Shown piece after piece: positions 1 through 64,000 of a stretch of 64,000 nucleotides of DNA. This DNA comes from Coriobacteriia bacterium (GTDB taxonomy: Bacteria > Actinomycetota > Coriobacteriia > Anaerosomatales > PHET01), in NCBI GenBank assembly GCA_034370385.1, contig JAXMKZ010000005.1, forward strand, positions 124,001 to 188,000, in the 5' to 3' direction. Under the pieces are notes generated by a model. It was not told where the DNA came from and ran no database searches. It worked only from the letters and a program-made list of their open reading frames with translations. The translations under genes and the position numbers were made by a program. Positions within the stretch are counted from its first letter, which is position 1, and every line of letters starts with the position of its first letter.

Positions 1-348
1 GGGGAAGAGCCCCGCGAGCACCATGCCGACGTAGAGCGCCGGCTCCTCAGCGAAGAAGACGTGCGCGAGGCCCCACGCGATGAGCGGCAGGACGATGAAG
101 TCGAGCCCCATCGCAAGCCCGACCGCCTTCGCATCCTTGCCCGCCGCGAGTTCGCTCAGCCGGAAGTTCACGAGCATCGGGAAGACCATGAGCATGGTCA
201 GCGGAAGCACCAGTACCGACAGCGGCGTCAGGTCGAAGACCAGCCCGGCGACCAAGCCGAGCACCAGGGCGACGGGGATCAACACCACGAGATGCTTGGA
301 GAGATTCGCGAGGACCGCCGTGGGACCGGTGGATGGAGACTCGGGCAT
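1..348 (-). CDS. ACR3/bile-acid:sodium symporter-like transporter, N-terminal part (runs off the left edge)
   Basis: The frame is open from an ATG at 348 to the window edge (116 codons). It reads as a short soluble N-terminus followed by hydrophobic helices at about residues 18-40, 44-62 and 76-96. The sequence resembles the BASS/ACR3 superfamily (sodium-coupled anion or arsenite transporters of the inner membrane), with the typical pattern of leucine/valine helices separated by short polar loops such as NFRLSELAAG. A GGAG Shine-Dalgarno lies about 9 nt upstream of the ATG. The upstream region carries a CsoR/CstR-type palindrome at 411-426, matching the one before the rhodanese-thioredoxin gene at 33 kb. 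The substrate cannot be told from this fragment. Family assignment is from sequence feel, not a search, so arsenite, a sulfur oxyanion or an organic anion all remain possible. Confidence 0.7.
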   Translation of the reverse strand, partial: MPESPSTGPTAVLANLSKHLVVLIPVALVLGLVAGLVFDLTPLSVLVLPLTMLMVFPMLVNFRLSELAAGKDAKAVGLAMGLDFIVLPLIAWGLAHVFFAEEPALYVGMVLAGLFP

Positions 349-410
349 GGGTCACACTCCAGAAACGACGTGCGGGGACTCCGGAAACGGAGCATGGGCG
401 GGCAGTCCGT

Positions 411-426
411 ATACCCGTAGGGGTAT
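411..426. promoter_or_regulatory. CsoR/CstR-type operator (ATACCC-GTAG-GGGTAT)
   Basis: A perfect 6-bp inverted repeat, ATACCC and GGGTAT, is separated by 4 bp, 63 bp upstream of the transporter start at 348. On the minus strand its right arm runs into TATACG, a possible -10 box. The arms match known binding sites of the CsoR family (CsoR, CstR), which bind ATACCC-N4-GGGTAT-like sites and are released by Cu(I) or by persulfides. The same arms recur at 33113-33128. No CsoR-family gene is seen in the window. Confidence 0.65.
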
Positions 427-463
427 TCTAGGCGGGGAGGCGATTCCGTGCAACCCTCTGCCG

Positions 464-1843
464 CTAGGCTGCTCCCGAGGCGATCGCTCGTGCCGCTATG
501 ACGCCGCTTGCCCCTGCCTGGACCAATCCGCGCGTGATGCCGGCTCCGTCACCCACCGCGTACAGCCCCTCGATGCGTGTGCGCAGCGTGCTGTCGACTT
601 CAAGCCGCGACGAGTAGAACTTGACCTCGACGCCGTACATGAGCGTGCTCGGACCGGCAATACCGGGAACGAGTGCATCGAGCGCCTCCAGGAACTCGAT
701 GATGTCTGTCAGATGCCGGTAGGGCAGCACCGCAGACAGGTCCCCCGGTGTCGCGCCGTGCAAGGTGGGCTCAGCGAGTCCCTGGGCGATGCGCTCGGGC
801 GTCGAGCGTCTGCCGGCCTTCAGGTCGCTGTAACGCTGAACAAGGATGCCGTCGCCGAGCAGGTTGGCAAGACGCGCAATCGAGCGCCCGTACGCGAGCG
901 GATCGTTGAAGGGCTCGGTGAAGCGCTGGCTGACAAGGACGGCGAAGTTGGTGTAGCCGGTCTTGGACTCGGCGAAGCTGTGGCCGTTGACCGTCACGAC
1001 GTCGCCATAGCTCTCGGTCGTGACCTCCCCGTAGGGGTTCATGCAAAACGTGCGCACCGTGTCGCCGAACGTCTTCGTGTGGTAGATGAGTTTCGCCTCG
1101 TAGAGGGGCGTGGTGAGGCGCTCCATCACCGGCGCCGGGCACTCGACACGCACACCGATATCGACCGCATTGTTCGCGAGCGGAATCCTCAGCGCCTGGG
1201 CCTGCTGAGCGAGCCAATCGGCGCCCTCACGCCCCGGTGCGGCGATGACAGCGTCAGCTCGCACGGTGCTGCCATCGGAAAGCTCGACGCCGATGACGCG
1301 CCCTTCCTCGGCAAGAATCCGGACCGCCGCCACCTCCGTCCGGATCTCTACGCCCACCTGCTCGAGGTGCTCCCTCATGGCGTCGAGCACCTTGGGGGAT
1401 CGCTCGGTACCCAAGTGCCGGATTCGCATGGGGATGAGCTTCATGCCGGCAAGCGTCGCCTCGTGCTGGAGCGCGGTCGCGGTCTCGGCATCCGGCCCGT
1501 GGACCTCTTCAACGGCGCCGAACTCGAGCCACAGCCCATCCGCGTAGGACAGCAACTCCTCGAGCGCCGGCTTCTCAACGTAGTCCGGCAGCCAGCCGCC
1601 GACCTCCGTGGTCAAGGTGAGTTTGCCATCGGAGAACGCGCCGGCCCCTCCCCACCCGGTCATGATGTCGCACGTCCTGCAGCCCACGCACGCCGTCTCG
1701 CGCGCCGGGCACCGCCGCTTGGAGATCGCATGACCCTTCTCGACGATGAGCACCCGGTCGACTCCTCTGCGGGTGAGCTCCAGAGCCGCGAAGATGCCGG
1801 CCGGGCCAGCTCCAACGATGATGACTTGAGTGGCGTCTGACAC
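464..1843 (-). CDS. FAD-dependent dehydrogenase (COG2509-like)
   Basis: The 459-residue protein starts with GTG at 1843, 7 nt after an AAGGAG. It opens with a classic dinucleotide-binding motif, VIIVGAGPAGIFAAL (about residues 7-21), and ends with the second FAD-contact region GLYAVGDGAGITRGLVQAG. Near residues 45-60 it carries four cysteines, CPARETACVGCRTC, followed by a GGAGAFSDGKL segment typical of the uncharacterised COG2509 flavoprotein family. The Cys cluster could bind a cofactor or act in redox chemistry. The gene lies 35 nt downstream of dnaB on the same strand, so it may be the last gene of the rpsF-dnaB transcription unit. The substrate is unknown. A long open frame on the opposite strand is a GC-driven shadow. 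Confidence 0.85.
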   Translation of the reverse strand: MSDATQVIIVGAGPAGIFAALELTRRGVDRVLIVEKGHAISKRRCPARETACVGCRTCDIMTGWGGAGAFSDGKLTLTTEVGGWLPDYVEKPALEELLSYADGLWLEFGAVEEVHGPDAETATALQHEATLAGMKLIPMRIRHLGTERSPKVLDAMREHLEQVGVEIRTEVAAVRILAEEGRVIGVELSDGSTVRADAVIAAPGREGADWLAQQAQALRIPLANNAVDIGVRVECPAPVMERLTTPLYEAKLIYHTKTFGDTVRTFCMNPYGEVTTESYGDVVTVNGHSFAESKTGYTNFAVLVSQRFTEPFNDPLAYGRSIARLANLLGDGILVQRYSDLKAGRRSTPERIAQGLAEPTLHGATPGDLSAVLPYRHLTDIIEFLEALDALVPGIAGPSTLMYGVEVKFYSSRLEVDSTLRTRIEGLYAVGDGAGITRGLVQAGASGVIAARAIASGAA

Positions 1844-1878
1844 GCGTGATCTCCTTGCGCTGCGACGCGCGCTGCGCC

Positions 1879-3249
1879 CTACAGCTCGCGCGCGGGATTC
1901 GTGAACTTGGTGTACTGCTCGATGAAGACCAGGTCGGCGGTGCCGAGCGGGCCGTTGCGGTGCTTCGCCACGATGATCTCGGCTGTGCCCAGATCGGGTC
2001 GGCCTTCTTCCGGCTCTGCACCTTGCTGGGTCACTCGATCGATGAACATGACGACGTCGGCGTCCTGCTCGATAGCTCCGGACTCACGCAGGTCGGACAG
2101 CTGCGGACGCTTGCCTGCCCGCTTCTCGACCTCACGAGAGAGCTGCGAGAGCGCAAGCACGGGGACCTTGAGCTCTTTGGCGAGGATCTTGAGTCCCCGC
2201 GATATCTCCGCGATCTCCACTTGCCGGTTCTCGGAGCGCCGGCCCTGCGGCTGCATCAGCTGCAAGTAGTCGACGATGATGAAGCCGTCGGGTCGGTCGC
2301 GCAGCTGCCTGCGGGCCTTTGCCCTCACCTCAAGAATCGAGATTGCCGGGGTGTCGTCCACCCAGATGTTGAGCTCGTGCAGGCGAGACATGGAGTGGTG
2401 CAGCTTCGGCCAATCCTCGTCTCGCACACGCCCGGTGCGGATATCTTGCAGGCTCACGCGCGCCTCCGAGCCCACGACGCGCTGCACCAGCTGCTCCGCC
2501 GACATCTCGAGGGAGAAGACCGCGACCGACGCGCCGCCCTTTGCGGCCTCGACCGCTAAGTTGAGGGCGAAAGCGGTCTTGCCGACCGAGGGGCGTGCGG
2601 CGAGGATGATCAGGTCCCCGGGATGGAAGCCGGACAGGATGTCATCGAGACGCGTGTAGCCGGTCCGCACGCCCGTGACGTGGACGTCCTTCTTGGAAAG
2701 CTCCTCGATCGTGTGCATCGAGCTCAGTAGCAGCTTCTGGATGTCCTGGAAGTTGCTCGAGACCCGCTTGTTCGTCACCTCAAAGATCAGCTGCTCGGCC
2801 TTCTCAACCACGCTCGCCTCTTCATCAGGCGCGTCGTAACCGAGCGCGACCACCCTGGTGCCGGCATCGATGAGCTGCCGCAGCATGGAGTTCCTGCGAA
2901 CGATCTCGGCGTAGCGGTGCCAGTTGGCCGTCGTCGGCACTGCGTCGGACAGATCGAGCAGGTACGGCTTGCCGCCCGAGGGCTCAAGTTCACCCTTCAC
3001 GTCGAGCCGGTCGGCCACTGAGACGTGGTCGACGGGGGACGAGCGTGCGTACAGCTCGTACATCGCCTCGAAGATACGCCCGTGAGCAAGCCGGTGGAAA
3101 TCCTCACGCTTGAGCATCCCCAGGGCGCCTTCAAGCGCCTCCGAGGACAGGAGCATCGAGCCAAGCACCGCCTGTTCGGCCTCTACGTTGTGGGGCGGGA
3201 TGCGCTCGGCACGGCGCACACCGTCATCGGCTCTGTCGCCGTCAGCCAT
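1879..3249 (-). CDS. dnaB: Replicative DNA helicase DnaB
   Basis: This is the hexameric helicase that unwinds DNA ahead of the replication fork. The chosen ATG at 3249 gives 456 residues, the usual family length, with GGAGG about 12 nt upstream. An in-frame ATG further upstream would add 29 unlikely residues. The N-terminal domain (PPHNVEAEQAVLGSML near residue 18) interacts with primase. The RecA-like domain has Walker A ARPSVGKT near residue 216 and Walker B IIVDYLQL near 323, and the end carries DLRESGAIEQDAD. No intein interrupts the motifs. It follows rplI on the same strand after a 244-nt gap with a strong hairpin, an order common in Actinobacteria and Firmicutes. Confidence 0.97.
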   Translation of the reverse strand: MADGDRADDGVRRAERIPPHNVEAEQAVLGSMLLSSEALEGALGMLKREDFHRLAHGRIFEAMYELYARSSPVDHVSVADRLDVKGELEPSGGKPYLLDLSDAVPTTANWHRYAEIVRRNSMLRQLIDAGTRVVALGYDAPDEEASVVEKAEQLIFEVTNKRVSSNFQDIQKLLLSSMHTIEELSKKDVHVTGVRTGYTRLDDILSGFHPGDLIILAARPSVGKTAFALNLAVEAAKGGASVAVFSLEMSAEQLVQRVVGSEARVSLQDIRTGRVRDEDWPKLHHSMSRLHELNIWVDDTPAISILEVRAKARRQLRDRPDGFIIVDYLQLMQPQGRRSENRQVEIAEISRGLKILAKELKVPVLALSQLSREVEKRAGKRPQLSDLRESGAIEQDADVVMFIDRVTQQGAEPEEGRPDLGTAEIIVAKHRNGPLGTADLVFIEQYTKFTNPAREL

Positions 3250-3435
3250 ACTCCCCGTCCCTCCCTTTCGGCCTCGTGAGCGATGCGATGATAGCGCGCC
3301 GGCCTGACACTGCAGGGAGGCCTGAGGATCTTCCACAGGCCCTGGTGGATAGTTCGCCCCTGCTCACCAGCGAGAATCTGACTTGTCCCCCGAATCCACA
3401 GAATCATGGAGCAAGCCTCAGGCACGCCCACGCGA

Positions 3436-3473
3436 CGGGGGCCGCCTCGTGATCATCACGACGACGGCCCCCG
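3436..3473 (-). terminator. Long hairpin downstream of rplI
   Basis: CGGGGGCCG (3436-3444) pairs with CGGCCCCCG (3465-3473), and an inner perfect stem TCGTGAT/ATCACGA sits between them. The hairpin lies 20 nt beyond the rplI stop and ahead of dnaB. There is no run of T on the minus side, so it may be a transcript-stabilising or attenuating stem rather than a full intrinsic terminator. Confidence 0.55.
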
Positions 3474-3493
3474 AACCACTGGTGCTTGGACTA

Positions 3494-4117
3494 CTACTTG
3501 ACCGAGTCGACCTCGGAGTCGGCGTCCTGCGCCTCGTCCTCAGCTTCGGCCTCCTCGAACTCAGCCGGGGCCTCGACGGCCTCGCCCATGTCGGCGTCAG
3601 CCTCGTCGCCCTCAGTTGCGTCCGTCATCTCGACAGACTTGACCTCGGGTGCGACGGCCTCGGCGACGGCGCCCTCGGCGACCACGTCAACCGTGACCTG
3701 CGCCTTGACCTCGCGATAGATCGAGATGTCGACGACGTGCGGACCCATGTCCTTGATGTGACCATGAGTCTCGATCTTGCGACGGTCGATATCGACGCCG
3801 AGCTGCTCGAGGATGGCCTCATGCACCATCGGAGCCGTCACGGAGCCGAACAGTCGACCTTCCTCGCCCACCTTCGCGGCGATGGTCACGGTCTTGCCGT
3901 CGAGCGCGGCTGCGAGTGAACCAGCGTCGCCGAGACGCTGATCCTCACGCTTGCCGATGTTGTGCAAACGCTGCTGAAGCTGCTTCACGTTGCCCGGCGT
4001 CGCCTCGATGGCGATCTTGCGGGGAAGCAGGTAGTTGACCGCGAATCCGCGAGCGACATCGATGACGTCGCCCTCTCCTCCACGGCCCTTCAGCTCCTGC
4101 ATCAGGATGACCTTCAT
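3494..4117 (-). CDS. rplI: 50S ribosomal protein L9 with long acidic C-terminal tail
   Basis: L9 binds 23S rRNA at the base of the L1 stalk. Residues 1-150 are a complete L9: N-terminal MKVILMQELKGRGGEGDVIDV, the connecting helix, and the C-terminal domain with GRLFGSVT. Typical L9 is about 150 residues, but this one has 207. The extra 55 or so residues are almost all Glu, Asp and Ala, giving a disordered, strongly acidic tail. The start at 4117 follows AAGGAG. The gene is 26 nt downstream of rpsR. Acidic tails occur on some actinobacterial ribosomal proteins; a function for this one is not known to me. Confidence 0.96.
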   Translation of the reverse strand: MKVILMQELKGRGGEGDVIDVARGFAVNYLLPRKIAIEATPGNVKQLQQRLHNIGKREDQRLGDAGSLAAALDGKTVTIAAKVGEEGRLFGSVTAPMVHEAILEQLGVDIDRRKIETHGHIKDMGPHVVDISIYREVKAQVTVDVVAEGAVAEAVAPEVKSVEMTDATEGDEADADMGEAVEAPAEFEEAEAEDEAQDADSEVDSVK

Positions 4118-4143
4118 GACTTCTCCTTCAGGCGACCGCTGGT

Positions 4144-4401
4144 TTAACGGCCCTTGCCGATGCGACCACTGACGACGGGAACGGTGTAGGGCAGCAGGGC
4201 CATCTCACGGGCACGCTTGATGGCCGTCGACAGCCTGTGCTGGTGCTGAGCGCAGTTGCCCGATACGCGGCGGGGCTTGATCTTGCCGCGGTCGGTCACG
4301 AACTTGCGCAGCATCTGCGAATCTTTGTAGTCGATGTACTCCGAGTGATCTTTGCAGAACTGGCAGTACTTACGACGGGGCTTGCGACCGTAATCGGTCA
4401 T
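4144..4401 (-). CDS. rpsR: 30S ribosomal protein S18, zinc-binding type
   Basis: The 85-residue protein binds the 30S platform next to S6. It carries CQFC near residues 14-17 and GNCAQHQH near 49-56, so it keeps the cysteines that mark the zinc-ribbon form of S18. I chose the ATG at 4401 because AGGAGG (4411-4416, plus-strand CCTCCT) stands 9 nt away. A GTG two codons upstream would sit only 3 nt from it. It is second last in the rpsF-ssb-rpsR-rplI series. Confidence 0.96.
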
Positions 4402-4472
4402 GTTCACTGACCTCCTTCCGCGATTCTCTTCGCGGGACTCGTGATGGTGCCCTCACGGGCAGGGTGGTTCGT

Positions 4473-4892
4473 CTAGAACGGAATATCGTCTTCGAGGGTC
4501 TCGGACGGGCCGGCCGTGGGGGCCGCCGGGGGCGTGTAGCCACCAGCTGCTCCGCCTTCACTGCGCGACGACATGAACTCGATATCATCAGCGATGATCT
4601 CGACCTTGCTGCGCTTGTCGCCTTCCTTGGTTTCCCACTGACTCCAGCGCAGCTTGCCCTCGACGGCGACCTTCGAGCCCTTTGAGAGGAACCGCGAGAG
4701 CGACTCTCCGCGCGAGCCGAATACGGTCACGTCGAAGAAGTTGGGAACGTCCTCCCACTCGCCCGACTGCGCGTTCTTGCGACGATCGTTGACGGCGATG
4801 CCCATCTTCAACACGGACATGCCGCTGGGCGTCGCACGCAGCTCGGGATCGCGTGTGAGGTTGCCTGATATGACGACTCGGTTGATGCTCAT
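4473..4892 (-). CDS. ssb: Single-stranded DNA-binding protein
   Basis: The 139-residue protein coats single-stranded DNA during replication and repair. The OB-fold occupies residues 1-108 (SINRVVISGNLTRDPELR at the start, VAVEGKLRWSQWE near 75). A short glycine/proline linker follows, and the last residues are DDIPF, the conserved acidic tip that docks replication and repair partners. The linker is short compared with many actinobacterial SSBs. The gene lies between rpsF and rpsR, the standard arrangement, where S6, SSB and S18 are co-transcribed. Confidence 0.97.
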   Translation of the reverse strand: MSINRVVISGNLTRDPELRATPSGMSVLKMGIAVNDRRKNAQSGEWEDVPNFFDVTVFGSRGESLSRFLSKGSKVAVEGKLRWSQWETKEGDKRSKVEIIADDIEFMSSRSEGGAAGGYTPPAAPTAGPSETLEDDIPF

Positions 4893-4960
4893 CTTGAAAC
4901 CACCTTCGTACGTACACGGATACGGACACCTGTCCGGGCCGTGCTTCGGGCCAGCGGGGA

Positions 4961-5254
4961 CTATTCCTTGTCCTCGCGACGCACGAGCATATAACGGACC
5001 ACGGAATCGGTGATGTGCAGCACGCGGTCCAGCTCGGCGATAGCGGCCGGCGCGGTGTGGAAGTCGATGAGGGTGTAATCACCCTCGGTGAGTTTGTCGA
5101 GCTCAAAGGCGAGCTTGCGCTTGCCCCACGGATCGACGTTGTCCACCACGCCCCCGTCTGCTGTGATCACGTTCTGGACCTTGTCCAGGACGGCAGCACG
5201 GGACTCCTCGTCGAGGGAGGGGTTAAGCAGAAGCAACAGTTCGTAAGCCTTCAC
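4961..5254 (-). CDS. rpsF: 30S ribosomal protein S6
   Basis: The 97-residue protein pairs with S18 on the 30S platform. It has the family landmarks MKAYELLLLLNPSL, DPWGKRKLAFEL and VLHITDSVVRYMLVR. It starts with GTG at 5254, and AGGAGG lies 7 nt upstream. It is the first gene of the rpsF-ssb-rpsR-rplI unit. The M23 peptidase gene ends only 4 nt upstream of this start, so the peptidase may be co-transcribed with it. Confidence 0.96.
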   Translation of the reverse strand: MKAYELLLLLNPSLDEESRAAVLDKVQNVITADGGVVDNVDPWGKRKLAFELDKLTEGDYTLIDFHTAPAAIAELDRVLHITDSVVRYMLVRREDKE

Positions 5255-5258
5255 TTTG

Positions 5259-6503
5259 TCACCTCCTCTGGGCTAAGCGGCCCCGGGACTGTGAAGGCAG
5301 AAGCCCGGAGCAGGATGTGAGCCCGCAGAGTGTATCACCGGCCCGCAGGTGCTGCAACATACTCCCAAACCGGTCTGACACGGGCTGACTGAATAGGATA
5401 TGGCGCTCGAACGCGCTACGAGAGAGCAAGTAGGTGACGCCCAGCAGGGTCGCGACCAGTAGCCCGAGCCCTCCCCAAGTGACCGCTGCGGACAACGTCC
5501 GAGTCGTTGGAGTCGACGGGACCGGCGTTGATTCGCTCCCGTGCGAGCCCTTCGCGGGACGCACGCCCTGGGTGAGGGCACTCCGCAATCCGCGCCCCGA
5601 TGGCCGCCCGTCTGCTGAGGAGACGAGGCTGTCGCGCACGATAGCAGTGGTCTCGCGGACGGAGGTCCCCAACCGCGCGAGAAGAGACGAGCCACCACTC
5701 GACCGCACACCGAGACCGGAACCGTAGCCACCTACGGCCACCACGGCTGGCGAGATGGCGGCCGCATCGGCCACGTAGGCCGGTAGCGGGACCGTCACGC
5801 CCTCCGGAACCATCACAGAGACATCATCCGAACCCCGCACCGGGCTCACCCCGGGCTCGGTCACGCGACCTACTTCCGGTGAGAGCGACGGCGCTGCAGG
5901 CGCGGTCGTGGGTGCGGGCCCGGACTCCGCTTGCGCGACCGGTACGTCCACGATCGGCTCAACCGCCGGCACAAAGCCCGAGATCACCCCCGGCTGGGAG
6001 ACGCTCTCCGCCGGCACCGCCGGGCGCTCGGTCGGAGGCGCAACGCCAGCCAACAAGCTTCCGGGATCCAGGTAGACGCCCTGACGGCGCAGGCTGACGT
6101 GCAGATGCGTCTGCAGTGAGGACGGGTCTCCGGTGCTGGCGAGTCGTCCGATGGAGTCCCCCTGCGCCACGCGCTGGCCCTTCTCCACATCGATTCGCTC
6201 GAGCGGAGACAGGCTGATCACGTCGTCGCCGCAGCGGACACTGACAACGAGCACCGAACCGCCCGCCTGACCCGGTACTCGACCGGCGAACGAGACTTCG
6301 CCTGCCACCGGAGAAACAACGGGGTCCCCAGCGGAAGCCGCAACGTCAACTCCGCGGTGCAGGGCGCTGCCGTCCTCGGACCCGTAGCTCTCGCCGAAGC
6401 CGAGCAAGACCTGAACGCCGAAAGCGACCGAGACCTGCTGCCCCCCAAGGACCGCAGCCATCAGGCCGACCAAGGCGACCGCTCGCGCATATGAACGCAC
6501 CAT
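5259..6503 (-). CDS. M23 family metallopeptidase-domain protein, secreted or membrane-anchored
   Basis: The 414-residue protein has an N-terminal hydrophobic segment (residues 7-30), then a LytM/M23 peptidase domain with HRGVD near residue 49 and HLHVS near 136. These supply the zinc ligands of peptidoglycan endopeptidases; the second motif has V where F is usual. A long proline/alanine/valine-rich, low-complexity stalk follows, and a second hydrophobic segment (about 345-362) lies near the C-terminus. This suggests a surface protein tethered at the end. I chose ATG 6503, which is well spaced from GAGGTGGGG; a GTG three codons upstream is closer to it. The gene sits directly upstream of rpsF. 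M23 proteins of this sort act as cell-wall hydrolases or amidase activators. Confidence 0.85.
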   Translation of the reverse strand: MVRSYARAVALVGLMAAVLGGQQVSVAFGVQVLLGFGESYGSEDGSALHRGVDVAASAGDPVVSPVAGEVSFAGRVPGQAGGSVLVVSVRCGDDVISLSPLERIDVEKGQRVAQGDSIGRLASTGDPSSLQTHLHVSLRRQGVYLDPGSLLAGVAPPTERPAVPAESVSQPGVISGFVPAVEPIVDVPVAQAESGPAPTTAPAAPSLSPEVGRVTEPGVSPVRGSDDVSVMVPEGVTVPLPAYVADAAAISPAVVAVGGYGSGLGVRSSGGSSLLARLGTSVRETTAIVRDSLVSSADGRPSGRGLRSALTQGVRPAKGSHGSESTPVPSTPTTRTLSAAVTWGGLGLLVATLLGVTYLLSRSAFERHILFSQPVSDRFGSMLQHLRAGDTLCGLTSCSGLLPSQSRGRLAQRR

Positions 6504-6647
6504 CGATGACACCCCACCTCACATGGCGGGGAGCGGAGAGTTTGGGGGCTTCACGAACACATGTTCGCCACTGTTGAGCGAATTCCTGCTCTGTCATGAA
6601 GAATGGCCGGCCACCAAGAGGCGGTGCCGACCATCTGGAGTATCTGC

Positions 6648-6722
6648 TGGAGCGGGTGACCGGACTCGAACCGGCAACTTTCAGCTTGGGAAGCTGACGC
6701 TCTACCATTGAACTACACCCGC
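6648..6722 (-). tRNA. tRNA-Gly (CCC)
   Basis: A full cloverleaf reads on the minus strand. The acceptor stem GCGGGTG pairs with CACCCGC, and the discriminator T and CCA are encoded. The anticodon stem TCAGC/GCTGA encloses the loop TTCCCAA, giving anticodon CCC. The T-arm contains GGTTCGAGTCC. The length is 75 nt including CCA. Confidence 0.95.
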
Positions 6723-6798
6723 ACGCCGATGCAGTGTAAACCAGTGTTCGCCGGACGGGCAACGAGCGCGGAGCGTCGATCAAGCCAGCCGCGGCGAC

Positions 6799-7302
6799 TC
6801 AACCCCCGGTGCGTGACCGCACCTTCAGCAATCGAGCGACGATCGCCGACACATCAGGCGGCGGCGCAGGCGGCGCCCCGGACGCATCCGCCATCAACCA
6901 CTCCACCACACCGACGGCCTCACGGAGCGCACCCAGCGCGACCAAGTCGTCGTCGAACTCCAGTCGCACCCGGAACACCCCGCGCCCGTCGTGCGCAAAA
7001 TCCCACTCGGTCGCGCCATGCAGTGAGCGTGGTGAGCCCGACAGCGCCATGAGTTCGCTGGCGACGTGCTCAAGCAGATGTGGCGTCTCCGTGTCCTCGA
7101 ACTCCCGAAGCGCGTCGAGCCCCGCGTCGTTCTCGCAGGTATGCCGCGCCAGGCCAGGCAGCAGTTGGAGCGCGCGCGCGGCAACGCCCGATACCGCCGA
7201 GGTCCGCATACGCCCTTCGTCCACGACGCGCACCGTCGCCTCAAGCTCCGCGGGTCCGACTTCGACGCACTCGACGGCAAGTAGGCCAGCGCTCGTGCTC
7301 AC
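6799..7302 (-). CDS. Protein resembling the N-terminal domain of cyanophycin synthetase
   Basis: The 167-residue protein begins with GTG at 7302. Its middle part reads LPGLARHTCENDAGLDAL, then HLLEHVASELMALSG, then an RVRLEFDD strand. This order (LPGL-x-H-x-C, E-H-V-A-x-E-L-x-x-L-x-G, then a Y/F-rich strand) is the pattern I know from the small N-terminal domain of cyanophycin synthetase CphA1. The ATP-grasp and Mur-ligase domains of CphA are absent, so this is a stand-alone domain of unknown role, not a cyanophycin synthetase. It overlaps the next gene downstream by 4 nt, which suggests translational coupling with two small membrane proteins. Assignment is by motif memory only. Confidence 0.6.
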   Translation of the reverse strand: MSTSAGLLAVECVEVGPAELEATVRVVDEGRMRTSAVSGVAARALQLLPGLARHTCENDAGLDALREFEDTETPHLLEHVASELMALSGSPRSLHGATEWDFAHDGRGVFRVRLEFDDDLVALGALREAVGVVEWLMADASGAPPAPPPDVSAIVARLLKVRSRTGG

Positions 7303-7550
7303 TCGGGATACGTCGGCACCCTACGCGCGCCGCTGCGCGACCCGAGCATGAACGCGACACCGATGACCAGAACCGCAACTCCCGCGACGATCAGCACCTG
7401 CTTGGTCGCATCGGCCGAGAGTACCCGGTCCACCGCATCCTTGGCGTCGCTCACGGCGAGATCCTTGATCGTCTCGGCGCGGTGCTTCAGATCACCAAGC
7501 GTCAACCGTTCGGCGGGCACTGCGGCGATATCCTTCTGGGTGTTTGTCAC
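7299..7550 (-). CDS. Small single-pass membrane protein (DUF3618-like)
   Basis: From the GTG at 7550, with GGAGA 5 nt upstream, the protein has 83 residues. A charged N-terminal half rich in K, D, E and A (KHRAETIKDLAVSDAKDAVD) looks helical. One transmembrane segment (VLIVAGVAVLVIGVAFMLG) and a short basic tail follow. The gene overlaps its upstream neighbour (holin-like) and its downstream neighbour by 4 nt each, so the three form one operon. Similar short proteins often accompany superfamily III holin-like proteins in Actinobacteria. Function unknown. Confidence 0.75.
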   Translation of the reverse strand: MTNTQKDIAAVPAERLTLGDLKHRAETIKDLAVSDAKDAVDRVLSADATKQVLIVAGVAVLVIGVAFMLGSRSGARRVPTYPE

Positions 7551-7936
7551 TGCAGTCTCCTTGTCTTGGCGTAGGACAGGCCGACTGCGCCCAGAATCAG
7601 TACGCCACCCACGATCAACAGCGCAGCGGGCCAACCGACGGCGCCGGCAAGCAGCAGAAGTAGCGCCACTGCGATGAAGGCGATCCCGAGAAACAGCACT
7701 TGAGCGGCAGCGATGGCGAATGCGACCACCTGGCCGGCCACCTGCGCCGGAACGACCAGCTTGTCGTGAACAACGTCGCCCGTCTCTTGGCGCACGTAAT
7801 CGACGAACATCTGGATGAAGTCGGCGACCGCATCGGCGACGCTGGCGCGCGGGGCCGCCGAACCGATCGGCGGCTCTGGCGCCTGCTCAGGCTCAGCGGC
7901 GGGAGGAACTACGTCGTTGTTTGGGTCGGGATTCAC
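7547..7936 (-). CDS. Phage holin superfamily III-like membrane protein (DUF1469 type)
   Basis: The 129-residue protein has a proline/acidic N-terminus, an amphipathic stretch (VADAVADFIQMFVDYVRQET), and two hydrophobic helices at about residues 62-85 and 92-115, ending with KTRRLQ. This is the layout of the actinobacterial holin superfamily III / YqjE-like proteins, widespread chromosomal membrane proteins not tied to phage. It is the first gene of a three-gene operon with 4-nt overlaps. Role unknown; an envelope stress or cell-surface role is only inferred. Confidence 0.7.
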   Translation of the reverse strand: MNPDPNNDVVPPAAEPEQAPEPPIGSAAPRASVADAVADFIQMFVDYVRQETGDVVHDKLVVPAQVAGQVVAFAIAAAQVLFLGIAFIAVALLLLLAGAVGWPAALLIVGGVLILGAVGLSYAKTRRLQ

Positions 7937-8015
7937 GATCGCTCCCTCATCGTGGTCAGTACCTGTCTGAACCTAAGGTACCCCATCGAGGCACACGCCA
8001 TTCCCCTGCATACAG

Positions 8016-8043
8016 ATGTGGCGCCGGTCTCCCGGCGCCACAT
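8016..8043 (-). terminator. Perfect 12-bp hairpin downstream of the RlpA-like gene
   Basis: ATGTGGCGCCGG pairs exactly with CCGGCGCCACAT around a TCTC loop. It begins 26 nt past the stop of the RlpA-like gene and sits before the promoter region of the holin-like operon. No T-run follows on either strand, so intrinsic termination is likely but not certain. Confidence 0.6.
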
Positions 8044-8069
8044 CGAACCGTATGAGGAGCAACTTCGGA

Positions 8070-8684
8070 CTACCGCTTGTTGATGATGCGGTACTGGACC
8101 TGACCGACGCCGTCAAAGCCCACAGCGCGAGCCGTGCCCGGCCCGAGGTCGAAATCCCGTCCTCGAATGAACGGGCCGCGGTCGTTCACGATCGCGATCA
8201 CCAGACGGTTCTTGTACTTGAACTGAATGCGCGTGCCGAACTTCAACGTCTTGTGCGCGACGTTCATGCTCGAGCGCGTGAGAGTCGTGCCGTTGGCGGT
8301 GGTACGACCGTAGAAGCCAGGGCCGTACCACGAGGCCGTCGCACCCCGCCACGGACCCGCCCACGGCTTGGACGCCTTCTTCACGGTCCGAATCACCTTC
8401 TTCGGGATCGCCCGCTTCTTGGCGGAGACGAGCAGCTTCTGCGGAGTAGCTGTGGTCGACACGGCCACCACAGCCCCGAACTTGGCCTGGGCGCTGACCG
8501 GTCCGGTCAACAGCTGTGTCGAGTCGGGCTCGACACCAAGGGTGTTGACCGGTTCGGCGATCGACGCGAACGCCAGGGGGGCCGGACCGGTCAGGATGAC
8601 CGCCGCGGCGATCACGAGTGCGGCGGTACCGATGACCGCAGCGGCCAACGCTATCGTACGGGGCAAACTAGTGCGTGAACTCAA
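8070..8684 (-). CDS. RlpA-like double-psi beta-barrel (3D/DPBB) secreted protein
   Basis: The chosen TTG start at 8684 has GGAGG 6 nt upstream; longer in-frame starts give a proline-rich stretch unlike a signal. The 204-residue protein begins SSRTSLPRTIALAAAVIG and has a hydrophobic export segment, then a linker rich in K and T. The C-terminal domain (about residues 105-204) carries ATASWYGPGFYGRTTANGT, KFGTRIQFKYKN and VIAIVNDRGPFIRGRDFDL. This is the RlpA/DPBB fold used by lytic transglycosylases and related wall-binding proteins, with the conserved Asp of VNDRGP. It probably acts on or binds peptidoglycan outside the cell. A 430-nt gene-free region lies upstream. Confidence 0.8.
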   Translation of the reverse strand: MSSRTSLPRTIALAAAVIGTAALVIAAAVILTGPAPLAFASIAEPVNTLGVEPDSTQLLTGPVSAQAKFGAVVAVSTTATPQKLLVSAKKRAIPKKVIRTVKKASKPWAGPWRGATASWYGPGFYGRTTANGTTLTRSSMNVAHKTLKFGTRIQFKYKNRLVIAIVNDRGPFIRGRDFDLGPGTARAVGFDGVGQVQYRIINKR

Positions 8685-9122
8685 GGGTTTCCTCCGAGTC
8701 CGGGGACATGACGGACGACGGCCCGGAGGCGAGAGTGGACACGGAAATGCCCGGACAGCAGGTGGCGATGGGGATGAGTAGCTGCCTCGCATCCGGCACG
8801 CGCGGCCCTCCATCGAGGGACCGTCGTCAGTGCCAGAGAAGCGCTATGCTCTTGGCGTTGGACCTTTGTACAGCAGCTCGGTCGAACTGCGCTCGCCGAT
8901 GTTCAACACGTGTGGCGAGCCTCGTTTGGCCGATCCGATCGGGCTTACGCGCTTCGGTTCCGACATCCGCTTCGCAGGTCCACGACCGTCCCGATCTCAT
9001 ACGGCCGAACGCATGCGGAAGTCGCTTTCAAAACTCCAGTGCGGGCGTAACCCTACCACGAACGTTGCCAAGCCGACAACAACCCCTGCGAACAGGCGTT
9101 CGTCTTCAGTGGCCGTCCGGCC
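8685..9122. other. Gene-free leader region upstream of the RlpA-like gene
   Basis: About 440 bp without a convincing gene. Short plus-strand frames here lack Shine-Dalgarno sequences and family features. Cell-wall hydrolase genes in Actinobacteria are often preceded by c-di-AMP (ydaO) riboswitches, so I looked for that core on the minus strand and did not find it. The region must hold the promoter of the RlpA-like gene and may form RNA structure; I cannot assign more. Confidence 0.4.
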
Positions 9123-11879
9123 CTAGGGCGTCTGAGTCGTTTCGGCGCCAGCCAACCGCTGAAGCACGCGCCCCAGCTCGGCGATCTTCTCGCCGTACAG
9201 CGCCCAGTTGCCCGCTTTCTGCGCGACGAGCGCCTCGCGGTAGAGCGCCTCTGCAGCCGTGACATCGACCGCTGCGGTCCCGGACGCGTCCGGCGATCCG
9301 GTGGTCGCGCTGCTTGCCGGCGGCTCAGCACCGAAGATCTTCAGGAGCGCGCCCGCAAGGGTCCGCTCCATCTCCACCTTGTCGGCGTAGACGACCACCA
9401 CGCGCGTGAGCTCGGGGATCGCCGTCTGCTCGGCCTGCAGGAACAGTGGTTGCACGTAAATGACCGAGTCCTCGATCGGCACGACGATCATGTTGCCGAA
9501 TATCGCGCTGCTTCCCCGTTGGTTCCACAACGAGAGCTGGGGCGAGATGAGCGAGTCCTGATTGATGCGCGCCGCCACCTGTTCGGGCCCTAAGATCACG
9601 CGCTCCTTCGGGAAGAGGAAGACGGTGCGCTCGCCGTAGTTCTCAGGGTCGGAGGAGGCGGCCATCCAGCCGATCATGTTGTCGCGGTTGCGCGGGGTGT
9701 ACGGCTGCATCAGGTAGAAGTGCTCCTTATCGGCACCCGGCAGCTGCAAGAGCACGAAGAACGGCTCCATCGGCTCGCCCTGACGCTCGCCGGGGATCTC
9801 CCACTGGTCTTCCTTGTTGTAGAAGACTCCCGGGTCGGTCATGTGATACGTCCGAAACGCCTCGGCTTGAGCGACGAAGAGCCCCTCGGGGTAGCGGAAA
9901 TGCTCTTGGATGGCCTCGGGCACCTGGTCTGCGTCGGCGAGAAGCGTCGGAAAGATCGAGCGCCACGCAGCGAGCACCGGGTCTTCGGAATCGAAGGCGT
10001 AGAACGTGGTTTCGCCCGTATACGCGTCAACGGTCACCTTCACGGAGTTGCGCAGGTAGGAAACACCACCCACCTTCTCAGAGTACGGATAGCTGTCCGA
10101 GGCGGTGTAGGCGTCGATCACCCAGATGATGCGCCCGTCAGCCAGAACCGGATACGGATCATCCTCGTACATCAGCCACGGCGCGAGCGCCTCCAGCCTG
10201 GAGTTGAGATCGCGCTTCAGAAGCACGCGGCTGTCCGATTTCAGGTACTCGGAGAAGAGCACCTGGCTTGATCCGAGGCGCAGCGCCCAGGCGATCCGTC
10301 GTCCCAGCGAGCCGATCTCCACGCCGGCATCTCCCGTGTATCGGTGCGTGGCGTTCTTCTGGCCATCCGGGTAGTCGAACTCGTCGATTCCGGCGTTGAC
10401 GACGACGTACTCCGTTGTCTGCTCGCCGAAGTAGATGCGCGGCTCCTTCTGAATCAGGTTAGGCGAGCCCGTCGCGACCTGGCTTGAGAGCTTGGGCGGG
10501 ATGTCTCCCACGATGAAGTTGGGCAGCCCGCGGCTGTCGTACTCGCTTGACGGGCTCATCACGAGACCGAACCCGTGCGTGTACACGAGGTGGCGGTTGA
10601 CCCACGTCTGAGCGGTATCGGCAAGCAGCGACGAGTTCATCTCGCGCGCCGACACGAGCAACTGCCTGCGTACCCCGTTGACGAGGTAGCGGTCGACATC
10701 GACATCGCCGAACTCGTAGTACGGCCGAATGGTCTGGAGCTGCCGGTAGCTCTGCTTGACGATGGCGGGATCCCACAGGCGTACGTTCGAGAGCGTCTGT
10801 GCATTGGCGCGCACGTCCTCGACCGAGAGATCATCGGCTGCAGGGAAGCTCCTGCCTTCGACCTCCGTCAATCCGAATGCGCTGCGCGTCATGGCGATGT
10901 TGCGCTCGATGTAGGGCTTCTCCAGTGAGGCCTCGTTCGGCGAGACGACGAGTGCTTGAACGACTGCGGGCCACACACCGCCCAGAAGAATCGCGGCGCC
11001 GATCCACACGCCGAGCGCGATCGCCGGCAGACGCCATCCCCGATACCGTATGTTCACCAGCAGCAACACGATCACGGCGATCGAGATCCCGATGAGGATC
11101 CGATACGCGGGCAGTTGTGCGGTCACGTCAGTGTAAGACGCACCGACCACTTGGCCGCGCGGCGAGAAGTTCAGGTTGTAGATGTCGATCCAGTAGGCGA
11201 ATGCCCGGGAGGCGACTAGGGCCGCAAGCAGCACCGAAAGATGCGCCTTGACGTGTGGAGCGAAGCCCTTCAGCCGTGCCCATGGCTGAATCGAGCCGCC
11301 AACGACGTGCACCGCAAGCGTGAGGATCGTCGTGAGGATGAGGACGTCGTTGAGCCACGCCTGAGTCAGCTCAAGCGCGGGAAGGGAGAAGACGAAGAAG
11401 CCGATGTCGACACCGAACTGCGGATCGGTGGCGCCGAAGCTCACGCCCGATGTGGCGAGGCGGAAGACCTCCCAGCTCTGCGACATGCCCGCACCGTTGA
11501 GGAATGCAAGCACCACCGACCCCCACAGGATCATGCGATCCAGCAGTGGGCCGATGCCTGCCCGAAGCCGTTCGATCACGAGTTCGAGCTGAGGCGGCAT
11601 ACCCTCCGGCAGGCTCGTGGGCATGAAACGGGGTGCAAGAGCGCGGGCGACGCGCAGGGAAGTGAACAGAACCGCGAACGTTGCGAGGCCGAATGCGAGA
11701 CCTACGGCGAGCTGTGCCCAGATCCGGGTCCAGAAGACCTGCTCCTGACCGAGTTCGGCGTACCAGAGGTAGTCCGTCCACACGCCCGCCGCCCACGCAA
11801 GGAGCGGCAGACCGACGAAGACGAAGAAGAGTCCGACTGACACCAGTACGGTGATCCACCGGGAGCGTGAAGCAGCCAT
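9123..11879 (-). CDS. UPF0182 family integral membrane protein
   Basis: The 918-residue protein (ATG at 11879, AAGGAA upstream) has about seven hydrophobic segments in its first 320 residues. The remaining large extracytoplasmic part contains family landmarks such as WVNRHLVYTHGFG, GLPNFIVGDIPP and YFGEQTTEYVVVN. This is COG1615/UPF0182, found mainly in Actinobacteria, with no settled function. The C-terminus ends in a charged, probably helical region (ALYREALVAQKAGNWALYGEK). It lies 22 nt downstream of the HD-GYP gene on the same strand, so the two may be co-transcribed. Confidence 0.93.
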   Translation of the reverse strand: MAASRSRWITVLVSVGLFFVFVGLPLLAWAAGVWTDYLWYAELGQEQVFWTRIWAQLAVGLAFGLATFAVLFTSLRVARALAPRFMPTSLPEGMPPQLELVIERLRAGIGPLLDRMILWGSVVLAFLNGAGMSQSWEVFRLATSGVSFGATDPQFGVDIGFFVFSLPALELTQAWLNDVLILTTILTLAVHVVGGSIQPWARLKGFAPHVKAHLSVLLAALVASRAFAYWIDIYNLNFSPRGQVVGASYTDVTAQLPAYRILIGISIAVIVLLLVNIRYRGWRLPAIALGVWIGAAILLGGVWPAVVQALVVSPNEASLEKPYIERNIAMTRSAFGLTEVEGRSFPAADDLSVEDVRANAQTLSNVRLWDPAIVKQSYRQLQTIRPYYEFGDVDVDRYLVNGVRRQLLVSAREMNSSLLADTAQTWVNRHLVYTHGFGLVMSPSSEYDSRGLPNFIVGDIPPKLSSQVATGSPNLIQKEPRIYFGEQTTEYVVVNAGIDEFDYPDGQKNATHRYTGDAGVEIGSLGRRIAWALRLGSSQVLFSEYLKSDSRVLLKRDLNSRLEALAPWLMYEDDPYPVLADGRIIWVIDAYTASDSYPYSEKVGGVSYLRNSVKVTVDAYTGETTFYAFDSEDPVLAAWRSIFPTLLADADQVPEAIQEHFRYPEGLFVAQAEAFRTYHMTDPGVFYNKEDQWEIPGERQGEPMEPFFVLLQLPGADKEHFYLMQPYTPRNRDNMIGWMAASSDPENYGERTVFLFPKERVILGPEQVAARINQDSLISPQLSLWNQRGSSAIFGNMIVVPIEDSVIYVQPLFLQAEQTAIPELTRVVVVYADKVEMERTLAGALLKIFGAEPPASSATTGSPDASGTAAVDVTAAEALYREALVAQKAGNWALYGEKIAELGRVLQRLAGAETTQTP

Positions 11880-11901
11880 GTGATTCCTTTCGGCGAACTC
11901 G

Positions 11902-13431
11902 CTAGAGGTACGCCTCGACATCGATATTGAGCAGGCGTGGGTCGATGCAGCCGCGAACGCTGATCTCCGTTGAAATCGCGAGATCGACGTCCATCGGGTC
12001 GATCATCTCTCCGTCCTCGGACGCTATGACGCGAACGACGGGCCTCACCGGATCGGAATCGCTCGGAGCGATGACGATGCCCACCTGCCCGTGGGACAAA
12101 CGAACGACAGACCCGACCGGGTAGACGCCCATGAGCTTGATGAACAGCCGGACGAGCACGGGATCGAGAGCACTGCCCGCGCCCTTGGCCAGTAGCGACA
12201 TCGCCTCGTCCTGCACCCGAGCGGCCGAGTAGCTTCTCTGAGACGTCATCGCGTCGTAGCTGTCCGCCACCGCCACGATGCGGCTCGAAAGATGCTGTGG
12301 CCGGATCGGGGTTCTCTGCGGGTACCCGGTGCCGTCGAAGCGCATGTGATGCTCGAGGATCACCACGACCGCGGACTTGTCCACGCCAGGCAACATCGAG
12401 ACCATCTGCGCACCGCGCACCGGGTGCTCGCGCACGTTGGACCATTCGTCGGGCGTGAGGACCCCGGGCTTGTTGAGGATCTCCAGATCGACCGAGAGCT
12501 TCCCGAGGTCATGCAGCAGGGCCCCTGCGCCCAACGAAGACAGGAATCGATAGTCCTGAGTGACCATCGAGCCAAGAGCAAGGGAGAGAATCGCGACGTT
12601 CGCTGAGTGGTAGAACGTGTACTCGTCGTAGTTCTTCAGCCCCGTGAGCTGCAGCATCGCGTACCGGTTCGAAATGACGTTGTCCACGAGGCTGCGAACC
12701 ACGCCCTTCACCTTCGACGCCGGCATGTGGCGATTCACCCGCATGAGTCGATCGACCTCGCGCAGCAGTGAGACGGCTCCCGAGTAGGCAGCGCGCGCAT
12801 CCTCATCCGTGGCAGCACCGCTGCGATCGGTGCGCTCCACCGCCTTGACCGTGCCGATCACGACACGGGAGGGTTGGAGCGCCGATATCGCCGCCTCGAT
12901 GCCTCCCATCTCAGCGATCTCGGCCGAGTCTGCGGCAATCACCGTCATCGACTCAGATAGCTCGCTGGGGGCGAAACCGCGACGGAAGACGATCGAACCC
13001 ACGCCTATCGAGGTCAGGTCACGCACCAGCTGGTCGAAGGCGACGCTCTCCTCCGTCAGCAGTTGTTCGCCCAGAAGGATCTCCCCGTCGAAGAAGGAGA
13101 GTTGCACGTCGACGCCCTCGTCATGGTAGCCGGCGATAGCGTGCGCGAGCAGGTCGATGCCCTCGACCACCGCAGGGTGGTCCAAGGGATAGAAGCGCTT
13201 GGCGCGACGAATGGCATACAAGCGCGCGATGAGTTCACGCACGCGGCCGACCTGCTTCGCGGAGTAGTGAGCTGCCGCCCCGACATCAGCATCGACCGCG
13301 CCCGGGCTCTCGGCCTCCGCCTTCTCGCGCGGCGTGAACTCCTCCACGGGCGCTTCAGTCTGTGCTTCTTCAGCCGAGAGGTACTCGCCTTGATCGGGAC
13401 TCTCCACGATCTCGTCGTTCTGATCACTCAT
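11902..13431 (-). CDS. HD-GYP domain protein (module A, second gene)
   Basis: The ATG at 13431 overlaps the end of the HEAT gene by 8 nt and gives 509 residues. After an acidic N-terminus, a region near residues 65-200 (AKRFYPLDHPAVVEGIDLL onward) is shared with three other proteins in the window. The HD-GYP domain follows: ALLHDLGK near residue 305 and HHMRFDGTGYP near 360, the metal-binding and GYP signatures of c-di-GMP phosphodiesterases. The C-terminal 100 residues (PVGSVVRLSHGQVGIV, then LLNIDVEAYL) match the end of the HD-GYP protein at 23379-24692. It has no receiver or transmembrane domain. It could hydrolyse c-di-GMP or sense it; no GGDEF gene is nearby. Confidence 0.88.
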   Translation of the reverse strand: MSDQNDEIVESPDQGEYLSAEEAQTEAPVEEFTPREKAEAESPGAVDADVGAAAHYSAKQVGRVRELIARLYAIRRAKRFYPLDHPAVVEGIDLLAHAIAGYHDEGVDVQLSFFDGEILLGEQLLTEESVAFDQLVRDLTSIGVGSIVFRRGFAPSELSESMTVIAADSAEIAEMGGIEAAISALQPSRVVIGTVKAVERTDRSGAATDEDARAAYSGAVSLLREVDRLMRVNRHMPASKVKGVVRSLVDNVISNRYAMLQLTGLKNYDEYTFYHSANVAILSLALGSMVTQDYRFLSSLGAGALLHDLGKLSVDLEILNKPGVLTPDEWSNVREHPVRGAQMVSMLPGVDKSAVVVILEHHMRFDGTGYPQRTPIRPQHLSSRIVAVADSYDAMTSQRSYSAARVQDEAMSLLAKGAGSALDPVLVRLFIKLMGVYPVGSVVRLSHGQVGIVIAPSDSDPVRPVVRVIASEDGEMIDPMDVDLAISTEISVRGCIDPRLLNIDVEAYL

Positions 13432-15580
13432 GCAGCACCCCCTTGGCCTTGATGGCGCTGATCGCCGACTCCGATGCCGCTCGAATCTCGCGCGCCTTTC
13501 CGGCACCGAGTATCGAACGTTTGCCGGCAAGCGATTCCAGTGTGGGGAGCGCTTCGATGGCGCCGCGTCTCCCGAGCGCCTCGATCGCCTCGACCCGGGG
13601 GCCGGAGTCCCGGTTACCGCGACCTTCGCCACGAGCCACCCGCTCCAGGGCCGGCACGGCCGTGGCGATATCAGAAGCACCGAGATAGCGGGCCGCAAGC
13701 TGCACGTTCTGCGCGTCGTTGTCATCAAGGACGCCCACGAGCATCTCTTGAGCGATTCGATCGTTGATTCCCGAGAGCGCGCGAAGCACCTCGCGCCTCA
13801 CGCGAGGCTCCGGATGTCTGACCGTTCTCTCCAGATACGGGAGCACCGCTGATGAGTGGGTGGAGCCGAGGATGCTCACCACGTTGCGCACCACGTACCA
13901 ACGCTGATCTCCCACGTGAGAGCCCAGCTCCTGGACGTAGTTCATGGCTTCGGCCGACAGCAGTTCGACAATCGCCTTGCGGACAAGCATCTCCTGCTCG
14001 TCAGCCAGTTGCTCGAGAAGAGGCTCGATAGCGAGCGGCCCAAGCGCGTCAAGCAGCCTTCGCGCAGCTTCGTGCTCGGGTGTGCCGGGCGCATACAGAC
14101 GAAGCGCATGAGCGATGGATCTGATGTCGCCGGGTTTGGTGAACCGCCCTATCGCCTTGCGCAGGCGCATGCGCTGTGCGGAGTCGAGCTCCTCGTTCTG
14201 GGAGGCGGCGGTGAGCGCGTCGGCTGCGTCGGCGGCGATTTCAATCTCGCCCCGCTCAACGAGCAGGTCCAAAGAGTCCTCGAGCAGGGACATCGTCGAC
14301 GCGAAGGGGACCTCGCGAGAGTCCATCGCCACGAGCGAGACAAGCGCCATGATGACGTCGCCGTCGGTGATGCCGCTCCTGGCTTCCGTCCTAATCTCGA
14401 CAAGTCCCCGATCGTCCTCCTCCGATCCCGTGCGCTGAGGTGTGGGCGCCATATCCATGAGCTTCAAGATGGCGTCCGCGGGCTTGGGGCCGCTTCCTAC
14501 CGCACTGGTCGACTCGCGAACCGTCAGCCGGCTAGGCGCTGCGAGCTCCAGCACTTCGGAGATGGCGGCGTCACAGAACCCTGCTTCACGCATCGCTGCC
14601 CCGGCTGACGCAGCGACCTCCTGACGATCGGCAAGCGAGATCAGTGAAAGGGTGCGTATCGCTCGCGCAAGTCCCTCGCGCGAGGCCTCGGTCTCGTCGA
14701 GGTCGCCGACCAGCGCCCGGCAGACGCTGTCGATGTCCATCTGCCGGATGACCGCCGCCAGCGCCTCGTTGGTTCGCGCCTCGGGCAGCATCTCGTCTAC
14801 AAGCAGCGATCGACGCAGAGCGGGGTCAAGCTCCTGGAACGCCTCCCCTAGCGACCGAAGGAGCTGCGCACGCGCAGACCCGGTCCCCACTTCGTAGGCG
14901 ATCTCTGCCAGCTCGGCGAACCGTTCCGCCGTACCCATGAGGTCGGGTGTGGTGCCCGATCCCGCGTGGGTCTCGGTCAGGTACTTGGCGACGGCGGTCT
15001 TGTCGCCCAAGAAACGCGCCACGGTCAACTGATCGCGGGATCGGCCTCCGTAGGCAGAAGCAAGAATCTCGTCGATGTCGGCGCGTGACGAAGCGGCGCC
15101 GTTGACTTGCCCAGGTGCATCCCCCACATCAACGATGGTCACGTGCGCCTCGGTGACGGTGATCGTTCCGACTCCCGCCTCCCACAGTCGTGATTCGAAC
15201 CCTCCGCCCTCGCTGATCGTATCGGGGTCCAGCGCGAGCACCTCGAGGAAAGCAACGATGTCTTTGGCGGTCGTCCCTGCATGGAACCGAACATCCGCCA
15301 GATGACGGTTGTAGAGCGCCAGCGCAAACGTCATGTACGCAGACTGGCCCGGAAACAGCTCGGCGTCACCGTAGAAGAGGCCCTGCTTCGTGACGATGAG
15401 TCGCACTTCCGGTCGTTCTGCCAGCGCTTCAGAGAGCACCTGCGCGGCGGACGAGGCTGTCTCGAGCGGGATGTGGCTGGTGGGCGGGTACAGCGCGTAC
15501 GCCTTCTCGGCGACAACCAGGGCCTTGAGCAGGCCCTCGATGATGGGCGGGGCCTGTGGTCCGCCGCGACGTGCCGCCAC
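13424..15580 (-). CDS. HEAT-repeat protein (module A, first gene)
   Basis: This 718-residue cytoplasmic protein starts with ATG at 15580. Residues 17-150 form the region shared with the HD-GYP proteins: AYALYPPTSHIPLE, then a glycine turn, then EAGVGTITVTEAHVTIVD. A helical middle section follows, and the C-terminal 250 residues are HEAT-like repeats (VRKAIVELLSAEAM, YVVRNVVSILG, VRREVLRALSGI). HEAT repeats bind proteins, so it may be a scaffold or regulator of the HD-GYP partner encoded just downstream with an 8-nt overlap. The paralogue at 21403-23382 has the same organisation. I know of no named family for the pair. Confidence 0.8.
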   Translation of the reverse strand: MAARRGGPQAPPIIEGLLKALVVAEKAYALYPPTSHIPLETASSAAQVLSEALAERPEVRLIVTKQGLFYGDAELFPGQSAYMTFALALYNRHLADVRFHAGTTAKDIVAFLEVLALDPDTISEGGGFESRLWEAGVGTITVTEAHVTIVDVGDAPGQVNGAASSRADIDEILASAYGGRSRDQLTVARFLGDKTAVAKYLTETHAGSGTTPDLMGTAERFAELAEIAYEVGTGSARAQLLRSLGEAFQELDPALRRSLLVDEMLPEARTNEALAAVIRQMDIDSVCRALVGDLDETEASREGLARAIRTLSLISLADRQEVAASAGAAMREAGFCDAAISEVLELAAPSRLTVRESTSAVGSGPKPADAILKLMDMAPTPQRTGSEEDDRGLVEIRTEARSGITDGDVIMALVSLVAMDSREVPFASTMSLLEDSLDLLVERGEIEIAADAADALTAASQNEELDSAQRMRLRKAIGRFTKPGDIRSIAHALRLYAPGTPEHEAARRLLDALGPLAIEPLLEQLADEQEMLVRKAIVELLSAEAMNYVQELGSHVGDQRWYVVRNVVSILGSTHSSAVLPYLERTVRHPEPRVRREVLRALSGINDRIAQEMLVGVLDDNDAQNVQLAARYLGASDIATAVPALERVARGEGRGNRDSGPRVEAIEALGRRGAIEALPTLESLAGKRSILGAGKAREIRAASESAISAIKAKGVLHE

Positions 15581-15725
15581 CCCTCGACCTCCTTCACCAG
15601 CACCGGTGCCCCCACGACAACGCGTTCACCCTCCGGTGGCACTAGCAAGCATTATAGGTCAGCAGCGCCCCACGTGACCGCCGGGCGACGAATCTGACGT
15701 GCTCACGGGAGACCGCCCCGCTAGA

Positions 15726-16421
15726 ATGGCGGTCATGATCCATCGCGAACCCCTCTCCCGCATCGTGCTTGCGTCGCAGTCTCCGCGCCGGAGGCGTCTG
15801 CTGGCCTGGCTCGAGCTGCCCTTCGAGGCGGACGCCGTCGACACGCCCGAGGACCTCGACACCCCCCTTGCGGCCGACCCCGGTGCGCTTGCTTCGCACC
15901 TGGCCGCCGAGAAGGCGTGTGTCGCGCGCGAGGAGGGGCTGGGCGCTGACGGGCTCATCCTGGCCTTCGATACCCTCGTCGTTCACGAGGGGGCCGTTCT
16001 GGGCAAACCGCGCGACGAGCGTGACGCGTGGCGCATGCTCAAGTCCCTGTCCGGCCGAACCCACGAGGTCGTGACCGGATGCGCGCTGCTCGGCCCGCAC
16101 GACCCTGAGCCTCGGGTGTTCTCGGTCAAGACGCAGGTGCAGATGAAGGAACTGACCGACTGTCGTATCGAGGCATGGATGGCGATGGGCACCTACCTTG
16201 GATGCGCCGGCGCCTACAACATCGAAGCCCAGGTCGCCTCAGTTGCCGGTGACGAGTGTTTCCAGAATGTCGCCGGGTTGCCACTGTGTCACCTGTTCGT
16301 CGCAGTGCGAGAGGAGTTCGCGAACGGCCGCATCATCAGCGAGCCCGCTCCCCCCGTGTGCGCGTGCGACTCCGCGCTGCAGCGGACGTGCGTTCTGGGT
16401 CCGCGGACCATCGACGGCTGA
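15726..16421 (+). CDS. maf: Maf-like nucleotide pyrophosphatase
   Basis: The 231-residue protein has the Maf landmarks: ASQSPRRRRLL near residue 16 (phosphate-binding loop), an FDTLVVHEG segment in place of the usual ADTVV, LGKPRDERDAWRML, SGRTHEVVTG, and NVAGLPL near 185. Maf proteins hydrolyse non-canonical or canonical nucleoside triphosphates (dTTP, UTP, CTP) and are linked to septum control. Two starts are possible, ATG 15726 and ATG 15735; neither has a clear Shine-Dalgarno. The last 35 or so residues form an extra tail with three cysteines (VCACDSALQRTC), not a usual Maf feature. It faces the HEAT gene divergently and converges on the methyltransferase. Confidence 0.85.
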   Translation: MAVMIHREPLSRIVLASQSPRRRRLLAWLELPFEADAVDTPEDLDTPLAADPGALASHLAAEKACVAREEGLGADGLILAFDTLVVHEGAVLGKPRDERDAWRMLKSLSGRTHEVVTGCALLGPHDPEPRVFSVKTQVQMKELTDCRIEAWMAMGTYLGCAGAYNIEAQVASVAGDECFQNVAGLPLCHLFVAVREEFANGRIISEPAPPVCACDSALQRTCVLGPRTIDG

Positions 16422-16433
16422 CAGCCCGTCTGC

Positions 16434-17222
16434 CTAGCGCTGCGCGACCACGATCACGCTCTCGTCGGCATCGGTGAGCGCATGGCGGTCGTGCCCTCCG
16501 AACACCTCGACGCGGCCGAACCCGGCGCACCGCAGCTCCGATCGGAGCGTCTGCGTGGTGATCGCCGTGTGCACGGAGCGCCGGCTTGAGAGCGACCAGC
16601 CGCCGCTTGCGTCCCTCTCGATGGTCACGAAGTCGAAATCGAGCTCCTCGTCGCCCTCGGGGTAGTCCACCAGCCGCACGAACACCTTGGTCGACCCGGA
16701 GGCGGTGTCGACCACCTTTGGCGGCACCACCCGCTGTCTACTCGCAAGCAGCCGCTCATGGTTGAGCAGGTGCACCACAAGGATGCCTCCCGGAACAAGC
16801 ACGCTGGCGAAGTCGGCGAGCGCCTCTGTCAGCCCGTCCCTCCCCGCGACGTGAGGGAGCGCGTTCCCGGTGCAGATGACCGCGTCGACAGAACCAAGTC
16901 CCCGCCGGTGAAGCTCGCCGAAACCCCCCTCGACGATGCGGAGCGAGCCACCACCCGAAGCGATCTCAGTGGCGAAGCGCTCCTCATTCAACCGTGCGGC
17001 CGCGAGCATCGAGTCATCCGGGTCGACGGCGATCACCTCAAGCCCCCAGCTTGCGAAGAGGATGGAATGCCGCGCGCTGCCCGCGCCGACATCGACGACG
17101 CGGCTGACCCCCTCGCGCTCGAACAGCTCCCGAAAGAACGGTCCCTCGACTCCTAGTCTCTTCTCCCAGTTCACGAACTCGTCGTAGTCGCTGGTCGGCG
17201 CGCCCTTGGCTTCGTCGTGCAC
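16434..17222 (-). CDS. Class I SAM-dependent methyltransferase
   Basis: The 262-residue protein carries VVDVGAGSARHSILFASWG near residue 42 (motif I), VIAVDPDDSMLAAAR (acidic end of strand 2), DAVICTGNALPHV (motif II) and LVPGGILVVHLLN (motif III). It ends with a strand pair typical of the Rossmann methyltransferase fold. The substrate is not apparent. It lies 4 nt downstream of the amidohydrolase gene on the same strand, so the pair are likely co-expressed. Confidence 0.85.
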   Translation of the reverse strand: MHDEAKGAPTSDYDEFVNWEKRLGVEGPFFRELFEREGVSRVVDVGAGSARHSILFASWGLEVIAVDPDDSMLAAARLNEERFATEIASGGGSLRIVEGGFGELHRRGLGSVDAVICTGNALPHVAGRDGLTEALADFASVLVPGGILVVHLLNHERLLASRQRVVPPKVVDTASGSTKVFVRLVDYPEGDEELDFDFVTIERDASGGWSLSSRRSVHTAITTQTLRSELRCAGFGRVEVFGGHDRHALTDADESVIVVAQR

Positions 17223-17226
17223 GTCG

Positions 17227-18189
17227 TCACCCGCCTTCGGTCATGAGCAGCGGCTCGTCGAGTCGGAAGATGCGTGTGGCGTTGCCCCGCATCACGAGGT
17301 CGAGGTCGTGCTCGGACAGCCCCATCTCTTCGAGGGTACGCTGCTGTATGCGCCGGATCCACGTGCGGTAGGGCGCCGTGGTGTTGGAGTCCGTACCGAA
17401 CAGCACCCGCTCCGGGCCCAAGGCCGTCAAGCACCGCTCGAACACGTCTGCCAGCGTCATCGCCGGCACGTGATAGTCGAGCCAGTTGTTGGTGCCGCTC
17501 GAGTCGACGCACACGTTTGCGCACTGGTAGGAGGCTCGCAGAACGCTGTCGAGCCATCCCGCGCCGAAATGCGCGATCACGAAGGTGATCTTGGGGAAAT
17601 CGCGCGCCACCGGCGACAGGTCGATCGGATCGGCGAACCGAAGGTCGGCGCCCGGGTCGACCGAGACGCCATAGTGCACGGTGATCGCCGCTCCCAACTC
17701 CTGGGCACGCTCGAAAAACGGCCGGCACGCCGGATCGGACAGGCGGAAGCACCGGTTCACCGGCAGCAGCTTCACGCCGCGAAAGCCAGCTGCCATCTCT
17801 CGCTCCAGCAGCTCGGGGGCGTCTGGTTCGCGCGGATCGAGATTGCACAGTGCGTGGACGTGCCCCTTGGCTTCGAGCAGAAAGTCGCGGGTCCACTGGT
17901 TGTCGGGCGCGACCGATACGACGAGCGCCTTTGCGACGTCGGCCGCGTGCAGCCGTTCGACGTACCAGCACGCAGCCTCGGCCGGCGTCATGTCGGGCAG
18001 CACCTGATCGCCACGTCGGCCGAACCGGCGCTCCTTGACCGCCGTGCGAAACCGCTGCATCTGTTCGGGTGGCAGGGTCTGAAGCCACTCTTCCAGCAGC
18101 CCCACGGTGAACAGATGGACGTGCGCGTCGATCACGTCACCCGGAAGCGTCGCGTTCGCGACCTCGAGCCCGGCCTCCGAACCGCTCAC
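17227..18189 (-). CDS. Amidohydrolase 2 family metal-dependent hydrolase
   Basis: The 320-residue protein is a TIM-barrel hydrolase. It has DAHVHLF near residue 18 (two histidine metal ligands), GFRGVKLLPVNR (strand with a lysine), ITVHYGV (histidine), FVIAHFGAGW (histidine) and VLFGTDSN near 276 (catalytic aspartate). The family includes decarboxylases and lactonases that act on small cyclic or carboxylic compounds. The GTG start at 18189 overlaps the stop of the PspC gene by 4 nt. A longer frame exists upstream but is only the alternative frame of that gene. The substrate is unknown. Confidence 0.85.
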   Translation of the reverse strand: MSGSEAGLEVANATLPGDVIDAHVHLFTVGLLEEWLQTLPPEQMQRFRTAVKERRFGRRGDQVLPDMTPAEAACWYVERLHAADVAKALVVSVAPDNQWTRDFLLEAKGHVHALCNLDPREPDAPELLEREMAAGFRGVKLLPVNRCFRLSDPACRPFFERAQELGAAITVHYGVSVDPGADLRFADPIDLSPVARDFPKITFVIAHFGAGWLDSVLRASYQCANVCVDSSGTNNWLDYHVPAMTLADVFERCLTALGPERVLFGTDSNTTAPYRTWIRRIQQRTLEEMGLSEHDLDLVMRGNATRIFRLDEPLLMTEGG

Positions 18190-18743
18190 CGGACGGGAGG
18201 GACCGGCGGTGCGGGGGGCGCAGGGGGTGGTGCCTGCACCGTTTCGGTGGAACCGGTCGGATGCTGGACCCAGGTAGGCGCTTGGGGCTGACCGGCCTGC
18301 GGCCATTGGGGCGGCTCCACGCCGGGCCGCGGCTCTTCAGGAACAAGCACCATCGCCACCAAGTAGAGCAGTACCGCGATCCAGAACCCCGTCATCACCG
18401 CGAACACGACGTAGATGATGCGCAACCACGTGGGATCGATGCCGAAGTACGCGCCCAACCCGCCCAGAACCCCGGCCACCATCCGCTCCGAGCGCGAGCG
18501 CAGGAGCCTGCGCCCTGACGCGTCTCCCAGGATCGCTCCTCCTCGCTTGGCCGAAACCAGCAGCAAGACCCCGATTCCGACAAGGATCAGCGGCCAGGCG
18601 ACCTTGGCGGCAAAACGAAACGCCTCGCGAATCATCGTCCACCACGGACCGCCCACTTGGTTTAAGAAGAGCATGACACCGAGCGCGATGAGTGCGACCG
18701 CGCCAAAGATCTGCCATTCACTTCTACGGTCGTGCTCCGTCAT
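18186..18743 (-). CDS. PspC domain membrane protein
   Basis: The 185-residue protein has two N-terminal transmembrane helices (about residues 11-30 and 48-65). Then comes the PspC signature RMVAGVLGGLGAYFGIDPTWLRI near 88-110, followed by a third hydrophobic helix and a proline/glutamine-rich cytoplasmic or exposed tail. PspC domains take part in phage-shock and envelope-stress signalling and are commonly paired with LiaF-like membrane proteins, as here. It lies 12 nt downstream of the DUF5668/Toast_rack gene and overlaps the amidohydrolase start. Confidence 0.88.
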   Translation of the reverse strand: MTEHDRRSEWQIFGAVALIALGVMLFLNQVGGPWWTMIREAFRFAAKVAWPLILVGIGVLLLVSAKRGGAILGDASGRRLLRSRSERMVAGVLGGLGAYFGIDPTWLRIIYVVFAVMTGFWIAVLLYLVAMVLVPEEPRPGVEPPQWPQAGQPQAPTWVQHPTGSTETVQAPPPAPPAPPVPPVR

Positions 18744-18755
18744 TGCGACTGCCTC

Positions 18756-19949
18756 CTAGTACGTGTCGATGGTGATGGAACCGATGCCCGATTTCACGGC
18801 CACCAGCCAAACGGGTCGACCGGCCTGCCGAGCGTCTTCGTAGCCGGGGGTTTCCCAGATACCGCCCCCGAGACTCTCGAAGTCGCCGCTCACCGTGCGA
18901 CCCGACAGCCCGCTCGAGATCTCGATGCGGGCTTCGGCTCCATCAGGGAGCTCCAGCCTCACAGCCGAGATTCCGGCTCGAACGTCGGCGCGGGCCTCAT
19001 CCGCGCCCGCCGGGGCGTCTCCAAGCCTCACATCGCACTCAGCGACTCCCGGACGAAGATCCAGTGACGAGAGCGGCACATCCGAAAGATCGGCGTCGAG
19101 AACGGACACCCCGGTGTTGATCCTCATGTCCCACAGAACCTTGTCGGACACCCAGATATCGAAGTCTGCGGCCTGCCCGCCCGGCCACACCATGGCCCTG
19201 TCGGACCCTCCGAGCCGAACTCCGACCTCCGCCGGTTCGGCCGCTCGGTTCACATCGACCTGCGGCGCGCCGAACGGACTACGGCCCTTGACGGCCACCA
19301 GATTGTCACCGGAGCCCATCCGCACCCGGGCCACCCCCGCATCCAGCGTCAGCTGCGCCTCCTCGACCCCGGAGACCGGCTCGGAATACGAGAACGCTGC
19401 GCCGGTGTCCGATGTCGCGTTGAACCACCACCCGGCTGCGCTTGCTCCCCCGGCGTAGGTGACGACCGAGAAGACGAGCGCACCGATGACAAGCAGTGAC
19501 CCGATGACCTTCGGCCAGCTCACCCTCAAAGACTTGGCGAGGATCTCAAGACCCAAAGAGATGAGCAGCACCGGCCAGAACTGCAGTATGCGGCCCCACA
19601 CACCCCAGCCCACGACGCCACTCGTGATCGCGAAGAAGACCCCTCCGAACGCGACGGTGACGAACCCGTCGAACATGCGCGCCACGCTCCAGCCATCCCG
19701 CCCGGGCGTGAACGCCTGAACCAGGCCCGCGATGATGATGACCAGCGGCCACAGGGTCCACCACGCAAGGCCGGGGATGAACTGCCCGGCCAAGAACAGA
19801 CTGCCGATGACGATGAGCACGATGCCGGCCGTATAGCGCCCGGTCGGTCCGGCCGCCGGGGGCTCAGGAGGAGGAGCTTGCGTGGTCGGCCCGGAAGGAG
19901 GCGTGGGCGGCGAGGGCGGTGCGTGCATCACCTGCTGTTCATCGGTCAT
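18756..19949 (-). CDS. LiaF/Toast_rack-type membrane protein
   Basis: The 397-residue protein starts with a proline-rich cytoplasmic stretch. Four hydrophobic helices follow (about residues 40-58, 62-78, 95-112, 122-170 region), matching the LiaI/LiaF-TM-like domain. The C-terminal 200 residues are a beta-rich, right-handed solenoid-like domain (LTLDAGVARVRMGSGDN, LDLRPGVAECDVRLG, VRAGISAVRLELP) of the DUF4097/Toast_rack kind. Such proteins partner PspC in envelope-stress circuits. It overlaps the CNNM gene upstream by 4 nt. Confidence 0.8.
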   Translation of the reverse strand: MTDEQQVMHAPPSPPTPPSGPTTQAPPPEPPAAGPTGRYTAGIVLIVIGSLFLAGQFIPGLAWWTLWPLVIIIAGLVQAFTPGRDGWSVARMFDGFVTVAFGGVFFAITSGVVGWGVWGRILQFWPVLLISLGLEILAKSLRVSWPKVIGSLLVIGALVFSVVTYAGGASAAGWWFNATSDTGAAFSYSEPVSGVEEAQLTLDAGVARVRMGSGDNLVAVKGRSPFGAPQVDVNRAAEPAEVGVRLGGSDRAMVWPGGQAADFDIWVSDKVLWDMRINTGVSVLDADLSDVPLSSLDLRPGVAECDVRLGDAPAGADEARADVRAGISAVRLELPDGAEARIEISSGLSGRTVSGDFESLGGGIWETPGYEDARQAGRPVWLVAVKSGIGSITIDTY

Positions 19950-21259
19950 GATGCTCCTTTGGCTCGACCCTCCTGCGCGGCGAGAACCCGTATGCGAGCG
20001 ATTCTGCGCCTCCTCATCGCTTGTACCCTGAATTCGAAGCCCGCTTTCGCATGCTGCTCCCCGGGGGTCGGGATGTGCCCGAGTTCGGCAAGGAGCCAGC
20101 CGGCCACGGTGTCGTATTCGCCGGACTCGTCCACGGGGAGCCCGAGCCCGATCGCGTCCTCAAGCGGCAGACGCCCGTCAACCACCCACTCGCCTTCTCC
20201 CACGGAGGTGATGTAGCGACGGTCGCGGTCGAACTCATCGGCGATCTCGCCCACCACTTCTTCGACGATGTCTTCCACGGTCACGAGCCCTGCGGTGCCG
20301 CCGTACTCATCGACGACTATCGCAACCTGATTCCGGTGAGTCTGCATCTCGTTGAGCAGAGGCAAGATGCCTTTGGTCTCGGGAACGAAGAAGGGATCCC
20401 GGACGTGGTTCGTTATGGGGTCGTCTGCCGCGCCCTCTGACAGCGGGGCGACAAGATCCTTGAGCAAGGCCACGCCCACGATCCGGTCGCGGTCATCGTG
20501 GAACACCGGCACGCGCGAGAAGCCGCTGCCGCGCATAACCATCGCCGCATCGCGCACGGTCGTCGTATCCTCCACCAGCACCATGTCCACGCGAGGCACC
20601 ATGATCTCGCGCGCGACGGTGTCGCCGAGCTCGAATATCTCGTGGATCATCCGCTTCTCTTCGTCCAGCAGCGACCCCTGCTCGGTGACGAGCAGCTTGA
20701 TCTCCTCTTCCGAAACCCCCGGACGTCCCCCCTCGAGACGCACTCCGATGAGTCGAGCCACCACATCGGTGGAGATGGTCAGGAACCAGACCAACGGCGA
20801 GAAAGCAGCCGCCACCCATGACACGGGCCGCGCGACCACGACGGCAACCCCCTCGGCACGCTGCAGACCGAGGCGCTTGGGGACGAGCTCCCCGAAGATC
20901 AGTGTCACGTAGCTCACGATCAACGTGACGAAGAGGACGGAGAGCGGTGAGGCAAGCGACGCGAGCCACCCTACCCCCAGAGATTCGAGCCAGGATTGGA
21001 CCGGCGCCGCCAAAGACACGGCAGCGGCTGCTGAAGCGAGAAAGCCCATGAGGGTGATGCCTACCTGAATGGTGGCGAGCAATCTCGTGGGGTCGTCAGT
21101 GAGTGTCACTGCCGCCTTCGCACCGCGCGACCCCTCGTCGGCACGCTTCTTCAGCGACGCGCGACGAACACTGATGAGCGCTATCTCAGCAGCAGCGAAA
21201 TAGCCGTTGACGGCAACCAAGACGCCTATCAGAAGAATCTGCACCGCCACGGAATCCAT
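19946..21259 (-). CDS. CNNM/CorC family membrane protein (hemolysin-like)
   Basis: The 437-residue protein starts with ATG at 21259. It has a four-helix CNNM (DUF21) membrane domain with VNGYFAAAEIALISVRR near residue 18 and IFGELVPKRLGLQRAEG near 115. Two CBS domains (IMVPRVDMVLVEDTT, then IVVDEYGGTAGLVTVEDIVEE) and a C-terminal CorC_HlyC domain follow. The family is linked to magnesium/cobalt efflux; the old name hemolysin is historical. It is the first gene of a run of overlapping minus-strand genes reaching the methyltransferase. Confidence 0.92.
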   Translation of the reverse strand: MDSVAVQILLIGVLVAVNGYFAAAEIALISVRRASLKKRADEGSRGAKAAVTLTDDPTRLLATIQVGITLMGFLASAAAAVSLAAPVQSWLESLGVGWLASLASPLSVLFVTLIVSYVTLIFGELVPKRLGLQRAEGVAVVVARPVSWVAAAFSPLVWFLTISTDVVARLIGVRLEGGRPGVSEEEIKLLVTEQGSLLDEEKRMIHEIFELGDTVAREIMVPRVDMVLVEDTTTVRDAAMVMRGSGFSRVPVFHDDRDRIVGVALLKDLVAPLSEGAADDPITNHVRDPFFVPETKGILPLLNEMQTHRNQVAIVVDEYGGTAGLVTVEDIVEEVVGEIADEFDRDRRYITSVGEGEWVVDGRLPLEDAIGLGLPVDESGEYDTVAGWLLAELGHIPTPGEQHAKAGFEFRVQAMRRRRIARIRVLAAQEGRAKGAS

Positions 21260-21402
21260 GCCGAACAGGTTACCAGTTATCCACCTACGGATTGACCACT
21301 GATGAGCGTCGCGCAGATTAATCCTCACGGCCCGTCAGCCCGATACTACAATGGCGAGCAGGCCGACTCATGAGACACTGCCGCGGGGGGAGGAGTGCCA
21401 GC

Positions 21403-23382
21403 GTGCTCGAAGGGGACGAAACCAAGGAGCTGAATACCGCGCTGAGGGCGCTTGCGACAGCGGGAAGATCCCTGCGGCTCTATCCGCCGTCAAGCCCCAT
21501 CCCGCTGCAGTCGATCGACGCTGCGAGCGAGGCGCTCAACGGCTTCTTCGCCGAGGGGCACCAACTCCTGAGTCTTGCCGTCAGCAGGGACGGATTCGTG
21601 TGGCGCGCAACCCCGGTAGGCGCTGCCGCACTTGGTACGTCAGACCTCGTGAGCGAACTGCGAGACCATGGGGTGGCCGAGTTCACCATCACTCCGGGCT
21701 TTGAGGCCTCCGACCTCATGGGCTTCCTCGGACTGTCCGGCCAAAGCCCCGAGCAGGTTCTCGCGGAGGGCGGGTTCAGTCAGGCTCTGGCCAGCGGCGG
21801 AATCACCGCCATCACGGTGAGCGAGGTCCAGCTCACCGTCGTTGAGCAGGTGATGCCCGGCGAAGACGAGGATATCGAGGACTTCCTGCGCGAACTCGCC
21901 CAGGATCCCCAGAAACTGGCTGCGTGGTTCGCCGCAGCCTCGTCAGGCGATCCCAAAGCCTTCGAAGAGGGACTGATGGAGCTCGTGCGCGTCTCGGGCC
22001 CGAGCGGGTTTCCCAAGATGCTCGAGTCTCTCTCAAGCGCATTTCTCGCTCAGGATCCCGAGGCAAAGGATGCGCTGCTCGGACTTGCGATGGACCCGGG
22101 GCCGTCACGTGACCTCACGGCAGGCATGTTCACGTTCTTGGGCAGCGGTGATATCGCCGGTTCGATTCTCGGTGGCGACTTCGGCCGCAACATGCTGTCA
22201 CTGTCCAGCGCGCTCACTCGCCTGCCCCTTGAGAGGGTGACGGCGCAGGTTCGAGCCGAGGTGCAGGAGATGCTTCCCGGCACCGGACACTCCACCAAGG
22301 AATCGGTGTTTCTCGACCATATGATCGAGGTACGAGAACTCGATGAACCCGAAGACGCGCTGGTCGATTCCGACCAGACCTACCGTGCGGTTCTCGAAGC
22401 GGCCGATCTGCCCGATGACCTCATCGAGCGCGCCCGCACCGCAGTGGTGCAGTCCGAAGGCGCGCTCTCCGCAGCAAGTGTCCGAACGATGCTCACCCTC
22501 CTTGACCAGCAGAAGGACTACGAGCTGCTCTGCTCAAGCATCGAGGCCATCGCCGGAATCGTGCCGCGCCTGGTAGAGCAAGGCGAACTGGACTTGGCCG
22601 CTTCGGTGCTCGGAGACCTGACGGCCCGCGCGATGATGCCTTCGCCCGGGCCCGACCTCACGGAGCGCATCGACGAGGCCGTCGCCGAGGCCGTCGGCCC
22701 ACGAACCATGCAGGCCCTGATGCGCGCCGTGGTCGCGGATCGAACGCTCCTGCCCCTGGCGCGCGCCCTGGTGCGCCACGCGGGGGAAGACGGGCGACAT
22801 GCGCTCATCACTGAAGCCGTGACCTTGAAGTCTGAGGGAATCGAGGTGGCCGAGGAGCTCGTCGGTCGTCGTGTCGTCGACGAACTGGCGTACGCGGCAC
22901 CCACGGCGACCTGGTTCCAACTCGCACCGATCACCGCACGGCTGGCGCGCGAGTCCGACCCTCGCTCGCAGTCTGTCATCGACTCGCTCATGCGTCGCGA
23001 CGAGCAGTCCCGCAGAGAGGTCGTGGCCGGCCTGGCCGCCTCGCCGGGGCCGGTGGCAACGCGCGGGCTGACAGTCGCGCTCAACGACAGCTCTCTTGAA
23101 GTGGCCGCGTCGGCGGCCCGCGCGCTGGGGCACAGCAGCGATCCGGCAGCCGCCGGGATTCTTGCGGAACGGCTCAGCCGGGCCGACGTCGACAATGCGG
23201 ACTATCTGCTCGCGCGCGAACTCATTGCGGGGCTTGCCCGCGCCCCGGGAGCTGAAGCCGACGCGGCCCTCGAACAGCTGGCGAACCGCAAGGCCCGCAT
23301 CAAGCGCGGGCGCTTCGCCGAGGTTCAGGACCTGGTGCGGCAGGCGCAACTCTACCGTGTGCAAGGCGGTGCGACACCGTGA
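21403..23382 (+). CDS. HEAT-repeat protein (module B, first gene)
   Basis: From the GTG at 21403, with GGAGG 9 nt upstream, the protein has 659 residues. Residues 8-150 match the shared N-terminal region: GRSLRLYPPSSPIPLQSI, HGVAEFTITPGF and GGITAITVSEVQLTVVE. The middle contains helical repeats, and the C-terminus has HEAT-like units (VIDSLMRRDEQSRREVV, VAASAARALGHSSDPAAAGIL). It is a paralogue of the 13424-15580 protein with lower HEAT content. The stop overlaps the GTG of the HD-GYP gene by 4 nt. Function unknown; a partner or regulator of the HD-GYP protein is inferred. Confidence 0.8.
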   Translation: MLEGDETKELNTALRALATAGRSLRLYPPSSPIPLQSIDAASEALNGFFAEGHQLLSLAVSRDGFVWRATPVGAAALGTSDLVSELRDHGVAEFTITPGFEASDLMGFLGLSGQSPEQVLAEGGFSQALASGGITAITVSEVQLTVVEQVMPGEDEDIEDFLRELAQDPQKLAAWFAAASSGDPKAFEEGLMELVRVSGPSGFPKMLESLSSAFLAQDPEAKDALLGLAMDPGPSRDLTAGMFTFLGSGDIAGSILGGDFGRNMLSLSSALTRLPLERVTAQVRAEVQEMLPGTGHSTKESVFLDHMIEVRELDEPEDALVDSDQTYRAVLEAADLPDDLIERARTAVVQSEGALSAASVRTMLTLLDQQKDYELLCSSIEAIAGIVPRLVEQGELDLAASVLGDLTARAMMPSPGPDLTERIDEAVAEAVGPRTMQALMRAVVADRTLLPLARALVRHAGEDGRHALITEAVTLKSEGIEVAEELVGRRVVDELAYAAPTATWFQLAPITARLARESDPRSQSVIDSLMRRDEQSRREVVAGLAASPGPVATRGLTVALNDSSLEVAASAARALGHSSDPAAAGILAERLSRADVDNADYLLARELIAGLARAPGAEADAALEQLANRKARIKRGRFAEVQDLVRQAQLYRVQGGATP

Positions 23383-24692
23383 GCGCCGCCGACGTCATCT
23401 CCGCCCTCTCCAGCGCCCGCAAGGCGATCCAGCTCTACCCGGCGACGCACCCGGCCCACGGCGAGGCCCTTCACGCGCTGGTCGACTCGGTCGCTCAACT
23501 CACCGCGGTGACGCCCTTCGTTCTCAACCTCCACGACGGCCGCCTGTATCACGACAGCATCGTCATCACCGACGACGTACACGGAGCACGCGCGGTCGCC
23601 GAGGCGTTCGAGGCACGTACGATCGAATCGCTCAGCTTCAACCCCGACTTCAACAGCCAGGATGCCAGCGGCCTCACCGAGGTTCTCTCCCTGCGTCCCT
23701 CGCCTTCGCTCGACGTCGATGCCGAGCTTGCGGCACGCGGCGTCAGCGGGGTCACCGTTTCCGTCCTCGAAGACGAAGAGGATCCGGATCGAGAGGAACA
23801 CGACCGCCAGCGCCAAGCCGACCGTGCCCTGTACCAGCGAGTCCTCTCGGTCCTTCAGCGCCTGCACGATCAGTTCGCGGGGGTCGGTGTCGGCGACATG
23901 GGCGAGACCGTGACCGTCGTCGCAGGGGTGATCGATCGCCTGCTCGCAGATCCTTCCGCGGTCCTCGGACTGGCCACCATCCGGGGCGACAGCGACAAGA
24001 ACCTCTTCCACGCTCTCAACGTGATGATCTACTCACTGGCACTCGGCCAGCGCCTTGGGCTACCTGAGGAGGGACTCCAGTCTCTCGGGCTGTCGGCGCT
24101 TCTCCACGACGTGGGCAAGTCAGCCTTTGACGCACAGGACCCGTCACAAACCGAGGCGATGCGAGGAATGCACCCGAAGGTGGGTGCCGAGATCCTTCAA
24201 AGAGTCGGACTCGAAGACCCGGGGCCGATGCTCGTTGCCTACGAGCACCACATGTCAAGCGACGGCGGCGGGTGGCCCGAGCGTGAAGCAGGATATGTCG
24301 CGCACCCTTACAGCCGAATGGTCGCGATAGCCAACCGCTATGAGAACCTGGTGTCCGGCACGACCGCGCACGAATCGCTCACCCCCGATCGGGCGATCGT
24401 CCAGGTGCTGCGCGAAGCGGGAACCATGCTCGATCCGTTCTTCGCCCGGCTGCTTGCAAATGCGTTGGGCGTGTTCCCGGTCGGCTGCCTGGTGAGGCTT
24501 TCCGACCATCGCGTCGGGGTGGTGGCACGACCCGGAGACGATCCCCTGGCGCCGGTGGTGCGCATCGCATACGACGAGCGCGGCTCAGAGATCGACGATC
24601 CTGCAGAGGTGGACCTGGCCGACGGGGACGTACGCATCGTCGAGGTCATCGAACCGCAGGCGCTCAACGTCGAAGTCGCCGAGAAGCTGTAG
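23379..24692 (+). CDS. HD-GYP-like protein (module B, second gene), GYP changed to GWP
   Basis: The 437-residue protein starts with GTG at 23379 inside the HEAT stop region. Residues 5-130 are the shared N-terminal region (KAIQLYPATHPAHGEAL, ARGVSGVTVSVLED). The HD domain has LLHDVGK near residue 242 and HHMSSDGGGWP near 290, so the HD metal ligands are kept but the GYP signature reads GWP. The C-terminal 100 residues (PVGCLVRLSDHRVGVVA, LNVEVAEKL) match the module A protein. It may be a degenerate phosphodiesterase or a c-di-GMP-responsive regulator. Confidence 0.85.
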   Translation: MSAADVISALSSARKAIQLYPATHPAHGEALHALVDSVAQLTAVTPFVLNLHDGRLYHDSIVITDDVHGARAVAEAFEARTIESLSFNPDFNSQDASGLTEVLSLRPSPSLDVDAELAARGVSGVTVSVLEDEEDPDREEHDRQRQADRALYQRVLSVLQRLHDQFAGVGVGDMGETVTVVAGVIDRLLADPSAVLGLATIRGDSDKNLFHALNVMIYSLALGQRLGLPEEGLQSLGLSALLHDVGKSAFDAQDPSQTEAMRGMHPKVGAEILQRVGLEDPGPMLVAYEHHMSSDGGGWPEREAGYVAHPYSRMVAIANRYENLVSGTTAHESLTPDRAIVQVLREAGTMLDPFFARLLANALGVFPVGCLVRLSDHRVGVVARPGDDPLAPVVRIAYDERGSEIDDPAEVDLADGDVRIVEVIEPQALNVEVAEKL

Positions 24693-24711
24693 TCCTCGAA
24701 ACGGGCCCGTC

Positions 24712-25086
24712 TCAGGATTCGGCGGGCTCTGTCCCGATCCTGTGCAAGACCAGTGCGATCAGCGCCAGTCGTCGTCCGCGGTCCTGGCACGACTCGACGA
24801 ACTCACCGACCTGGCTCTTGAGCTCTCCGCTCGGGCGATAGCGGATGAGCCCGCCGGCACATTGCAGCACGCGCCCCTCAACCAACAGATCGACCTCGGG
24901 CTCGATCTCATCGACCCGCCGACCAAGGCGCGACGCCAGCCCTTCGGCGTCGAGGACCGCTTCGGGGTTCCGGTGAAAGAACACGAGGATATCCCACGTG
25001 AGCAACGAACTCACGTAGCGCTCCACAAACTGGATGACGCTGGGCCCGAGCACGCCCTCGACGTCGTACGTTCTGATACTGGCCAC
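24712..25086 (-). CDS. Hypothetical protein with predicted winged-helix fold
   Basis: This 124-residue soluble protein was not recognised. The pattern VERYVSSLLTWDILVFFHR, then EGLASRLGRRVDEIEPEVDLL, then GLIRYRPSGE resembles a winged helix (helix, recognition helix, beta-wing), so a transcription regulator is plausible. It ends with a basic/hydrophobic helix. It converges on the module B HD-GYP gene (19 nt between stops) and could be linked to it only by position. About 260 nt without a gene lie upstream. Confidence 0.55.
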   Translation of the reverse strand: MASIRTYDVEGVLGPSVIQFVERYVSSLLTWDILVFFHRNPEAVLDAEGLASRLGRRVDEIEPEVDLLVEGRVLQCAGGLIRYRPSGELKSQVGEFVESCQDRGRRLALIALVLHRIGTEPAES

Positions 25087-25346
25087 CCCTCAAAGCAGAG
25101 CCCTCGACCGACCGCTGAAGCAGTCCCCCGTGTCCTAGGTATCGGCACGCTGCGGGGTTCAGTCTACTTCAAGGTAGTGTGACGCGAAACAAACGCGCTG
25201 AGCGGTCCCCTTGCCGCGCCGAACGGTACAGTCTCCGGTCGAACGGCATGATGAACGGCTCTTCGTCCCCGAGCGAATCGATGGCCCCTTGGCACGACGC
25301 TCGACGTCATCGATGGAGCCCACCGGCCGAAACCCGATTGTCTCAG

Positions 25347-25739
25347 CTAGAGCGAGCAGATGTTCTGCATCCGGGCCGCAAGGTAGTACAGCACGGCCGC
25401 CAGGACAAGCGGCAGCACGAAGAACACGATCATGAGCGACCAGACACCGGTCTCCCATCCGGAGACGAACCCCCAGATGATCACGCCGACCGATGCCGCC
25501 GCAGCAAGAACGGCCGCGAGGTTCTCGTAGAACAGCCCGATCACGAACAGAAGCATGATCGCACCCGCGTACGCCAGCGCCAGCCCCAGGGCTTCCGTGA
25601 ACGGCGCGCCCTCGTACGCCCACTTCGCGCCCCAGGCCGAGAATCCCCAGAACAGCGCTCCAATGATCACGAACACTCGGGCCATGATCCGCTGAAAATT
25701 CATCTGCTCAAGATTACAAGTCCGGGCAAGCAATTCCAT
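25347..25739 (-). CDS. Hypothetical four-helix membrane protein
   Basis: The chosen ATG at 25739 has AAGGAG/GGAG upstream. The 130-residue protein has a short N-terminus followed by four hydrophobic helices at about residues 17-35, 47-66, 70-88 and 98-122. It contains no motif I recognise. The region from 25087 to 25346 downstream of the stop holds no visible gene. A single-gene unit of unknown function. Confidence 0.65.
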   Translation of the reverse strand: MELLARTCNLEQMNFQRIMARVFVIIGALFWGFSAWGAKWAYEGAPFTEALGLALAYAGAIMLLFVIGLFYENLAAVLAAAASVGVIIWGFVSGWETGVWSLMIVFFVLPLVLAAVLYYLAARMQNICSL

Positions 25740-25820
25740 AACCGGCTCCTTCTCCTTGGCGGCCCCCCATAAGGCCGCTCCCGCCACCCTACTCAGGATT
25801 CCTCGTCTCGCATATACCCC

Positions 25821-26531
25821 TCATCCCGAGGTACCAACAGCGCCGAAGCGCTCGATGATTCGCCGCGGCTCAGACACGGCGAGCTCATCGAGCACCGCCT
25901 CCATGGCCATCACCATCATCGGCGGACCGGTCACGACGAAGGTCCGTTTCGCGCCCTCGCCACCGTTGCGCTTCACCCTCTCCGCAGTGATCAGCCCCCT
26001 CTCGCCCCGCCATTCAGGGGACGGATGCTCGCACACCACGACGATACGAACACCCGCTTCGGCAAGCCCGCGAAGGTCGTCAAGGAACGGCGTGCACGCG
26101 TCGTCGCGGACTCCAAACATCACAAGCGCATCGGCGAAGGTGCGGCCCTCAGCGGCGGCGGACCGCAGCAGAGACCGGACGGGAGTGACCCCGACCCCGC
26201 CCGTCAGAAACGTCACCTCAGAGACATGGGCGGGAATCGCCAGCCTGCCGCCCGGTGCCGAGACCTCCGCGCGGTCACCGACCCGAAGGGCCAACAGCGC
26301 CTGCTTGAAGGCGGTTTCCGAGACACGCGTAGCCATGCGAATCTCCGCGTCAGACGGCGCCGAAGCATGAGAGAAGGTGCGTGCTTGCTCTCCCTCGTCG
26401 GTGTCGAGGAACAGCCGGAACCACTGACCTGCCGCAAACGAATAGGTCGGTGGTGCCTCGAACGAGAGCTCGAGCACGTCGCCGCCACACATTCGCACCG
26501 CTGTCACCGTCGTCTCGAAACGCACGGCCAC
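25821..26531 (-). CDS. Ferredoxin-NADP reductase-like flavoprotein
   Basis: The 236-residue protein starts with GTG at 26531. The first half is the FAD-binding beta-barrel, with ARTFSHASAPSD in the position of the usual RxYS flavin motif. The second half is the NAD(P) domain with FLTGGVGVTPVRSLL near residue 112 and VVTGPPMMVMAMEAVL near 205. It passes electrons between NAD(P)H and a partner. It is divergently placed, 53 bp from the molybdopterin lipoprotein gene, so the partner could be that enzyme. The [2Fe-2S] domain found in many relatives is missing. Confidence 0.85.
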   Translation of the reverse strand: MAVRFETTVTAVRMCGGDVLELSFEAPPTYSFAAGQWFRLFLDTDEGEQARTFSHASAPSDAEIRMATRVSETAFKQALLALRVGDRAEVSAPGGRLAIPAHVSEVTFLTGGVGVTPVRSLLRSAAAEGRTFADALVMFGVRDDACTPFLDDLRGLAEAGVRIVVVCEHPSPEWRGERGLITAERVKRNGGEGAKRTFVVTGPPMMVMAMEAVLDELAVSEPRRIIERFGAVGTSG

Positions 26532-26584
26532 CTCATCGTCCCTTCATGATGATACCGTGGGAACATACCACTCGGAGGTGTCAT

Positions 26585-27280
26585 ATGACCCCGATTCGCG
26601 TTCGGTTCACCGCTCTCCTGCTCTGTGCGGCGCTGCTTGCCCTCGCTGGGTGCGGTGTGCGCTCGCCCGAGGCCACTGATGGTGCCACGGGCAACCCGCT
26701 GGACTTAGAGAGCGTCGAGGTCCGCGGGTATCGCGGAGAGAAGCTCGGCTCAGCGGCCGACTTCCGCGAGAACTCGATCAAGGGCCCCCAAGACGTCGAC
26801 ATCAACACCTACCGCCTCGAGGTCGCGGGGAAGGTGGCCTCTCCGACAGCGCTCAGCTACGACGAGGTCCTCGACGGCGAATCGTACGAGAAGGTCGTCA
26901 CGCTCTACTGCGTCGAAGGTTGGTCGGTGAGGATCCTTTGGGAGGGCGTGCTCCTGACCGACCTGCTCAAGCAAGCGGGCTACGACCCCGAGGCGTCGAC
27001 CGTCATCTTTCGCTGCGCTGACGGCTACACGACATCTCTGCCCCTCTCGGTCATCGAGGACCGCCGCATCCTGCTCGCGTACAAGATGAACGGCATCCCG
27101 TTGCCCAAGGAGCGCGGCTTCCCCTTCCAGGTCGTTGCCGAGGACCGCTGGGGCTACAAGTGGGCGAAGTGGGTCACCGGCATCGAGGTGAGCGACGACG
27201 CAGACTATGAGGGCTACTGGGAGAGCCGTGGCTACGACAACGAAGCCGAGCTGCCCGAAAAGGACCGATCGAAGCCCTAG
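26585..27280 (+). CDS. Lipoprotein with sulfite-oxidase-like molybdopterin domain
   Basis: The 231-residue protein starts at ATG 26585 behind GGAGG. Its signal ends in LALAGC, a lipobox, so it is lipid-anchored outside the membrane. The rest is the oxidoreductase molybdopterin-binding domain: LYCVEGWSVRILWEG near residue 120 supplies the conserved cysteine that ligates molybdenum in the sulfite oxidase/MsrP fold, and FPFQVVAEDRWGYKWAKWVTGIEV closes the domain. Its electron donor could be the flavoprotein encoded divergently. It ends in a tail-to-tail 4-nt overlap with the hemolysin III gene. The substrate is not evident. Confidence 0.88.
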   Translation: MTPIRVRFTALLLCAALLALAGCGVRSPEATDGATGNPLDLESVEVRGYRGEKLGSAADFRENSIKGPQDVDINTYRLEVAGKVASPTALSYDEVLDGESYEKVVTLYCVEGWSVRILWEGVLLTDLLKQAGYDPEASTVIFRCADGYTTSLPLSVIEDRRILLAYKMNGIPLPKERGFPFQVVAEDRWGYKWAKWVTGIEVSDDADYEGYWESRGYDNEAELPEKDRSKP

Positions 27281-27945
27281 CGCATGACGAACAGCAGCAC
27301 CGACAGGAAGTGACACACGCTGCCCGCGACAACCCACAGGTGCCAGACCGCGTGCATGTACTTCACCTGCTTGAGCACGTAGAAGATCGTGCCCACCGTG
27401 TAGCAGAGTCCGCCCGCAACGAGCAGCCACACGCCCGCGGGAGCGAGGTTGGCCGTCAGCGCCTCGATGGAGCCAATCACCATCCAGCCCATCCCCAGGT
27501 ACACGACCGCCGAAAGCCAGCGGGGTCGGTACGCCCAGAACGCCTCCAGAGCGATGCCGATCAAGGCGAGGCTCCAGATGATCCAGAAGAGCCTCCATCC
27601 GCCATCCTCGCGGACCGTCACCAGACAGTACGGCGTGTAGGTTCCGGCGATCAGCACGTAGATCGCACAATGGTCGAGGATCTTGAAGACGTGCTTGACC
27701 TTAGGCTGCGGGAAGCTGTGGTAGAGCGTCGATGCCGTGTACGCCAACACGAGCGAGATCCCGTACACGATGGCGCTCGCCAGCCGGTACGGGTCTCCCG
27801 AGAGGACGGCGAAAGCGACCAGCAAGACAAGTGCGGCGACAGACAATCCGATGCCGAGGCCGTGAATGACACTGTTGGCGATCTCCTCGCCGAGTGTGTA
27901 GTCGCGACGGCTCGGTCCGGAGACGTTGGCTGATTCGGTGTTCAC
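27277..27945 (-). CDS. Hemolysin III / PAQR family membrane protein
   Basis: The 222-residue protein has seven hydrophobic helices. It has the family landmarks NSVIHGLGIGLS near residue 25, STLYHSFP near 72, KILDHCAIYVLIAGTYTP near 87 and HAVWHLWVVAGSVCHFLSV near the end. These keep the conserved Ser/His/Asp residues of the PAQR/CREST superfamily, thought to be metal-dependent hydrolases such as ceramidases. The bacterial function is uncertain. Confidence 0.93.
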   Translation of the reverse strand: MNTESANVSGPSRRDYTLGEEIANSVIHGLGIGLSVAALVLLVAFAVLSGDPYRLASAIVYGISLVLAYTASTLYHSFPQPKVKHVFKILDHCAIYVLIAGTYTPYCLVTVREDGGWRLFWIIWSLALIGIALEAFWAYRPRWLSAVVYLGMGWMVIGSIEALTANLAPAGVWLLVAGGLCYTVGTIFYVLKQVKYMHAVWHLWVVAGSVCHFLSVLLFVMR

Positions 27946-28059
27946 GGTCGGTTTGTTCCCAATCTTTGACTACGGGTACAGGAAGCGTACCACCCGATCG
28001 GGGACTACTGACGGTAGCGCGGCGACGGGTCGCACCGACCACGGACAGGAGGTACTCAC

Positions 28060-28203
28060 ATGGACGACCCGGTGCGGGTCCTCGTCACCGTCACCGGCCG
28101 CGTCCAAGGGGTCTCGTTCCGTGAGTCCACGCGACGCGAGGCCGAGAAGGCGAGCGTCCAGGAAGAGCCACCGGCCGGCCTGCAAGGGTTCTCGATTCTG
28201 TAG
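28060..28203 (+). pseudogene. Acylphosphatase gene with internal in-frame deletion
   Basis: An ATG at 28060, 8 nt behind AGGAGG, opens a 47-codon frame ending at TAG 28201. The first 31 residues match the acylphosphatase start, including VTGRVQGVSFRE with the phosphate-binding loop and arginine. The last 16 (SVQEEPPAGLQGFSIL) match the usual C-terminus. The middle 40 or so residues, with the catalytic asparagine segment (RNLPDG in relatives), are missing although the frame is intact. A normal acylphosphatase has about 90 residues. It is likely inactive. An assembly deletion is also possible. Confidence 0.75.
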
Positions 28204-28286
28204 GTCGGCGCTGCGCGAAAGCGGCTGGGCGCGTACCATGAGACAGAGTCCGGTATCGCACGCGCGCCAGAGACTGCGAGAGACCG

Positions 28287-29132
28287 ATGCGCCATGTCGA
28301 AGGGTCATTCACCGGGGCCGGAGGCCTCGGACTCCACATCCAGCAGTGGCTGCCCGACGCCGAGCCGAAGGCGGCGTTCGTGCTCATTCACGGCATCGGC
28401 GAGCACAGCGGCCGCTACCCCAACCTTGTAGAACCGCTCGCCCGAAACGGCTACGCGGTGTGGAGCTTCGACCAACGTGGGCACGGTCGATCCGAAGGCA
28501 GGCGCTGCCACGTGGACAGCTGGTCGCAGTACCTCGATGACCTCGACGCCTTCCTCGATCTGGTCGCGTCAGAGCTCCCCGACGCGCCGCAGGTGATCTA
28601 CGGCCACAGCATGGGCTCGTTGATCGCTTTGGACTATCTGCTGGAGCGCGAACGCGCTCTTGCGGGGGCGATCATCAGCGGCGTTGCGCTCGAGCCCGCA
28701 GGGGTGAGCAAGCCGTATCTCATCGCGGCCGCCAAGACCCTGTCTCGGCTCGCTCCCCATGTGACCGCCGACCTCAAGATCGATGCTGCTGACCTCAGCC
28801 GTGATCCGATTGCGGTAGCGACCACGCGTGCCGACCCGATGATGATGTCGCGAGCGACTATGCGCTGGGGAGCGGAGGGGCTTGCGGCCGTAGACCGCAT
28901 CAAGGCGAAGATGTCGTCCGTGGACCTACCCCTGCTGATTCTGCACGGGGAATCCGACCGCCTGAACATGTCGAGCGCCGCTCAGGCCCTGTACGACTCT
29001 GTGGGATGCGAGGACAAGCGGATCCACATCTACGAAGGTGCCTACCACGAGCCACACAACGACTACGGCCACGAGCAGCTGGTCTCGGACGTAGTCGAAT
29101 GGCTCGACCGCGTCACCGCCCCAGCCGCCTAG
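28287..29132 (+). CDS. Monoacylglycerol lipase-like alpha/beta hydrolase
   Basis: The 281-residue protein is an alpha/beta hydrolase of the serine aminopeptidase S33/monoglyceride lipase group. It has LIHGIGEHSGRY near residue 33 (oxyanion HG), FDQRGHGRSEG near 60, YGHSMGSLIALDYL near 104 (nucleophile serine), HGESDRLN near 220 (aspartate) and YHEPHND near 254 (histidine). It has no signal peptide. It probably cleaves monoacylglycerols or related esters in the cytoplasm. It overlaps tail-to-tail by 4 nt with the EamA transporter. Confidence 0.9.
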   Translation: MRHVEGSFTGAGGLGLHIQQWLPDAEPKAAFVLIHGIGEHSGRYPNLVEPLARNGYAVWSFDQRGHGRSEGRRCHVDSWSQYLDDLDAFLDLVASELPDAPQVIYGHSMGSLIALDYLLERERALAGAIISGVALEPAGVSKPYLIAAAKTLSRLAPHVTADLKIDAADLSRDPIAVATTRADPMMMSRATMRWGAEGLAAVDRIKAKMSSVDLPLLILHGESDRLNMSSAAQALYDSVGCEDKRIHIYEGAYHEPHNDYGHEQLVSDVVEWLDRVTAPAA

Positions 29133-30028
29133 CTGACGCGTTTCGCCTGCGCCGAACCCGGCTGGCCCTTCATCTGCACCAGCGCCACGCCCGCGATCGC
29201 CACCGTGCCACCTAGGGCCGTCATGAGCGACGGCACCTCGCCGAGCCAGAGCCAGGCGATGAGAGCCGCGTTGACCGGCTGGAAGTTCAAGAACACCGCC
29301 AGCCGGCTTGCCGGCATCTTGGCAAGCGCCAGATTCCACAGGACGTAGCTGACAGCGCCCGGGAATATCCCGAGGAAGATCGCCGCAATCGTCGCCGAAG
29401 CGGTCGCCTCGGGAATCTGTGTGATGAGCCCCGGAGTGAAGAACAGAAGCGGCACGGTACCCGCCCAGATGGCGTACGTCGTGAACTCCAGCCCCGAGTA
29501 GTGTCGAAGCGGCGGCTTGGACACGATCATGTAGAGCGAGGCGGCTATCGCCGCAATCAGGATGAGCAGCGCGTTGGGATCGAATGCGAGCGACTCGCCC
29601 TGACCGAACGAGATCAGCGCCACGCCCGCGAACGAGGCGAGAATGCCGGCCCAGCCCCATCGACCGAGCTTCTCGCTCAAGAAGCGCCGGGACAGCAGGG
29701 CGGTGAACACCGGGCTCGACGAGATGAGCAGCGCCGCGGCGGCGGCCTGAACGGTCTGCTCGCCGAAGTTCAGCGCGGTGTGATAGACGCTGATACCGAC
29801 GAACCCGGCCAACACGATGACCGGTAGGTCACGCCGATCCGGCAGGCGCATCCGCGTCACAAGGGCCCACAAGCCCACGCAGACAGAGGCCGTGCCGAAA
29901 CGAAGCAGCGCGAGCTGCCCGGGGCCGTAACTCTCTAGCCCGGCACGGATTCCGGCGAACGCCGCCGCCCACAACAGCAGGGCGATCGCGATCATGACGT
30001 AGGTCTTCGGTTCGATACGGGGGGTCAT
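29129..30028 (-). CDS. EamA (DMT superfamily) transporter
   Basis: The 299-residue protein has ten hydrophobic helices arranged as two EamA repeats. The first opens with LLLWAAAFAGIRAGL, includes LLRFGTASVCVGLWAL, and ends with ALLSRRFLSEKLGRWGWAGILASFAGV, a conserved EamA repeat-end pattern. The second ends with WLWLGEVPSLMTALGGTVAIAGVAL. These permeases export amino acids or other metabolites; the substrate is unknown. I chose the ATG at 30028; another ATG lies three codons upstream at 30037. Confidence 0.9.
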   Translation of the reverse strand: MTPRIEPKTYVMIAIALLLWAAAFAGIRAGLESYGPGQLALLRFGTASVCVGLWALVTRMRLPDRRDLPVIVLAGFVGISVYHTALNFGEQTVQAAAAALLISSSPVFTALLSRRFLSEKLGRWGWAGILASFAGVALISFGQGESLAFDPNALLILIAAIAASLYMIVSKPPLRHYSGLEFTTYAIWAGTVPLLFFTPGLITQIPEATASATIAAIFLGIFPGAVSYVLWNLALAKMPASRLAVFLNFQPVNAALIAWLWLGEVPSLMTALGGTVAIAGVALVQMKGQPGSAQAKRVS

Positions 30029-30087
30029 GCCGCCCATCGTAGACGATGCCGAACGCAGGCACCTATCCGAAACGGCGATCCGAACCG

Positions 30088-31074
30088 CTACCTGACGGTG
30101 ACTGTCGTGATCGGCGAGGCACCGGCGGCGGCGGACACACTGCTCGGCGAATACCAGCGATAGCGCGCCTTGCCCGCCTTGGTGATCCGTACGCTGTAGC
30201 TCGCCGTGCCGGCCGCAGACGTCGTGCGGGTTGCGACGGTCTTCCACGTGCGTCCGTCGGTGCTGCGCTGCAACACCACCTGCTTGCCGGCCAGTGGCAC
30301 GCTACCGGTGAAGGGCGCCGTCTCGGGCGTCGCCCTGACCGTGACCGCAGCACGATAGGTCACCACGCCGCGCACGCGCCTCAGTGTCAGCGCCGACCTG
30401 GCGGGGGTGCGTACCAGTGTCTGGGTGCGCTTCACCGTGAAGCTCGCGGCGCCGGTGGACTCGTTGCCCGCGTTGTCGAGCGCCGTCCAGGACAGCACAT
30501 GCGCCCCGGGTGCGCTGACCGTCACCGAACCCCCTGTCGGCGCAACACCGCTCAGCTGTGCTCCGTTGAGTCTCCACGCGGCGAAACCAACACCCGAGTG
30601 TGCGTCCGACAGACCGAACCTCACGACCGCTGGTCCACGGTACTCGGCGAGCGGCACGGTCGTCAGCGTGGGGGCTCCGCGATCGATGCGCACGTAGCGA
30701 GTCTGCTCGAGCTCGGTGTTGGGCGTCTCTGCACTGTCCTGTGACCAGAAGCGGACGGTGGTAGTGCCTTCAGCTGAGACATCGAAGGGTGCCATATAGG
30801 TGATGACCGGCCCCCCGCCGATACGGTAGTACGTGACGACGGGCGAGCTCGACGCCTCGAAGGCCGACAGCGAGAGCGTCACGGGGCCCGCATCAGCGTG
30901 CCAGCCCCACTCCAGCCCGTGAATCGTGGTGAGCGGGGGCGTGCGATCCACGGTGGTTCCGGACCCACAGTCCGGCACGACAGGTCCTCAAGCGGCGCCG
31001 GCGGGCACGGTCTGGCCCACGAGGAGCGTCAGCGCCATCACAAGGACCACGGTTCGGATTCGTGAGCGTTTCAT
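30088..31074 (-). CDS. Secreted Ig-like/OmpL47-type protein with in-frame UGA after the signal peptide
   Basis: An ATG at 31074 opens a clear signal peptide (MKRSRIRT, hydrophobic core, then VPAGAA). Codon 29 is UGA (30988-30990), and the same frame then runs open to 30088, starting GPVVPDCGSG. If the stop is read, the mature domain would only be made from a later GTG (30978) without export. The domain has OmpL47-like repeats (DRTPPLTTIHG, YVRIDRGAPTLTTVP) and a C-terminal beta module (GRTWKTVATRTTSAAGTASYSV). Possibilities are a nonsense mutation, a sequence error, or selenocysteine: a stem CCGGAC/GTCCGG with a 5-nt loop follows the UGA at the right distance for a bacterial SECIS. Confidence 0.6.
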
Positions 31075-31141
31075 GGCGCGCCCTGTCCCTTCGTAGAAGT
31101 GAGGGCGGGCGAGCTTTCGCTGCCCGCCCTCACGTATCGCC

Positions 31142-31217
31142 TGGTGGAGACGAAGGGGCTCGAACCCTCGGCCTCAGGCTTGCAAAGCCCGTGCTCTCCC
31201 AGCTGAGCTACGTCCCC
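31142..31217 (-). tRNA. tRNA-Ala (TGC)
   Basis: The cloverleaf is on the minus strand with acceptor GGGGACG/CGTCTCC, anticodon stem CGGGC/GCCTG with loop TTTGCAA (anticodon TGC), and T-arm GAGGGTTCGAGCCCCTT. The CCA is encoded; length 76 nt. Confidence 0.95.
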
Positions 31218-31450
31218 GTGCGCGGGAGATTATAGCAGGATAGACGCGACGAGAGCAGGCATCTCACGGTCGTCATCCGCCTTCACGCGCACGTCGCTCA
31301 AAGTTCATGAACTCGAAACACCCCCTCGCCATCGGCGAAACAGGGAGCTGGTTCGATATGCCCGCAGGTCAAGTGAGCCTGTGACCGCTCGACCGGACAT
31401 CGTCTCGCGATGAAAACGACCACCGCCTGTGTGGTCTCAAGGGACTCACT

Positions 31451-31789
31451 ATGAAGCGCATTGAAGCCACGATCCGGCCGGAGCGTCTCCAGGACGTGAA
31501 GACCGCGCTTGCGGACCTCGGGGTCAGGGGCATGACCGTGTACGAAGCGCGCGGCCATGGCATCCAAGGCGGCGTGACCCAGCAGTGGCGCGGAGAAGAG
31601 TACGTGGTCGATCTGCTTCCCAAGGTCACGGTGGTGGTGGTGGTCAACGAGCATGAGGTAGCCGATTGCCTCGATGTCATCGCGCGAGCGGCGCGTACGG
31701 GTCGCATCGGAGACGGCAAGATCTTCGTGACCGGGGTCGAGCAAGCGATGCGCATCCGGACCGGCGAGACCGGAAGCGAAGCTTTGTAG
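31451..31789 (+). CDS. glnB: Nitrogen regulatory protein P-II
   Basis: The 112-residue protein is a complete PII trimer subunit that senses 2-oxoglutarate and ATP/ADP. MKRIEATIRPERLQDVKTAL is the conserved start. The T-loop carries RGEEYVVDLLPK with the regulatory Tyr at position 51, and the nucleotide-binding end has RTGRIGDGKIFV. AAGGGA lies about 9 nt upstream. No amtB or glnA is adjacent, so which PII (GlnB or GlnK type) it is cannot be told from context. An intrinsic terminator follows. Confidence 0.93.
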   Translation: MKRIEATIRPERLQDVKTALADLGVRGMTVYEARGHGIQGGVTQQWRGEEYVVDLLPKVTVVVVVNEHEVADCLDVIARAARTGRIGDGKIFVTGVEQAMRIRTGETGSEAL

Positions 31790-31837
31790 CACCGACACGA
31801 GGGAGGGCGCCGCCTCCAGGGGAGCACGAAAGAAGAA

Positions 31838-31874
31838 GGCGGACCCTATCGTACGGATCCGCCCTCTCTCTTTG
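31838..31874. terminator. Bidirectional terminator between glnB and the structured-RNA region
   Basis: GGCGGA (31838-31843) pairs with TCCGCC (31858-31863). On the plus strand it is followed by CTCTCTCTTTGTC and on the minus strand by TTCTTCTTTC, so it can end glnB transcription and any minus-strand RNA arriving from 32 kb. Confidence 0.65.
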
Positions 31875-31879
31875 TCCGG

Positions 31880-32275
31880 GCCTTCAAGGCCTCGGGCTGA
31901 ACACGTGACGGGGATGGCCTTCGCTGCGCCTGTGCGGCCCCTCACTAGGGCTATTCTCGGGAACTATCGGGCGAATCTTCGCTAGCGCCCTCATTCCCTT
32001 CAGGCTATCAGGCTTATGCCGGGCACCTTCGGCAAACGTCGGCACTGCAGGTGACTCGAAACACTCACTTCTGTTGCGCCCGATTCACGGGCACCTCTCA
32101 CACGCAAACGATTCTTCGACTTACGCTTACTCAAACGACGCTGCCGCAGGGCTTGAATCTGCCATCCCGGTCGTGTGTTCGACTTCCAACGTCGAATCCA
32201 ATTCGGGCGGGTCTCCTTTCGCAAGCCCATCGTGACCACGGGGTCACCCCCGCTCGCTATCAGTATTCCCCTTAG
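31880..32275 (-). ncRNA. Candidate structured non-coding RNA, unassigned
   Basis: About 400 bp with no protein-like frame but dense complementary segments. Reading the minus strand: GTGACC/GGTCAC near 32240; TTCGAC/GTCGAA near 32190; GCCCG/CGGGC near 32085; and a nested stem near 31960-32000 in which GGGAA/TTCCC encloses GGGCG/CGCCC. Loops on this strand are purine-rich (GCGAAAGG, AGCGAAG, CCGAAGG), as in folded RNAs, which is why I favour the minus strand. It starts just after the terminator of the selenoprotein gene and ends at a T-followed hairpin. I could not match it to tmRNA, RNase P, SRP or 6S RNA. The residual short frame at 32000-32239 looks like random translation. Confidence 0.5.
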
Positions 32276-32300
32276 AAGCGTCTATTCCTCACACAACAGA

Positions 32301-32327
32301 CGAACGGCGCCCTTTGAGCGCCGTTCG
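32301..32327 (-). terminator. Hairpin downstream of the rhodanese-thioredoxin gene
   Basis: CGAACGGCGC pairs perfectly with GCGCCGTTCG around a 7-nt loop, 42 nt past the stop codon. On the minus strand it is followed by TCTGTTGTGTG, a weak T-rich tail. Confidence 0.6.
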
Positions 32328-32368
32328 GATAGCATCATGCGATGAAAGGAGCCTGCGGGGTCTCGGCG

Positions 32369-33076
32369 TTACTGCAGCCCGTCGAGTGCCTCGGCCAGCT
32401 TCGCCTCCGGAGCGCTTCCCACGATCTGGCCCGCTTGCACGCCGTCCGCGTTCACGAAGATGAAAGTGGGTACACCGGTGACACCCAGCGAGTTCGCGAG
32501 TTGATTGGCGTTGGCGTCCGACTCGACGTTGAGCCGCCGGAACTCCACCTTGTCGCCGTACTTCGCCTCTAGCCCATCGACCACGGGCTTCATCTCGATG
32601 CAGGCGGGTCAACTGTCGGTGAAGAACTCGACCATCACGGGCTTGCCGCTTGTGGCGATGCGCTGGCTGTCCGCACCTTCAGCTGCATCGCCGGTCTCAA
32701 GGGGGTCGGGCCATGACGCGACACCGGCGCTCAGATGCGCGATGCTCGTGAATCCCAAGGCCCGCATGATGTCGACGGCGCTGACCGACCGATCGCCCGT
32801 GGCGCAGTAGACGAGGTAGGTTGCGTTCCTGTCCCAACTTGCGGCCTGTTGCTCCAACTGGTCCAGCGGAACGTTGATGGAGCCCGCGATGCGCCCGAGC
32901 TGAAACTCTCCGGGCGTGCGGACGTCGACGATCTGCGCGCCCTTCGCGATGACTGCCTTGGCTTCCTGCGCGTCAACGTTCTCTATGCCGCCCGCGGCGG
33001 GCCTGAAAAGATTCCAGCCGACGATTACCGCAGCGATCACTCCCACCACTATCCACACCATCGTCTTAGGTTTCAT
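32369..33076 (-). CDS. Membrane-anchored rhodanese-thioredoxin fusion selenoprotein (UGA at codon 156)
   Basis: From ATG 33076 (GAGGAG upstream) the frame runs 155 codons, meets UGA at 32609-32611, and continues open for 79 more codons to TAA. Reading UGA as selenocysteine gives 235 residues. Residues 7-25 are a membrane anchor. Residues 33-125 are a rhodanese domain with active loop YCATGDRS (Cys91). Residues 135-235 are a thioredoxin fold: VMVEFFTDS, then U-P-A-C-I-E-M-K-P-V at the place of the C-x-x-C active site, then GVTGVPTFIFVNADG with the cis-proline. A hairpin typical of bacterial SECIS follows the UGA. The fusion faces outside the membrane and would handle sulfane sulfur or persulfides. 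Its promoter holds a CsoR/CstR-type operator. Confidence 0.85.
32571..32609 (-). promoter_or_regulatory. Putative bacterial SECIS element
   Basis: Immediately after the UGA, the mRNA can form AGCCC/GGGCU (32585-32589 with 32571-32575) enclosing a 9-nt loop GUGGUCGAU that starts 24 nt beyond the UGA. The loop has G first and contains GGUC, as in the E. coli fdhF element. A competing stem CAUCGA/UCGAUG, extended by GCC/GGC, spans 32572-32606. Both fit the known placement of bacterial SECIS loops 16-37 nt after UGA. Confidence 0.65.
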
Positions 33077-33109
33077 CCATACTCCTCGTTGTCCGAATCT
33101 GCGCCGCTC

Positions 33110-33139
33110 AGTATACCCCCATGGGTATCCTGCTAGCAA
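33110..33139 (-). promoter_or_regulatory. Promoter of the rhodanese-thioredoxin gene with CsoR/CstR-type operator in the spacer
   Basis: On the minus strand TTGCTA (33134-33139) and TATACT (33110-33115) are 18 nt apart. Between them and touching the -10 lies ATACCC-N4-GGGTAT (33113-33128), the same 6-bp arms as the operator at 411-426. A repressor bound there would block RNA polymerase. The CsoR family member CstR regulates rhodanese and other sulfide-oxidation genes in Staphylococcus through such sites. Confidence 0.7.
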
Positions 33140-33238
33140 GCGTGGCTCTTACGTCCCCCACTCGGGGATAATCTCACGTACCATCGCAACCATACTGCAA
33201 CGCGCGCGCCACCCTGCGCGCGCACCTGAGGGGGCCCG

Positions 33239-36200
33239 TTGCACGGCGAGGCTGAATCGGCTACCGAGATCCCGCGCGTCGTAGCGCAGGAGGACTTCCC
33301 GCTGCGCGCGGAGCTGCTCTCAACCGAGCGGCTGGCGGACGAAGCGCGCGGCGTTGCGGCGACCCAGCGCTGGACAACCGCCGACAAGCCCCGCACCACA
33401 CCGCTCATCGCACTCATGGCCAACGCCGCTCGCTCGCTCGCGTCGGACAACTCCGAGTTGAACCTCGCGGTCCGCCAGGGCCTCGCGGCTCCACCGGCTG
33501 GCGAGTGGCTCCTCGACAACTACTACCTCATCGAGGAGCAGGTGCTCCTGGTCCACGAGGACCTGCCGGCACGGTACGGCGTCGAACTGCCACGCTTGGC
33601 ATCGGGCGAGCACGCCGAGATGCCCCGGATCTATGACGCGCTGCTCACGCTCATCGCCCATACCGACTCCCGCCTAGACGAGGATCGCCTTCTGGCGTTC
33701 GTCGACGGCTACCAGGATGTAGCACCCCTTTCCATCGGCGAAGTGTGGGCCGTGCCGATCGTCCTGCGCATCGGAATCGTGGAGAACCTCAGACGTCTGT
33801 CTCGCGCTGTCGTGCTGTCTGAGCGCGAGGAGCGAGATGCTGACGCCTGGGCGGAAAGACTGCTTCTCACCGGCCAAGATGACCCGTCGCAGCTGCCGGC
33901 GCTCCTGGCCGAGCTCGATGTCGCCTCCTCGGGGCGTACTGCGCCGTTCTACGTGAGACTCTCCCACCGCCTGAGCGACCTGGCGCCCGGCGCCGGCACC
34001 GTCAACACGTGGCTCGAACATCGACTCCTCTCGGAAGGGATATCCCTCGACGAGGCGGCAACCGAAGCCCAGCAGCTCCAAGCCGCCAACCAGGTCTCCA
34101 TCGCCAATGCCATCACGGCCATCCGGTTCCTCGATGCCTACGGGTGGCGGGAGTTCTTCGAGCGCGTGAGCCTCGTGGAGGCGACCCTGCGCCACGACCC
34201 CTCTCACACCTACTCCGCAATGGGTTTCGAGAGCCGCGACCGGTATCGACACGCTCTTGAGGCGATGGCCCACCGATGTGACCGCACCGAGATCGAGCTG
34301 GCAGAGGAGGTCGTGTCGCTCTGCCGTGGCGCCTTGGTCGCCGATCCGGCTGACGAGGTGCGCGGCCACGTCGGCTGGTGGCTGATAGCAGGCGGCCGTC
34401 CCGAGCTCGAGCGACGGGTGGGTTATCGTCAGCGGAAGCGCGAGATGCTCTACCGCGGACCGTTGCGCAATCGCGGGCTGTTCTACGGCGGCACGCTCCT
34501 CGTGATGGAGGCCGTCTTGCTGGCAGTGACCGCGCTGCTCGCGTTCGGTGCAGGGGCCGAGTTGTGGCAAGCGACCGTTGTGGTGCTTCTGGCGGTGATT
34601 CCCCTCTCGGAGGTCGCCGTCGCTCTGATGAACCGGCTGGCCTCCCTCGTCTTCCCGGCACGATTGCTGCCCAAGCTCGACCACCGCGAGCCCGTCGGCG
34701 AAGATGCCCGTACCCTCGTGATCGTGCCGGCGCTGCTCTCCTCGCCTGCAGCGGCACGAAGCGTCATCGCCAACCTTGAAGTCGCCTACCTCGCGAACCG
34801 TGACGAGAATGTGGCGTTCGGCGTCCTCGGAGATCTGAAGGGGGCCTCAGAAGCCACGACCCCCGGTGACCACGCCGTCATCGAGGCGGCCGTTCAAGGC
34901 GTGTCCGAACTCAACGAGCGCTACGGGGCCGAGCACGGCGTGCGTCCGTTCCACCTGCTCGTCAGGGCACGAAGCTTCAACGAGCCCGAGGGAACGTGGA
35001 TGGGATGGGAGCGCAAGCGCGGTGCGCTCGTGGAGCTGGTGCGCGAGATGCGCGGCGACCCCAAGACCTCCTTCTGCGTGAGGCTCGGAGACGCCGACTT
35101 CCGGCGTTCGTGCGTGTACGCGATCACCCTGGACGCCGACACCCTGCTTCCTCGAGATGACGCGCGCAAGCTCATCGGCACCATCGCCCACCCGTTGAAT
35201 CGAGCGCGGCTCGAACACGGGGAACGGCGCGTGCGGCGTGGCTACGGGCTCGTACAGCCACGCGTCAGCATGACCATCAGCGGAGCTGCGCGGAGCCGCT
35301 ACGCGGCCCTCAACTCGGGCGTGCCCGGACTGGACCCCTACGCGAACGCCATTTCCGATACCTACCAAGACGTATTCGGTGAGGGGTCGTTCACCGGCAA
35401 GGGTATCTTCGAGATCGATGTGTTCCACGGGCTGCTTGAGGGCCTGTTCCCGGACAACACCCTACTCAGCCACGACCTGGTCGAGGGATCGTTCGTACGA
35501 ACCGCTCTGGCGAGCGACGTGGAGGTGCTCGACGAGTACCCTCCCAACTACCTGGCTGCGGCATCCCGGCTGCATCGCTGGATTCGTGGCGACTGGCAGA
35601 CCCTGCCGTTCCTCGCGCCCCGCCTTCGCGTTGCGGATGGCTCGGTGATCGACAACCCCCTCTCCGGCCTCCATAAGTGGAAGATCCTCGACAACCTGCG
35701 CCGGTCGGTCGTGCCGTTCGCCACCCTGCTTCTCGTGATCGTCGGCTGGGGACTTGTGCCCGAAGCCGCTCTCTGGTGGCCGCTCGCAGGTTTGCTCGCG
35801 GTCCTGTTCCCGGCGCTCTTCTCGTTCGTCGATGCGGTGGTCACGCGCCCGCGCACGCTCCCCCTGTCTGCTTCCTTGCCCGGAGTGGCGCGGGACCTCC
35901 GTTCGAACACCGTGCGGCAGTTGTTCGCGTTCTCGACGCTGCCTCACCAAGCCTACCTGGCCACCGATGCTGCCGTGCGCTCTGTCTGGCGGCTCTTCGT
36001 CTCGCATCAGCACCTGCTGGAATGGGAGACCGCCGCCGATGCGCAGGCTCGCGCAGGCACCACCCCACGGGCGTTCGTCCGGACGATGGCGCCCGCAGCG
36101 GTCATCGTATGCTTGGGGATTGTTGCGGTTGCGGCGCTGGTGCCGACGCGGTTTCTGACCGCACTTCCCGTGGCGTTGCTCTGGCTTGCCTCCCCCTTCG

Positions 36201-39200
36201 CGGCGTGGTGGCTATCGCAAGACACCCCTCCTGCGGCACCCGATGCTCTCAGTGAGCGCGAGACCTTGGCGCTGCGCCGAATCGCCCGCAAGACGTGGCG
36301 GTTCTTCGATGCGTTCGTCGTGGCCGACGGCCACCACCTCGCACCCGACAACTTCCAAGAATCCCCCGGCGGCGTCGTGGCATGGCGCACCTCACCCACG
36401 AACATGGGTCTGCAGCTGATCACCTACCTCGGGGCATACGACCTGGGGTACCTCACCCTGAACGGGATGGTCGAACGGGTCGCTGCCGTCCTGGCTTCGA
36501 TGGCAGGCTTGGACCGCTTTCGCGGGCATTTCTATAACTGGTACGACATCCGCACCCTCGAACCGTTGCACCCCGCGTACGTGTCGACGGTGGACTCCGG
36601 CAACCTCGCCGGTCACCTGCTCGTACTGCGCGTGGGACTGCTCGAGGCGAGCGAGGCGCCGCTTGTCGGTCCCCAGGTGCTATCCGGGGCTCGTGACGCG
36701 GTCCGCCTCGCTCTTGAGGACTTCGTCGCCGCTCAGGACCGGCTCGGTCCGGAGAGCGCGTCTCACGGCTGCCGGGAGGCGCTCGATGCCCTCGAGCGCG
36801 CTCTCTCCCTGACGGAGCCTCCGGCCGACCTCGGCGGGTGGAGCGCACTCCTGGTTCGCCTGACGGCTCTCGCTGATGAGGCCGTCGCCTGCGCGGCAGC
36901 GCTCTCCGAGCCGGGGCCGGACGCCTTCCCCGGCCCCCACGAAACATCAGAACTCGCGGCGGACAGCCCCCCGGTGCCCTCGACCCCGCTGCAACGACTC
37001 CGCGCCTCAGTCGCGGATGCTTCTCGGGCCGTGCACCGCCCGCTGGAACTCGTGCTCGAACTCGCTCCGTGGGCCCGACGTCTGTCCGAAGTGCCCGGGA
37101 CGGTGCGCTCCGATGCCGACCTCCAGCCGCTGCTCGTGCACGTTCCGAGTCTGACAGGGCTGGCCGAAGGCCTCGGCGCGGTGCTGGCCGCCCTTGATGA
37201 GCACGCTGCGGGTGAGGATCGTGCGGTGGCGGCGTGGAGTAGCGCGGTGGCGGCGGGAATCCGGGAGGTGCGCCCGACGGCGGTCCAGCTCCTCGCACGG
37301 TTGCGCCTGAGCTCCGACATCGCGCGCGAGATGTGGGAACACACGGACTTCGGCATGCTCTACGACCCGCATCGGCAGCTCTTCTCCATCGGCTACAACC
37401 TCTCTGAGGGTCGCCTCGACGGCAGCTACTACGATCTTGTGGCGAGCGAGTGCCGGCTGGCGAGCTTCCTCGCCATCGCAAAGGGCGACGTGCCTCAGGA
37501 GCACTGGTTCCGCTTGGGGCGCTCGCTCACGAAGACGGCTCAGGGCCGCGCGCTCGTGAGTTGGTCGGCCTCGATGTTCGAGTACCTCATGCCGCTGCTC
37601 GTCATGCGCGACTGGCCCGGAACGCTGCTGTCCGAGACGTACCGCGTAGTGGTGGATCGCCAGATCGCGTATGGCTCCGACCGAGGTGTCCCCTGGGGCG
37701 TCTCGGAGAGCGCTTTCAACGCCAAGGATGTGAACCTCACCTACCAGTATCAGGCGTTCGGGGTCCCGGGGCTCGGGCTGAAGCGTGGGCTGTCCGACGA
37801 CATCGTCATCGCCCCGTACGCCTCGGTGCTGGCACTACCGGTGGCTCCTGCGGCGGTCACCGCGAACCTGGCGGCTATCCGCGAAGCGGGCGGAGAAGGC
37901 GCCTACGGCCTCTACGAAGCGCTCGACTACACCCCCGGTCGTGTTCCCGCCGGCCAGACGCGCGCGGTCGTTCGCGCGTACTTCGCCCACCACCAGGGGA
38001 TGAGTTTCGTCGCGCTCACGAACACGCTCGCCGGGGCGTGCATGCAGACCCGTTTCCACGGCGACCCGCTCGTCGTCTCCGCCGAGCTGCTGCTGCAGGA
38101 ACGGGTGCCCCGCAACGCACTGGTCGTGGAGCCCCACGTCGAAGAGGTCCGCGAAGTGCGGTCCGTGCGCGAACTGCCGCCGCCGGTCACGCGCACTTAC
38201 CCGGCAGCACCCACCGCCGTGCCCGCCACGCACTTCTTGTCCAACGGCCGCTATTCGGTGATGGTCACCAACGCGGGCGGAGGCTACTCGCGCTGCAACG
38301 ACCTTGCGATAAACCGCTACCGGGAAGACGTGACGCGTGACTGTTGGGGCACGTTCTTCTACGTGCGAGACGCCGAATCGGGCCACGTCTTCTCCGCGCC
38401 GCGCAACCCCGTACCGACCGCGCCGGACTTCTACCACGTCACGTTCGCGCCCGACAAGGCTGAGTACCACCGGACCGACGGCGACCTCGAGACGCACATC
38501 GAAGTGGCCGTGTCGCCGGAGGATGACGTCGAGGTGCGTCGACTGGCTATCACCAACCGCGGACGAACGCCGCGCTCCCTTGAGATCACGTCGTACTTCG
38601 AGATAGCGTTCGCCGCGCAGGGGGCCGATCAGGCGCACAAGTCATTCTCGAACCTCTTCGTGGAGACCGAAGCGCTCCCTTCGACGCACGCGCTGCTGTT
38701 CACCCGCAGGCCTCGCTCATCCACCGAGGAGCGGCTGTGGGGCCTGCACCTCGTGGCCTGCGACACCGGTGCGTGCGAGTGGTCGTTCGAGACCGACCGG
38801 GCAGCATTCCTCGGACGCCTTCGCGCACAGGATTCACCCGCAGCCGTCTTTGAGGGTGGTCCGCTCTCCGGCTCGGCCGGCGCGGTGCTCGATCCGTGCT
38901 GCGCCCTACGCCAGTCAGTGAAGGTGCCTCCCGGCGAGACGGTCCGTCTCGTCTTCGCCACCGGGGTCGCTTCCACGCGCGAAGCGGCGGTGCGTCTCAC
39001 CGAGAAGTATCACGACACCCATACGTGCCAGCGAGCCATCGACCTTGCGTGGACCGCGAGCCAGCTGGAGCTTCGGGACCTCGGCATCTCTCCGCGCGAG
39101 GCGGTCACCCTCGAGCGGCTCGCCTCGCGGCTGCTGCTTACCGACCCCTACTCGAAGCTCAAGATCAAGACGCCGTGCGAGAACGGACTGCGCATCGACG

Positions 39201-42064
39201 GGCTGTGGTCGATCGGCATCTCGGGCGATAACCCCATCCTGCTCGTGCGCGTCGAGGAGCTCGAGCACGCGCCGCTCGTTCGCCAGGCCCTGCTGGCGCA
39301 CCAGTACTGGCGCCACAAGGGGCTTGTGGCCGATCTGGTCGTACTCAACACCCGCCCGACGGGCTACGCCGACGAGCTTGACGATCGCCTGAGGCTGCTC
39401 GTGCGCACGGGCCACGCACTCCAGATGCTGGACAAGCCCGGCGGGGTGTTCCTGCGACGCTGTGACCAGATGCATCCTGACGTGCTGAACCTGCTGCTGT
39501 CCGTGGCGCGTGCGACACTCGACGGCGACGCCGGCACCATCGAACTCCAGCTCAACCGGCGCGGCACCTACCCGGAGATGCCCGACAGCTTCATCCGCTC
39601 GCGTGATCCGGAAGAGCACCCCGCATCCGCGCTCGAGCGTCCGATTCTGACTCACGACAACGGCATCGGCGGCTTCGATCCTAAGACCGGCGAGTACGTG
39701 ATCGTGCTCGAGGGAGAGCAGACGACGCCCGCCCCCTGGATCAACGTGCTCGCCAACCCCACCTTCGGCGCCACGGTGTCAGAGGCAGGCGCGGGCTGCA
39801 CGTGGGCGCTCAACAGCCACGAGAACCGCATCACCACCTGGAACAACGATCCCGTCACCGACGGGTCCGGAGAGTCTCTCTACATCCGTGATGAGGAGAC
39901 CGGCGAGTTCTGGAGCCCCACGCCCCTACCCGTGCGGACGCCAGGACCCTACGTGATACGTCACGGCCAGGGCGCCACCCGCTTCGAGCACACGACGCAG
40001 GGGATCCGGCACGAGCTTGACTGGTTCGTCTCCGCCGACGACCCGGTACGAGTGTGCCGCCTCACGCTCACCAACGAGGGTGTTCGCCGCAGGCATCTGA
40101 GTGTCACGCAGCTGGTCGAGTGGGTGCTCGGCGACTCGCGGTCCAAGGCCCAGCAGCTTGTCGTCACCTGGTTCGATGCCGAGGCTGACATCCTCACGGC
40201 ACACAACCACTTCAACTTCGACTTCCCCGGGAGATGCGCGTTTCTCGCCTGCGACCGCGAGCTGCACTCGTGGACCGCCAGCCGCAGCGAGTTCATCGGT
40301 CGAAACGGACGGGCGAGCGACCCCGCCGCCCTGCACCGCACGCATCTTGGCGGCACCTCGGGACGGTACCACGACAACTGCGGCGCGCTGATGACGCGCG
40401 TCGCCCTCGAGCCGGGCGAATCGGCCGAGGTCTCCTTCCTGCTCGGGCAGACGAACACCCTCGAGGAGTGTCGCGAACTGGTGGCACGGCTCAGGCGAAG
40501 CGGGGCCGTCACCTCCGAGCTCGCACGCGCCCGATCCTTCTGGTCAGAGTTGCTCGGCACCGTCGAAGTCGACACGCCCGACGACCGTCTCGACCTTCTC
40601 GTCAACGGCCGGCTTCTCTATCAGGTGACCGCCTGCCGCCTGTGGGGTCGAACGGCGACGTATCAGTCCAGCGGGGCGTTCGGTTTCAGAGACCAGCTCC
40701 AAGACGTGATGGCGCTCCTGCTTGTGCGACCCGATCTCGTGCGTACTCAGATCCTCGAGGCCAGCCGCCATCAGTTCCCCGAAGGTGACGTCCAGCACTG
40801 GTGGCAACCGTACTCGGGGCGCGGCGTCCGCACCCGCATCAGCGACGATCGACACTGGCTGCCACTTGTGGTCGCGGAGTACCTCGACGCCACCGGCGAC
40901 TACGGCGTACTCGACGAGAAGACCGCATTTCTGGACGCCCAACTACTTGCGCCGGACGCGGAGGACGCCTACCAGCAGCCGGCCGTGAGCGAGCAGGCGG
41001 TCAGCGTATACGAGCACTGCATCCGAGCGCTCGAGGCCGGACGTCCGACCGGTGCACACGGGCTGCCCCTCATGGGCGGTGGCGATTGGAACGACGGCAT
41101 GAACCGCGTGGGCCACGAGGGCCGCGGCGAGAGCGTCTGGCTCGCTTGGTTCCTCGGCCACGTGCTCATGCGCTTCGCCCCGGTGTGCGAGCACCGCGGC
41201 GAGATCGGGCGCGCCACCGAGTATCAGCAGTGGGCCACGACGCTTGCAGCGTCGGTCGAGGAGACGTCATGGGATGGGGCGTGGTACCGCCGCGCGTACT
41301 TCGATGACGGGACCCCGCTCGGCTCACGTGACAGCGAGGAGTGCCGCATCGACGCGATCGCACAAGCGTGGGCGACGATCTCGGGTCTCGGCGATCCCGA
41401 GCGGTCGGCCACGGCTCTGGACAGCGTCGAAGAGAAGCTCGTGCGGCGCGAGGATGGGCTGATCGCCCTGTTGACGCCCCCGTTCGACCGTATGGCTCAC
41501 GACCCGGGATACATCAAGGGCTACGTACCCGGCGTGCGCGAGAACGGGGGCCAGTACACGCACGCCGCGGTGTGGGTTGCGCTGGCCCACCTGCTGAGGG
41601 GCGACGGCGACGAGGGAGCGGCTCTGCTCGACCTCATCAACCCCATCCGCCACGCCTCCGATGCGGCGGGCGTCGAGCGCTACAAGGTGGAGCCCTACGT
41701 CATCGCCGCCGACGTGTACGCTGTCGCGCCCCACACGGGCCGAGGCGGCTGGACCTGGTACACCGGTTCGGCTTCGTGGTTCTACCGCGTCGCGCTCAAC
41801 ACGCTGCTCGGATTCCGCGTCCGAAGCATCGAGGGATCGCCCCACCTGTCGGTAGACCCGTGCATCCCCAAGCACTGGCCGCGCTACACCATGGCGTACC
41901 GCTTCGGGTCGACGACGTATGCGATCACGGTGGAGAACCCGCGCGGCGTCAACCGGGGAGTGGCGCACGTCTCACTGGACGGGGTGCGGTCCGATGCTCT
42001 CACGGTTCCGCTGACAGACGACGGTCGGCGTCACGAGGTCTTGGTCACCCTGCTCGGCGGGTGA
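33239..42064 (+). CDS. ndvB: Cyclic beta-1,2-glucan synthase (GT84-GH94 type)
   Basis: This 2941-residue protein is predicted to make cyclic beta-1,2-glucan from UDP-glucose at the inner membrane. The TTG start at 33239 follows GAGGGGG. Order of parts: N-terminal region with WLLDNYYLIEEQ near residue 90; membrane helices near 418-470; a glycosyltransferase 84 core (TLVIVPALL near 490, LDADTLLP near 631, FGEGSFTGKGIFEID near 714); helices near 821-870 and 948-990; a glycoamylase-like domain (GLQLITYLGAYDLGYL near 1056, FYNWYDIRTLEPL near 1098); two beta-sandwich regions; and a GH94 phosphorylase domain with GGGDWNDGMN near 2612. The length matches NdvB/ChvB. No exporter (NdvA) is next to it. 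The glucan could serve osmoprotection or surface coating. Confidence 0.92.
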   Translation: MHGEAESATEIPRVVAQEDFPLRAELLSTERLADEARGVAATQRWTTADKPRTTPLIALMANAARSLASDNSELNLAVRQGLAAPPAGEWLLDNYYLIEEQVLLVHEDLPARYGVELPRLASGEHAEMPRIYDALLTLIAHTDSRLDEDRLLAFVDGYQDVAPLSIGEVWAVPIVLRIGIVENLRRLSRAVVLSEREERDADAWAERLLLTGQDDPSQLPALLAELDVASSGRTAPFYVRLSHRLSDLAPGAGTVNTWLEHRLLSEGISLDEAATEAQQLQAANQVSIANAITAIRFLDAYGWREFFERVSLVEATLRHDPSHTYSAMGFESRDRYRHALEAMAHRCDRTEIELAEEVVSLCRGALVADPADEVRGHVGWWLIAGGRPELERRVGYRQRKREMLYRGPLRNRGLFYGGTLLVMEAVLLAVTALLAFGAGAELWQATVVVLLAVIPLSEVAVALMNRLASLVFPARLLPKLDHREPVGEDARTLVIVPALLSSPAAARSVIANLEVAYLANRDENVAFGVLGDLKGASEATTPGDHAVIEAAVQGVSELNERYGAEHGVRPFHLLVRARSFNEPEGTWMGWERKRGALVELVREMRGDPKTSFCVRLGDADFRRSCVYAITLDADTLLPRDDARKLIGTIAHPLNRARLEHGERRVRRGYGLVQPRVSMTISGAARSRYAALNSGVPGLDPYANAISDTYQDVFGEGSFTGKGIFEIDVFHGLLEGLFPDNTLLSHDLVEGSFVRTALASDVEVLDEYPPNYLAAASRLHRWIRGDWQTLPFLAPRLRVADGSVIDNPLSGLHKWKILDNLRRSVVPFATLLLVIVGWGLVPEAALWWPLAGLLAVLFPALFSFVDAVVTRPRTLPLSASLPGVARDLRSNTVRQLFAFSTLPHQAYLATDAAVRSVWRLFVSHQHLLEWETAADAQARAGTTPRAFVRTMAPAAVIVCLGIVAVAALVPTRFLTALPVALLWLASPFAAWWLSQDTPPAAPDALSERETLALRRIARKTWRFFDAFVVADGHHLAPDNFQESPGGVVAWRTSPTNMGLQLITYLGAYDLGYLTLNGMVERVAAVLASMAGLDRFRGHFYNWYDIRTLEPLHPAYVSTVDSGNLAGHLLVLRVGLLEASEAPLVGPQVLSGARDAVRLALEDFVAAQDRLGPESASHGCREALDALERALSLTEPPADLGGWSALLVRLTALADEAVACAAALSEPGPDAFPGPHETSELAADSPPVPSTPLQRLRASVADASRAVHRPLELVLELAPWARRLSEVPGTVRSDADLQPLLVHVPSLTGLAEGLGAVLAALDEHAAGEDRAVAAWSSAVAAGIREVRPTAVQLLARLRLSSDIAREMWEHTDFGMLYDPHRQLFSIGYNLSEGRLDGSYYDLVASECRLASFLAIAKGDVPQEHWFRLGRSLTKTAQGRALVSWSASMFEYLMPLLVMRDWPGTLLSETYRVVVDRQIAYGSDRGVPWGVSESAFNAKDVNLTYQYQAFGVPGLGLKRGLSDDIVIAPYASVLALPVAPAAVTANLAAIREAGGEGAYGLYEALDYTPGRVPAGQTRAVVRAYFAHHQGMSFVALTNTLAGACMQTRFHGDPLVVSAELLLQERVPRNALVVEPHVEEVREVRSVRELPPPVTRTYPAAPTAVPATHFLSNGRYSVMVTNAGGGYSRCNDLAINRYREDVTRDCWGTFFYVRDAESGHVFSAPRNPVPTAPDFYHVTFAPDKAEYHRTDGDLETHIEVAVSPEDDVEVRRLAITNRGRTPRSLEITSYFEIAFAAQGADQAHKSFSNLFVETEALPSTHALLFTRRPRSSTEERLWGLHLVACDTGACEWSFETDRAAFLGRLRAQDSPAAVFEGGPLSGSAGAVLDPCCALRQSVKVPPGETVRLVFATGVASTREAAVRLTEKYHDTHTCQRAIDLAWTASQLELRDLGISPREAVTLERLASRLLLTDPYSKLKIKTPCENGLRIDGLWSIGISGDNPILLVRVEELEHAPLVRQALLAHQYWRHKGLVADLVVLNTRPTGYADELDDRLRLLVRTGHALQMLDKPGGVFLRRCDQMHPDVLNLLLSVARATLDGDAGTIELQLNRRGTYPEMPDSFIRSRDPEEHPASALERPILTHDNGIGGFDPKTGEYVIVLEGEQTTPAPWINVLANPTFGATVSEAGAGCTWALNSHENRITTWNNDPVTDGSGESLYIRDEETGEFWSPTPLPVRTPGPYVIRHGQGATRFEHTTQGIRHELDWFVSADDPVRVCRLTLTNEGVRRRHLSVTQLVEWVLGDSRSKAQQLVVTWFDAEADILTAHNHFNFDFPGRCAFLACDRELHSWTASRSEFIGRNGRASDPAALHRTHLGGTSGRYHDNCGALMTRVALEPGESAEVSFLLGQTNTLEECRELVARLRRSGAVTSELARARSFWSELLGTVEVDTPDDRLDLLVNGRLLYQVTACRLWGRTATYQSSGAFGFRDQLQDVMALLLVRPDLVRTQILEASRHQFPEGDVQHWWQPYSGRGVRTRISDDRHWLPLVVAEYLDATGDYGVLDEKTAFLDAQLLAPDAEDAYQQPAVSEQAVSVYEHCIRALEAGRPTGAHGLPLMGGGDWNDGMNRVGHEGRGESVWLAWFLGHVLMRFAPVCEHRGEIGRATEYQQWATTLAASVEETSWDGAWYRRAYFDDGTPLGSRDSEECRIDAIAQAWATISGLGDPERSATALDSVEEKLVRREDGLIALLTPPFDRMAHDPGYIKGYVPGVRENGGQYTHAAVWVALAHLLRGDGDEGAALLDLINPIRHASDAAGVERYKVEPYVIAADVYAVAPHTGRGGWTWYTGSASWFYRVALNTLLGFRVRSIEGSPHLSVDPCIPKHWPRYTMAYRFGSTTYAITVENPRGVNRGVAHVSLDGVRSDALTVPLTDDGRRHEVLVTLLGG

Positions 42065-42068
42065 TGGC

Positions 42069-42896
42069 TCACGTCTTCTGGGCGCCGCCCATCCAGCGGC
42101 GGTGGAAGAAGCGCATGAACGCACGGTCGCCGAAGAATCGCCGCCCGGCAAGAATCGGCCGTGCATATGCCGCGACCGGGTAGCGCAACCTGTCGCTGTC
42201 GTCGGTGACCGCACGAAACACCTCATCGGCCGCGGCCTCAGGCGTCGTACGGTCGGTTATCGACGACTCGAAAGCCCGCATCGACTTCACGGACGGTCGG
42301 TATGCTTGAGATCCGGGCAGCCCTTCGTCTGAATCGGGCAGGACCTTGCCCCAGATCGCCGTCTGCACGAACCCCGGCTCGATCACCTTCACGCGTATCC
42401 CGAACGGCTTCAGTTCGTGCCACAGCCCCTCGCTGGCCCCTTCAAGCGCCCACTTCGTGGAGTTGTACCCGGCGAAGAACGGAAACACGATTCGCCCGCC
42501 CAGAGACGTCACGTTGGCGATCGTGCCGCTCCGACGCTGCCGCATCGCGGGCAACAACGCCCGTATCAGCTCCAGCTGTCCGAAGACGTTGACCTGATAC
42601 AGCATCTTCAACTCCTCGGCCGCTATCTCCTCAAGCGGGCCGAACTGCAAGACGCCCGCATTGTTGAGCACCACGTCCGGACACCCGACCTGCTCGATCA
42701 CCCTTGCCGCAAGCGCGGACGCGGAGCCCTCGCGCTCCAAGTCAAGCGCCTCGACGTACGAGCACCCCTCCAGGCCGTCAGGGTAGCGCGACGGATCCCG
42801 GACCGTACCGACCACTGTCCAGCCGGCCTGCGCGAATCGCGCCGCACACGCCTTGCCGATTCCGGTCGACACTCCGGTGATGAGAATGGTGGCCAC
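42069..42896 (-). CDS. Short-chain dehydrogenase/reductase
   Basis: The 275-residue protein has the SDR cofactor motif TGVSTGIG near residue 7, NNAGVLQFG near 80, a conserved serine region NVTSLGGRI near 129 and the catalytic YNSTK near 144. It is a classical SDR; substrate unknown, cofactor NAD(P). It converges on ndvB (4 nt between stops) and is divergent from the flavoprotein operon, which could share its promoter region. Confidence 0.9.
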   Translation of the reverse strand: MATILITGVSTGIGKACAARFAQAGWTVVGTVRDPSRYPDGLEGCSYVEALDLEREGSASALAARVIEQVGCPDVVLNNAGVLQFGPLEEIAAEELKMLYQVNVFGQLELIRALLPAMRQRRSGTIANVTSLGGRIVFPFFAGYNSTKWALEGASEGLWHELKPFGIRVKVIEPGFVQTAIWGKVLPDSDEGLPGSQAYRPSVKSMRAFESSITDRTTPEAAADEVFRAVTDDSDRLRYPVAAYARPILAGRRFFGDRAFMRFFHRRWMGGAQKT

Positions 42897-42989
42897 AACG
42901 CCCTCCGACCTCAGGTTAGGGAAAGATGAATAGCGCTAGGATGTATATGTCCATTAGCCGCCCTACACCACGAGCAGGGGGATTGGTCG

Positions 42990-44408
42990 ATGCGCATCGC
43001 AGTGATCGGGTCAGGTATCGGAGGTATGTCGGCCGCGTGGCTGCTGTCCCCGGCAAACGACGTGGATGTCTACGAGGTCTCCGATCGTCTGGGCGGGCAC
43101 ACCCACACCCTGGACGTGACGGCGGGCGGGCTCACGTTCCCGGTGGATACCGGATTCATGGTCTTCAACCGACGTACCTACCCCAACCTCACGCGCTTCT
43201 TCGAGCACCTCGGCGTCGATGCCGCCGACGCCGACATGAGCTTCTCGGTCTCCTTGGCCGACGAGGACATCGAGTGGAGCGGAACCAGTCTCGATACCGT
43301 GTTCGCTCAGCGCAAGAACGTCACGAACCCGCGTTTCTTGCAGATGCTGGCCGACGTGCTGCGCCTGTCTCGAAACGCCGACCGGCTCATGTCCGACCCC
43401 ACGGTCGCCGATCTCTCGCTGGGTGAGCTGATGGAGCGCGAGGGGTACAGCAAGGCATTCACCGACTGGTACCTCATCCCGATGGGCGCCGCGATCTGGT
43501 CCACACCTCCCGGTGACATGGTGGACTACCCCGCCCTCACCTTCCTGCATTTCTGCGACAACCACGGCCTGCTGCACATCCTGGGCAAGCCGGCGTGGCT
43601 GTCGGTGAAGGGTGGTGCCAAGCGCTATCTTGACGCTGTCGGCGGCACGCTCTCCGGCGAGGTGTTCACCGGCGAAGGAGCTGAGCGGGTGGAGCGCACC
43701 GCTACCGGGGTGCGGGTTCACACCGCGAACCGAGTCGAGTCCTACGACCAGGTCGTGTTCGCCTGCCATCCTCCCCAGACCCGCGAGATCCTCGGCGAGG
43801 CGATGAGTGACGCCGAGCGCGCTGTGCTCTCGGCCTTCGAGTACTGGCCCAACGACGTGGTCGTGCACAGCGATGAGTCTTTCCTGCCGCGCTCCAAGCG
43901 CGCGTGGGCATCGTGGAACTGGTACTCCGAGGGCAGCGAGATCGACAAGGCGCTGCTGCGCCTCACCTACCGCATCAACACCCTGCAGTCCCTGCCTGAG
44001 GGAGCGCCTTCCGTCCTCGAGACGCTCAACCGTGACCACGAGCCTGCAGAGGGCACGTTGTTGGCCCATTTGAGCTTCGACCACCCGATGTACTCCCGCG
44101 AGGCCGTGGCGGCACAAGCGGCACTGCCCCGCATCCAGGGCGCAGACCGCGTGTGGTTCGCCGGGGCGTGGACGCGCTACGGCTTCCATGAAGACGGCAT
44201 CCTGTCAGGCGTCCGTGTCGCCGAGGCGCTGGGGGCGACCCTGCCGTGGGGCGACCAGCTCGACCCGACGCGCACGATGACGCTTGCCGGCGCGCCGGTG
44301 CCGTTGCTCGGCCAGACGCGCAAGATCCCGCGCAGCGAGTTGCCACCCGAGGTGGCCGGCGTGCCCGAACAGCGTCCGGCTCAGCGTCCGGGGAGCGTCA
44401 CGGAGTGA
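42990..44408 (+). CDS. FAD-dependent amine-oxidase-like protein (COG2907 type)
   Basis: The 472-residue flavoprotein starts MRIAVIGSGIGGMSAAWLL with the FAD-binding GxGxxG motif. It has RLGGHTHTLDV near residue 35, GFMVFNRRTYPNL near 55, and FAGAWTRYGFHEDGILSG near 390 (flavin contact). The family (COG2907) occurs next to DUF1365 and cyclopropane synthase genes across many bacteria, and that is the order here. In Rhodobacter this trio belongs to the singlet-oxygen response and furan fatty acid synthesis. The role here is inferred from that. Its stop overlaps the next start by 4 nt. Confidence 0.88.
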   Translation: MRIAVIGSGIGGMSAAWLLSPANDVDVYEVSDRLGGHTHTLDVTAGGLTFPVDTGFMVFNRRTYPNLTRFFEHLGVDAADADMSFSVSLADEDIEWSGTSLDTVFAQRKNVTNPRFLQMLADVLRLSRNADRLMSDPTVADLSLGELMEREGYSKAFTDWYLIPMGAAIWSTPPGDMVDYPALTFLHFCDNHGLLHILGKPAWLSVKGGAKRYLDAVGGTLSGEVFTGEGAERVERTATGVRVHTANRVESYDQVVFACHPPQTREILGEAMSDAERAVLSAFEYWPNDVVVHSDESFLPRSKRAWASWNWYSEGSEIDKALLRLTYRINTLQSLPEGAPSVLETLNRDHEPAEGTLLAHLSFDHPMYSREAVAAQAALPRIQGADRVWFAGAWTRYGFHEDGILSGVRVAEALGATLPWGDQLDPTRTMTLAGAPVPLLGQTRKIPRSELPPEVAGVPEQRPAQRPGSVTE

Positions 44409-45169
44409 ACAGCCGCCTCTACCAGGGAACGGTCACGCACGTCCGCACGACTCCCGTGCAAAGGCGGTTCTCCTACGGCCTCTACTACGTCTACGTCGAC
44501 CTCGCGGAGCTCGACGAGCTCGATGGTTCGCTCGCTCGGTTCGGACACAATCGGCGAGCAACGGTGAGCGTGTGGGACGTCGACCACGGTCCCCGGGACG
44601 GCTCTGCACTCCGGCCCTGGATCGACGCGGTGCTCGCCCAAGCCGGTATCGACCTGGACGGTGGCCGGGTGTGCCTGCTGACCTTTCCCCGCGTGCTGGG
44701 CTTCCGGTTCTACCCCGTATCGTTCTGGTACTGCTTCAGCGCAGACGGCCAGCCCCGAGCGGTTCTTGCCGAGGTTCAGAACACGTATCGCGACCACCAC
44801 AACTACCTGCTGCACAACAACGGCGGCGTCTACGACTGGCAGGCACAGCCCACGCACGTGAAGGCCTTCTTCGTCTCCCCGTTCGTGCGCCTCGAGGACG
44901 TCAGATACGAGTTCCACGTATCGGAGCCGGGCACCAAGCTCTCCGTGTCCATCACCGACCACGTCGATGACGCTCGGCTGCTGACCGCATCGATCGCGCT
45001 CGGCGAGCAGCCCCTGACCGATGAGAGCATCGCACGGGCAGTCCGCCGCATGGGACCGATGAGCGCACGCGCGCTCATCCTGATCCACTGGCAGGCGTTG
45101 CAGTTGATTCTGAAGCGGGTACCCTTGATTCCACACACTCCTCCCCCAACCCAGGAGACCTCGCTGTGA
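44405..45169 (+). CDS. DUF1365 family protein
   Basis: The GTG at 44405 overlaps the upstream stop and is preceded by GGGGAG; the protein has 254 residues. It carries the DUF1365 landmarks FSYGLYYVYVDLAELDEL, VLGFRFYPVSFWYCF, AEVQNTYRDHHNYLL and VSPFVRLEDVRYEFHV. No enzyme activity is firmly assigned to the family. In Rhodobacter sphaeroides a member is needed along with a cyclopropane-synthase-like methylase for unusual fatty acids. It is the second gene of three with 4-nt overlaps. Confidence 0.9.
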   Translation: MNSRLYQGTVTHVRTTPVQRRFSYGLYYVYVDLAELDELDGSLARFGHNRRATVSVWDVDHGPRDGSALRPWIDAVLAQAGIDLDGGRVCLLTFPRVLGFRFYPVSFWYCFSADGQPRAVLAEVQNTYRDHHNYLLHNNGGVYDWQAQPTHVKAFFVSPFVRLEDVRYEFHVSEPGTKLSVSITDHVDDARLLTASIALGEQPLTDESIARAVRRMGPMSARALILIHWQALQLILKRVPLIPHTPPPTQETSL

Positions 45170-46341
45170 GCTCGTCGCCCGCCGAACAACTCCTGTTCAC
45201 CGCGCTGCGGCACGGCCTCGGCGCAGGCGAGCTGACCATCGTGGGCCGAGACGGACGCGAGCGGGTCATCCGCGGCCGGCTACCCGGGCCCGCGGCCACC
45301 GTGGTGCTCAGAAGCCCCGTCGCCGCGCGGCGCACCCTGTCCGGAGGGGGCCTTGGGCTGGCCGAGGGATACCTGGACGGCGTGTGGGACACGCCGGATC
45401 TGCAGTCCGTCCTGGATCTGGGCGTGGCCAACATGCCCCCGCACAAACCGACGCGACCTTCACTCAAGACCAGAGCGACCCGCGCCTGGCACGCCCTGCG
45501 CGACAACGACGTTGCAGGGGCTCGCAAGAACATCGAATACCACTACGACCTCGGCAACGACTTCTATCGGCTCTGGCTGGACGAGTCGATGGCTTACTCG
45601 TCCGCGCTCTTCTGCGAACCGGGAGCCGAGGATCTGAGCTCCGCACAGGTGCGCAAGTGGGACCGCCTGCTCGACCAGCTCCAGCCGGGATCGCGCGACC
45701 ATCTGCTGGAGATCGGCTGCGGCTGGGGCGGCTTCGCGATCCACGCAGCACGCGAGGCTGGCTGCCGGGTCACCGGCGTGACGATCTCGGCCGAGCAGCA
45801 CGACTGGGCCGTCGCCGCCGTGGAGCGGGCCGGCGTTGAGAACCTCGTCGAGATACGGATGCAGGACTACCGCGAGATTACCGGTCAGTTCACCGGCATC
45901 GCCTCGATCGAGATGTTCGAAGCGGTCGGCGAACGCTGGTGGCCCACGTTCTTCGGCCGCGTCCGGGATCTGCTTGCCCCGAACGGGGCGGCCGCTATCC
46001 AGGGCATCACCATCGAGGACGCCCGCTTCGAGGATTACCGCGACCATCCCGACTTCATCCAGCGCTACATCTTCCCGGGCGGCATGCTGCCGAGCCCCGA
46101 GCGCTTCCGCGTCGCCGCCGAGGCGCAAGGGCTGCGCATGTGCGAGCCCCACTTCTTCGGGGCCAGCTACGCCGCAACGCTGTCGGAGTGGGCCCAGCGC
46201 TTCGAGGCAGCCGCCCCGGGGGTGCGGGCGCTCGGCTTCGACGAGCGGTTCATGCGTATGTGGCGCTACTACCTCGCCTACTGCCAGGCCGGCTTCAAGG
46301 CGGGCACGATCGACGTCATGCAGGTGCGGCTGGAGCGCTGA
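45166..46341 (+). CDS. cfa: Cyclopropane-fatty-acyl-phospholipid synthase family methyltransferase
   Basis: The 391-residue protein starts with GTG at 45166. The N-terminal SCP-like half includes GGGLGLAEGYLDGVWDTPDL near residue 65. The SAM-binding half has IEYHYDLGNDFYRLWLDESMAYSSALF near 122-148, LEIGCGWGGFAIHAA near 181, SIEMFEAVGERWW near 246 and YIFPGGMLPS near 302. It adds a methylene or methyl group from SAM to unsaturated acyl chains in the membrane. The operon partners suggest a modified product, such as methylated or furan fatty acids, rather than a simple cyclopropane ring. Confidence 0.92.
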   Translation: MSSSPAEQLLFTALRHGLGAGELTIVGRDGRERVIRGRLPGPAATVVLRSPVAARRTLSGGGLGLAEGYLDGVWDTPDLQSVLDLGVANMPPHKPTRPSLKTRATRAWHALRDNDVAGARKNIEYHYDLGNDFYRLWLDESMAYSSALFCEPGAEDLSSAQVRKWDRLLDQLQPGSRDHLLEIGCGWGGFAIHAAREAGCRVTGVTISAEQHDWAVAAVERAGVENLVEIRMQDYREITGQFTGIASIEMFEAVGERWWPTFFGRVRDLLAPNGAAAIQGITIEDARFEDYRDHPDFIQRYIFPGGMLPSPERFRVAAEAQGLRMCEPHFFGASYAATLSEWAQRFEAAAPGVRALGFDERFMRMWRYYLAYCQAGFKAGTIDVMQVRLER

Positions 46342-46353
46342 CGCGGGCCTGAA

Positions 46354-46383
46354 TTGGCTATTTCGCGGCGCACCGTGCATACT
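46354..46383 (+). promoter_or_regulatory. Candidate sigma-70 promoter of the DEAD-box helicase gene
   Basis: TTGGCT (46354-46359) and CATACT (46378-46383) are 18 nt apart, giving a leader of about 145 nt before the GTG at 46536. The leader begins with the perfect stem GGACTC/GAGTCC at 46396-46415. Long leaders are common on cold-induced helicase genes. Confidence 0.45.
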
Positions 46384-46535
46384 ACGTGCATCACAGGACT
46401 CCGAAGAGCGAGTCCGAACACCCAAGACTCGGTTCATCCTATCGCGCCATCTCCACGTCGCGCGTGCCACCAGGATCGACTGCGTCTGACACGCAGTGCG
46501 GTTCTATTTGAGCGCGCACAGACAGGAGAATACGC

Positions 46536-48023
46536 GTGAGTTTTGACAACCTGGGTCTCGACCCTCGTCTGATGAAGGCGGTGGGCTCGATGGGCTACAC
46601 CGTGCCCACCCCTATCCAGACCGAAGCGATTCCGCTCGTTCTGGCCGGCCGCGACGTCGTCGGTATCGCCCAGACCGGCACCGGCAAGACCGCAGCGTTC
46701 GTGCTGCCTCTCATGCAGAACATCCCCGCCAAGCCCGGCGGCATTCGCGCGCTCGTCGTCACCCCCACTCGCGAGCTGGCCGTCCAGATCGAGGGCGTGG
46801 CCCGCGATGTTGCCCGCCATACCCGTCACCGCGTGGCCGTGGTCTACGGCGGCGTGGGCTACGAGCCGCAGAAGCAGGCCCTCAAGCGCGGCGTCGACGT
46901 TCTGGTGGCGTGCCCCGGTCGCCTGCTCGATCTCATCTCGCAGGGCGACTGCAACCTGGGTTCGGTCGAGGTGCTCGTGCTCGACGAGGCCGACCGCATG
47001 CTGGACATGGGCTTCTGGCCGGACGTGAAGCGCATCATCGCCAAGGTTCCGCCCACCCGACAGAACCTTCTGTTCTCAGCGACGATGTCACCTGAGGTCA
47101 TGAAGATCATCCAGGCGACCCTCGACAACCCGGCCCGCGTCGAGGTCTCCCCGGCGACAACGCCGGTCGAGGCCATCGTGCAGTCCATCTACCCGGTCGG
47201 CGGCAAGGACAAGGCGGATCTGCTTCTCTCGATCGTGAAGGAGCACGGCCTCAAGAAGGTGCTCGTGTTCACCCGGACGAAGCACCGCGCCGATCGCGTC
47301 GCTCGCGTGCTGGACAAGGCGGGCGTCCGCGGAGCCGCCATCCACGGCAACCGCAGCCAGGCACAGCGCCAAAAAGCGCTCGAGAGTTTCCGCAAGGGCC
47401 ACGTGCACGTACTCGTGGCAACGGACGTCGTTTCGCGCGGTATCGACATCGACGACATCACGCACGTGGTGAACTTCGACCTACCGAACGTACCGGCGGA
47501 CTACGTCCACCGTATCGGCCGTACCGCCCGTGCTGGACGCAGTGGAGCCGCCATCTCCCTCTACTCTCCCGAAGAGCACGAGCAGCTTCGCGACATCGAG
47601 AAGACCATCGGCTCCACGCTCCCCTGCGAGGACCATCCGGGTTTCGCCTACCGCGATGCGCGGGTCGTGCCTGACCCCGAGCGTTCGGCCGCATCGCCGA
47701 ACAAGCAGGGCGGCTCGAAGCAGGGTGCCGGTTCCGGCGGCGGCAAGCCGAAGCGCAACCGCCGCGGTGGAGGGCGCAGCGGCTCAAGCCGCGCAGGTGC
47801 CACGGGTTCCGGCACGCTCGACACCGTGGCCAGCATCGGCGCGAAGTCGAGCGGCAGCCACCACTCCGGCGCGAATCGCAGCCGCTCAACGGGCGCGGGA
47901 AGCACCGCAGCATCGTCCGGCGGCACGTCGTCAGGGAACACCGTGACCGCGGGTAACACCAACGGTTCGGGCGCTGAACCGCGGCAGCGTACGCGTCGCC
48001 GCAGGCGTCCGCCGACCGAGTAG
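46536..48023 (+). CDS. DEAD-box RNA helicase (RhlE/CsdA-like)
   Basis: The 495-residue protein starts with GTG behind AGGAG. The helicase core spans residues 1-375 with the Q motif (PTPIQTEAIPL), AQTGTGKT near 45, PTRELAVQ, VLDEADRMLDMGF near 148, SAT near 182, TRTKHRAD near 245, and HRIGRTARAG near 325. The last 110 residues are basic and Gly/Ser/Arg-rich, an RNA-binding tail. It unwinds structured RNA during ribosome assembly or mRNA decay. A hairpin follows the stop. Confidence 0.95.
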   Translation: MSFDNLGLDPRLMKAVGSMGYTVPTPIQTEAIPLVLAGRDVVGIAQTGTGKTAAFVLPLMQNIPAKPGGIRALVVTPTRELAVQIEGVARDVARHTRHRVAVVYGGVGYEPQKQALKRGVDVLVACPGRLLDLISQGDCNLGSVEVLVLDEADRMLDMGFWPDVKRIIAKVPPTRQNLLFSATMSPEVMKIIQATLDNPARVEVSPATTPVEAIVQSIYPVGGKDKADLLLSIVKEHGLKKVLVFTRTKHRADRVARVLDKAGVRGAAIHGNRSQAQRQKALESFRKGHVHVLVATDVVSRGIDIDDITHVVNFDLPNVPADYVHRIGRTARAGRSGAAISLYSPEEHEQLRDIEKTIGSTLPCEDHPGFAYRDARVVPDPERSAASPNKQGGSKQGAGSGGGKPKRNRRGGGRSGSSRAGATGSGTLDTVASIGAKSSGSHHSGANRSRSTGAGSTAASSGGTSSGNTVTAGNTNGSGAEPRQRTRRRRRPPTE

Positions 48024-48048
48024 TCCCGCCTCGAATCCCCGTCTGCGA

Positions 48049-48080
48049 CATCGCAATCCGCCTCTTTGCGGGTTGCGATG
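48049..48080 (+). terminator. Strong hairpin downstream of the DEAD-box gene
   Basis: CATCGCAA (48049-48056) pairs with TTGCGATG (48073-48080), and CCGC/GCGG continues the stem inward across one mismatch. There is no clear T-run after it. It lies 26 nt past the helicase stop. Confidence 0.55.
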
Positions 48081-48169
48081 CTCGTATCGGTCGATATTCG
48101 GGTAGCCTTACCAGTACACGCACACATGCCGCTCGATAGCTCAAGCGGGCGCAGCACAGAGGGAGCCCC

Positions 48170-49567
48170 ATGGCTGAGGAGACCTGCACGTCGGTGACAC
48201 CGGCGCCGATTGAGAACCCCAACGGTCGCGATGCCGCGCTCGACAACTGGACGTCGATCGCCCAGCAGCAGTGCCCCGTCGACCCGGGGCTGTACGTCGA
48301 GTACGACGTGAAACGCGGGCTGCGCGACCAGGCCGGTCGGGGCGTCTTGGCCGGGCTCACCCGGATCGGTGACGTCGTCGGGACCGCACGCGAAGGGGAC
48401 CACCTGGTTCCCGCCCCCGGGCAGCTGCTGTATCGCGGCATCGAGGTCACCGACCTGGTTGACGGTTTCGTCAGTACCGGACAGGCGGGGTTTGAAGAGA
48501 CCGCCTACCTGCTTCTGTTCGGTTCACTGCCGACCACCCCGCAGCTCGATGAGTTCGGCGCCTACCTGTCCGAGATGCGCAGGATGCCACGCTCCTTCAT
48601 TCACGACGGGATTCTCCGCATGCCGAGCAAGGACATCATGAGCGCGATGATGCGCGGGGTGCTGGGACTCTACACGCTCGACCCGGCGGCTGATGACACG
48701 TCAACCCGCAACGTACTTCGCCAGAGCCTGCACCTCATCGCCAAGTTCCCCATGCTTGCGGTCTACGCGTACCAGGCGTACCTCGACGAGTTCCACGGCA
48801 AGAGCCTCGTGATCCACCGGCCCGAGCCGGAGTGCTCGACCGCCGAGAACTTCCTGCACATGCTGCGCCCGAACAGCGCCTTCACCAAGCTCGAGGCGCT
48901 CGTGCTCGACATGATGCTCGTGCTGCACGCCGAACACGGCGGGGGAAACAACTCGACCTTCGCAACGCACGTGGTTTCGTCGACGGGCACGGATACCTAC
49001 TCCGCCATCGCTGCTTCGCTCGGCTCCCTGAAGGGTCCGCGGCACGGCGGCGCAAGCCTCAAGGTGGTCCAGATGTTCGACTCGCTGCGCGAGGACATCA
49101 CCGACTGGAAGGATGACGAAGAGATCGCGGACTTCCTGCATCGCGTACTGGACAAGCAGGCCTTCGACGGTGCCGGTCTCATCTACGGCATGGGCCACCC
49201 GGTGTACTCGGTCTCAGACCCCCGCACAGTCATCCTGCGGCGCTACGCCGAACAGCTCGCGTCCGAGAAGGGCTTCAGCGAGGAATTCGAGCTGCATACC
49301 CGCGTGGAGCGCCTCGCGCCGCTGATCGTCTCTGCCAAGCGCCGGGTCTTCAAGGGCGTCAGTGCCAACATCGACTTCTACTCGGGGTTCGTCTACCGGA
49401 TGCTCGACATCCCCGCAGAGCTCTACACGCCTCTGTTCGCGATATCGCGCGTAGTGGGGTGGAGCGCGCATCGGCTCGAGGAGCTCGCCGACGGGGGCAA
49501 GATCATCCGGCCGGCGTACAAGAGTGTCTCGCCCCTGCAGTCCTACGTTCCGATCTCCCAGCGCTGA
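48170..49567 (+). CDS. Citrate/2-methylcitrate synthase
   Basis: The 465-residue protein condenses acetyl-CoA (or propionyl-CoA) with oxaloacetate. Family landmarks are LLYRGIEVTDLV near residue 86, LHAEHGGGNNSTF near 255 (first catalytic histidine), GMGHPVYSVSDPR near 340 (second histidine) and ANIDFYSGFVYRMLDIP near 400 (catalytic aspartate). It has an N-terminal extension of about 60 residues compared with short bacterial enzymes, a form seen in anaerobic Actinobacteria and Firmicutes. Whether it is a si-citrate synthase or a methylcitrate synthase cannot be told. No other TCA genes are adjacent. Confidence 0.92.
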   Translation: MAEETCTSVTPAPIENPNGRDAALDNWTSIAQQQCPVDPGLYVEYDVKRGLRDQAGRGVLAGLTRIGDVVGTAREGDHLVPAPGQLLYRGIEVTDLVDGFVSTGQAGFEETAYLLLFGSLPTTPQLDEFGAYLSEMRRMPRSFIHDGILRMPSKDIMSAMMRGVLGLYTLDPAADDTSTRNVLRQSLHLIAKFPMLAVYAYQAYLDEFHGKSLVIHRPEPECSTAENFLHMLRPNSAFTKLEALVLDMMLVLHAEHGGGNNSTFATHVVSSTGTDTYSAIAASLGSLKGPRHGGASLKVVQMFDSLREDITDWKDDEEIADFLHRVLDKQAFDGAGLIYGMGHPVYSVSDPRTVILRRYAEQLASEKGFSEEFELHTRVERLAPLIVSAKRRVFKGVSANIDFYSGFVYRMLDIPAELYTPLFAISRVVGWSAHRLEELADGGKIIRPAYKSVSPLQSYVPISQR

Positions 49568-49838
49568 GAATGGGACGAATGTCATCCAAGGGTGATGATT
49601 TTCTGCCGACTTCGCTCGATAACTAAGTCTACTTTGTCTGCTACTTCAGAGTCGGGCAGTTCCTGGATACTATCCGGTGCCTGGAACGCGTGTGGTTGCG
49701 GTCACTATCACCGAACATGCGTTTGGAACTCCTTTGTTATCAACATTCGCACCCACCGATAATGAACTGATAGCAGCGATGTTTTCGCAGGTCAAAGAAG
49801 TAGATGAATTATCAACCGAACAGACTCAACGTCGCGGC
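49568..49838 (-). other. AT-richer intergenic region with a possible gene remnant
   Basis: Base composition drops here and through the Fic gene. On the minus strand, 49582-49701 is an open stretch of 39 codons ending in TGA. It reads like a protein tail (PDSIQELPDSEVADKVDLV), but it has no ATG or GTG start and sits in a different frame from fic. It may be the last part of a gene lost when this segment was inserted. Confidence 0.3.
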
Positions 49839-51197
49839 TCAGGAAACCTCGCTGACATTCGCCTTTATCATGCTTCTCAAATCTGGGGCGGGCACGAAGA
49901 CATACTTCCTGCCAATACGCTTCTGAACCATGTAGCCGTCGTCGACGAGCGAGAGCAGGTCGGCCCGTGCGGTGGCATACGCAACATCGTGCGAGGCTTC
50001 GTGCGACTCCATCGTTACTTGGACGCCGGGGTCTTTGAGCGCACGAATCAGAATGGCTCGCTGGCGGTGATTCAGTTTGAGGTTACTCTTGAGGCTGCGC
50101 TGGAGACTCTCGTCTTCCCTCGCCTTTCTGCTCATGTACTCATGCAGTTCGTTCAGCGACTGCTCAATAGCATGCAGGTTAAAGGTAACAAAATAGGTCA
50201 TGTCACAGCCGTCTTGCTCGGAATAGATGTATGCCTTGTCGTACTGTCCCCGCCTTCCAAGAATGACGCGTGAAATCGCCAGGTATTCAAAGAGCCAGTA
50301 GCCGCGCTTCAACATGTAGAGATAGAACAACGCCCTAGCAGTTCGTCCATTCCCGTCAACGAAGGGGTGAAGATACGCGAGCCAGAAATGCAGGACGATT
50401 GCCTTGAGGACGGGATACTCAAAGTCGCCGTCATTGTTATTGGCGTAGTCGCAGAGCGTCTGGAGTTGCGACTCTATCTCGCTCGCGTGGGGCGGCGTAT
50501 GAAGAATCTCATTGCGCCTGTCGTCCACCACTACGATGTCATCGTCCTCAGTCCTAAAACGCCCCGAGTCCGCTGCGTTGTCGAATGTTCCCTCGGTCAT
50601 AGATTCCTGCAAGTCGAGAATCCTCTGAGGGGTAATCGGCTCTGCGACGAAATCCCTGATTCTCTGGATAGTCTTGAAGTTGTTGAGGATCATGCGTTCG
50701 GCGCGGTCGGCAGGCGCTCGCCCTGTTCGAAGCATCTCCTTGGCGACCCGCGTAGTGGTAGCAGCCCCCTCTATCTGACTCGAAGCAATGGCTTCCTCCA
50801 TGAGCGAGTTGACGAGAAACCTCTTTCGGTTCTCTTCGGGGATTCCCCCACTGTCCATGGTGATACTGCCGCCCGCTCGTTTATCTATTTCGTGAAGGCA
50901 TCTCAGCACCTCTGGTGTGAGCGAGTACGAGAAAGTACCCCCGTCGACATCGGCGACGAGCGTATCTCGTCTATCCAGCGCCCTTGTAAGTTTCAGAAGA
51001 AACCATGCGATCTTCGGGTCGAGTCCTTCGGGCAGCGGAATGTGCTTGAACTTATCCCAGAACAGATAGTCACTGTTTGCACGCCTGAGAACATCCCGCA
51101 CGAGTGGATTCTGTGCAAGAGTCATCACTTCATTCACGCTGAGTGTCGAACTGCTCAGGTCAACGCTTGGCGCGGGTTCAAGAATTCGCCGCTTCAA
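49839..51197 (-). CDS. Fic family protein with N-terminal inhibitory motif and C-terminal winged helix
   Basis: The 452-residue protein has the Fic/DOC N-terminal domain, then the inhibitory-helix motif ASSQIEGA near residue 137, and the Fic active site LHPFVDGNGRTARAL near 275. The C-terminal 90 residues look like a winged helix (LNHRQRAILIRAL, SHDVAYATARADLLSLVDDGYM). Such class II Fic proteins AMPylate target proteins, with the inhibitory glutamate keeping activity low. Codon use is richer in A/T than that of its neighbours, suggesting horizontal gain, and it sits beside a tRNA gene. A 7-bp inverted repeat upstream may be its own operator. Confidence 0.9.
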   Translation of the reverse strand: MKRRILEPAPSVDLSSSTLSVNEVMTLAQNPLVRDVLRRANSDYLFWDKFKHIPLPEGLDPKIAWFLLKLTRALDRRDTLVADVDGGTFSYSLTPEVLRCLHEIDKRAGGSITMDSGGIPEENRKRFLVNSLMEEAIASSQIEGAATTTRVAKEMLRTGRAPADRAERMILNNFKTIQRIRDFVAEPITPQRILDLQESMTEGTFDNAADSGRFRTEDDDIVVVDDRRNEILHTPPHASEIESQLQTLCDYANNNDGDFEYPVLKAIVLHFWLAYLHPFVDGNGRTARALFYLYMLKRGYWLFEYLAISRVILGRRGQYDKAYIYSEQDGCDMTYFVTFNLHAIEQSLNELHEYMSRKAREDESLQRSLKSNLKLNHRQRAILIRALKDPGVQVTMESHEASHDVAYATARADLLSLVDDGYMVQKRIGRKYVFVPAPDLRSMIKANVSEVS

Positions 51198-51210
51198 AAC
51201 GTGCCCCCAA

Positions 51211-51238
51211 ACTATCAGTCGAGTCCTTTGTTGATAGT
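51211..51238. promoter_or_regulatory. Inverted repeat upstream of the Fic gene
   Basis: ACTATCA (51211-51217) and TGATAGT (51232-51238) form perfect 7-bp arms 14 bp apart, 14 bp before the Fic ATG. With the protein's C-terminal winged helix, autoregulation is plausible. Confidence 0.5.
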
Positions 51239-51333
51239 ATCACGGCACGGACACCCGCCGCCCACGACATGTGTTTCCATCAATACCCATCTGATGTGCC
51301 GCCCTGGAATCCTACCTTCCGCTTCAGGGCGTG

Positions 51334-51362
51334 AAAAAGCCCCACTCGTGTGAGCAGGGCTT
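51334..51362 (-). terminator. Intrinsic terminator of tRNA-Ile
   Basis: On the minus strand AAGCCC and GGGCTT form the stem around GCTCAC-ACGAGT sequences, followed by TTTTT. It begins 13 nt after the tRNA 3' end. Confidence 0.75.
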
Positions 51363-51374
51363 CAGGTGAAGCAT

Positions 51375-51451
51375 TGGTGGGCCCGGATGGATTCGAACCA
51401 TCGACCTCACGGTTATCAGCCGTGCGCTCTAACCAACTGAGCTACGGGCCC
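51375..51451 (-). tRNA. tRNA-Ile (GAT)
   Basis: The minus-strand cloverleaf has acceptor GGGCCCG/CGGGCCC, D-arm GCTCAGTTGGTTAGAGC, anticodon loop CTGATAA (anticodon GAT), and T-arm GATGGTTCGAATCCATC. CCA is encoded; length 77 nt. It is single, not in an rRNA operon. Confidence 0.96.
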
Positions 51452-51624
51452 GGCTAGGGCAAAACGCCCGCATACCATATCGAACACGCCTCGAACGCGC
51501 AACCGCTTCTTCCCACGGCCCACGGGGCCCCTTGGAAGCGTGCCCTCCCTGCGCCGACGGTTACAATGCGTTGACAGGGTAGAGACTACCCAGGGGCGTC
51601 GGCGTGCGAGCGGAGGTGAGCGCG

Positions 51625-52134
51625 GTGAGACAGGTTCGCATAGCCAGCCTGGCGGTCGATCCGCGCTCTGACCAACCGGTCATCATTCTCAAGCCGCTCG
51701 AAGAGGAGCCCGGCACCGGCGTCCTGCTGCCCATCTGGATCGGGCAAGCGGAGGCTACCGCGATCCTGCTCGCCATTGAAGGTGTTCCCCTCAAGCGACC
51801 GATGACGCATGACCTGCTCAAGGATGTGCTCGAAACCCTCGACACCTACGTCGAGCGCGTGGAGATAACGCGCGTCGAGGAGGGCACGTTCTACGCTGCG
51901 ATCACCCTTCGCGGCGAAGAGAGAACGCGTGTTGTCGATGCCCGACCCAGCGACTCGATCGCCCTGGCGGTGCGGATGGGTGCCCCCATCTTCGTGGCCG
52001 AAGCGGTCCTCGCCGATGCTGCCGTCTCTGACGAATCGGTGGTCGAGACCGGCTCCGTAGAGGCCGCCGAGGCAGAGATCGCGCGCTTCCGTGACTTCCT
52101 CGAGAACGTAGACCCCGAGGACTTCACCGAGTAG
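51625..52134 (+). CDS. Bifunctional nuclease family (DUF151/BFN) protein
   Basis: From the GTG at 51625, with GGAGG 8 nt upstream, the protein has 169 residues. The BFN domain is complete: VIILKPLEEEPGTGVLLPIWIGQAEATAI near residue 20-48, RPMTHDLLKDVLETL near 60, and VDARPSDSIALAVRMGAPIFV near 102. Relatives cleave RNA and DNA in plants and bacteria; the bacterial role is unclear. The tail (SVEAAEAEIARFRDFLENVDPEDF) is acidic and helical. It converges on the ABC permease gene. Confidence 0.9.
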   Translation: MRQVRIASLAVDPRSDQPVIILKPLEEEPGTGVLLPIWIGQAEATAILLAIEGVPLKRPMTHDLLKDVLETLDTYVERVEITRVEEGTFYAAITLRGEERTRVVDARPSDSIALAVRMGAPIFVAEAVLADAAVSDESVVETGSVEAAEAEIARFRDFLENVDPEDFTE

Positions 52135-52168
52135 GCGCTTGCATAGCGCGCCACCGGGCCGATCACCC

Positions 52169-53374
52169 CTACTCGTACCTGAGCGCGTCGATCGGATCGA
52201 GTCGAGACGCCTTCCAAGCGGGATAGACGCCGAAGAACACCCCGACCGCCGCACTGAAGAAGAACGCCACCGTGACCGCCCACCACGTGACTTCCGTGGG
52301 GACCCACCGCGTGAGCACCGCCGACCCCGCCCAACCGATCAGCACCCCGATCATGCCGCCCGCAACCGACAGCACGATGGCCTCGATGACGAACTGGCTC
52401 AGGATGTCGTGCGTACGTGCGCCGACCGCCTTGCGAATACCGATCTCGCGCGTGCGCTCCGAGACGCTCACCAGCATGATGTTCATGATGCCGATTCCTC
52501 CCACCAGAAGCGAAATACCGGCGATACCCGCCAACATCACCGTAAGCGTCCCTAGCAGCGACGAGAGGATGCCCAGCGTCTGTTCCTGGGTGAACACGGT
52601 GAACTCGTCTTGGAAGCGAGGCCTGAGGGTTTGTTCCATGCGCGCCTTGATCAGGTCGACCTTCTCGGCGTCGACCGCCTTCACTATGATCGACGAGATC
52701 ACCTTCGTGGCAAGAAGGCGCTGCGCCGTGGTCACCGGCATGTAGATCTGGTTGTCCTGGTCGCCCGAGAGCGTGCCGCCCTGTTCCTTGAGCAGTCCGA
52801 TGACCGTGAACCGCTCGCCGTTGACCGTCAGGTCGCGGCCCACGGGGTTCTGGCCGGGAAAGAGCTCTTTGGCCGGAGTCGCGCCTAGCATCACCACGCG
52901 CGCACCCGTCGAGTACTCGCTCTTGTTGTAGTGGCGTCCGGCCACGTAGTCCGCGTTGAAGACCTGGTCGCCCTGTTCGTTCGCTGCCGCAATCGTGGAG
53001 CGCGCCGTGCGGTTGCCCGCCTTCAAGACACCCGCCGATTGCACCACCGGCACCACGATGGCATCGGCGCCCAGTCTGCGCTGCACCAGTTCTGCATCGT
53101 CGAGACTGAACTGCTTGCGAATGGTCGATCCGGGGCCTCCGCCGCCTCCGCCGCCTCCCGGGCCGCCACTGAAGTTGCCGGGGAAGGCAAACAACAGATT
53201 GGAGCCGAGCCCCTCGATGGAGCCGGTGATCTCCCCTTGCACGCCGGTGCCGATGGCGACGAGCAGAATGACCGCTGCAACGCCGATGATCACGCCGAGC
53301 ATCGTCAGTGCACTGCGCACCTTGTTCGCGTTGAGGGCCTTCAAGGCGATGCGGAAGCTCTCCACGAACTTCAC
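52169..53374 (-). CDS. MacB-type ABC transporter permease
   Basis: The 401-residue protein has one N-terminal helix (ALTMLGVIIGVAAVILLVAIG, residues 23-43), a large extracytoplasmic MacB periplasmic-core domain, and three C-terminal helices within an FtsX domain (ISLLVGGIGIMNIMLVSVSERTREIGIRKAVGAR). A glycine-rich insert of about 15 residues lies near position 72. With the ATPase (4-nt overlap) and membrane-fusion protein upstream it forms a three-part exporter, probably for peptides or lipoprotein-like substrates. Confidence 0.93.
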   Translation of the reverse strand: MKFVESFRIALKALNANKVRSALTMLGVIIGVAAVILLVAIGTGVQGEITGSIEGLGSNLLFAFPGNFSGGPGGGGGGGGPGSTIRKQFSLDDAELVQRRLGADAIVVPVVQSAGVLKAGNRTARSTIAAANEQGDQVFNADYVAGRHYNKSEYSTGARVVMLGATPAKELFPGQNPVGRDLTVNGERFTVIGLLKEQGGTLSGDQDNQIYMPVTTAQRLLATKVISSIIVKAVDAEKVDLIKARMEQTLRPRFQDEFTVFTQEQTLGILSSLLGTLTVMLAGIAGISLLVGGIGIMNIMLVSVSERTREIGIRKAVGARTHDILSQFVIEAIVLSVAGGMIGVLIGWAGSAVLTRWVPTEVTWWAVTVAFFFSAAVGVFFGVYPAWKASRLDPIDALRYE

Positions 53375-54228
53375 TGCGCGCCTCCGTCCTGTGCCGCCGC
53401 GACAACGGCGCCTGCGTCTTCCGCTGCCTCTGCTCCTGCCCCGCGCGCCAGCGCCGCAAGCTCCTCTTCAGCATCGATGCGGTCATCGACGTGGAAATCC
53501 CGGACGATCTGGCCGTCCTTGATCTCGACGACGCGCTGCGCATGCCGGGCCACGTTGGCATCGTGCGTCACGATCACGATGGTCACGCCCTCATCGCGGT
53601 TGAGCTGCTGAAGGAAGGCCATGACCTCGATGCCGCTCTTCGAGTCCAGGTTCCCCGTGGGCTCGTCCGCAAGCACGATGCTCGGCTCGGTCACGAGCGC
53701 GCGCGCAATCGCCACTCGCTGCTGCTGCCCACCGGACAGTTGGTTGGGCATATGCCCCAGCCGCTCGCCAAGCCCTACCCGCTCCAGTGCCGCGCGCGCC
53801 TTGCGGCTCCGCTCGGCACCCGCCAGGCCCGCGTATATCAGCGGCAGCTCCACGTTGGCCGTGGCGGTGGTACGAGAAAGCAGGTTGAAGGACTGGAACA
53901 CGAAGCCGATGCGTTTGTTGCGCACGGCGGCAAGCTCGTTGGGGTCCATGCGCGACACGTCGACGCCGTCGATGGTGACCGTCCCGGTGCTCGGACGATC
54001 GAGCAGCCCGACGATGTGCATGAGCGTGGACTTGCCCGAGCCCGAAGGCCCCATGATGGCGAGCATCTCGCCCTCGCAGACCTGCAGGTCGACGCCGCAC
54101 AGTGCGCGCACTTCAACGCCGTCCAGCTCATAAGCCTTAGTGACGCCGAGCGCCTCGAGAACGACGCCCTCCCGGCAGGAGCCGGCTGCGGCGCCGTCCT
54201 CCCCCGGGCGGGTCGTTTCGTCTGTCAT
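53371..54228 (-). CDS. MacB/LolD-type ABC transporter ATP-binding protein
   Basis: The 285-residue ATPase has Walker [11 protein letters not shown] near residue 60, a Q-loop in FVFQSFNLL, the signature [15 protein letters not shown] near 163, Walker [13 protein letters not shown] near 182 and the H-loop VTHD near 216. A helical, alanine/glutamate-rich tail of about 45 residues after the domain is an extension not needed for ATPase function. It lies between the fusion protein (12 nt) and the permease (4-nt overlap). Confidence 0.95.
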
Positions 54229-54240
54229 GTGGCCTTCCCG

Positions 54241-55626
54241 TTACTGCTTGATTCGGACCGTCATCCCGTCCGTGTACTGGGTCGAGCCGGACAGAGCAAC
54301 TACCGCGCCCTCTTCGAGACCCTCGAGAACCTCGACCTCGGTGTCGGTCGTTGCGCCCACGGTGATCTCGGTCTTGGTCAACGTGCTGTCGACGACGACG
54401 TACACGTAGTCGGTGCCGCCTTCGCTGAACAGGGCCTCGACGGGAATGGTCAGAGCCGAGCCGCGCGAGCTGACCTCGATGTCCGCGTCACCCTTCATTC
54501 CCAGAAGGATGTCAGAGCCGGTGTCTTCAAGAAGGACTTCGACCTCGAACACGGTTCCACCGGTGGCGGTGGGCTGCGCCGCAGGATTGATGCGCGTCAC
54601 GGTGCTGATGAACTCCTCACCCGGGAAGGCGTCGAGCGTGACGATGACCTTCATCCCCGGCTTCACGCGATCGATGTCGGCCTCGTCCACCTCGGCGGTG
54701 AACTTGAGTGCGCCCAAGTCGACCACGGAGAACGGCGCCGCCTGAGGCGAGACCGCGGAGCCCTCCGTCGGGGGGGCTCCGGCGCCGACGGCAGCGCCCG
54801 GAGCGTTGAAGATCACGACGCCGTCAATCGGCGCGGTGAAGGTGGCCTTGTCCAGCGTATCCTCGGCAACATTGAGGGCTGCTGCCGCTTGGCGTACGCC
54901 CGCCTCGGCTGCGGCCCGCTGCGATGCCGGGTCGGCTCCCTGGGCACGGGCGAGCTGCGCCCGGGCAGCGTCGAGGCCGGCCTGCGCCTGCGACACGCCT
55001 GCGGACGCCTGCGACACGCCTGCTGTGGCCTGACGGTAGCCGGCTTCCGCCTGGGCTTCCGTGGCGGCCAGCACCGAGAGCGTGGGGCTGTTCGACGGGT
55101 AGACGAGCTTCGCGGCGTCGTAGGCGTCACTCGCGTTCTCCCACTGGAGCTTCGCGGCGTTCCGCTGCGAGCTGGCCGCAGACTGCGCCGACTTGGCGGC
55201 GGTGAGCTGTTTGCTGGCGGCGTTCACCGCTGACTTGGCGGCCCTCACGTCGGCGGAGCTGCCGCCTGTGGCCGAGACGTTGGCCAGCTGCGCCCGTGCG
55301 GCCGACAGTCCGGCCTTGGCCTGGGTGACCTGCAGCTCAAGTGACTCGGTGTCCATCTGCGCGATCTTGGTACCTGCGGTCACCGTCTCGCCATCGCTCA
55401 CGTAGATGACGTCGAGCGTGCCCGGCACGGGAGGAAACACGTCGGCGCTGATGCCCGCCTCGACCTTGCCCGAAGCAGTGACGGTCACCGCCAGCGTCTT
55501 GGACTGCACCTCGGCGGTCTCGATCTCAGGACCGCTGCCCTGCGAGCCGACGAAGGCGAACGCCGCCGCTCCGATGATGACGACGAGCGCTACCACTCCC
55601 AGGATGATCTTCGTGCGCTTTGACAC
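54241..55626 (-). CDS. Efflux membrane-fusion (HlyD/MacA-type) protein
   Basis: The 461-residue protein has an N-terminal membrane anchor (residues 6-26), a barrel-sandwich half-motif (TASGKVEAGISADVFPPVPG), and a long alanine/glutamine-rich coiled-coil hairpin near residues 100-245. The second half-motif (DKATFTAPIDGVVIFNAPG), a beta-barrel domain and a membrane-proximal domain follow. It is the adaptor of the MacAB-type exporter encoded just downstream. In a Gram-positive-type cell such adaptors act at the membrane without an outer-membrane channel. Confidence 0.92.
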   Translation of the reverse strand: MSKRTKIILGVVALVVIIGAAAFAFVGSQGSGPEIETAEVQSKTLAVTVTASGKVEAGISADVFPPVPGTLDVIYVSDGETVTAGTKIAQMDTESLELQVTQAKAGLSAARAQLANVSATGGSSADVRAAKSAVNAASKQLTAAKSAQSAASSQRNAAKLQWENASDAYDAAKLVYPSNSPTLSVLAATEAQAEAGYRQATAGVSQASAGVSQAQAGLDAARAQLARAQGADPASQRAAAEAGVRQAAAALNVAEDTLDKATFTAPIDGVVIFNAPGAAVGAGAPPTEGSAVSPQAAPFSVVDLGALKFTAEVDEADIDRVKPGMKVIVTLDAFPGEEFISTVTRINPAAQPTATGGTVFEVEVLLEDTGSDILLGMKGDADIEVSSRGSALTIPVEALFSEGGTDYVYVVVDSTLTKTEITVGATTDTEVEVLEGLEEGAVVALSGSTQYTDGMTVRIKQ

Positions 55627-55718
55627 CGCTACTCCTCATGTTCGAACGTAGAGGCCCTCTGAGAACCTCTTCGCATTGTTCCACAACCAGAGGGCAGAAT
55701 CCCGCCCCTGGCTCACTC

Positions 55719-56402
55719 TCAGACCACGAATCCGGCTTCGTGACCACACAAGACCGCCGCGACCTCCGCCATCGAGTGCGTGGCGTACTGCGCGCCCGCG
55801 TCAGCCAGACGTTCACGCGACGACACGCCCCACGTCGCGGCGATGGCCACCATCCCGGCCGCGCGTGCCGCGGCCATGTCGTGGGGGCTGTCGCCGACAT
55901 ACACACAATGCCCTGGCTCGCCGCCCATGAGCCCGGCTGCGTGCAGCAGGGGAAAGGGGTCGGGTTTGTGGAGCTCGACGTCATCCGAGCCCACCAGCAC
56001 CTCGAAGAATCGCCCGAGCGAGAAGCGATCGAGCCCGCGCTGGGCGCCGCGATGCAGTTTTGACGTGACCACTCCCATGCGGTAGCCGGCCGCGGACAGC
56101 TGCTGGAGCGCCGAGTCGACTCCGGGGTACTCGCGAATGAGCGCATCGTGCACGCGGTCGTTGTGGCGGCGGTAGACAGCGAGCAACTCCTCGGCGTGCT
56201 CAGGCGAAAACTCGCGCATCTGCACGGCCAGCGGCACGCCCACATTGTGCATCAGCACGTCATCGGGAAGCGGTGCCCCGAGCACTTCATTCGTCGTGTA
56301 GCGCATCGACTCGAGGATGAGCTCGAGCGTGTTGACCAGTGTTCCGTCGAGGTCGAAGAGCACGACTTCGATGGCGTGAAGGAGAGGAGGAGCTTTCGTC
56401 AT
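55719..56402 (-). CDS. HAD superfamily phosphatase (PGP/PpaX-like)
   Basis: The 227-residue protein starts at ATG 56402. It has the HAD motifs FDLDGTLVNT near residue 15 (nucleophile Asp), VVTSKL near 108 (Thr/Ser), HKPDPFPLL near 142 (Lys) and VYVGDSPHDMAAARAAGM near 163 (acidic pair). The helical cap sits between motifs I and II, so it is a subfamily I member similar to phosphoglycolate phosphatase or PpaX. The substrate is unproven. Confidence 0.9.
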   Translation of the reverse strand: MTKAPPLLHAIEVVLFDLDGTLVNTLELILESMRYTTNEVLGAPLPDDVLMHNVGVPLAVQMREFSPEHAEELLAVYRRHNDRVHDALIREYPGVDSALQQLSAAGYRMGVVTSKLHRGAQRGLDRFSLGRFFEVLVGSDDVELHKPDPFPLLHAAGLMGGEPGHCVYVGDSPHDMAAARAAGMVAIAATWGVSSRERLADAGAQYATHSMAEVAAVLCGHEAGFVV

Positions 56403-56422
56403 GTATCGAGCGTACCGCAAAG

Positions 56423-56447
56423 GGCGCCCCCTCGCGAGGACAGCCCG
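56423..56447 (-). terminator. Hairpin between HEPN and HAD genes
   Basis: GGGC and GCCC flank the perfect palindrome CCTCGCGAGG. It lies about 20 nt past the HEPN stop and resembles the hairpins at 57593-57618 and 60561-60592, so it probably ends the MNT-HEPN transcript. Confidence 0.4.
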
Positions 56448-56467
56448 GCTTGCGGTGGGCGCTAGTT

Positions 56468-56881
56468 CTAGCCCAGCTGTTCAGCCACGACTTCCCCGGC
56501 CCACTTCACCAATCGCCCCGACTGCTCGACGAGAGTCTTCGATTCAGACTCGCGCAGTAGTCGACTCTCATACTCAACGGCGTTCTTCATGCCAAGTAGC
56601 CCTGTCAGTTGGCGTTCGTGTGCCGCAGGAACGGAGGGAACTGTCTTCTTGAGAAGGTGCAGCGCGGATCCATGGTCCCGAGATGCACTGCGAACTCCGC
56701 CCGAAGCGATGACGACCGCGTCTGCTGCGCAGATACCCGCGTGTATTGCGCTCAGGCCGGCAGCGTTCCAGCGGCCCTGCTCAAGGTCATCGACGGCCCC
56801 TGCTGAGAACTCCTTCGCCTTGGCGAGATAGGTCCGCGCCTCTTCTCGAGGCACTCGCCGCACTTCACTGCCCCTGCCCAT
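56468..56881 (-). CDS. HEPN domain protein
   Basis: The ATG at 56881 follows GGAGGGG; the protein has 137 residues and overlaps the MNT gene by 17 nt. It is all-helical with HEPN features: YLAKAKEFSAGAVDDLEQGRWNAAGLSAIHAGICAADAV, a long helix with the polar face used for dimerisation, and LLGMKNAVEYESRLL. The usual HEPN RNase motif R-x4-6-H is not clear, though RSASRDH could serve. With the nucleotidyltransferase upstream it forms a MNT-HEPN pair, known as a toxin-antitoxin type. A degenerate copy lies at 58917-59020. Confidence 0.75.
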   Translation of the reverse strand: MGRGSEVRRVPREEARTYLAKAKEFSAGAVDDLEQGRWNAAGLSAIHAGICAADAVVIASGGVRSASRDHGSALHLLKKTVPSVPAAHERQLTGLLGMKNAVEYESRLLRESESKTLVEQSGRLVKWAGEVVAEQLG

Positions 56882-57494
56882 GACCCCTCCACTCATGAAC
56901 ACTGGTCCCTGCGACTCGCACGCCGTCACTCAACAGCGAGTCGTACAGACCAGGTCCTCTCTTTCTCAATTGCGACGCTTCCTGGGGCGAATACACGATG
57001 GTCGACAGCGTCGCCCCGAACTCGCGCCTGAACGCCTCACTGTCCGATATGATTCGCTCCTCGATGGACTGCTTGGTCGTCTCATTCTCCGCCACGACTA
57101 TGACATCCACATCACTGTCGGGCGTCTGATCCCCTCTCGCGTAGCTACCGAAAAGAACGACCGATTGGGACCCCGCTTCGTATCGGCTACGGAGCCACTC
57201 GAGTAGAGCATCGGGCACCTGGGCTTCGGCTGAGAAAACGGGGTCGATCATCGTTCTCACGTAGACGTTTTCGCGATTCAACCAGTACACGCTGCCGCGG
57301 CCAACGGGAGCAGATTCGACAATCCGCAGACTCTCTAGCGCCCACAAAACCTCACTGGCCGCTGGGTGCGAAAGGTGAACCCGTCGTGCCGCCTCAGCCG
57401 CGGTCAGGGGTATGCGAACGCCCCACAGCAGGCGCAACACATCGACGCGTCCTCGCGTCGAAAAGATGTCCGTGACTGTGACAGTGGCTCGCAT
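56865..57494 (-). CDS. Winged-helix-MNT nucleotidyltransferase (antitoxin-like)
   Basis: The 209-residue protein begins at ATG 57494. Residues 10-75 are a winged helix (STRGRVDVLRLLWGV, TAAEAARRVHLSHPAASEVL), so it likely binds its own promoter. Residues 105-160 are a minimal nucleotidyltransferase with GSYARGDQTPDSDVDVIVV near 114 (GSx10DxD catalytic motif). In known pairs the MNT protein AMPylates and silences the HEPN toxin. It is the first gene of the pair. Confidence 0.82.
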   Translation of the reverse strand: MRATVTVTDIFSTRGRVDVLRLLWGVRIPLTAAEAARRVHLSHPAASEVLWALESLRIVESAPVGRGSVYWLNRENVYVRTMIDPVFSAEAQVPDALLEWLRSRYEAGSQSVVLFGSYARGDQTPDSDVDVIVVAENETTKQSIEERIISDSEAFRREFGATLSTIVYSPQEASQLRKRGPGLYDSLLSDGVRVAGTSVHEWRGHGQGQ

Positions 57495-57592
57495 GCAATT
57501 AAGGTACACCTACAATCAATACAAGTCCACTTGCATTGCCCACTGGGGTCACACGTGCTCCCGGATACGCATCGTCTTCTTGAGCGATGCCC

Positions 57593-57618
57593 AAGGGCGC
57601 CCTCTCGCGAGGGACGCC
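57593..57618 (-). terminator. Hairpin downstream of the DUF4143 ATPase gene
   Basis: GGCG-CCCTC and GAGGG-ACGCC pair around TCGC. It stands 7 nt past the ATPase stop on the minus strand and closely matches the motif seen at 60561-60592. Confidence 0.5.
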
Positions 57619-57624
57619 GCCGGC

Positions 57625-58866
57625 TTAGTCGAAGGACGCGCCCCAAAGCGCGCTCATGGGCACGGCCTGCAGATTCGAGCCGAACGGCACCGCAACGTCT
57701 CCGGTATACAGAAGTATCCCGCGGAAGAAGCGCTCCCCCGTCGCCTCTTCAAGCGCCTTCAGCCCGCGGAAGTCCGCCGAACCGACCGACTTGCCCGTCT
57801 TGACTTCGACTCCGCAGATCCGGCCATCGGACGACTCGAGCACGATGTCGACCTCGCGGCCGGCGACCGTTCGAGTATGCATGAGCCTGACACGGGTCTT
57901 GGCCCACGCCGCCTGTCGCTGGAGCTCGTTCACGACGAAGCTCTCGGCGAGTCTGCCCATCTGTGAGGGGTCTGCCAGAAGCCGCTCCACATCCAGCCCG
58001 GACAGTGCGGCGGCCAGACCTGTGTCGATAATCGCTATCTTGGGCGACTTCACCATGCGCCGCGCGATGTCCGGCGCAAATGCCGGGACCATCCTCACCA
58101 GCATCGCCGCTTCCAGCAGGGCAACGTATCGGCGAACCGTAGAGGCGGGCATTTCCATCGACCGCGCGACCTCGGCCAGACTGACCAGCGTCATGGTGCG
58201 AGCTGACAGCAGCGCGAGCAGTCGAGGAACCGCCGCCAGGCCTGCGATGTCGGTACGCAGCGCAATGTCCCGCCGGACAACCAGGTCAACATAGGAGCGA
58301 TGCCACGGTTCCCTGTCGGCTCTCTCTCGGCTCACCGGCTCAGGGAATCCTCCTAGGCAGATCGCCTCGGCCAGGGCTGCTCGGTCGAACCCCTCGCCCT
58401 CGAGCCACCTGCCGCTTGCGGAGAACGTCGTGTCGACAAAGGAACCGCGCTTTGAGCGAAGCTCTGCTTGCGTCAGGGGCCCCAGGGTGAGCACCTCGAG
58501 GCGCCCGACCAACGCTTCTGCTGCCGCCGGCAACACACTAAGGTCCGCAGAGCCCGTCAGGAGAAAGCGCCCCGGACGTCGATCGCGATCGACCTCGTAC
58601 TTGATTGCCCGGAACAGCTCGGGCGCTAGCTGTATTTCGTCGATCACCGCTGACGCTCCTGCGCCCGCGATGAACCCCTCTGGGTCCGTACGCGCGCCGT
58701 CAAGGACCGCAAGCTGATCCAGCGTGAGATACCGCTGTACTGTGCCGTCTTCAACGAGCATCTTCGCAAGAGTGCTCTTTCCCACTTGCCGGGCACCGTT
58801 CAACAGCACCACCGGGCTGCGCCGGAGGGCGTCGCGTACCGTCGATTCGAGGCTGCGGGAGTACAT
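57625..58866 (-). CDS. AAA_14/DUF4143 ATPase
   Basis: The 413-residue protein starts at ATG 58866. The N-terminal AAA domain has LLNGARQVGKSTLAKML near residue 18 (Walker A), AVIDEIQLAPELFRAIK near 72 (Walker B) and FLLTGSADLS near 100. The C-terminal DUF4143 domain includes STVRRYVALLEAAMLVRMVPAF and the PD-(D/E)XK-like segment REVDIVLESSDGRICGVEVK near 350. The family is common in accessory regions; the function is unknown and a link to defence or toxin systems is only suspected. It stands between two toxin-antitoxin type loci. Confidence 0.9.
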   Translation of the reverse strand: MYSRSLESTVRDALRRSPVVLLNGARQVGKSTLAKMLVEDGTVQRYLTLDQLAVLDGARTDPEGFIAGAGASAVIDEIQLAPELFRAIKYEVDRDRRPGRFLLTGSADLSVLPAAAEALVGRLEVLTLGPLTQAELRSKRGSFVDTTFSASGRWLEGEGFDRAALAEAICLGGFPEPVSRERADREPWHRSYVDLVVRRDIALRTDIAGLAAVPRLLALLSARTMTLVSLAEVARSMEMPASTVRRYVALLEAAMLVRMVPAFAPDIARRMVKSPKIAIIDTGLAAALSGLDVERLLADPSQMGRLAESFVVNELQRQAAWAKTRVRLMHTRTVAGREVDIVLESSDGRICGVEVKTGKSVGSADFRGLKALEEATGERFFRGILLYTGDVAVPFGSNLQAVPMSALWGASFD

Positions 58867-58916
58867 AGGTGGATTATCCGCCACACTGTGGTCGTATTGC
58901 AACCACGCAGCGGCGC

Positions 58917-59020
58917 CTTCGCACACCGCCCACGGCGATCACGACCGCGTCCGCAGCGCAGATCCCAGCGTGGATTGCGCTCGCGCCTGCGGCCCACGTC
59001 CCCGCGACGCCGAACCGATC
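58917..59020 (-). pseudogene. Remnant of a HEPN gene
   Basis: On the minus strand this stretch reads WAAGASAIHAGICAADAVV with flanking residues, nearly the same as the 56.8-kb HEPN protein (WNAAGLSAIHAGICAADAVV). Nothing before or after is kept as a full frame: the N-terminal helix and C-terminal half are missing. So this is a degraded HEPN copy between the ATPase and AbiE loci. Confidence 0.6.
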
Positions 59021-59043
59021 CCCGGGGTCGTCTTTCCTATGTA

Positions 59044-59075
59044 GCAGTAACTTGCCATGTATGGTAAGTTACTGC
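59044..59075. promoter_or_regulatory. 32-bp palindromic operator of the AbiE operon
   Basis: GCAGTAACTTGCCAT (59044-59058) and ATGGTAAGTTACTGC (59061-59075) are inverted, with 14 of 15 bp matching and a 2-bp spacer. It ends one base before the AbiEi ATG. AbiEi-type antitoxins repress their own operon at inverted repeats, so this is the likely site. Confidence 0.7.
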
Positions 59076-59076
59076 C

Positions 59077-59718
59077 ATGAAACGAGATGCTCTTCTCGAG
59101 ATTGTTGGCCAGGAGCCCCTGTTCGGCACCGGCTTGCTGCTTGGGCCGGGTGCAGATGTCCCGGATGTCCAGAGGCAGCTGTCTCGGTGGACAAGCGACG
59201 GTACCGTGGTGCAGCTTCGCCGCGGCCTCTACTCGCTCGGGCCGCTGTTTCGCGCACGCGATCCGCATCCTTTCGAAATCTCGAATCGGCTTGTCCCCGG
59301 CTCGTACGTCAGTTTGGAGTCGGTTCTTGCGGCCCGCGGGATGATTCCCGAAGCGATGTTCGCGACCACTGCAGTGACGACCGGGCGGCAAGGTACCCGT
59401 AAGACGCCGTTTGGCTCCTTTGTGTATCACCACATCCGACCCGATCTCTTCTGGGGATACGTGCCCGAGCCGACGGGAGGCGATCGAATCGTGTTCGTGG
59501 CCGCTCCGGAGAAGGCGCTGCTGGACCTTGCCTACCTCAGGACGAACTCGGGTGAGTTCGGGTTCGCAGCCGAACTGCGGCTGCAGCACCTGGAGCGCGT
59601 CGACGCCGATCGTCTCGTCCAGTACGCTGCGCGCTTCGGCAGTCGAAAAGTCGAACGCTTCGCGCGCAACGTGATCGCATTGGCCGAGCGGGAACGAGAG
59701 GAGTATGGGAGCGAATGA
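59077..59718 (+). CDS. AbiEi-like type IV antitoxin
   Basis: The 213-residue protein has an N-terminal winged helix (LSRWTSDGTVVQLRRGLYSLG near residue 36) and the AbiEi C-terminal domain with PGSYVSLESVLAARGMIPE near 74 and VAAPEKALLDLAYLR near 142. It represses its operon and counters the AbiEii nucleotidyltransferase. A 32-bp palindrome abuts the start. The stop overlaps the abiEii ATG (ATGA). Confidence 0.85.
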   Translation: MKRDALLEIVGQEPLFGTGLLLGPGADVPDVQRQLSRWTSDGTVVQLRRGLYSLGPLFRARDPHPFEISNRLVPGSYVSLESVLAARGMIPEAMFATTAVTTGRQGTRKTPFGSFVYHHIRPDLFWGYVPEPTGGDRIVFVAAPEKALLDLAYLRTNSGEFGFAAELRLQHLERVDADRLVQYAARFGSRKVERFARNVIALAEREREEYGSE

Positions 59719-60533
59719 GGGACTATCTGGATCAGCTCGTGGCCGCAGCTGGACAACGCGATGCGACGAACGTGATGCGAGAGTATCTCCAAGCAAGAAT
59801 CCTCGAGGCGCTTCAAGAGCGAGGGGCATGGGGCTCACTCGCGTTCATGGGCGGCACCGCACTTCGCTTCCTGTATCGCATACCTCGGTTCTCCGAAGAT
59901 CTCGATTTCTGCCTTGAGGGCTCTGCCGATGGATACGACTTCGCGAGACTCGTTTCCGCCACATGCTCGGTTTTCGAGCACGAAGGCTACGCGATCGACT
60001 CGAAGGTCTCCACTCACGGAGCGGTCAACAAGGCGTATGTGCGCTTCCCCGGACTCGAGCGCTCGTTGGGTCTGAGCCCCCATGCCGACCAAGCGTTCTC
60101 CGTGAAGCTCGAGGTCGATACGAATCCGCCCGCTGGCGCAGGAGTCGCGGTCACGACGGTGCGGCGGTTTGCGACGCTGCGTATCGCGCACCATGACAAG
60201 GCATCACTTCTTGCAGGCAAGACCGCGGCCATCCTGCTGCGAGACTGGGTCAAAGGCAGAGACATCTACGACCTGGTCTGGTATCTCAGCGATCCGACCT
60301 GGCCCGAGCCCAACGAGGAGCTGCTCCTGAATGCGTGCCGCCAAGCGATGCGCCCCGACCTCTGGGAGGACCGCAACGCGTGGAAAGGGGCATTGCATGC
60401 GCGCCTCGAAGAAGCCGCCTGGGACCACGTGCTCCAAGATGCGCAGAGATTCCTCGAACGACCCCAGGATGCCTGGATGCTCGAACGAGAAACGGTCCTC
60501 TCGGTGCTTCAGCAGCGCGGTTGGGTCGACTGA
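59715..60533 (+). CDS. AbiEii/AbiGii nucleotidyltransferase toxin
   Basis: The 272-residue protein carries FMGGTALRFLYRIPRFSEDLDFCL near residues 43-66, the family signature with nucleotidyltransferase acidic residues, then VKLEVDTNPP near 133 and GRDIYDLVWYLSDP near 178. Members transfer nucleotides to tRNA 3' ends or similar targets and cause growth arrest, and some give phage abortive infection. It forms a two-gene operon with the AbiEi-like gene. Confidence 0.88.
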   Translation: MRDYLDQLVAAAGQRDATNVMREYLQARILEALQERGAWGSLAFMGGTALRFLYRIPRFSEDLDFCLEGSADGYDFARLVSATCSVFEHEGYAIDSKVSTHGAVNKAYVRFPGLERSLGLSPHADQAFSVKLEVDTNPPAGAGVAVTTVRRFATLRIAHHDKASLLAGKTAAILLRDWVKGRDIYDLVWYLSDPTWPEPNEELLLNACRQAMRPDLWEDRNAWKGALHARLEEAAWDHVLQDAQRFLERPQDAWMLERETVLSVLQQRGWVD

Positions 60534-60560
60534 CCGGTAAGGGAATCTTGGATGCAACGC

Positions 60561-60592
60561 AAGGGACGTCCTCACTCACGAGGACGCCCCTT
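60561..60592. terminator. Bidirectional terminator between the AbiE operon and the Ig-like gene
   Basis: A 13-bp stem with one mismatch (AAGGGACGTCCTC with GAGGACGCCCCTT) around ACTCAC, followed on the plus strand by GGTTGATT. It serves two converging transcription units. Confidence 0.7.
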
Positions 60593-60618
60593 GGTTGATT
60601 CGCTTGTGTCGCGCGGTA

Positions 60619-63105
60619 CTACTTGACGACGATTCGCTTCGTGTAGCTGCTGTAGGACAGCGCGTTGCGCGAGCTGGACTTGTTCGAACCGTACTGTGCA
60701 CGGAAGCGATACGTGCCGGCGCGCAGCTTGACCGCCTTGCGGTACGAACCCGAGCTGTTCGCGGTGAAGGACACCGAGCTCGTGACCCAGCGCCCACGGA
60801 CGAGCCTCTGGACCTGGATGCGCCCATAGGCCGTGCCCTTCGGCAGCACGTTGCCGGACAGGTAGAAGGTGCGGTACGGACGCGGCCTCGCAGTCGACGC
60901 GCGCGGCGTCGAGAGCTTGGCCTGCGGCACCACGGCGAACGGCGCCTCGACAGCGGTGTAGAGCCCGTTGGCGAGCATCTTCACTCGGAACAACGTGCGC
61001 ACGCCGCCGACCGGAGCCGCCAAGACGCGATACGCTCCGGGGACGCCGGCAACCGGGGCCATGGCCGCGTAGTCAGACCACACGCCGCCCGCGTAGCGCT
61101 GTAGCACGACCTCGAAGCCGTCGAGGCCCACGCTAGCAGCGTCGTTGAGACGAACCGTAACGTTCGAAGAGCGGGCGAACACAGGATAGTACGCCGAAGG
61201 AACGGCCAACTTGGCCAGCGTGTTGGTAGTGCCAGGCTCAACCACCGACAGCGGCGAGAGCGAGCTCAGCTGGAAGGTCAGCGTGTGGTTCACGGCGTCG
61301 ACGGCCACCGGCACGGTCTCCCACACAGAGCCATTCCAGTGCCTGACGCCCAACGCCGCCGCACGGGCCGCAGGAATGCGCGGATCGTACGGCATCCGGA
61401 CGGTGATCAGTCCGGTGAAGGTGCCCGTGAACGAGAGATCGTAGTTCTCTCCGAGGAACACGAAGCCTGCCGGAGCGGCTGCGGGCTCCTGTGCGAGCCT
61501 AACCAGCTTGAGGGTGCCCGCTCCCGTCACTCCGACGATGGTGACAGACGCCTCGCCCGCACCGCTCAGTCCGCCTGCGGGAACACCGATCGTGGTAGTG
61601 ACGCTGGCCCCCGGGGCCACCGGCGCAGTTGCTCCGGCCGCAGGGAACGTGACCGCGCGAACGGCGCCCGTGGACACGTTGCCCACGCGGTCAACCGCCG
61701 CCACGGAGAAGGTGCGCGTCGAGCCCGGCGTGATGCTCGTCAGGGTAGAGGAGAGGGCCGTCGTCGTTGCCACTCGCGTGGCGCCGTCGTAGACCTCGTA
61801 GAACGCTACGCCGGACCTCGTGTCGATAGCGGCGGGCCAGACGAGCTTGATTCCCGTATCCGTCAGCGACGAGTAGTTCAGTGCGCTCGGCCCCGTCGGG
61901 GCGCTCTTGTCGATGAGCACGTAAGCCGTGCGCGCGGCCTCGAGGTTCCCCGAAGCGTCGACAGCGCGGTAGACGATGGTGTTCGTGCCGTCCATCGTGG
62001 CGAGGAACGGCGCAGTGTACGTCGTCTCGAAGCCGCTGTTCAGAGTGTACCGAATACCTGCAAGGCCGGAGCCGCCCACGTTATCGGTGGCGGTGATGGA
62101 AACAGTCACATCGGTGCTGACCCAGCCCGTCGGAAGAGTCGCCACGGTCGAGACCGGGGGCGTCATGTCCTTCACCACGAACGTGCGCGATGTCTGGGTC
62201 GATACGTTGCCGGCCTTGTCTACGGCCCAGGCGATGACCGTGTGCGTGCCGAGCTGGGACACAGGGGTCGTAGTCGCAACCGCAGACATGACGGTCTGGG
62301 TGGCGCCGTTGTCGATGCGATACTGGATGTAGCTGATGCCGGATGAGACTCCAGCCGATGTCGGATCACTCGCCGTGATGGTCGTGACCGCCGCCGCGCT
62401 GTAGCTCGCGGTCGCGTCGATCGCCGCGGTGGGCTTGGTCTTGTCGATGCGAATCGTCGCGGACTTAGTGGTCTCGACGTTGAGGGTGGCATCGGTTGAG
62501 TAGAACTCAAGGAGCGTGGCGCCCTCAGTCGGCACGGCGGATAGCGTCACACTCGTGGTGTTGTCCACGGTGGTGGTTGCTCCAGCGCCGCCGACGCGGT
62601 ACGTGATGCTCTTCACTCCCGACATGTTGTTGTCGGTGGCCACAATGGACGGAACCACCGTCACCGACGTGTAGCCGCTGGCCGGGATGGCGGGATTCGC
62701 TGTCCAAGTGGTGACCGGCGCGCTCAGGTCCTTCTGGATCAGAACTGTCTTGGGGGTGGATGTCTGGTCCAATGAGTTCGTGGCCGAATAGGTGATCGTC
62801 GTAGTTCCGTCAGCGGCCACTGCCAAATCGATTGTCGCGGGCGACGTCGTGGTAGCCACAACCCCGGGCACGCCGTTGACGGTGTAGTTGATGCTCTTGA
62901 TGGGTTCTGACGGTGAGGCTTCAACGGCCGTGATGCTCACCGTGACCGTCGCACTGCGAACCCACCCGCCCTCGGCGTCAATCGGCGTGGTGACGTGCGT
63001 GACCGTTGGCACAGGCAACGATACCGCCCAAGCCACCAACTGCATCGCGAACAACGCCGCGACTATCACGGCAGCCACCAAGGCAGCCTTACGCTTCGAA
63101 TTCAT
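60619..63105 (-). CDS. Large secreted Ig-like/fibronectin-type surface protein
   Basis: The 828-residue protein starts at ATG 63105 behind GGGAG. It has a signal peptide (NSKRKAALVAAVIVAALFAMQLVAWA). Repeated beta-domains of the OmpL47/Ig kind follow, each with a YTVNG/YRVGG/YRIDNG strand and ending in a TIRIDKTKPT-like linker. A fibronectin-type III-like unit (SALNYSSLTDTGIKLVWPAAID) lies near residue 405, then a threonine/proline-rich stretch and the C-terminal beta module (RGRWVTSSVSFTANSSGSYRKAV). There is no LPXTG or membrane anchor. It probably decorates the cell surface or binds polysaccharide. Confidence 0.85.
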   Translation of the reverse strand: MNSKRKAALVAAVIVAALFAMQLVAWAVSLPVPTVTHVTTPIDAEGGWVRSATVTVSITAVEASPSEPIKSINYTVNGVPGVVATTTSPATIDLAVAADGTTTITYSATNSLDQTSTPKTVLIQKDLSAPVTTWTANPAIPASGYTSVTVVPSIVATDNNMSGVKSITYRVGGAGATTTVDNTTSVTLSAVPTEGATLLEFYSTDATLNVETTKSATIRIDKTKPTAAIDATASYSAAAVTTITASDPTSAGVSSGISYIQYRIDNGATQTVMSAVATTTPVSQLGTHTVIAWAVDKAGNVSTQTSRTFVVKDMTPPVSTVATLPTGWVSTDVTVSITATDNVGGSGLAGIRYTLNSGFETTYTAPFLATMDGTNTIVYRAVDASGNLEAARTAYVLIDKSAPTGPSALNYSSLTDTGIKLVWPAAIDTRSGVAFYEVYDGATRVATTTALSSTLTSITPGSTRTFSVAAVDRVGNVSTGAVRAVTFPAAGATAPVAPGASVTTTIGVPAGGLSGAGEASVTIVGVTGAGTLKLVRLAQEPAAAPAGFVFLGENYDLSFTGTFTGLITVRMPYDPRIPAARAAALGVRHWNGSVWETVPVAVDAVNHTLTFQLSSLSPLSVVEPGTTNTLAKLAVPSAYYPVFARSSNVTVRLNDAASVGLDGFEVVLQRYAGGVWSDYAAMAPVAGVPGAYRVLAAPVGGVRTLFRVKMLANGLYTAVEAPFAVVPQAKLSTPRASTARPRPYRTFYLSGNVLPKGTAYGRIQVQRLVRGRWVTSSVSFTANSSGSYRKAVKLRAGTYRFRAQYGSNKSSSRNALSYSSYTKRIVVK

Positions 63106-63239
63106 TCGGGTACTCCCTCTCGTCAAACGGGCCCCTGAGGGGCAGTACAACGTAGACGAGTCTATCACGCAAGTCCTTACGGATTCCCAACCACACTGCG
63201 GGGCGCAAGGCCGAAGTGGCGACACCGGGGCATAGCGAG

Positions 63240-63265
63240 AGGCGGGGCCCTTTCGGACCCCGCCT
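63240..63265 (-). terminator. Terminator hairpin downstream of the partial secreted-protein gene
   Basis: AGGCGGGG (63240-63247) pairs with CCCCGCCT (63258-63265). It lies 30 nt past the stop at 63295 on the minus strand. Confidence 0.6.
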
Positions 63266-63294
63266 CCGCGGTGAATCATGTTGCTTCGGTCAGA

Positions 63295-63999
63295 CTACCT
63301 GACCGACCTGCTCCCCGAAGCCCTTGAGGAGAAGGGGTGCGGCGTGTCACCGTGCGACACGACCACGCGGTAGGTGCCAGCGGAGCTGACGCCGATGTTT
63401 CCGCTGAACTTGTTCGTCGAGGCGCCGTTGGAAGTAACCCACACGGACCTGACCGAGCTCCACCTGCCGTTCACGAGTCGCTGAGCAGTCAGCTTGACCT
63501 TGAACTGCGTCGTGCCGTTGTACTCAGCAGGACCGCTGACGGTGCCGGACACCCTGAGCGTACGACCGCTCGTGGAGAGCGAAGGCGTCTGGAACCTGAG
63601 CGGGGCCTGGAGGTAAACGTCACGCTTGACGACGGTGGTGTAGCCACCATAGTAACCGTTCGCGGCCGCCCGCATCGTCGGCCAGGTGATCTTGGCGGTG
63701 ATGGTGTGCTTGCCACCGCTGAGACGACCGGTCGGGATGACGAACATGCCCGTCGAAGCAGACTGAACCAGCTTCAGGTTGCCAATCCAGACCTCGATGT
63801 TCTGAGCGCCATAGGCCTCAACATTGAGGTTGTAGTTCTTGCCCGGGGCGATGTAGATCTGATCGCCATTGCGGGCGCTGATGTTCTGGATTTTGATCTG
63901 AGCCTGGTTGAACAGGTTCTTGATGACGAGACCGTCCTTGAAGACCAGTCCGTCAACGGTGATGTCGTACTCGCCGGGAGCCATCTGGCCGACGCCATT
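63295..63999 (-). CDS. Secreted beta-rich surface protein, C-terminal part (runs off the right edge)
   Basis: The frame is open to the window edge; the visible 234 residues are a C-terminus. It has a possible carbohydrate-like beta domain (GEYDITVDGLVFKDGLVIKN, then IYIAPGKNYNLNVEAYGA). It ends with a beta module (VNGRWSSVRSVWVTSNG, then SSAGTYRVVVSHGDTPH) like the ends of the two other secreted proteins in the window. The start and signal lie outside the window. Not recognised beyond this. Confidence 0.7.
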   Translation of the reverse strand, partial: NGVGQMAPGEYDITVDGLVFKDGLVIKNLFNQAQIKIQNISARNGDQIYIAPGKNYNLNVEAYGAQNIEVWIGNLKLVQSASTGMFVIPTGRLSGGKHTITAKITWPTMRAAANGYYGGYTTVVKRDVYLQAPLRFQTPSLSTSGRTLRVSGTVSGPAEYNGTTQFKVKLTAQRLVNGRWSSVRSVWVTSNGASTNKFSGNIGVSSAGTYRVVVSHGDTPHPFSSRASGSRSVR

Positions 64000-64000
64000 G

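Follow-up and report, generated by a model that had tools for sequence, protein, structure and literature searches.

A predicted rhodanese-thioredoxin selenoprotein with a putative CsoR/CstR-type operator across one order of anaerobic Coriobacteriia

Does the in-frame TGA of a rhodanese gene in a Coriobacteriia bacterium end that gene, or does it encode selenocysteine (Sec) in the active site of a fused thioredoxin, and what would such a fusion do? The locus lies in a 64,000-nucleotide stretch of contig JAXMKZ010000005.1 (positions 124,001 to 188,000; called the window for simplicity, with coordinates given in it). Automatic annotation would divide the gene into a shortened rhodanese and a thioredoxin that lacks its beginning. 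If its TGA is read as U, the product comprises 235 residues with Sec at position 156. Read on the plus strand, the locus yields neither a rhodanese nor a thioredoxin, and this reading was discarded in favour of the minus strand. Its parts are as follows.

32369..33076, minus strand: rhodanese-thioredoxin selenoprotein gene (predicted), 235 codons plus TAA (ATG at 33076-33074, TAA at 32371-32369)
33005..33070, minus strand: N-terminal membrane helix, residues 3-24, predicted N-in/C-out from the positive N-terminus
32711..32971, minus strand: rhodanese domain, residues 36-122 (Pfam PF00581)
32804..32806, minus strand: rhodanese catalytic Cys91 (loop C-A-T-G-x-R-S, here YCATGDRS), Cys in 51/52 homologues
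32384..32665, minus strand: thioredoxin domain, residues 138-231, with Pro203 at the cis-Pro position (Pfam PF00085, alignment, model and fold match)
32609..32611, minus strand: in-frame UGA, predicted Sec156, at the first active-site position of the thioredoxin (U-P-A-C); TGA in the same column in 53/53 full-length homologues
32571..32589, minus strand: predicted bacterial SECIS hairpin, 7-bp stem and 5-nt loop GGUCG (32582-32578), 26 nt after the UGA, backed by covariation and controls
32301..32327, minus strand: 10-bp perfect hairpin directly 3' of the gene, possible terminator

The TGA at 32611-32609 is the only one in frame within the fusion. Pfam searches with the translated fusion gave 61.7 bits for PF00581 (cut-off 22.2) and 51.8 bits for PF00085 (cut-off 23.5). 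The rhodanese match is accompanied by the catalytic Cys loop, which is intact as the first-pass annotation had stated, and the thioredoxin match (residues 138-231) runs across the UGA, in line with the claim that the frame continues as a thioredoxin. The active site of the thioredoxin domain reads S-U-P-A-C, and U156, C159 and Pro203, residues that mark a PF00085 thioredoxin, are invariant in the homologue alignment. AlphaFold2 run with the family alignment predicted two folded domains (mean pLDDT 91.5) joined by a low-confidence linker at about residues 132-134, whose relative placement is not reliable given a pTM of 0.56. Foldseek searches with this model matched thioredoxins and a rhodanese.

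Homologues were sampled from 100 genomes drawn as relatives, 69 of them from the order. An intact full-length fusion was found in 51 of the 69, source genome included, giving 53 full-length loci with two copies each in two genomes; in one further genome (G019) the fusion is split over two frames of a short contig. All full-length homologues contain exactly one TGA, in the same column (53/53) and usually in the context T-D-W-U-P-S/T/A-C, and both halves are retained together with the UGA. Whether relatives without Sec machinery carry Cys at this column had been raised as a check: no Cys variant exists among the 53 full-length homologues of the order, and Cys does occupy the Sec column in a Persicobacter fusion (WCGSC) and in thioredoxins of the PDB. 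No full-length fusion was found outside the order among 397 genomes of the phylum. Judged by its sequence, the fusion is a selenoprotein that recurs throughout one order of anaerobic bacteria, probably OPB41/Anaerosomatales of Coriobacteriia. In one homologue (L029, G004:C17) Tyr replaces the rhodanese catalytic Cys and the Sec of the thioredoxin domain is kept.

The hairpin behind the UGA has a 5-nt loop, a 7-bp stem and a distance of 26 nt, all within the published limits for bacterial SECIS elements (loop 3-9 nt, stem 4-16 bp, G in the first two loop positions, 16-37 nt from the UGA; PMC13188914). A SECIS-like stem with a GGUC-containing loop at the right distance, as noticed in the first pass, was thus recovered, and the GGUCG loop is present in 48/53 homologues. 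Paired cells amounted to 95.9% compared with 88.0% in shuffles and 22-49% when the stem was slid, double changes in the stem numbered 27 versus 7.0 expected, the covariation score was 0.255 versus 0.097, and RNAalifold recovered the same stem unaided. In all 53 homologues the third base of the Pro codon is matched to codon +12 (CCT with AGG in 34, CCC with GGG in 17, CCG with CGG in 2), CCT and AGG being minor codons elsewhere in these fusion genes. Rfam searched at a relaxed threshold returned no known RNA over the fusion gene or its SECIS.

A genome that decodes UGA as Sec should encode the machinery, and selA, selB, selC and selD, the genes proposed for a search, do lie together here, in ~6 kb on contig C11 of the source genome (SelA 517.7 bits, SelB 356 bits, SelD 370.9 bits; tRNA-Sec 69.2 bits, typed by ARAGORN as SeC with anticodon TCA). 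A UGA in A-G-U-A-A-K (L018, minus strand, near 2394) marks SelD as a probable selenoprotein itself. A larger membrane protein of the genome (L204, G000:C51:206774-207049) ends in a second candidate Sec thioredoxin (STUPGC), and thioredoxin-only UGA paralogues recur among the relatives. SelA and SelB were not found in two near-complete MAGs, G053 (98%) and G055 (96%), in which the UGA fusion is present (e.g. L044, L094); a locus missing from the bin and a real loss cannot be told apart in these cases. In G012 SelA was not found and selB stops near a contig edge. No significant association emerged between the presence of SelA and that of the fusion (Fisher p 0.50), which reflects that both occur often and that many of the MAGs have gaps.

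The UGA at 32611-32609 is almost certainly read as selenocysteine by means of the hairpin directly downstream, because a single TGA is fixed at a redox-site column in 53/53 homologues, the selDABC cluster is present in the genome, the hairpin covaries within the SECIS limits and a Cys form exists elsewhere, which together are the marks of a bacterial selenoprotein. An in-frame stop taken alone might also mean a sequencing error, a pseudogene or an ordinary stop between two genes; the chance of such an artefact is negligible, since 53 independent sequences share the single TGA, the covarying hairpin and conserved downstream codons, and the same-column position in 53 sequences from 51 genomes excludes coincidence. 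The UGA could instead act as a selenium-dependent switch that gives a 155-residue anchored rhodanese without selenium and the full fusion with it, both forms being of use. The part before the UGA is indeed a complete anchored rhodanese domain and no homologue has reverted the UGA to Cys, but domain order alone would give the same and the short form bears no mark of selection, so that a switch is highly unlikely.

The fusion would be tethered to the outside of the membrane by its signal-anchor helix or, in some relatives, by a lipid anchor. In about 10 of 52 homologues a lipobox-like start (e.g. LAGC, LSAC) replaces the helix, and the other N-termini show a short positive stretch followed by one helix. 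Since anchor helix and lipobox replace each other, both domains very likely have an extracytoplasmic location.

Comparison with known systems indicates what is new in this layout. The first-pass annotation knew of no described family with it; the Sec form of the anchor-rhodanese-thioredoxin layout is indeed absent from NCBIfam 20.0 and from the 2026 prokaryotic selenoprotein inventory, whereas the layout as such does exist, with CxxC, in Persicobacter. The plasmid fusion of Persicobacter sp. JZB09 (L121 651-1412) has a lipobox-like N-terminus followed, as in the layout of the window protein, by a rhodanese and then a thioredoxin, and it shares 25% identity with the window protein over 194 residues, but it comes from a different phylum (Bacteroidota) and carries WCGSC where the window protein has UPAC. 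The Sec thioredoxin UxxC (PF00085), an experimentally supported family (PMC13188914), shares the common thioredoxin fold, Sec first and Cys three residues on, and a SECIS downstream; unlike the fusion, it is listed without an anchor or a rhodanese domain. Against the TrxA equivalog TIGR01068 the fusion scored 53.3 bits, below the cut-off of 96.8. TsoB (NF045694) is a rhodanese/DsbD fusion-like selenoprotein whose C-terminal part aligns with the thioredoxin domain of the fusion, but it has two Sec residues (UxxxxU) in a model of 572 positions with a cut-off of 805; the fusion, with one UGA, scored 31.7 bits and falls outside TsoB, and 25/52 homologues match this model weakly. Rhodanese-like selenoproteins forms 1-4 (PF00581, NF041203; PMC13188914) combine a rhodanese domain with Sec as here, but their Sec is listed in UxxS, UxxG and CxU, whereas that of the fusion is in the thioredoxin domain. 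Two further candidates were rejected: in the apparent rhodanese-redoxin fusions of Comamonadaceae (L053, L055) the rhodanese and the redoxin, a glutaredoxin, are encoded by different genes, and a Rhodococcus plasmid match likewise resolves into two ORFs, one for a rhodanese and one for a thioredoxin.

What the fusion is made for may be indicated by the region in front of it, where the following elements were found, together with a second copy of the operator elsewhere in the window.

33113..33128, no strand assigned: putative CsoR/CstR-type operator ATACCC-ATGG-GGGTAT, ATACCCATGGGGGTAT, upstream of the fusion (33128-33113)
33110..33139, minus strand: putative sigma-70 promoter, -35 TTGCTA (33139-33134), 18-nt spacer, -10 TATACT (33115-33110)
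411..426, no strand assigned: second perfect operator copy, upstream of an SBF (PF01758) transporter gene on the minus strand with its start near 348

ATACCC-N4-GGGTAT is perfect in 36/52 upstream regions and present with at most one mismatch in 45/52 (0.01 expected in shuffled upstreams); it is missing from 7/52. A TTG precedes the operator by 10-11 nt in 37 of the 45, and the operator's end overlaps with a TAT-A-N-T element. This would place the operator between the -35 and -10 elements of a sigma-70-like promoter, where a repressor would be expected to bind. Known CsoR-family sites are pseudo-palindromes with G/C tracts, several with TAC/GTA ends (PMC10318464), and the motif looks like an operator of the CsoR/CstR class. 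Seven perfect copies exist in the source genome with none for the reversed pattern, and sites were found in 67/70 genomes (1-9 each; reversed control 0 in all).

Six of the seven sites in the source genome front the fusion, trxA (also with a divergent membrane protein at the site), ccdA, a small ferredoxin, an FAD oxidase and the SBF transporter. The pairing of operator and SBF transporter recurs in other genomes of the order. Among 77 sites sampled across the order, 64 have one of these families within 150 bp: trxA with the divergent membrane protein 23, ferredoxin 17, SBF 10, CcdA 8, FAD oxidase 4 and the rhodanese-thioredoxin fusion 2, counts that are descriptive since the sites were taken as listed and the source genome supplied the family definitions. 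The fusion, trxA and ccdA would suit a set of sulfur-handling targets, and the SBF transporter and the ferredoxin may or may not belong to such a set; no classical sulfide-oxidation genes were seen at the operator sites of the source genome. CstR is a dithiol repressor controlling rhodaneses and a CoA-persulfide reductase (PMC9405070), and the Firmicutes CstR regulons (PMC9405070, PMC10318464) resemble the present one in combining a CsoR-family repressor that has a sensing dithiol with rhodanese-type targets, and the operator shares the G/C tracts with TAC/GTA ends. The target set differs: it comprises trxA, ccdA, a ferredoxin, an SBF transporter and a Sec fusion, at dispersed places in the genome.

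One PF02583 (CsoR-family) regulator was found in the genome, convergent with the operator-bearing trxA (L205 9459-9764, G000:C59; L123 1453-1758), and relatives of it adjoin trxA at the sampled trxA operator sites. This association suggests that regulator and operator belong together. The regulator carries the three conserved Cys residues C44, C73 and C99 (C-terminal KYSSC) and Ala69 four residues before the second Cys; position 69 is Ala or Ser, never His, in the copies read and Ala in 7mq3, while CsoR, InrS and an FrmR-like protein have His. PF02583 membership, two sensing Cys residues and the missing metal-binding His before the second are the sequence marks of CstR. The deposits 7mq1 and 7mq3, which show the same Ala/Ser pattern, are titled CsoR; we take these proteins to be CstR. 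The regulon could nevertheless sense copper or another metal through a CsoR proper, with the same fusion repairing metal-damaged thiols, and many PF02583 members are metal sensors. Such a role is quite unlikely in view of the copper-site His being replaced by Ala/Ser in all copies read and of the operator sites in the source genome, at which no copper pump was seen. The fusion is probably under CstR-type control: operator, regulon and regulator residues all point to a CstR-like thiol sensor that would repress by binding between -35 and -10 and most likely be released by persulfides or polysulfides; further candidate signals are copper and other thiol stress.

The best explanation, to which we assign a probability of about 0.55, is that the fusion is induced by persulfide, reduces sulfane sulfur outside the cytoplasm and draws its electrons from TrxA and CcdA. 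The operator in front of it suggests that its expression rises as reactive sulfur accumulates and that it would then help to reduce this sulfur at the cell surface. Cys91 would be loaded with sulfane sulfur, donated by thiosulfate, polysulfide or low-molecular-weight persulfides, to form Cys-S-SH. Attack of the nucleophilic Sec156 of the tethered thioredoxin on this persulfide would free sulfide and give a Sec156-Cys159 selenenyl-sulfide. CcdA, which shares the operator with the fusion as does trxA, could then re-reduce this bond with electrons from cytoplasmic TrxA. The odds for the sulfur chemistry in this form are about even.

The main rival is disulfide reduction for cytochromes: an extracytoplasmic Sec thiol-disulfide reductase, ResA/DsbD-gamma-like, would use CcdA electrons for c-type cytochrome maturation or protein repair, and the rhodanese would only regulate or protect. 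Such a task suits exported UxxC thioredoxins, CcdA shares the operator, and cultured relatives encode multiheme cytochromes (PMC9686372). A passive rhodanese, however, would not need its Cys, and the Cys loop is kept in 51/52 homologues; the CstR-like operator also points to sulfur. We consider this rival unlikely. The sulfane-sulfur reductase, for its part, would have a natural role at the surface, since one cultured OPB41 member grows on thiosulfate or sulfur as acceptor and produces sulfide (PMC9686372). Tentatively, and with less than even odds, the scheme may extend to an order-wide persulfide-sensing regulon in which electrons pass from TrxA through CcdA to a surface, all-Sec rhodanese-thioredoxin that serves as dedicated thiosulfate/polysulfide reductase in sulfur respiration or detoxification of anaerobic Coriobacteriia.

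The fusion adds a selenoprotein family for which no Cys form was found in its order. To our knowledge, nearly all selenoproteins have Cys homologues. As the conserved operator supplies a testable trigger and likely redox partners, it becomes possible to ask why an anaerobe would use selenium for extracellular reactive sulfur.

The direct neighbours of the fusion, a divergent 8.8-kb glucan-synthase-like gene (window 33239-42064), adjoining it in 40/53 loci, and a P-II gene downstream, are not informative for its function. The intergenic stretch downstream of the fusion (window 31898-32271), in which neither an Rfam family nor, by ARAGORN, a tmRNA was detected, is probably not coding, as it is ~70% identical to that of the close relative G001 with indels; it contains the tmRNA-like sequence TTGGATTCGAC on the minus strand.
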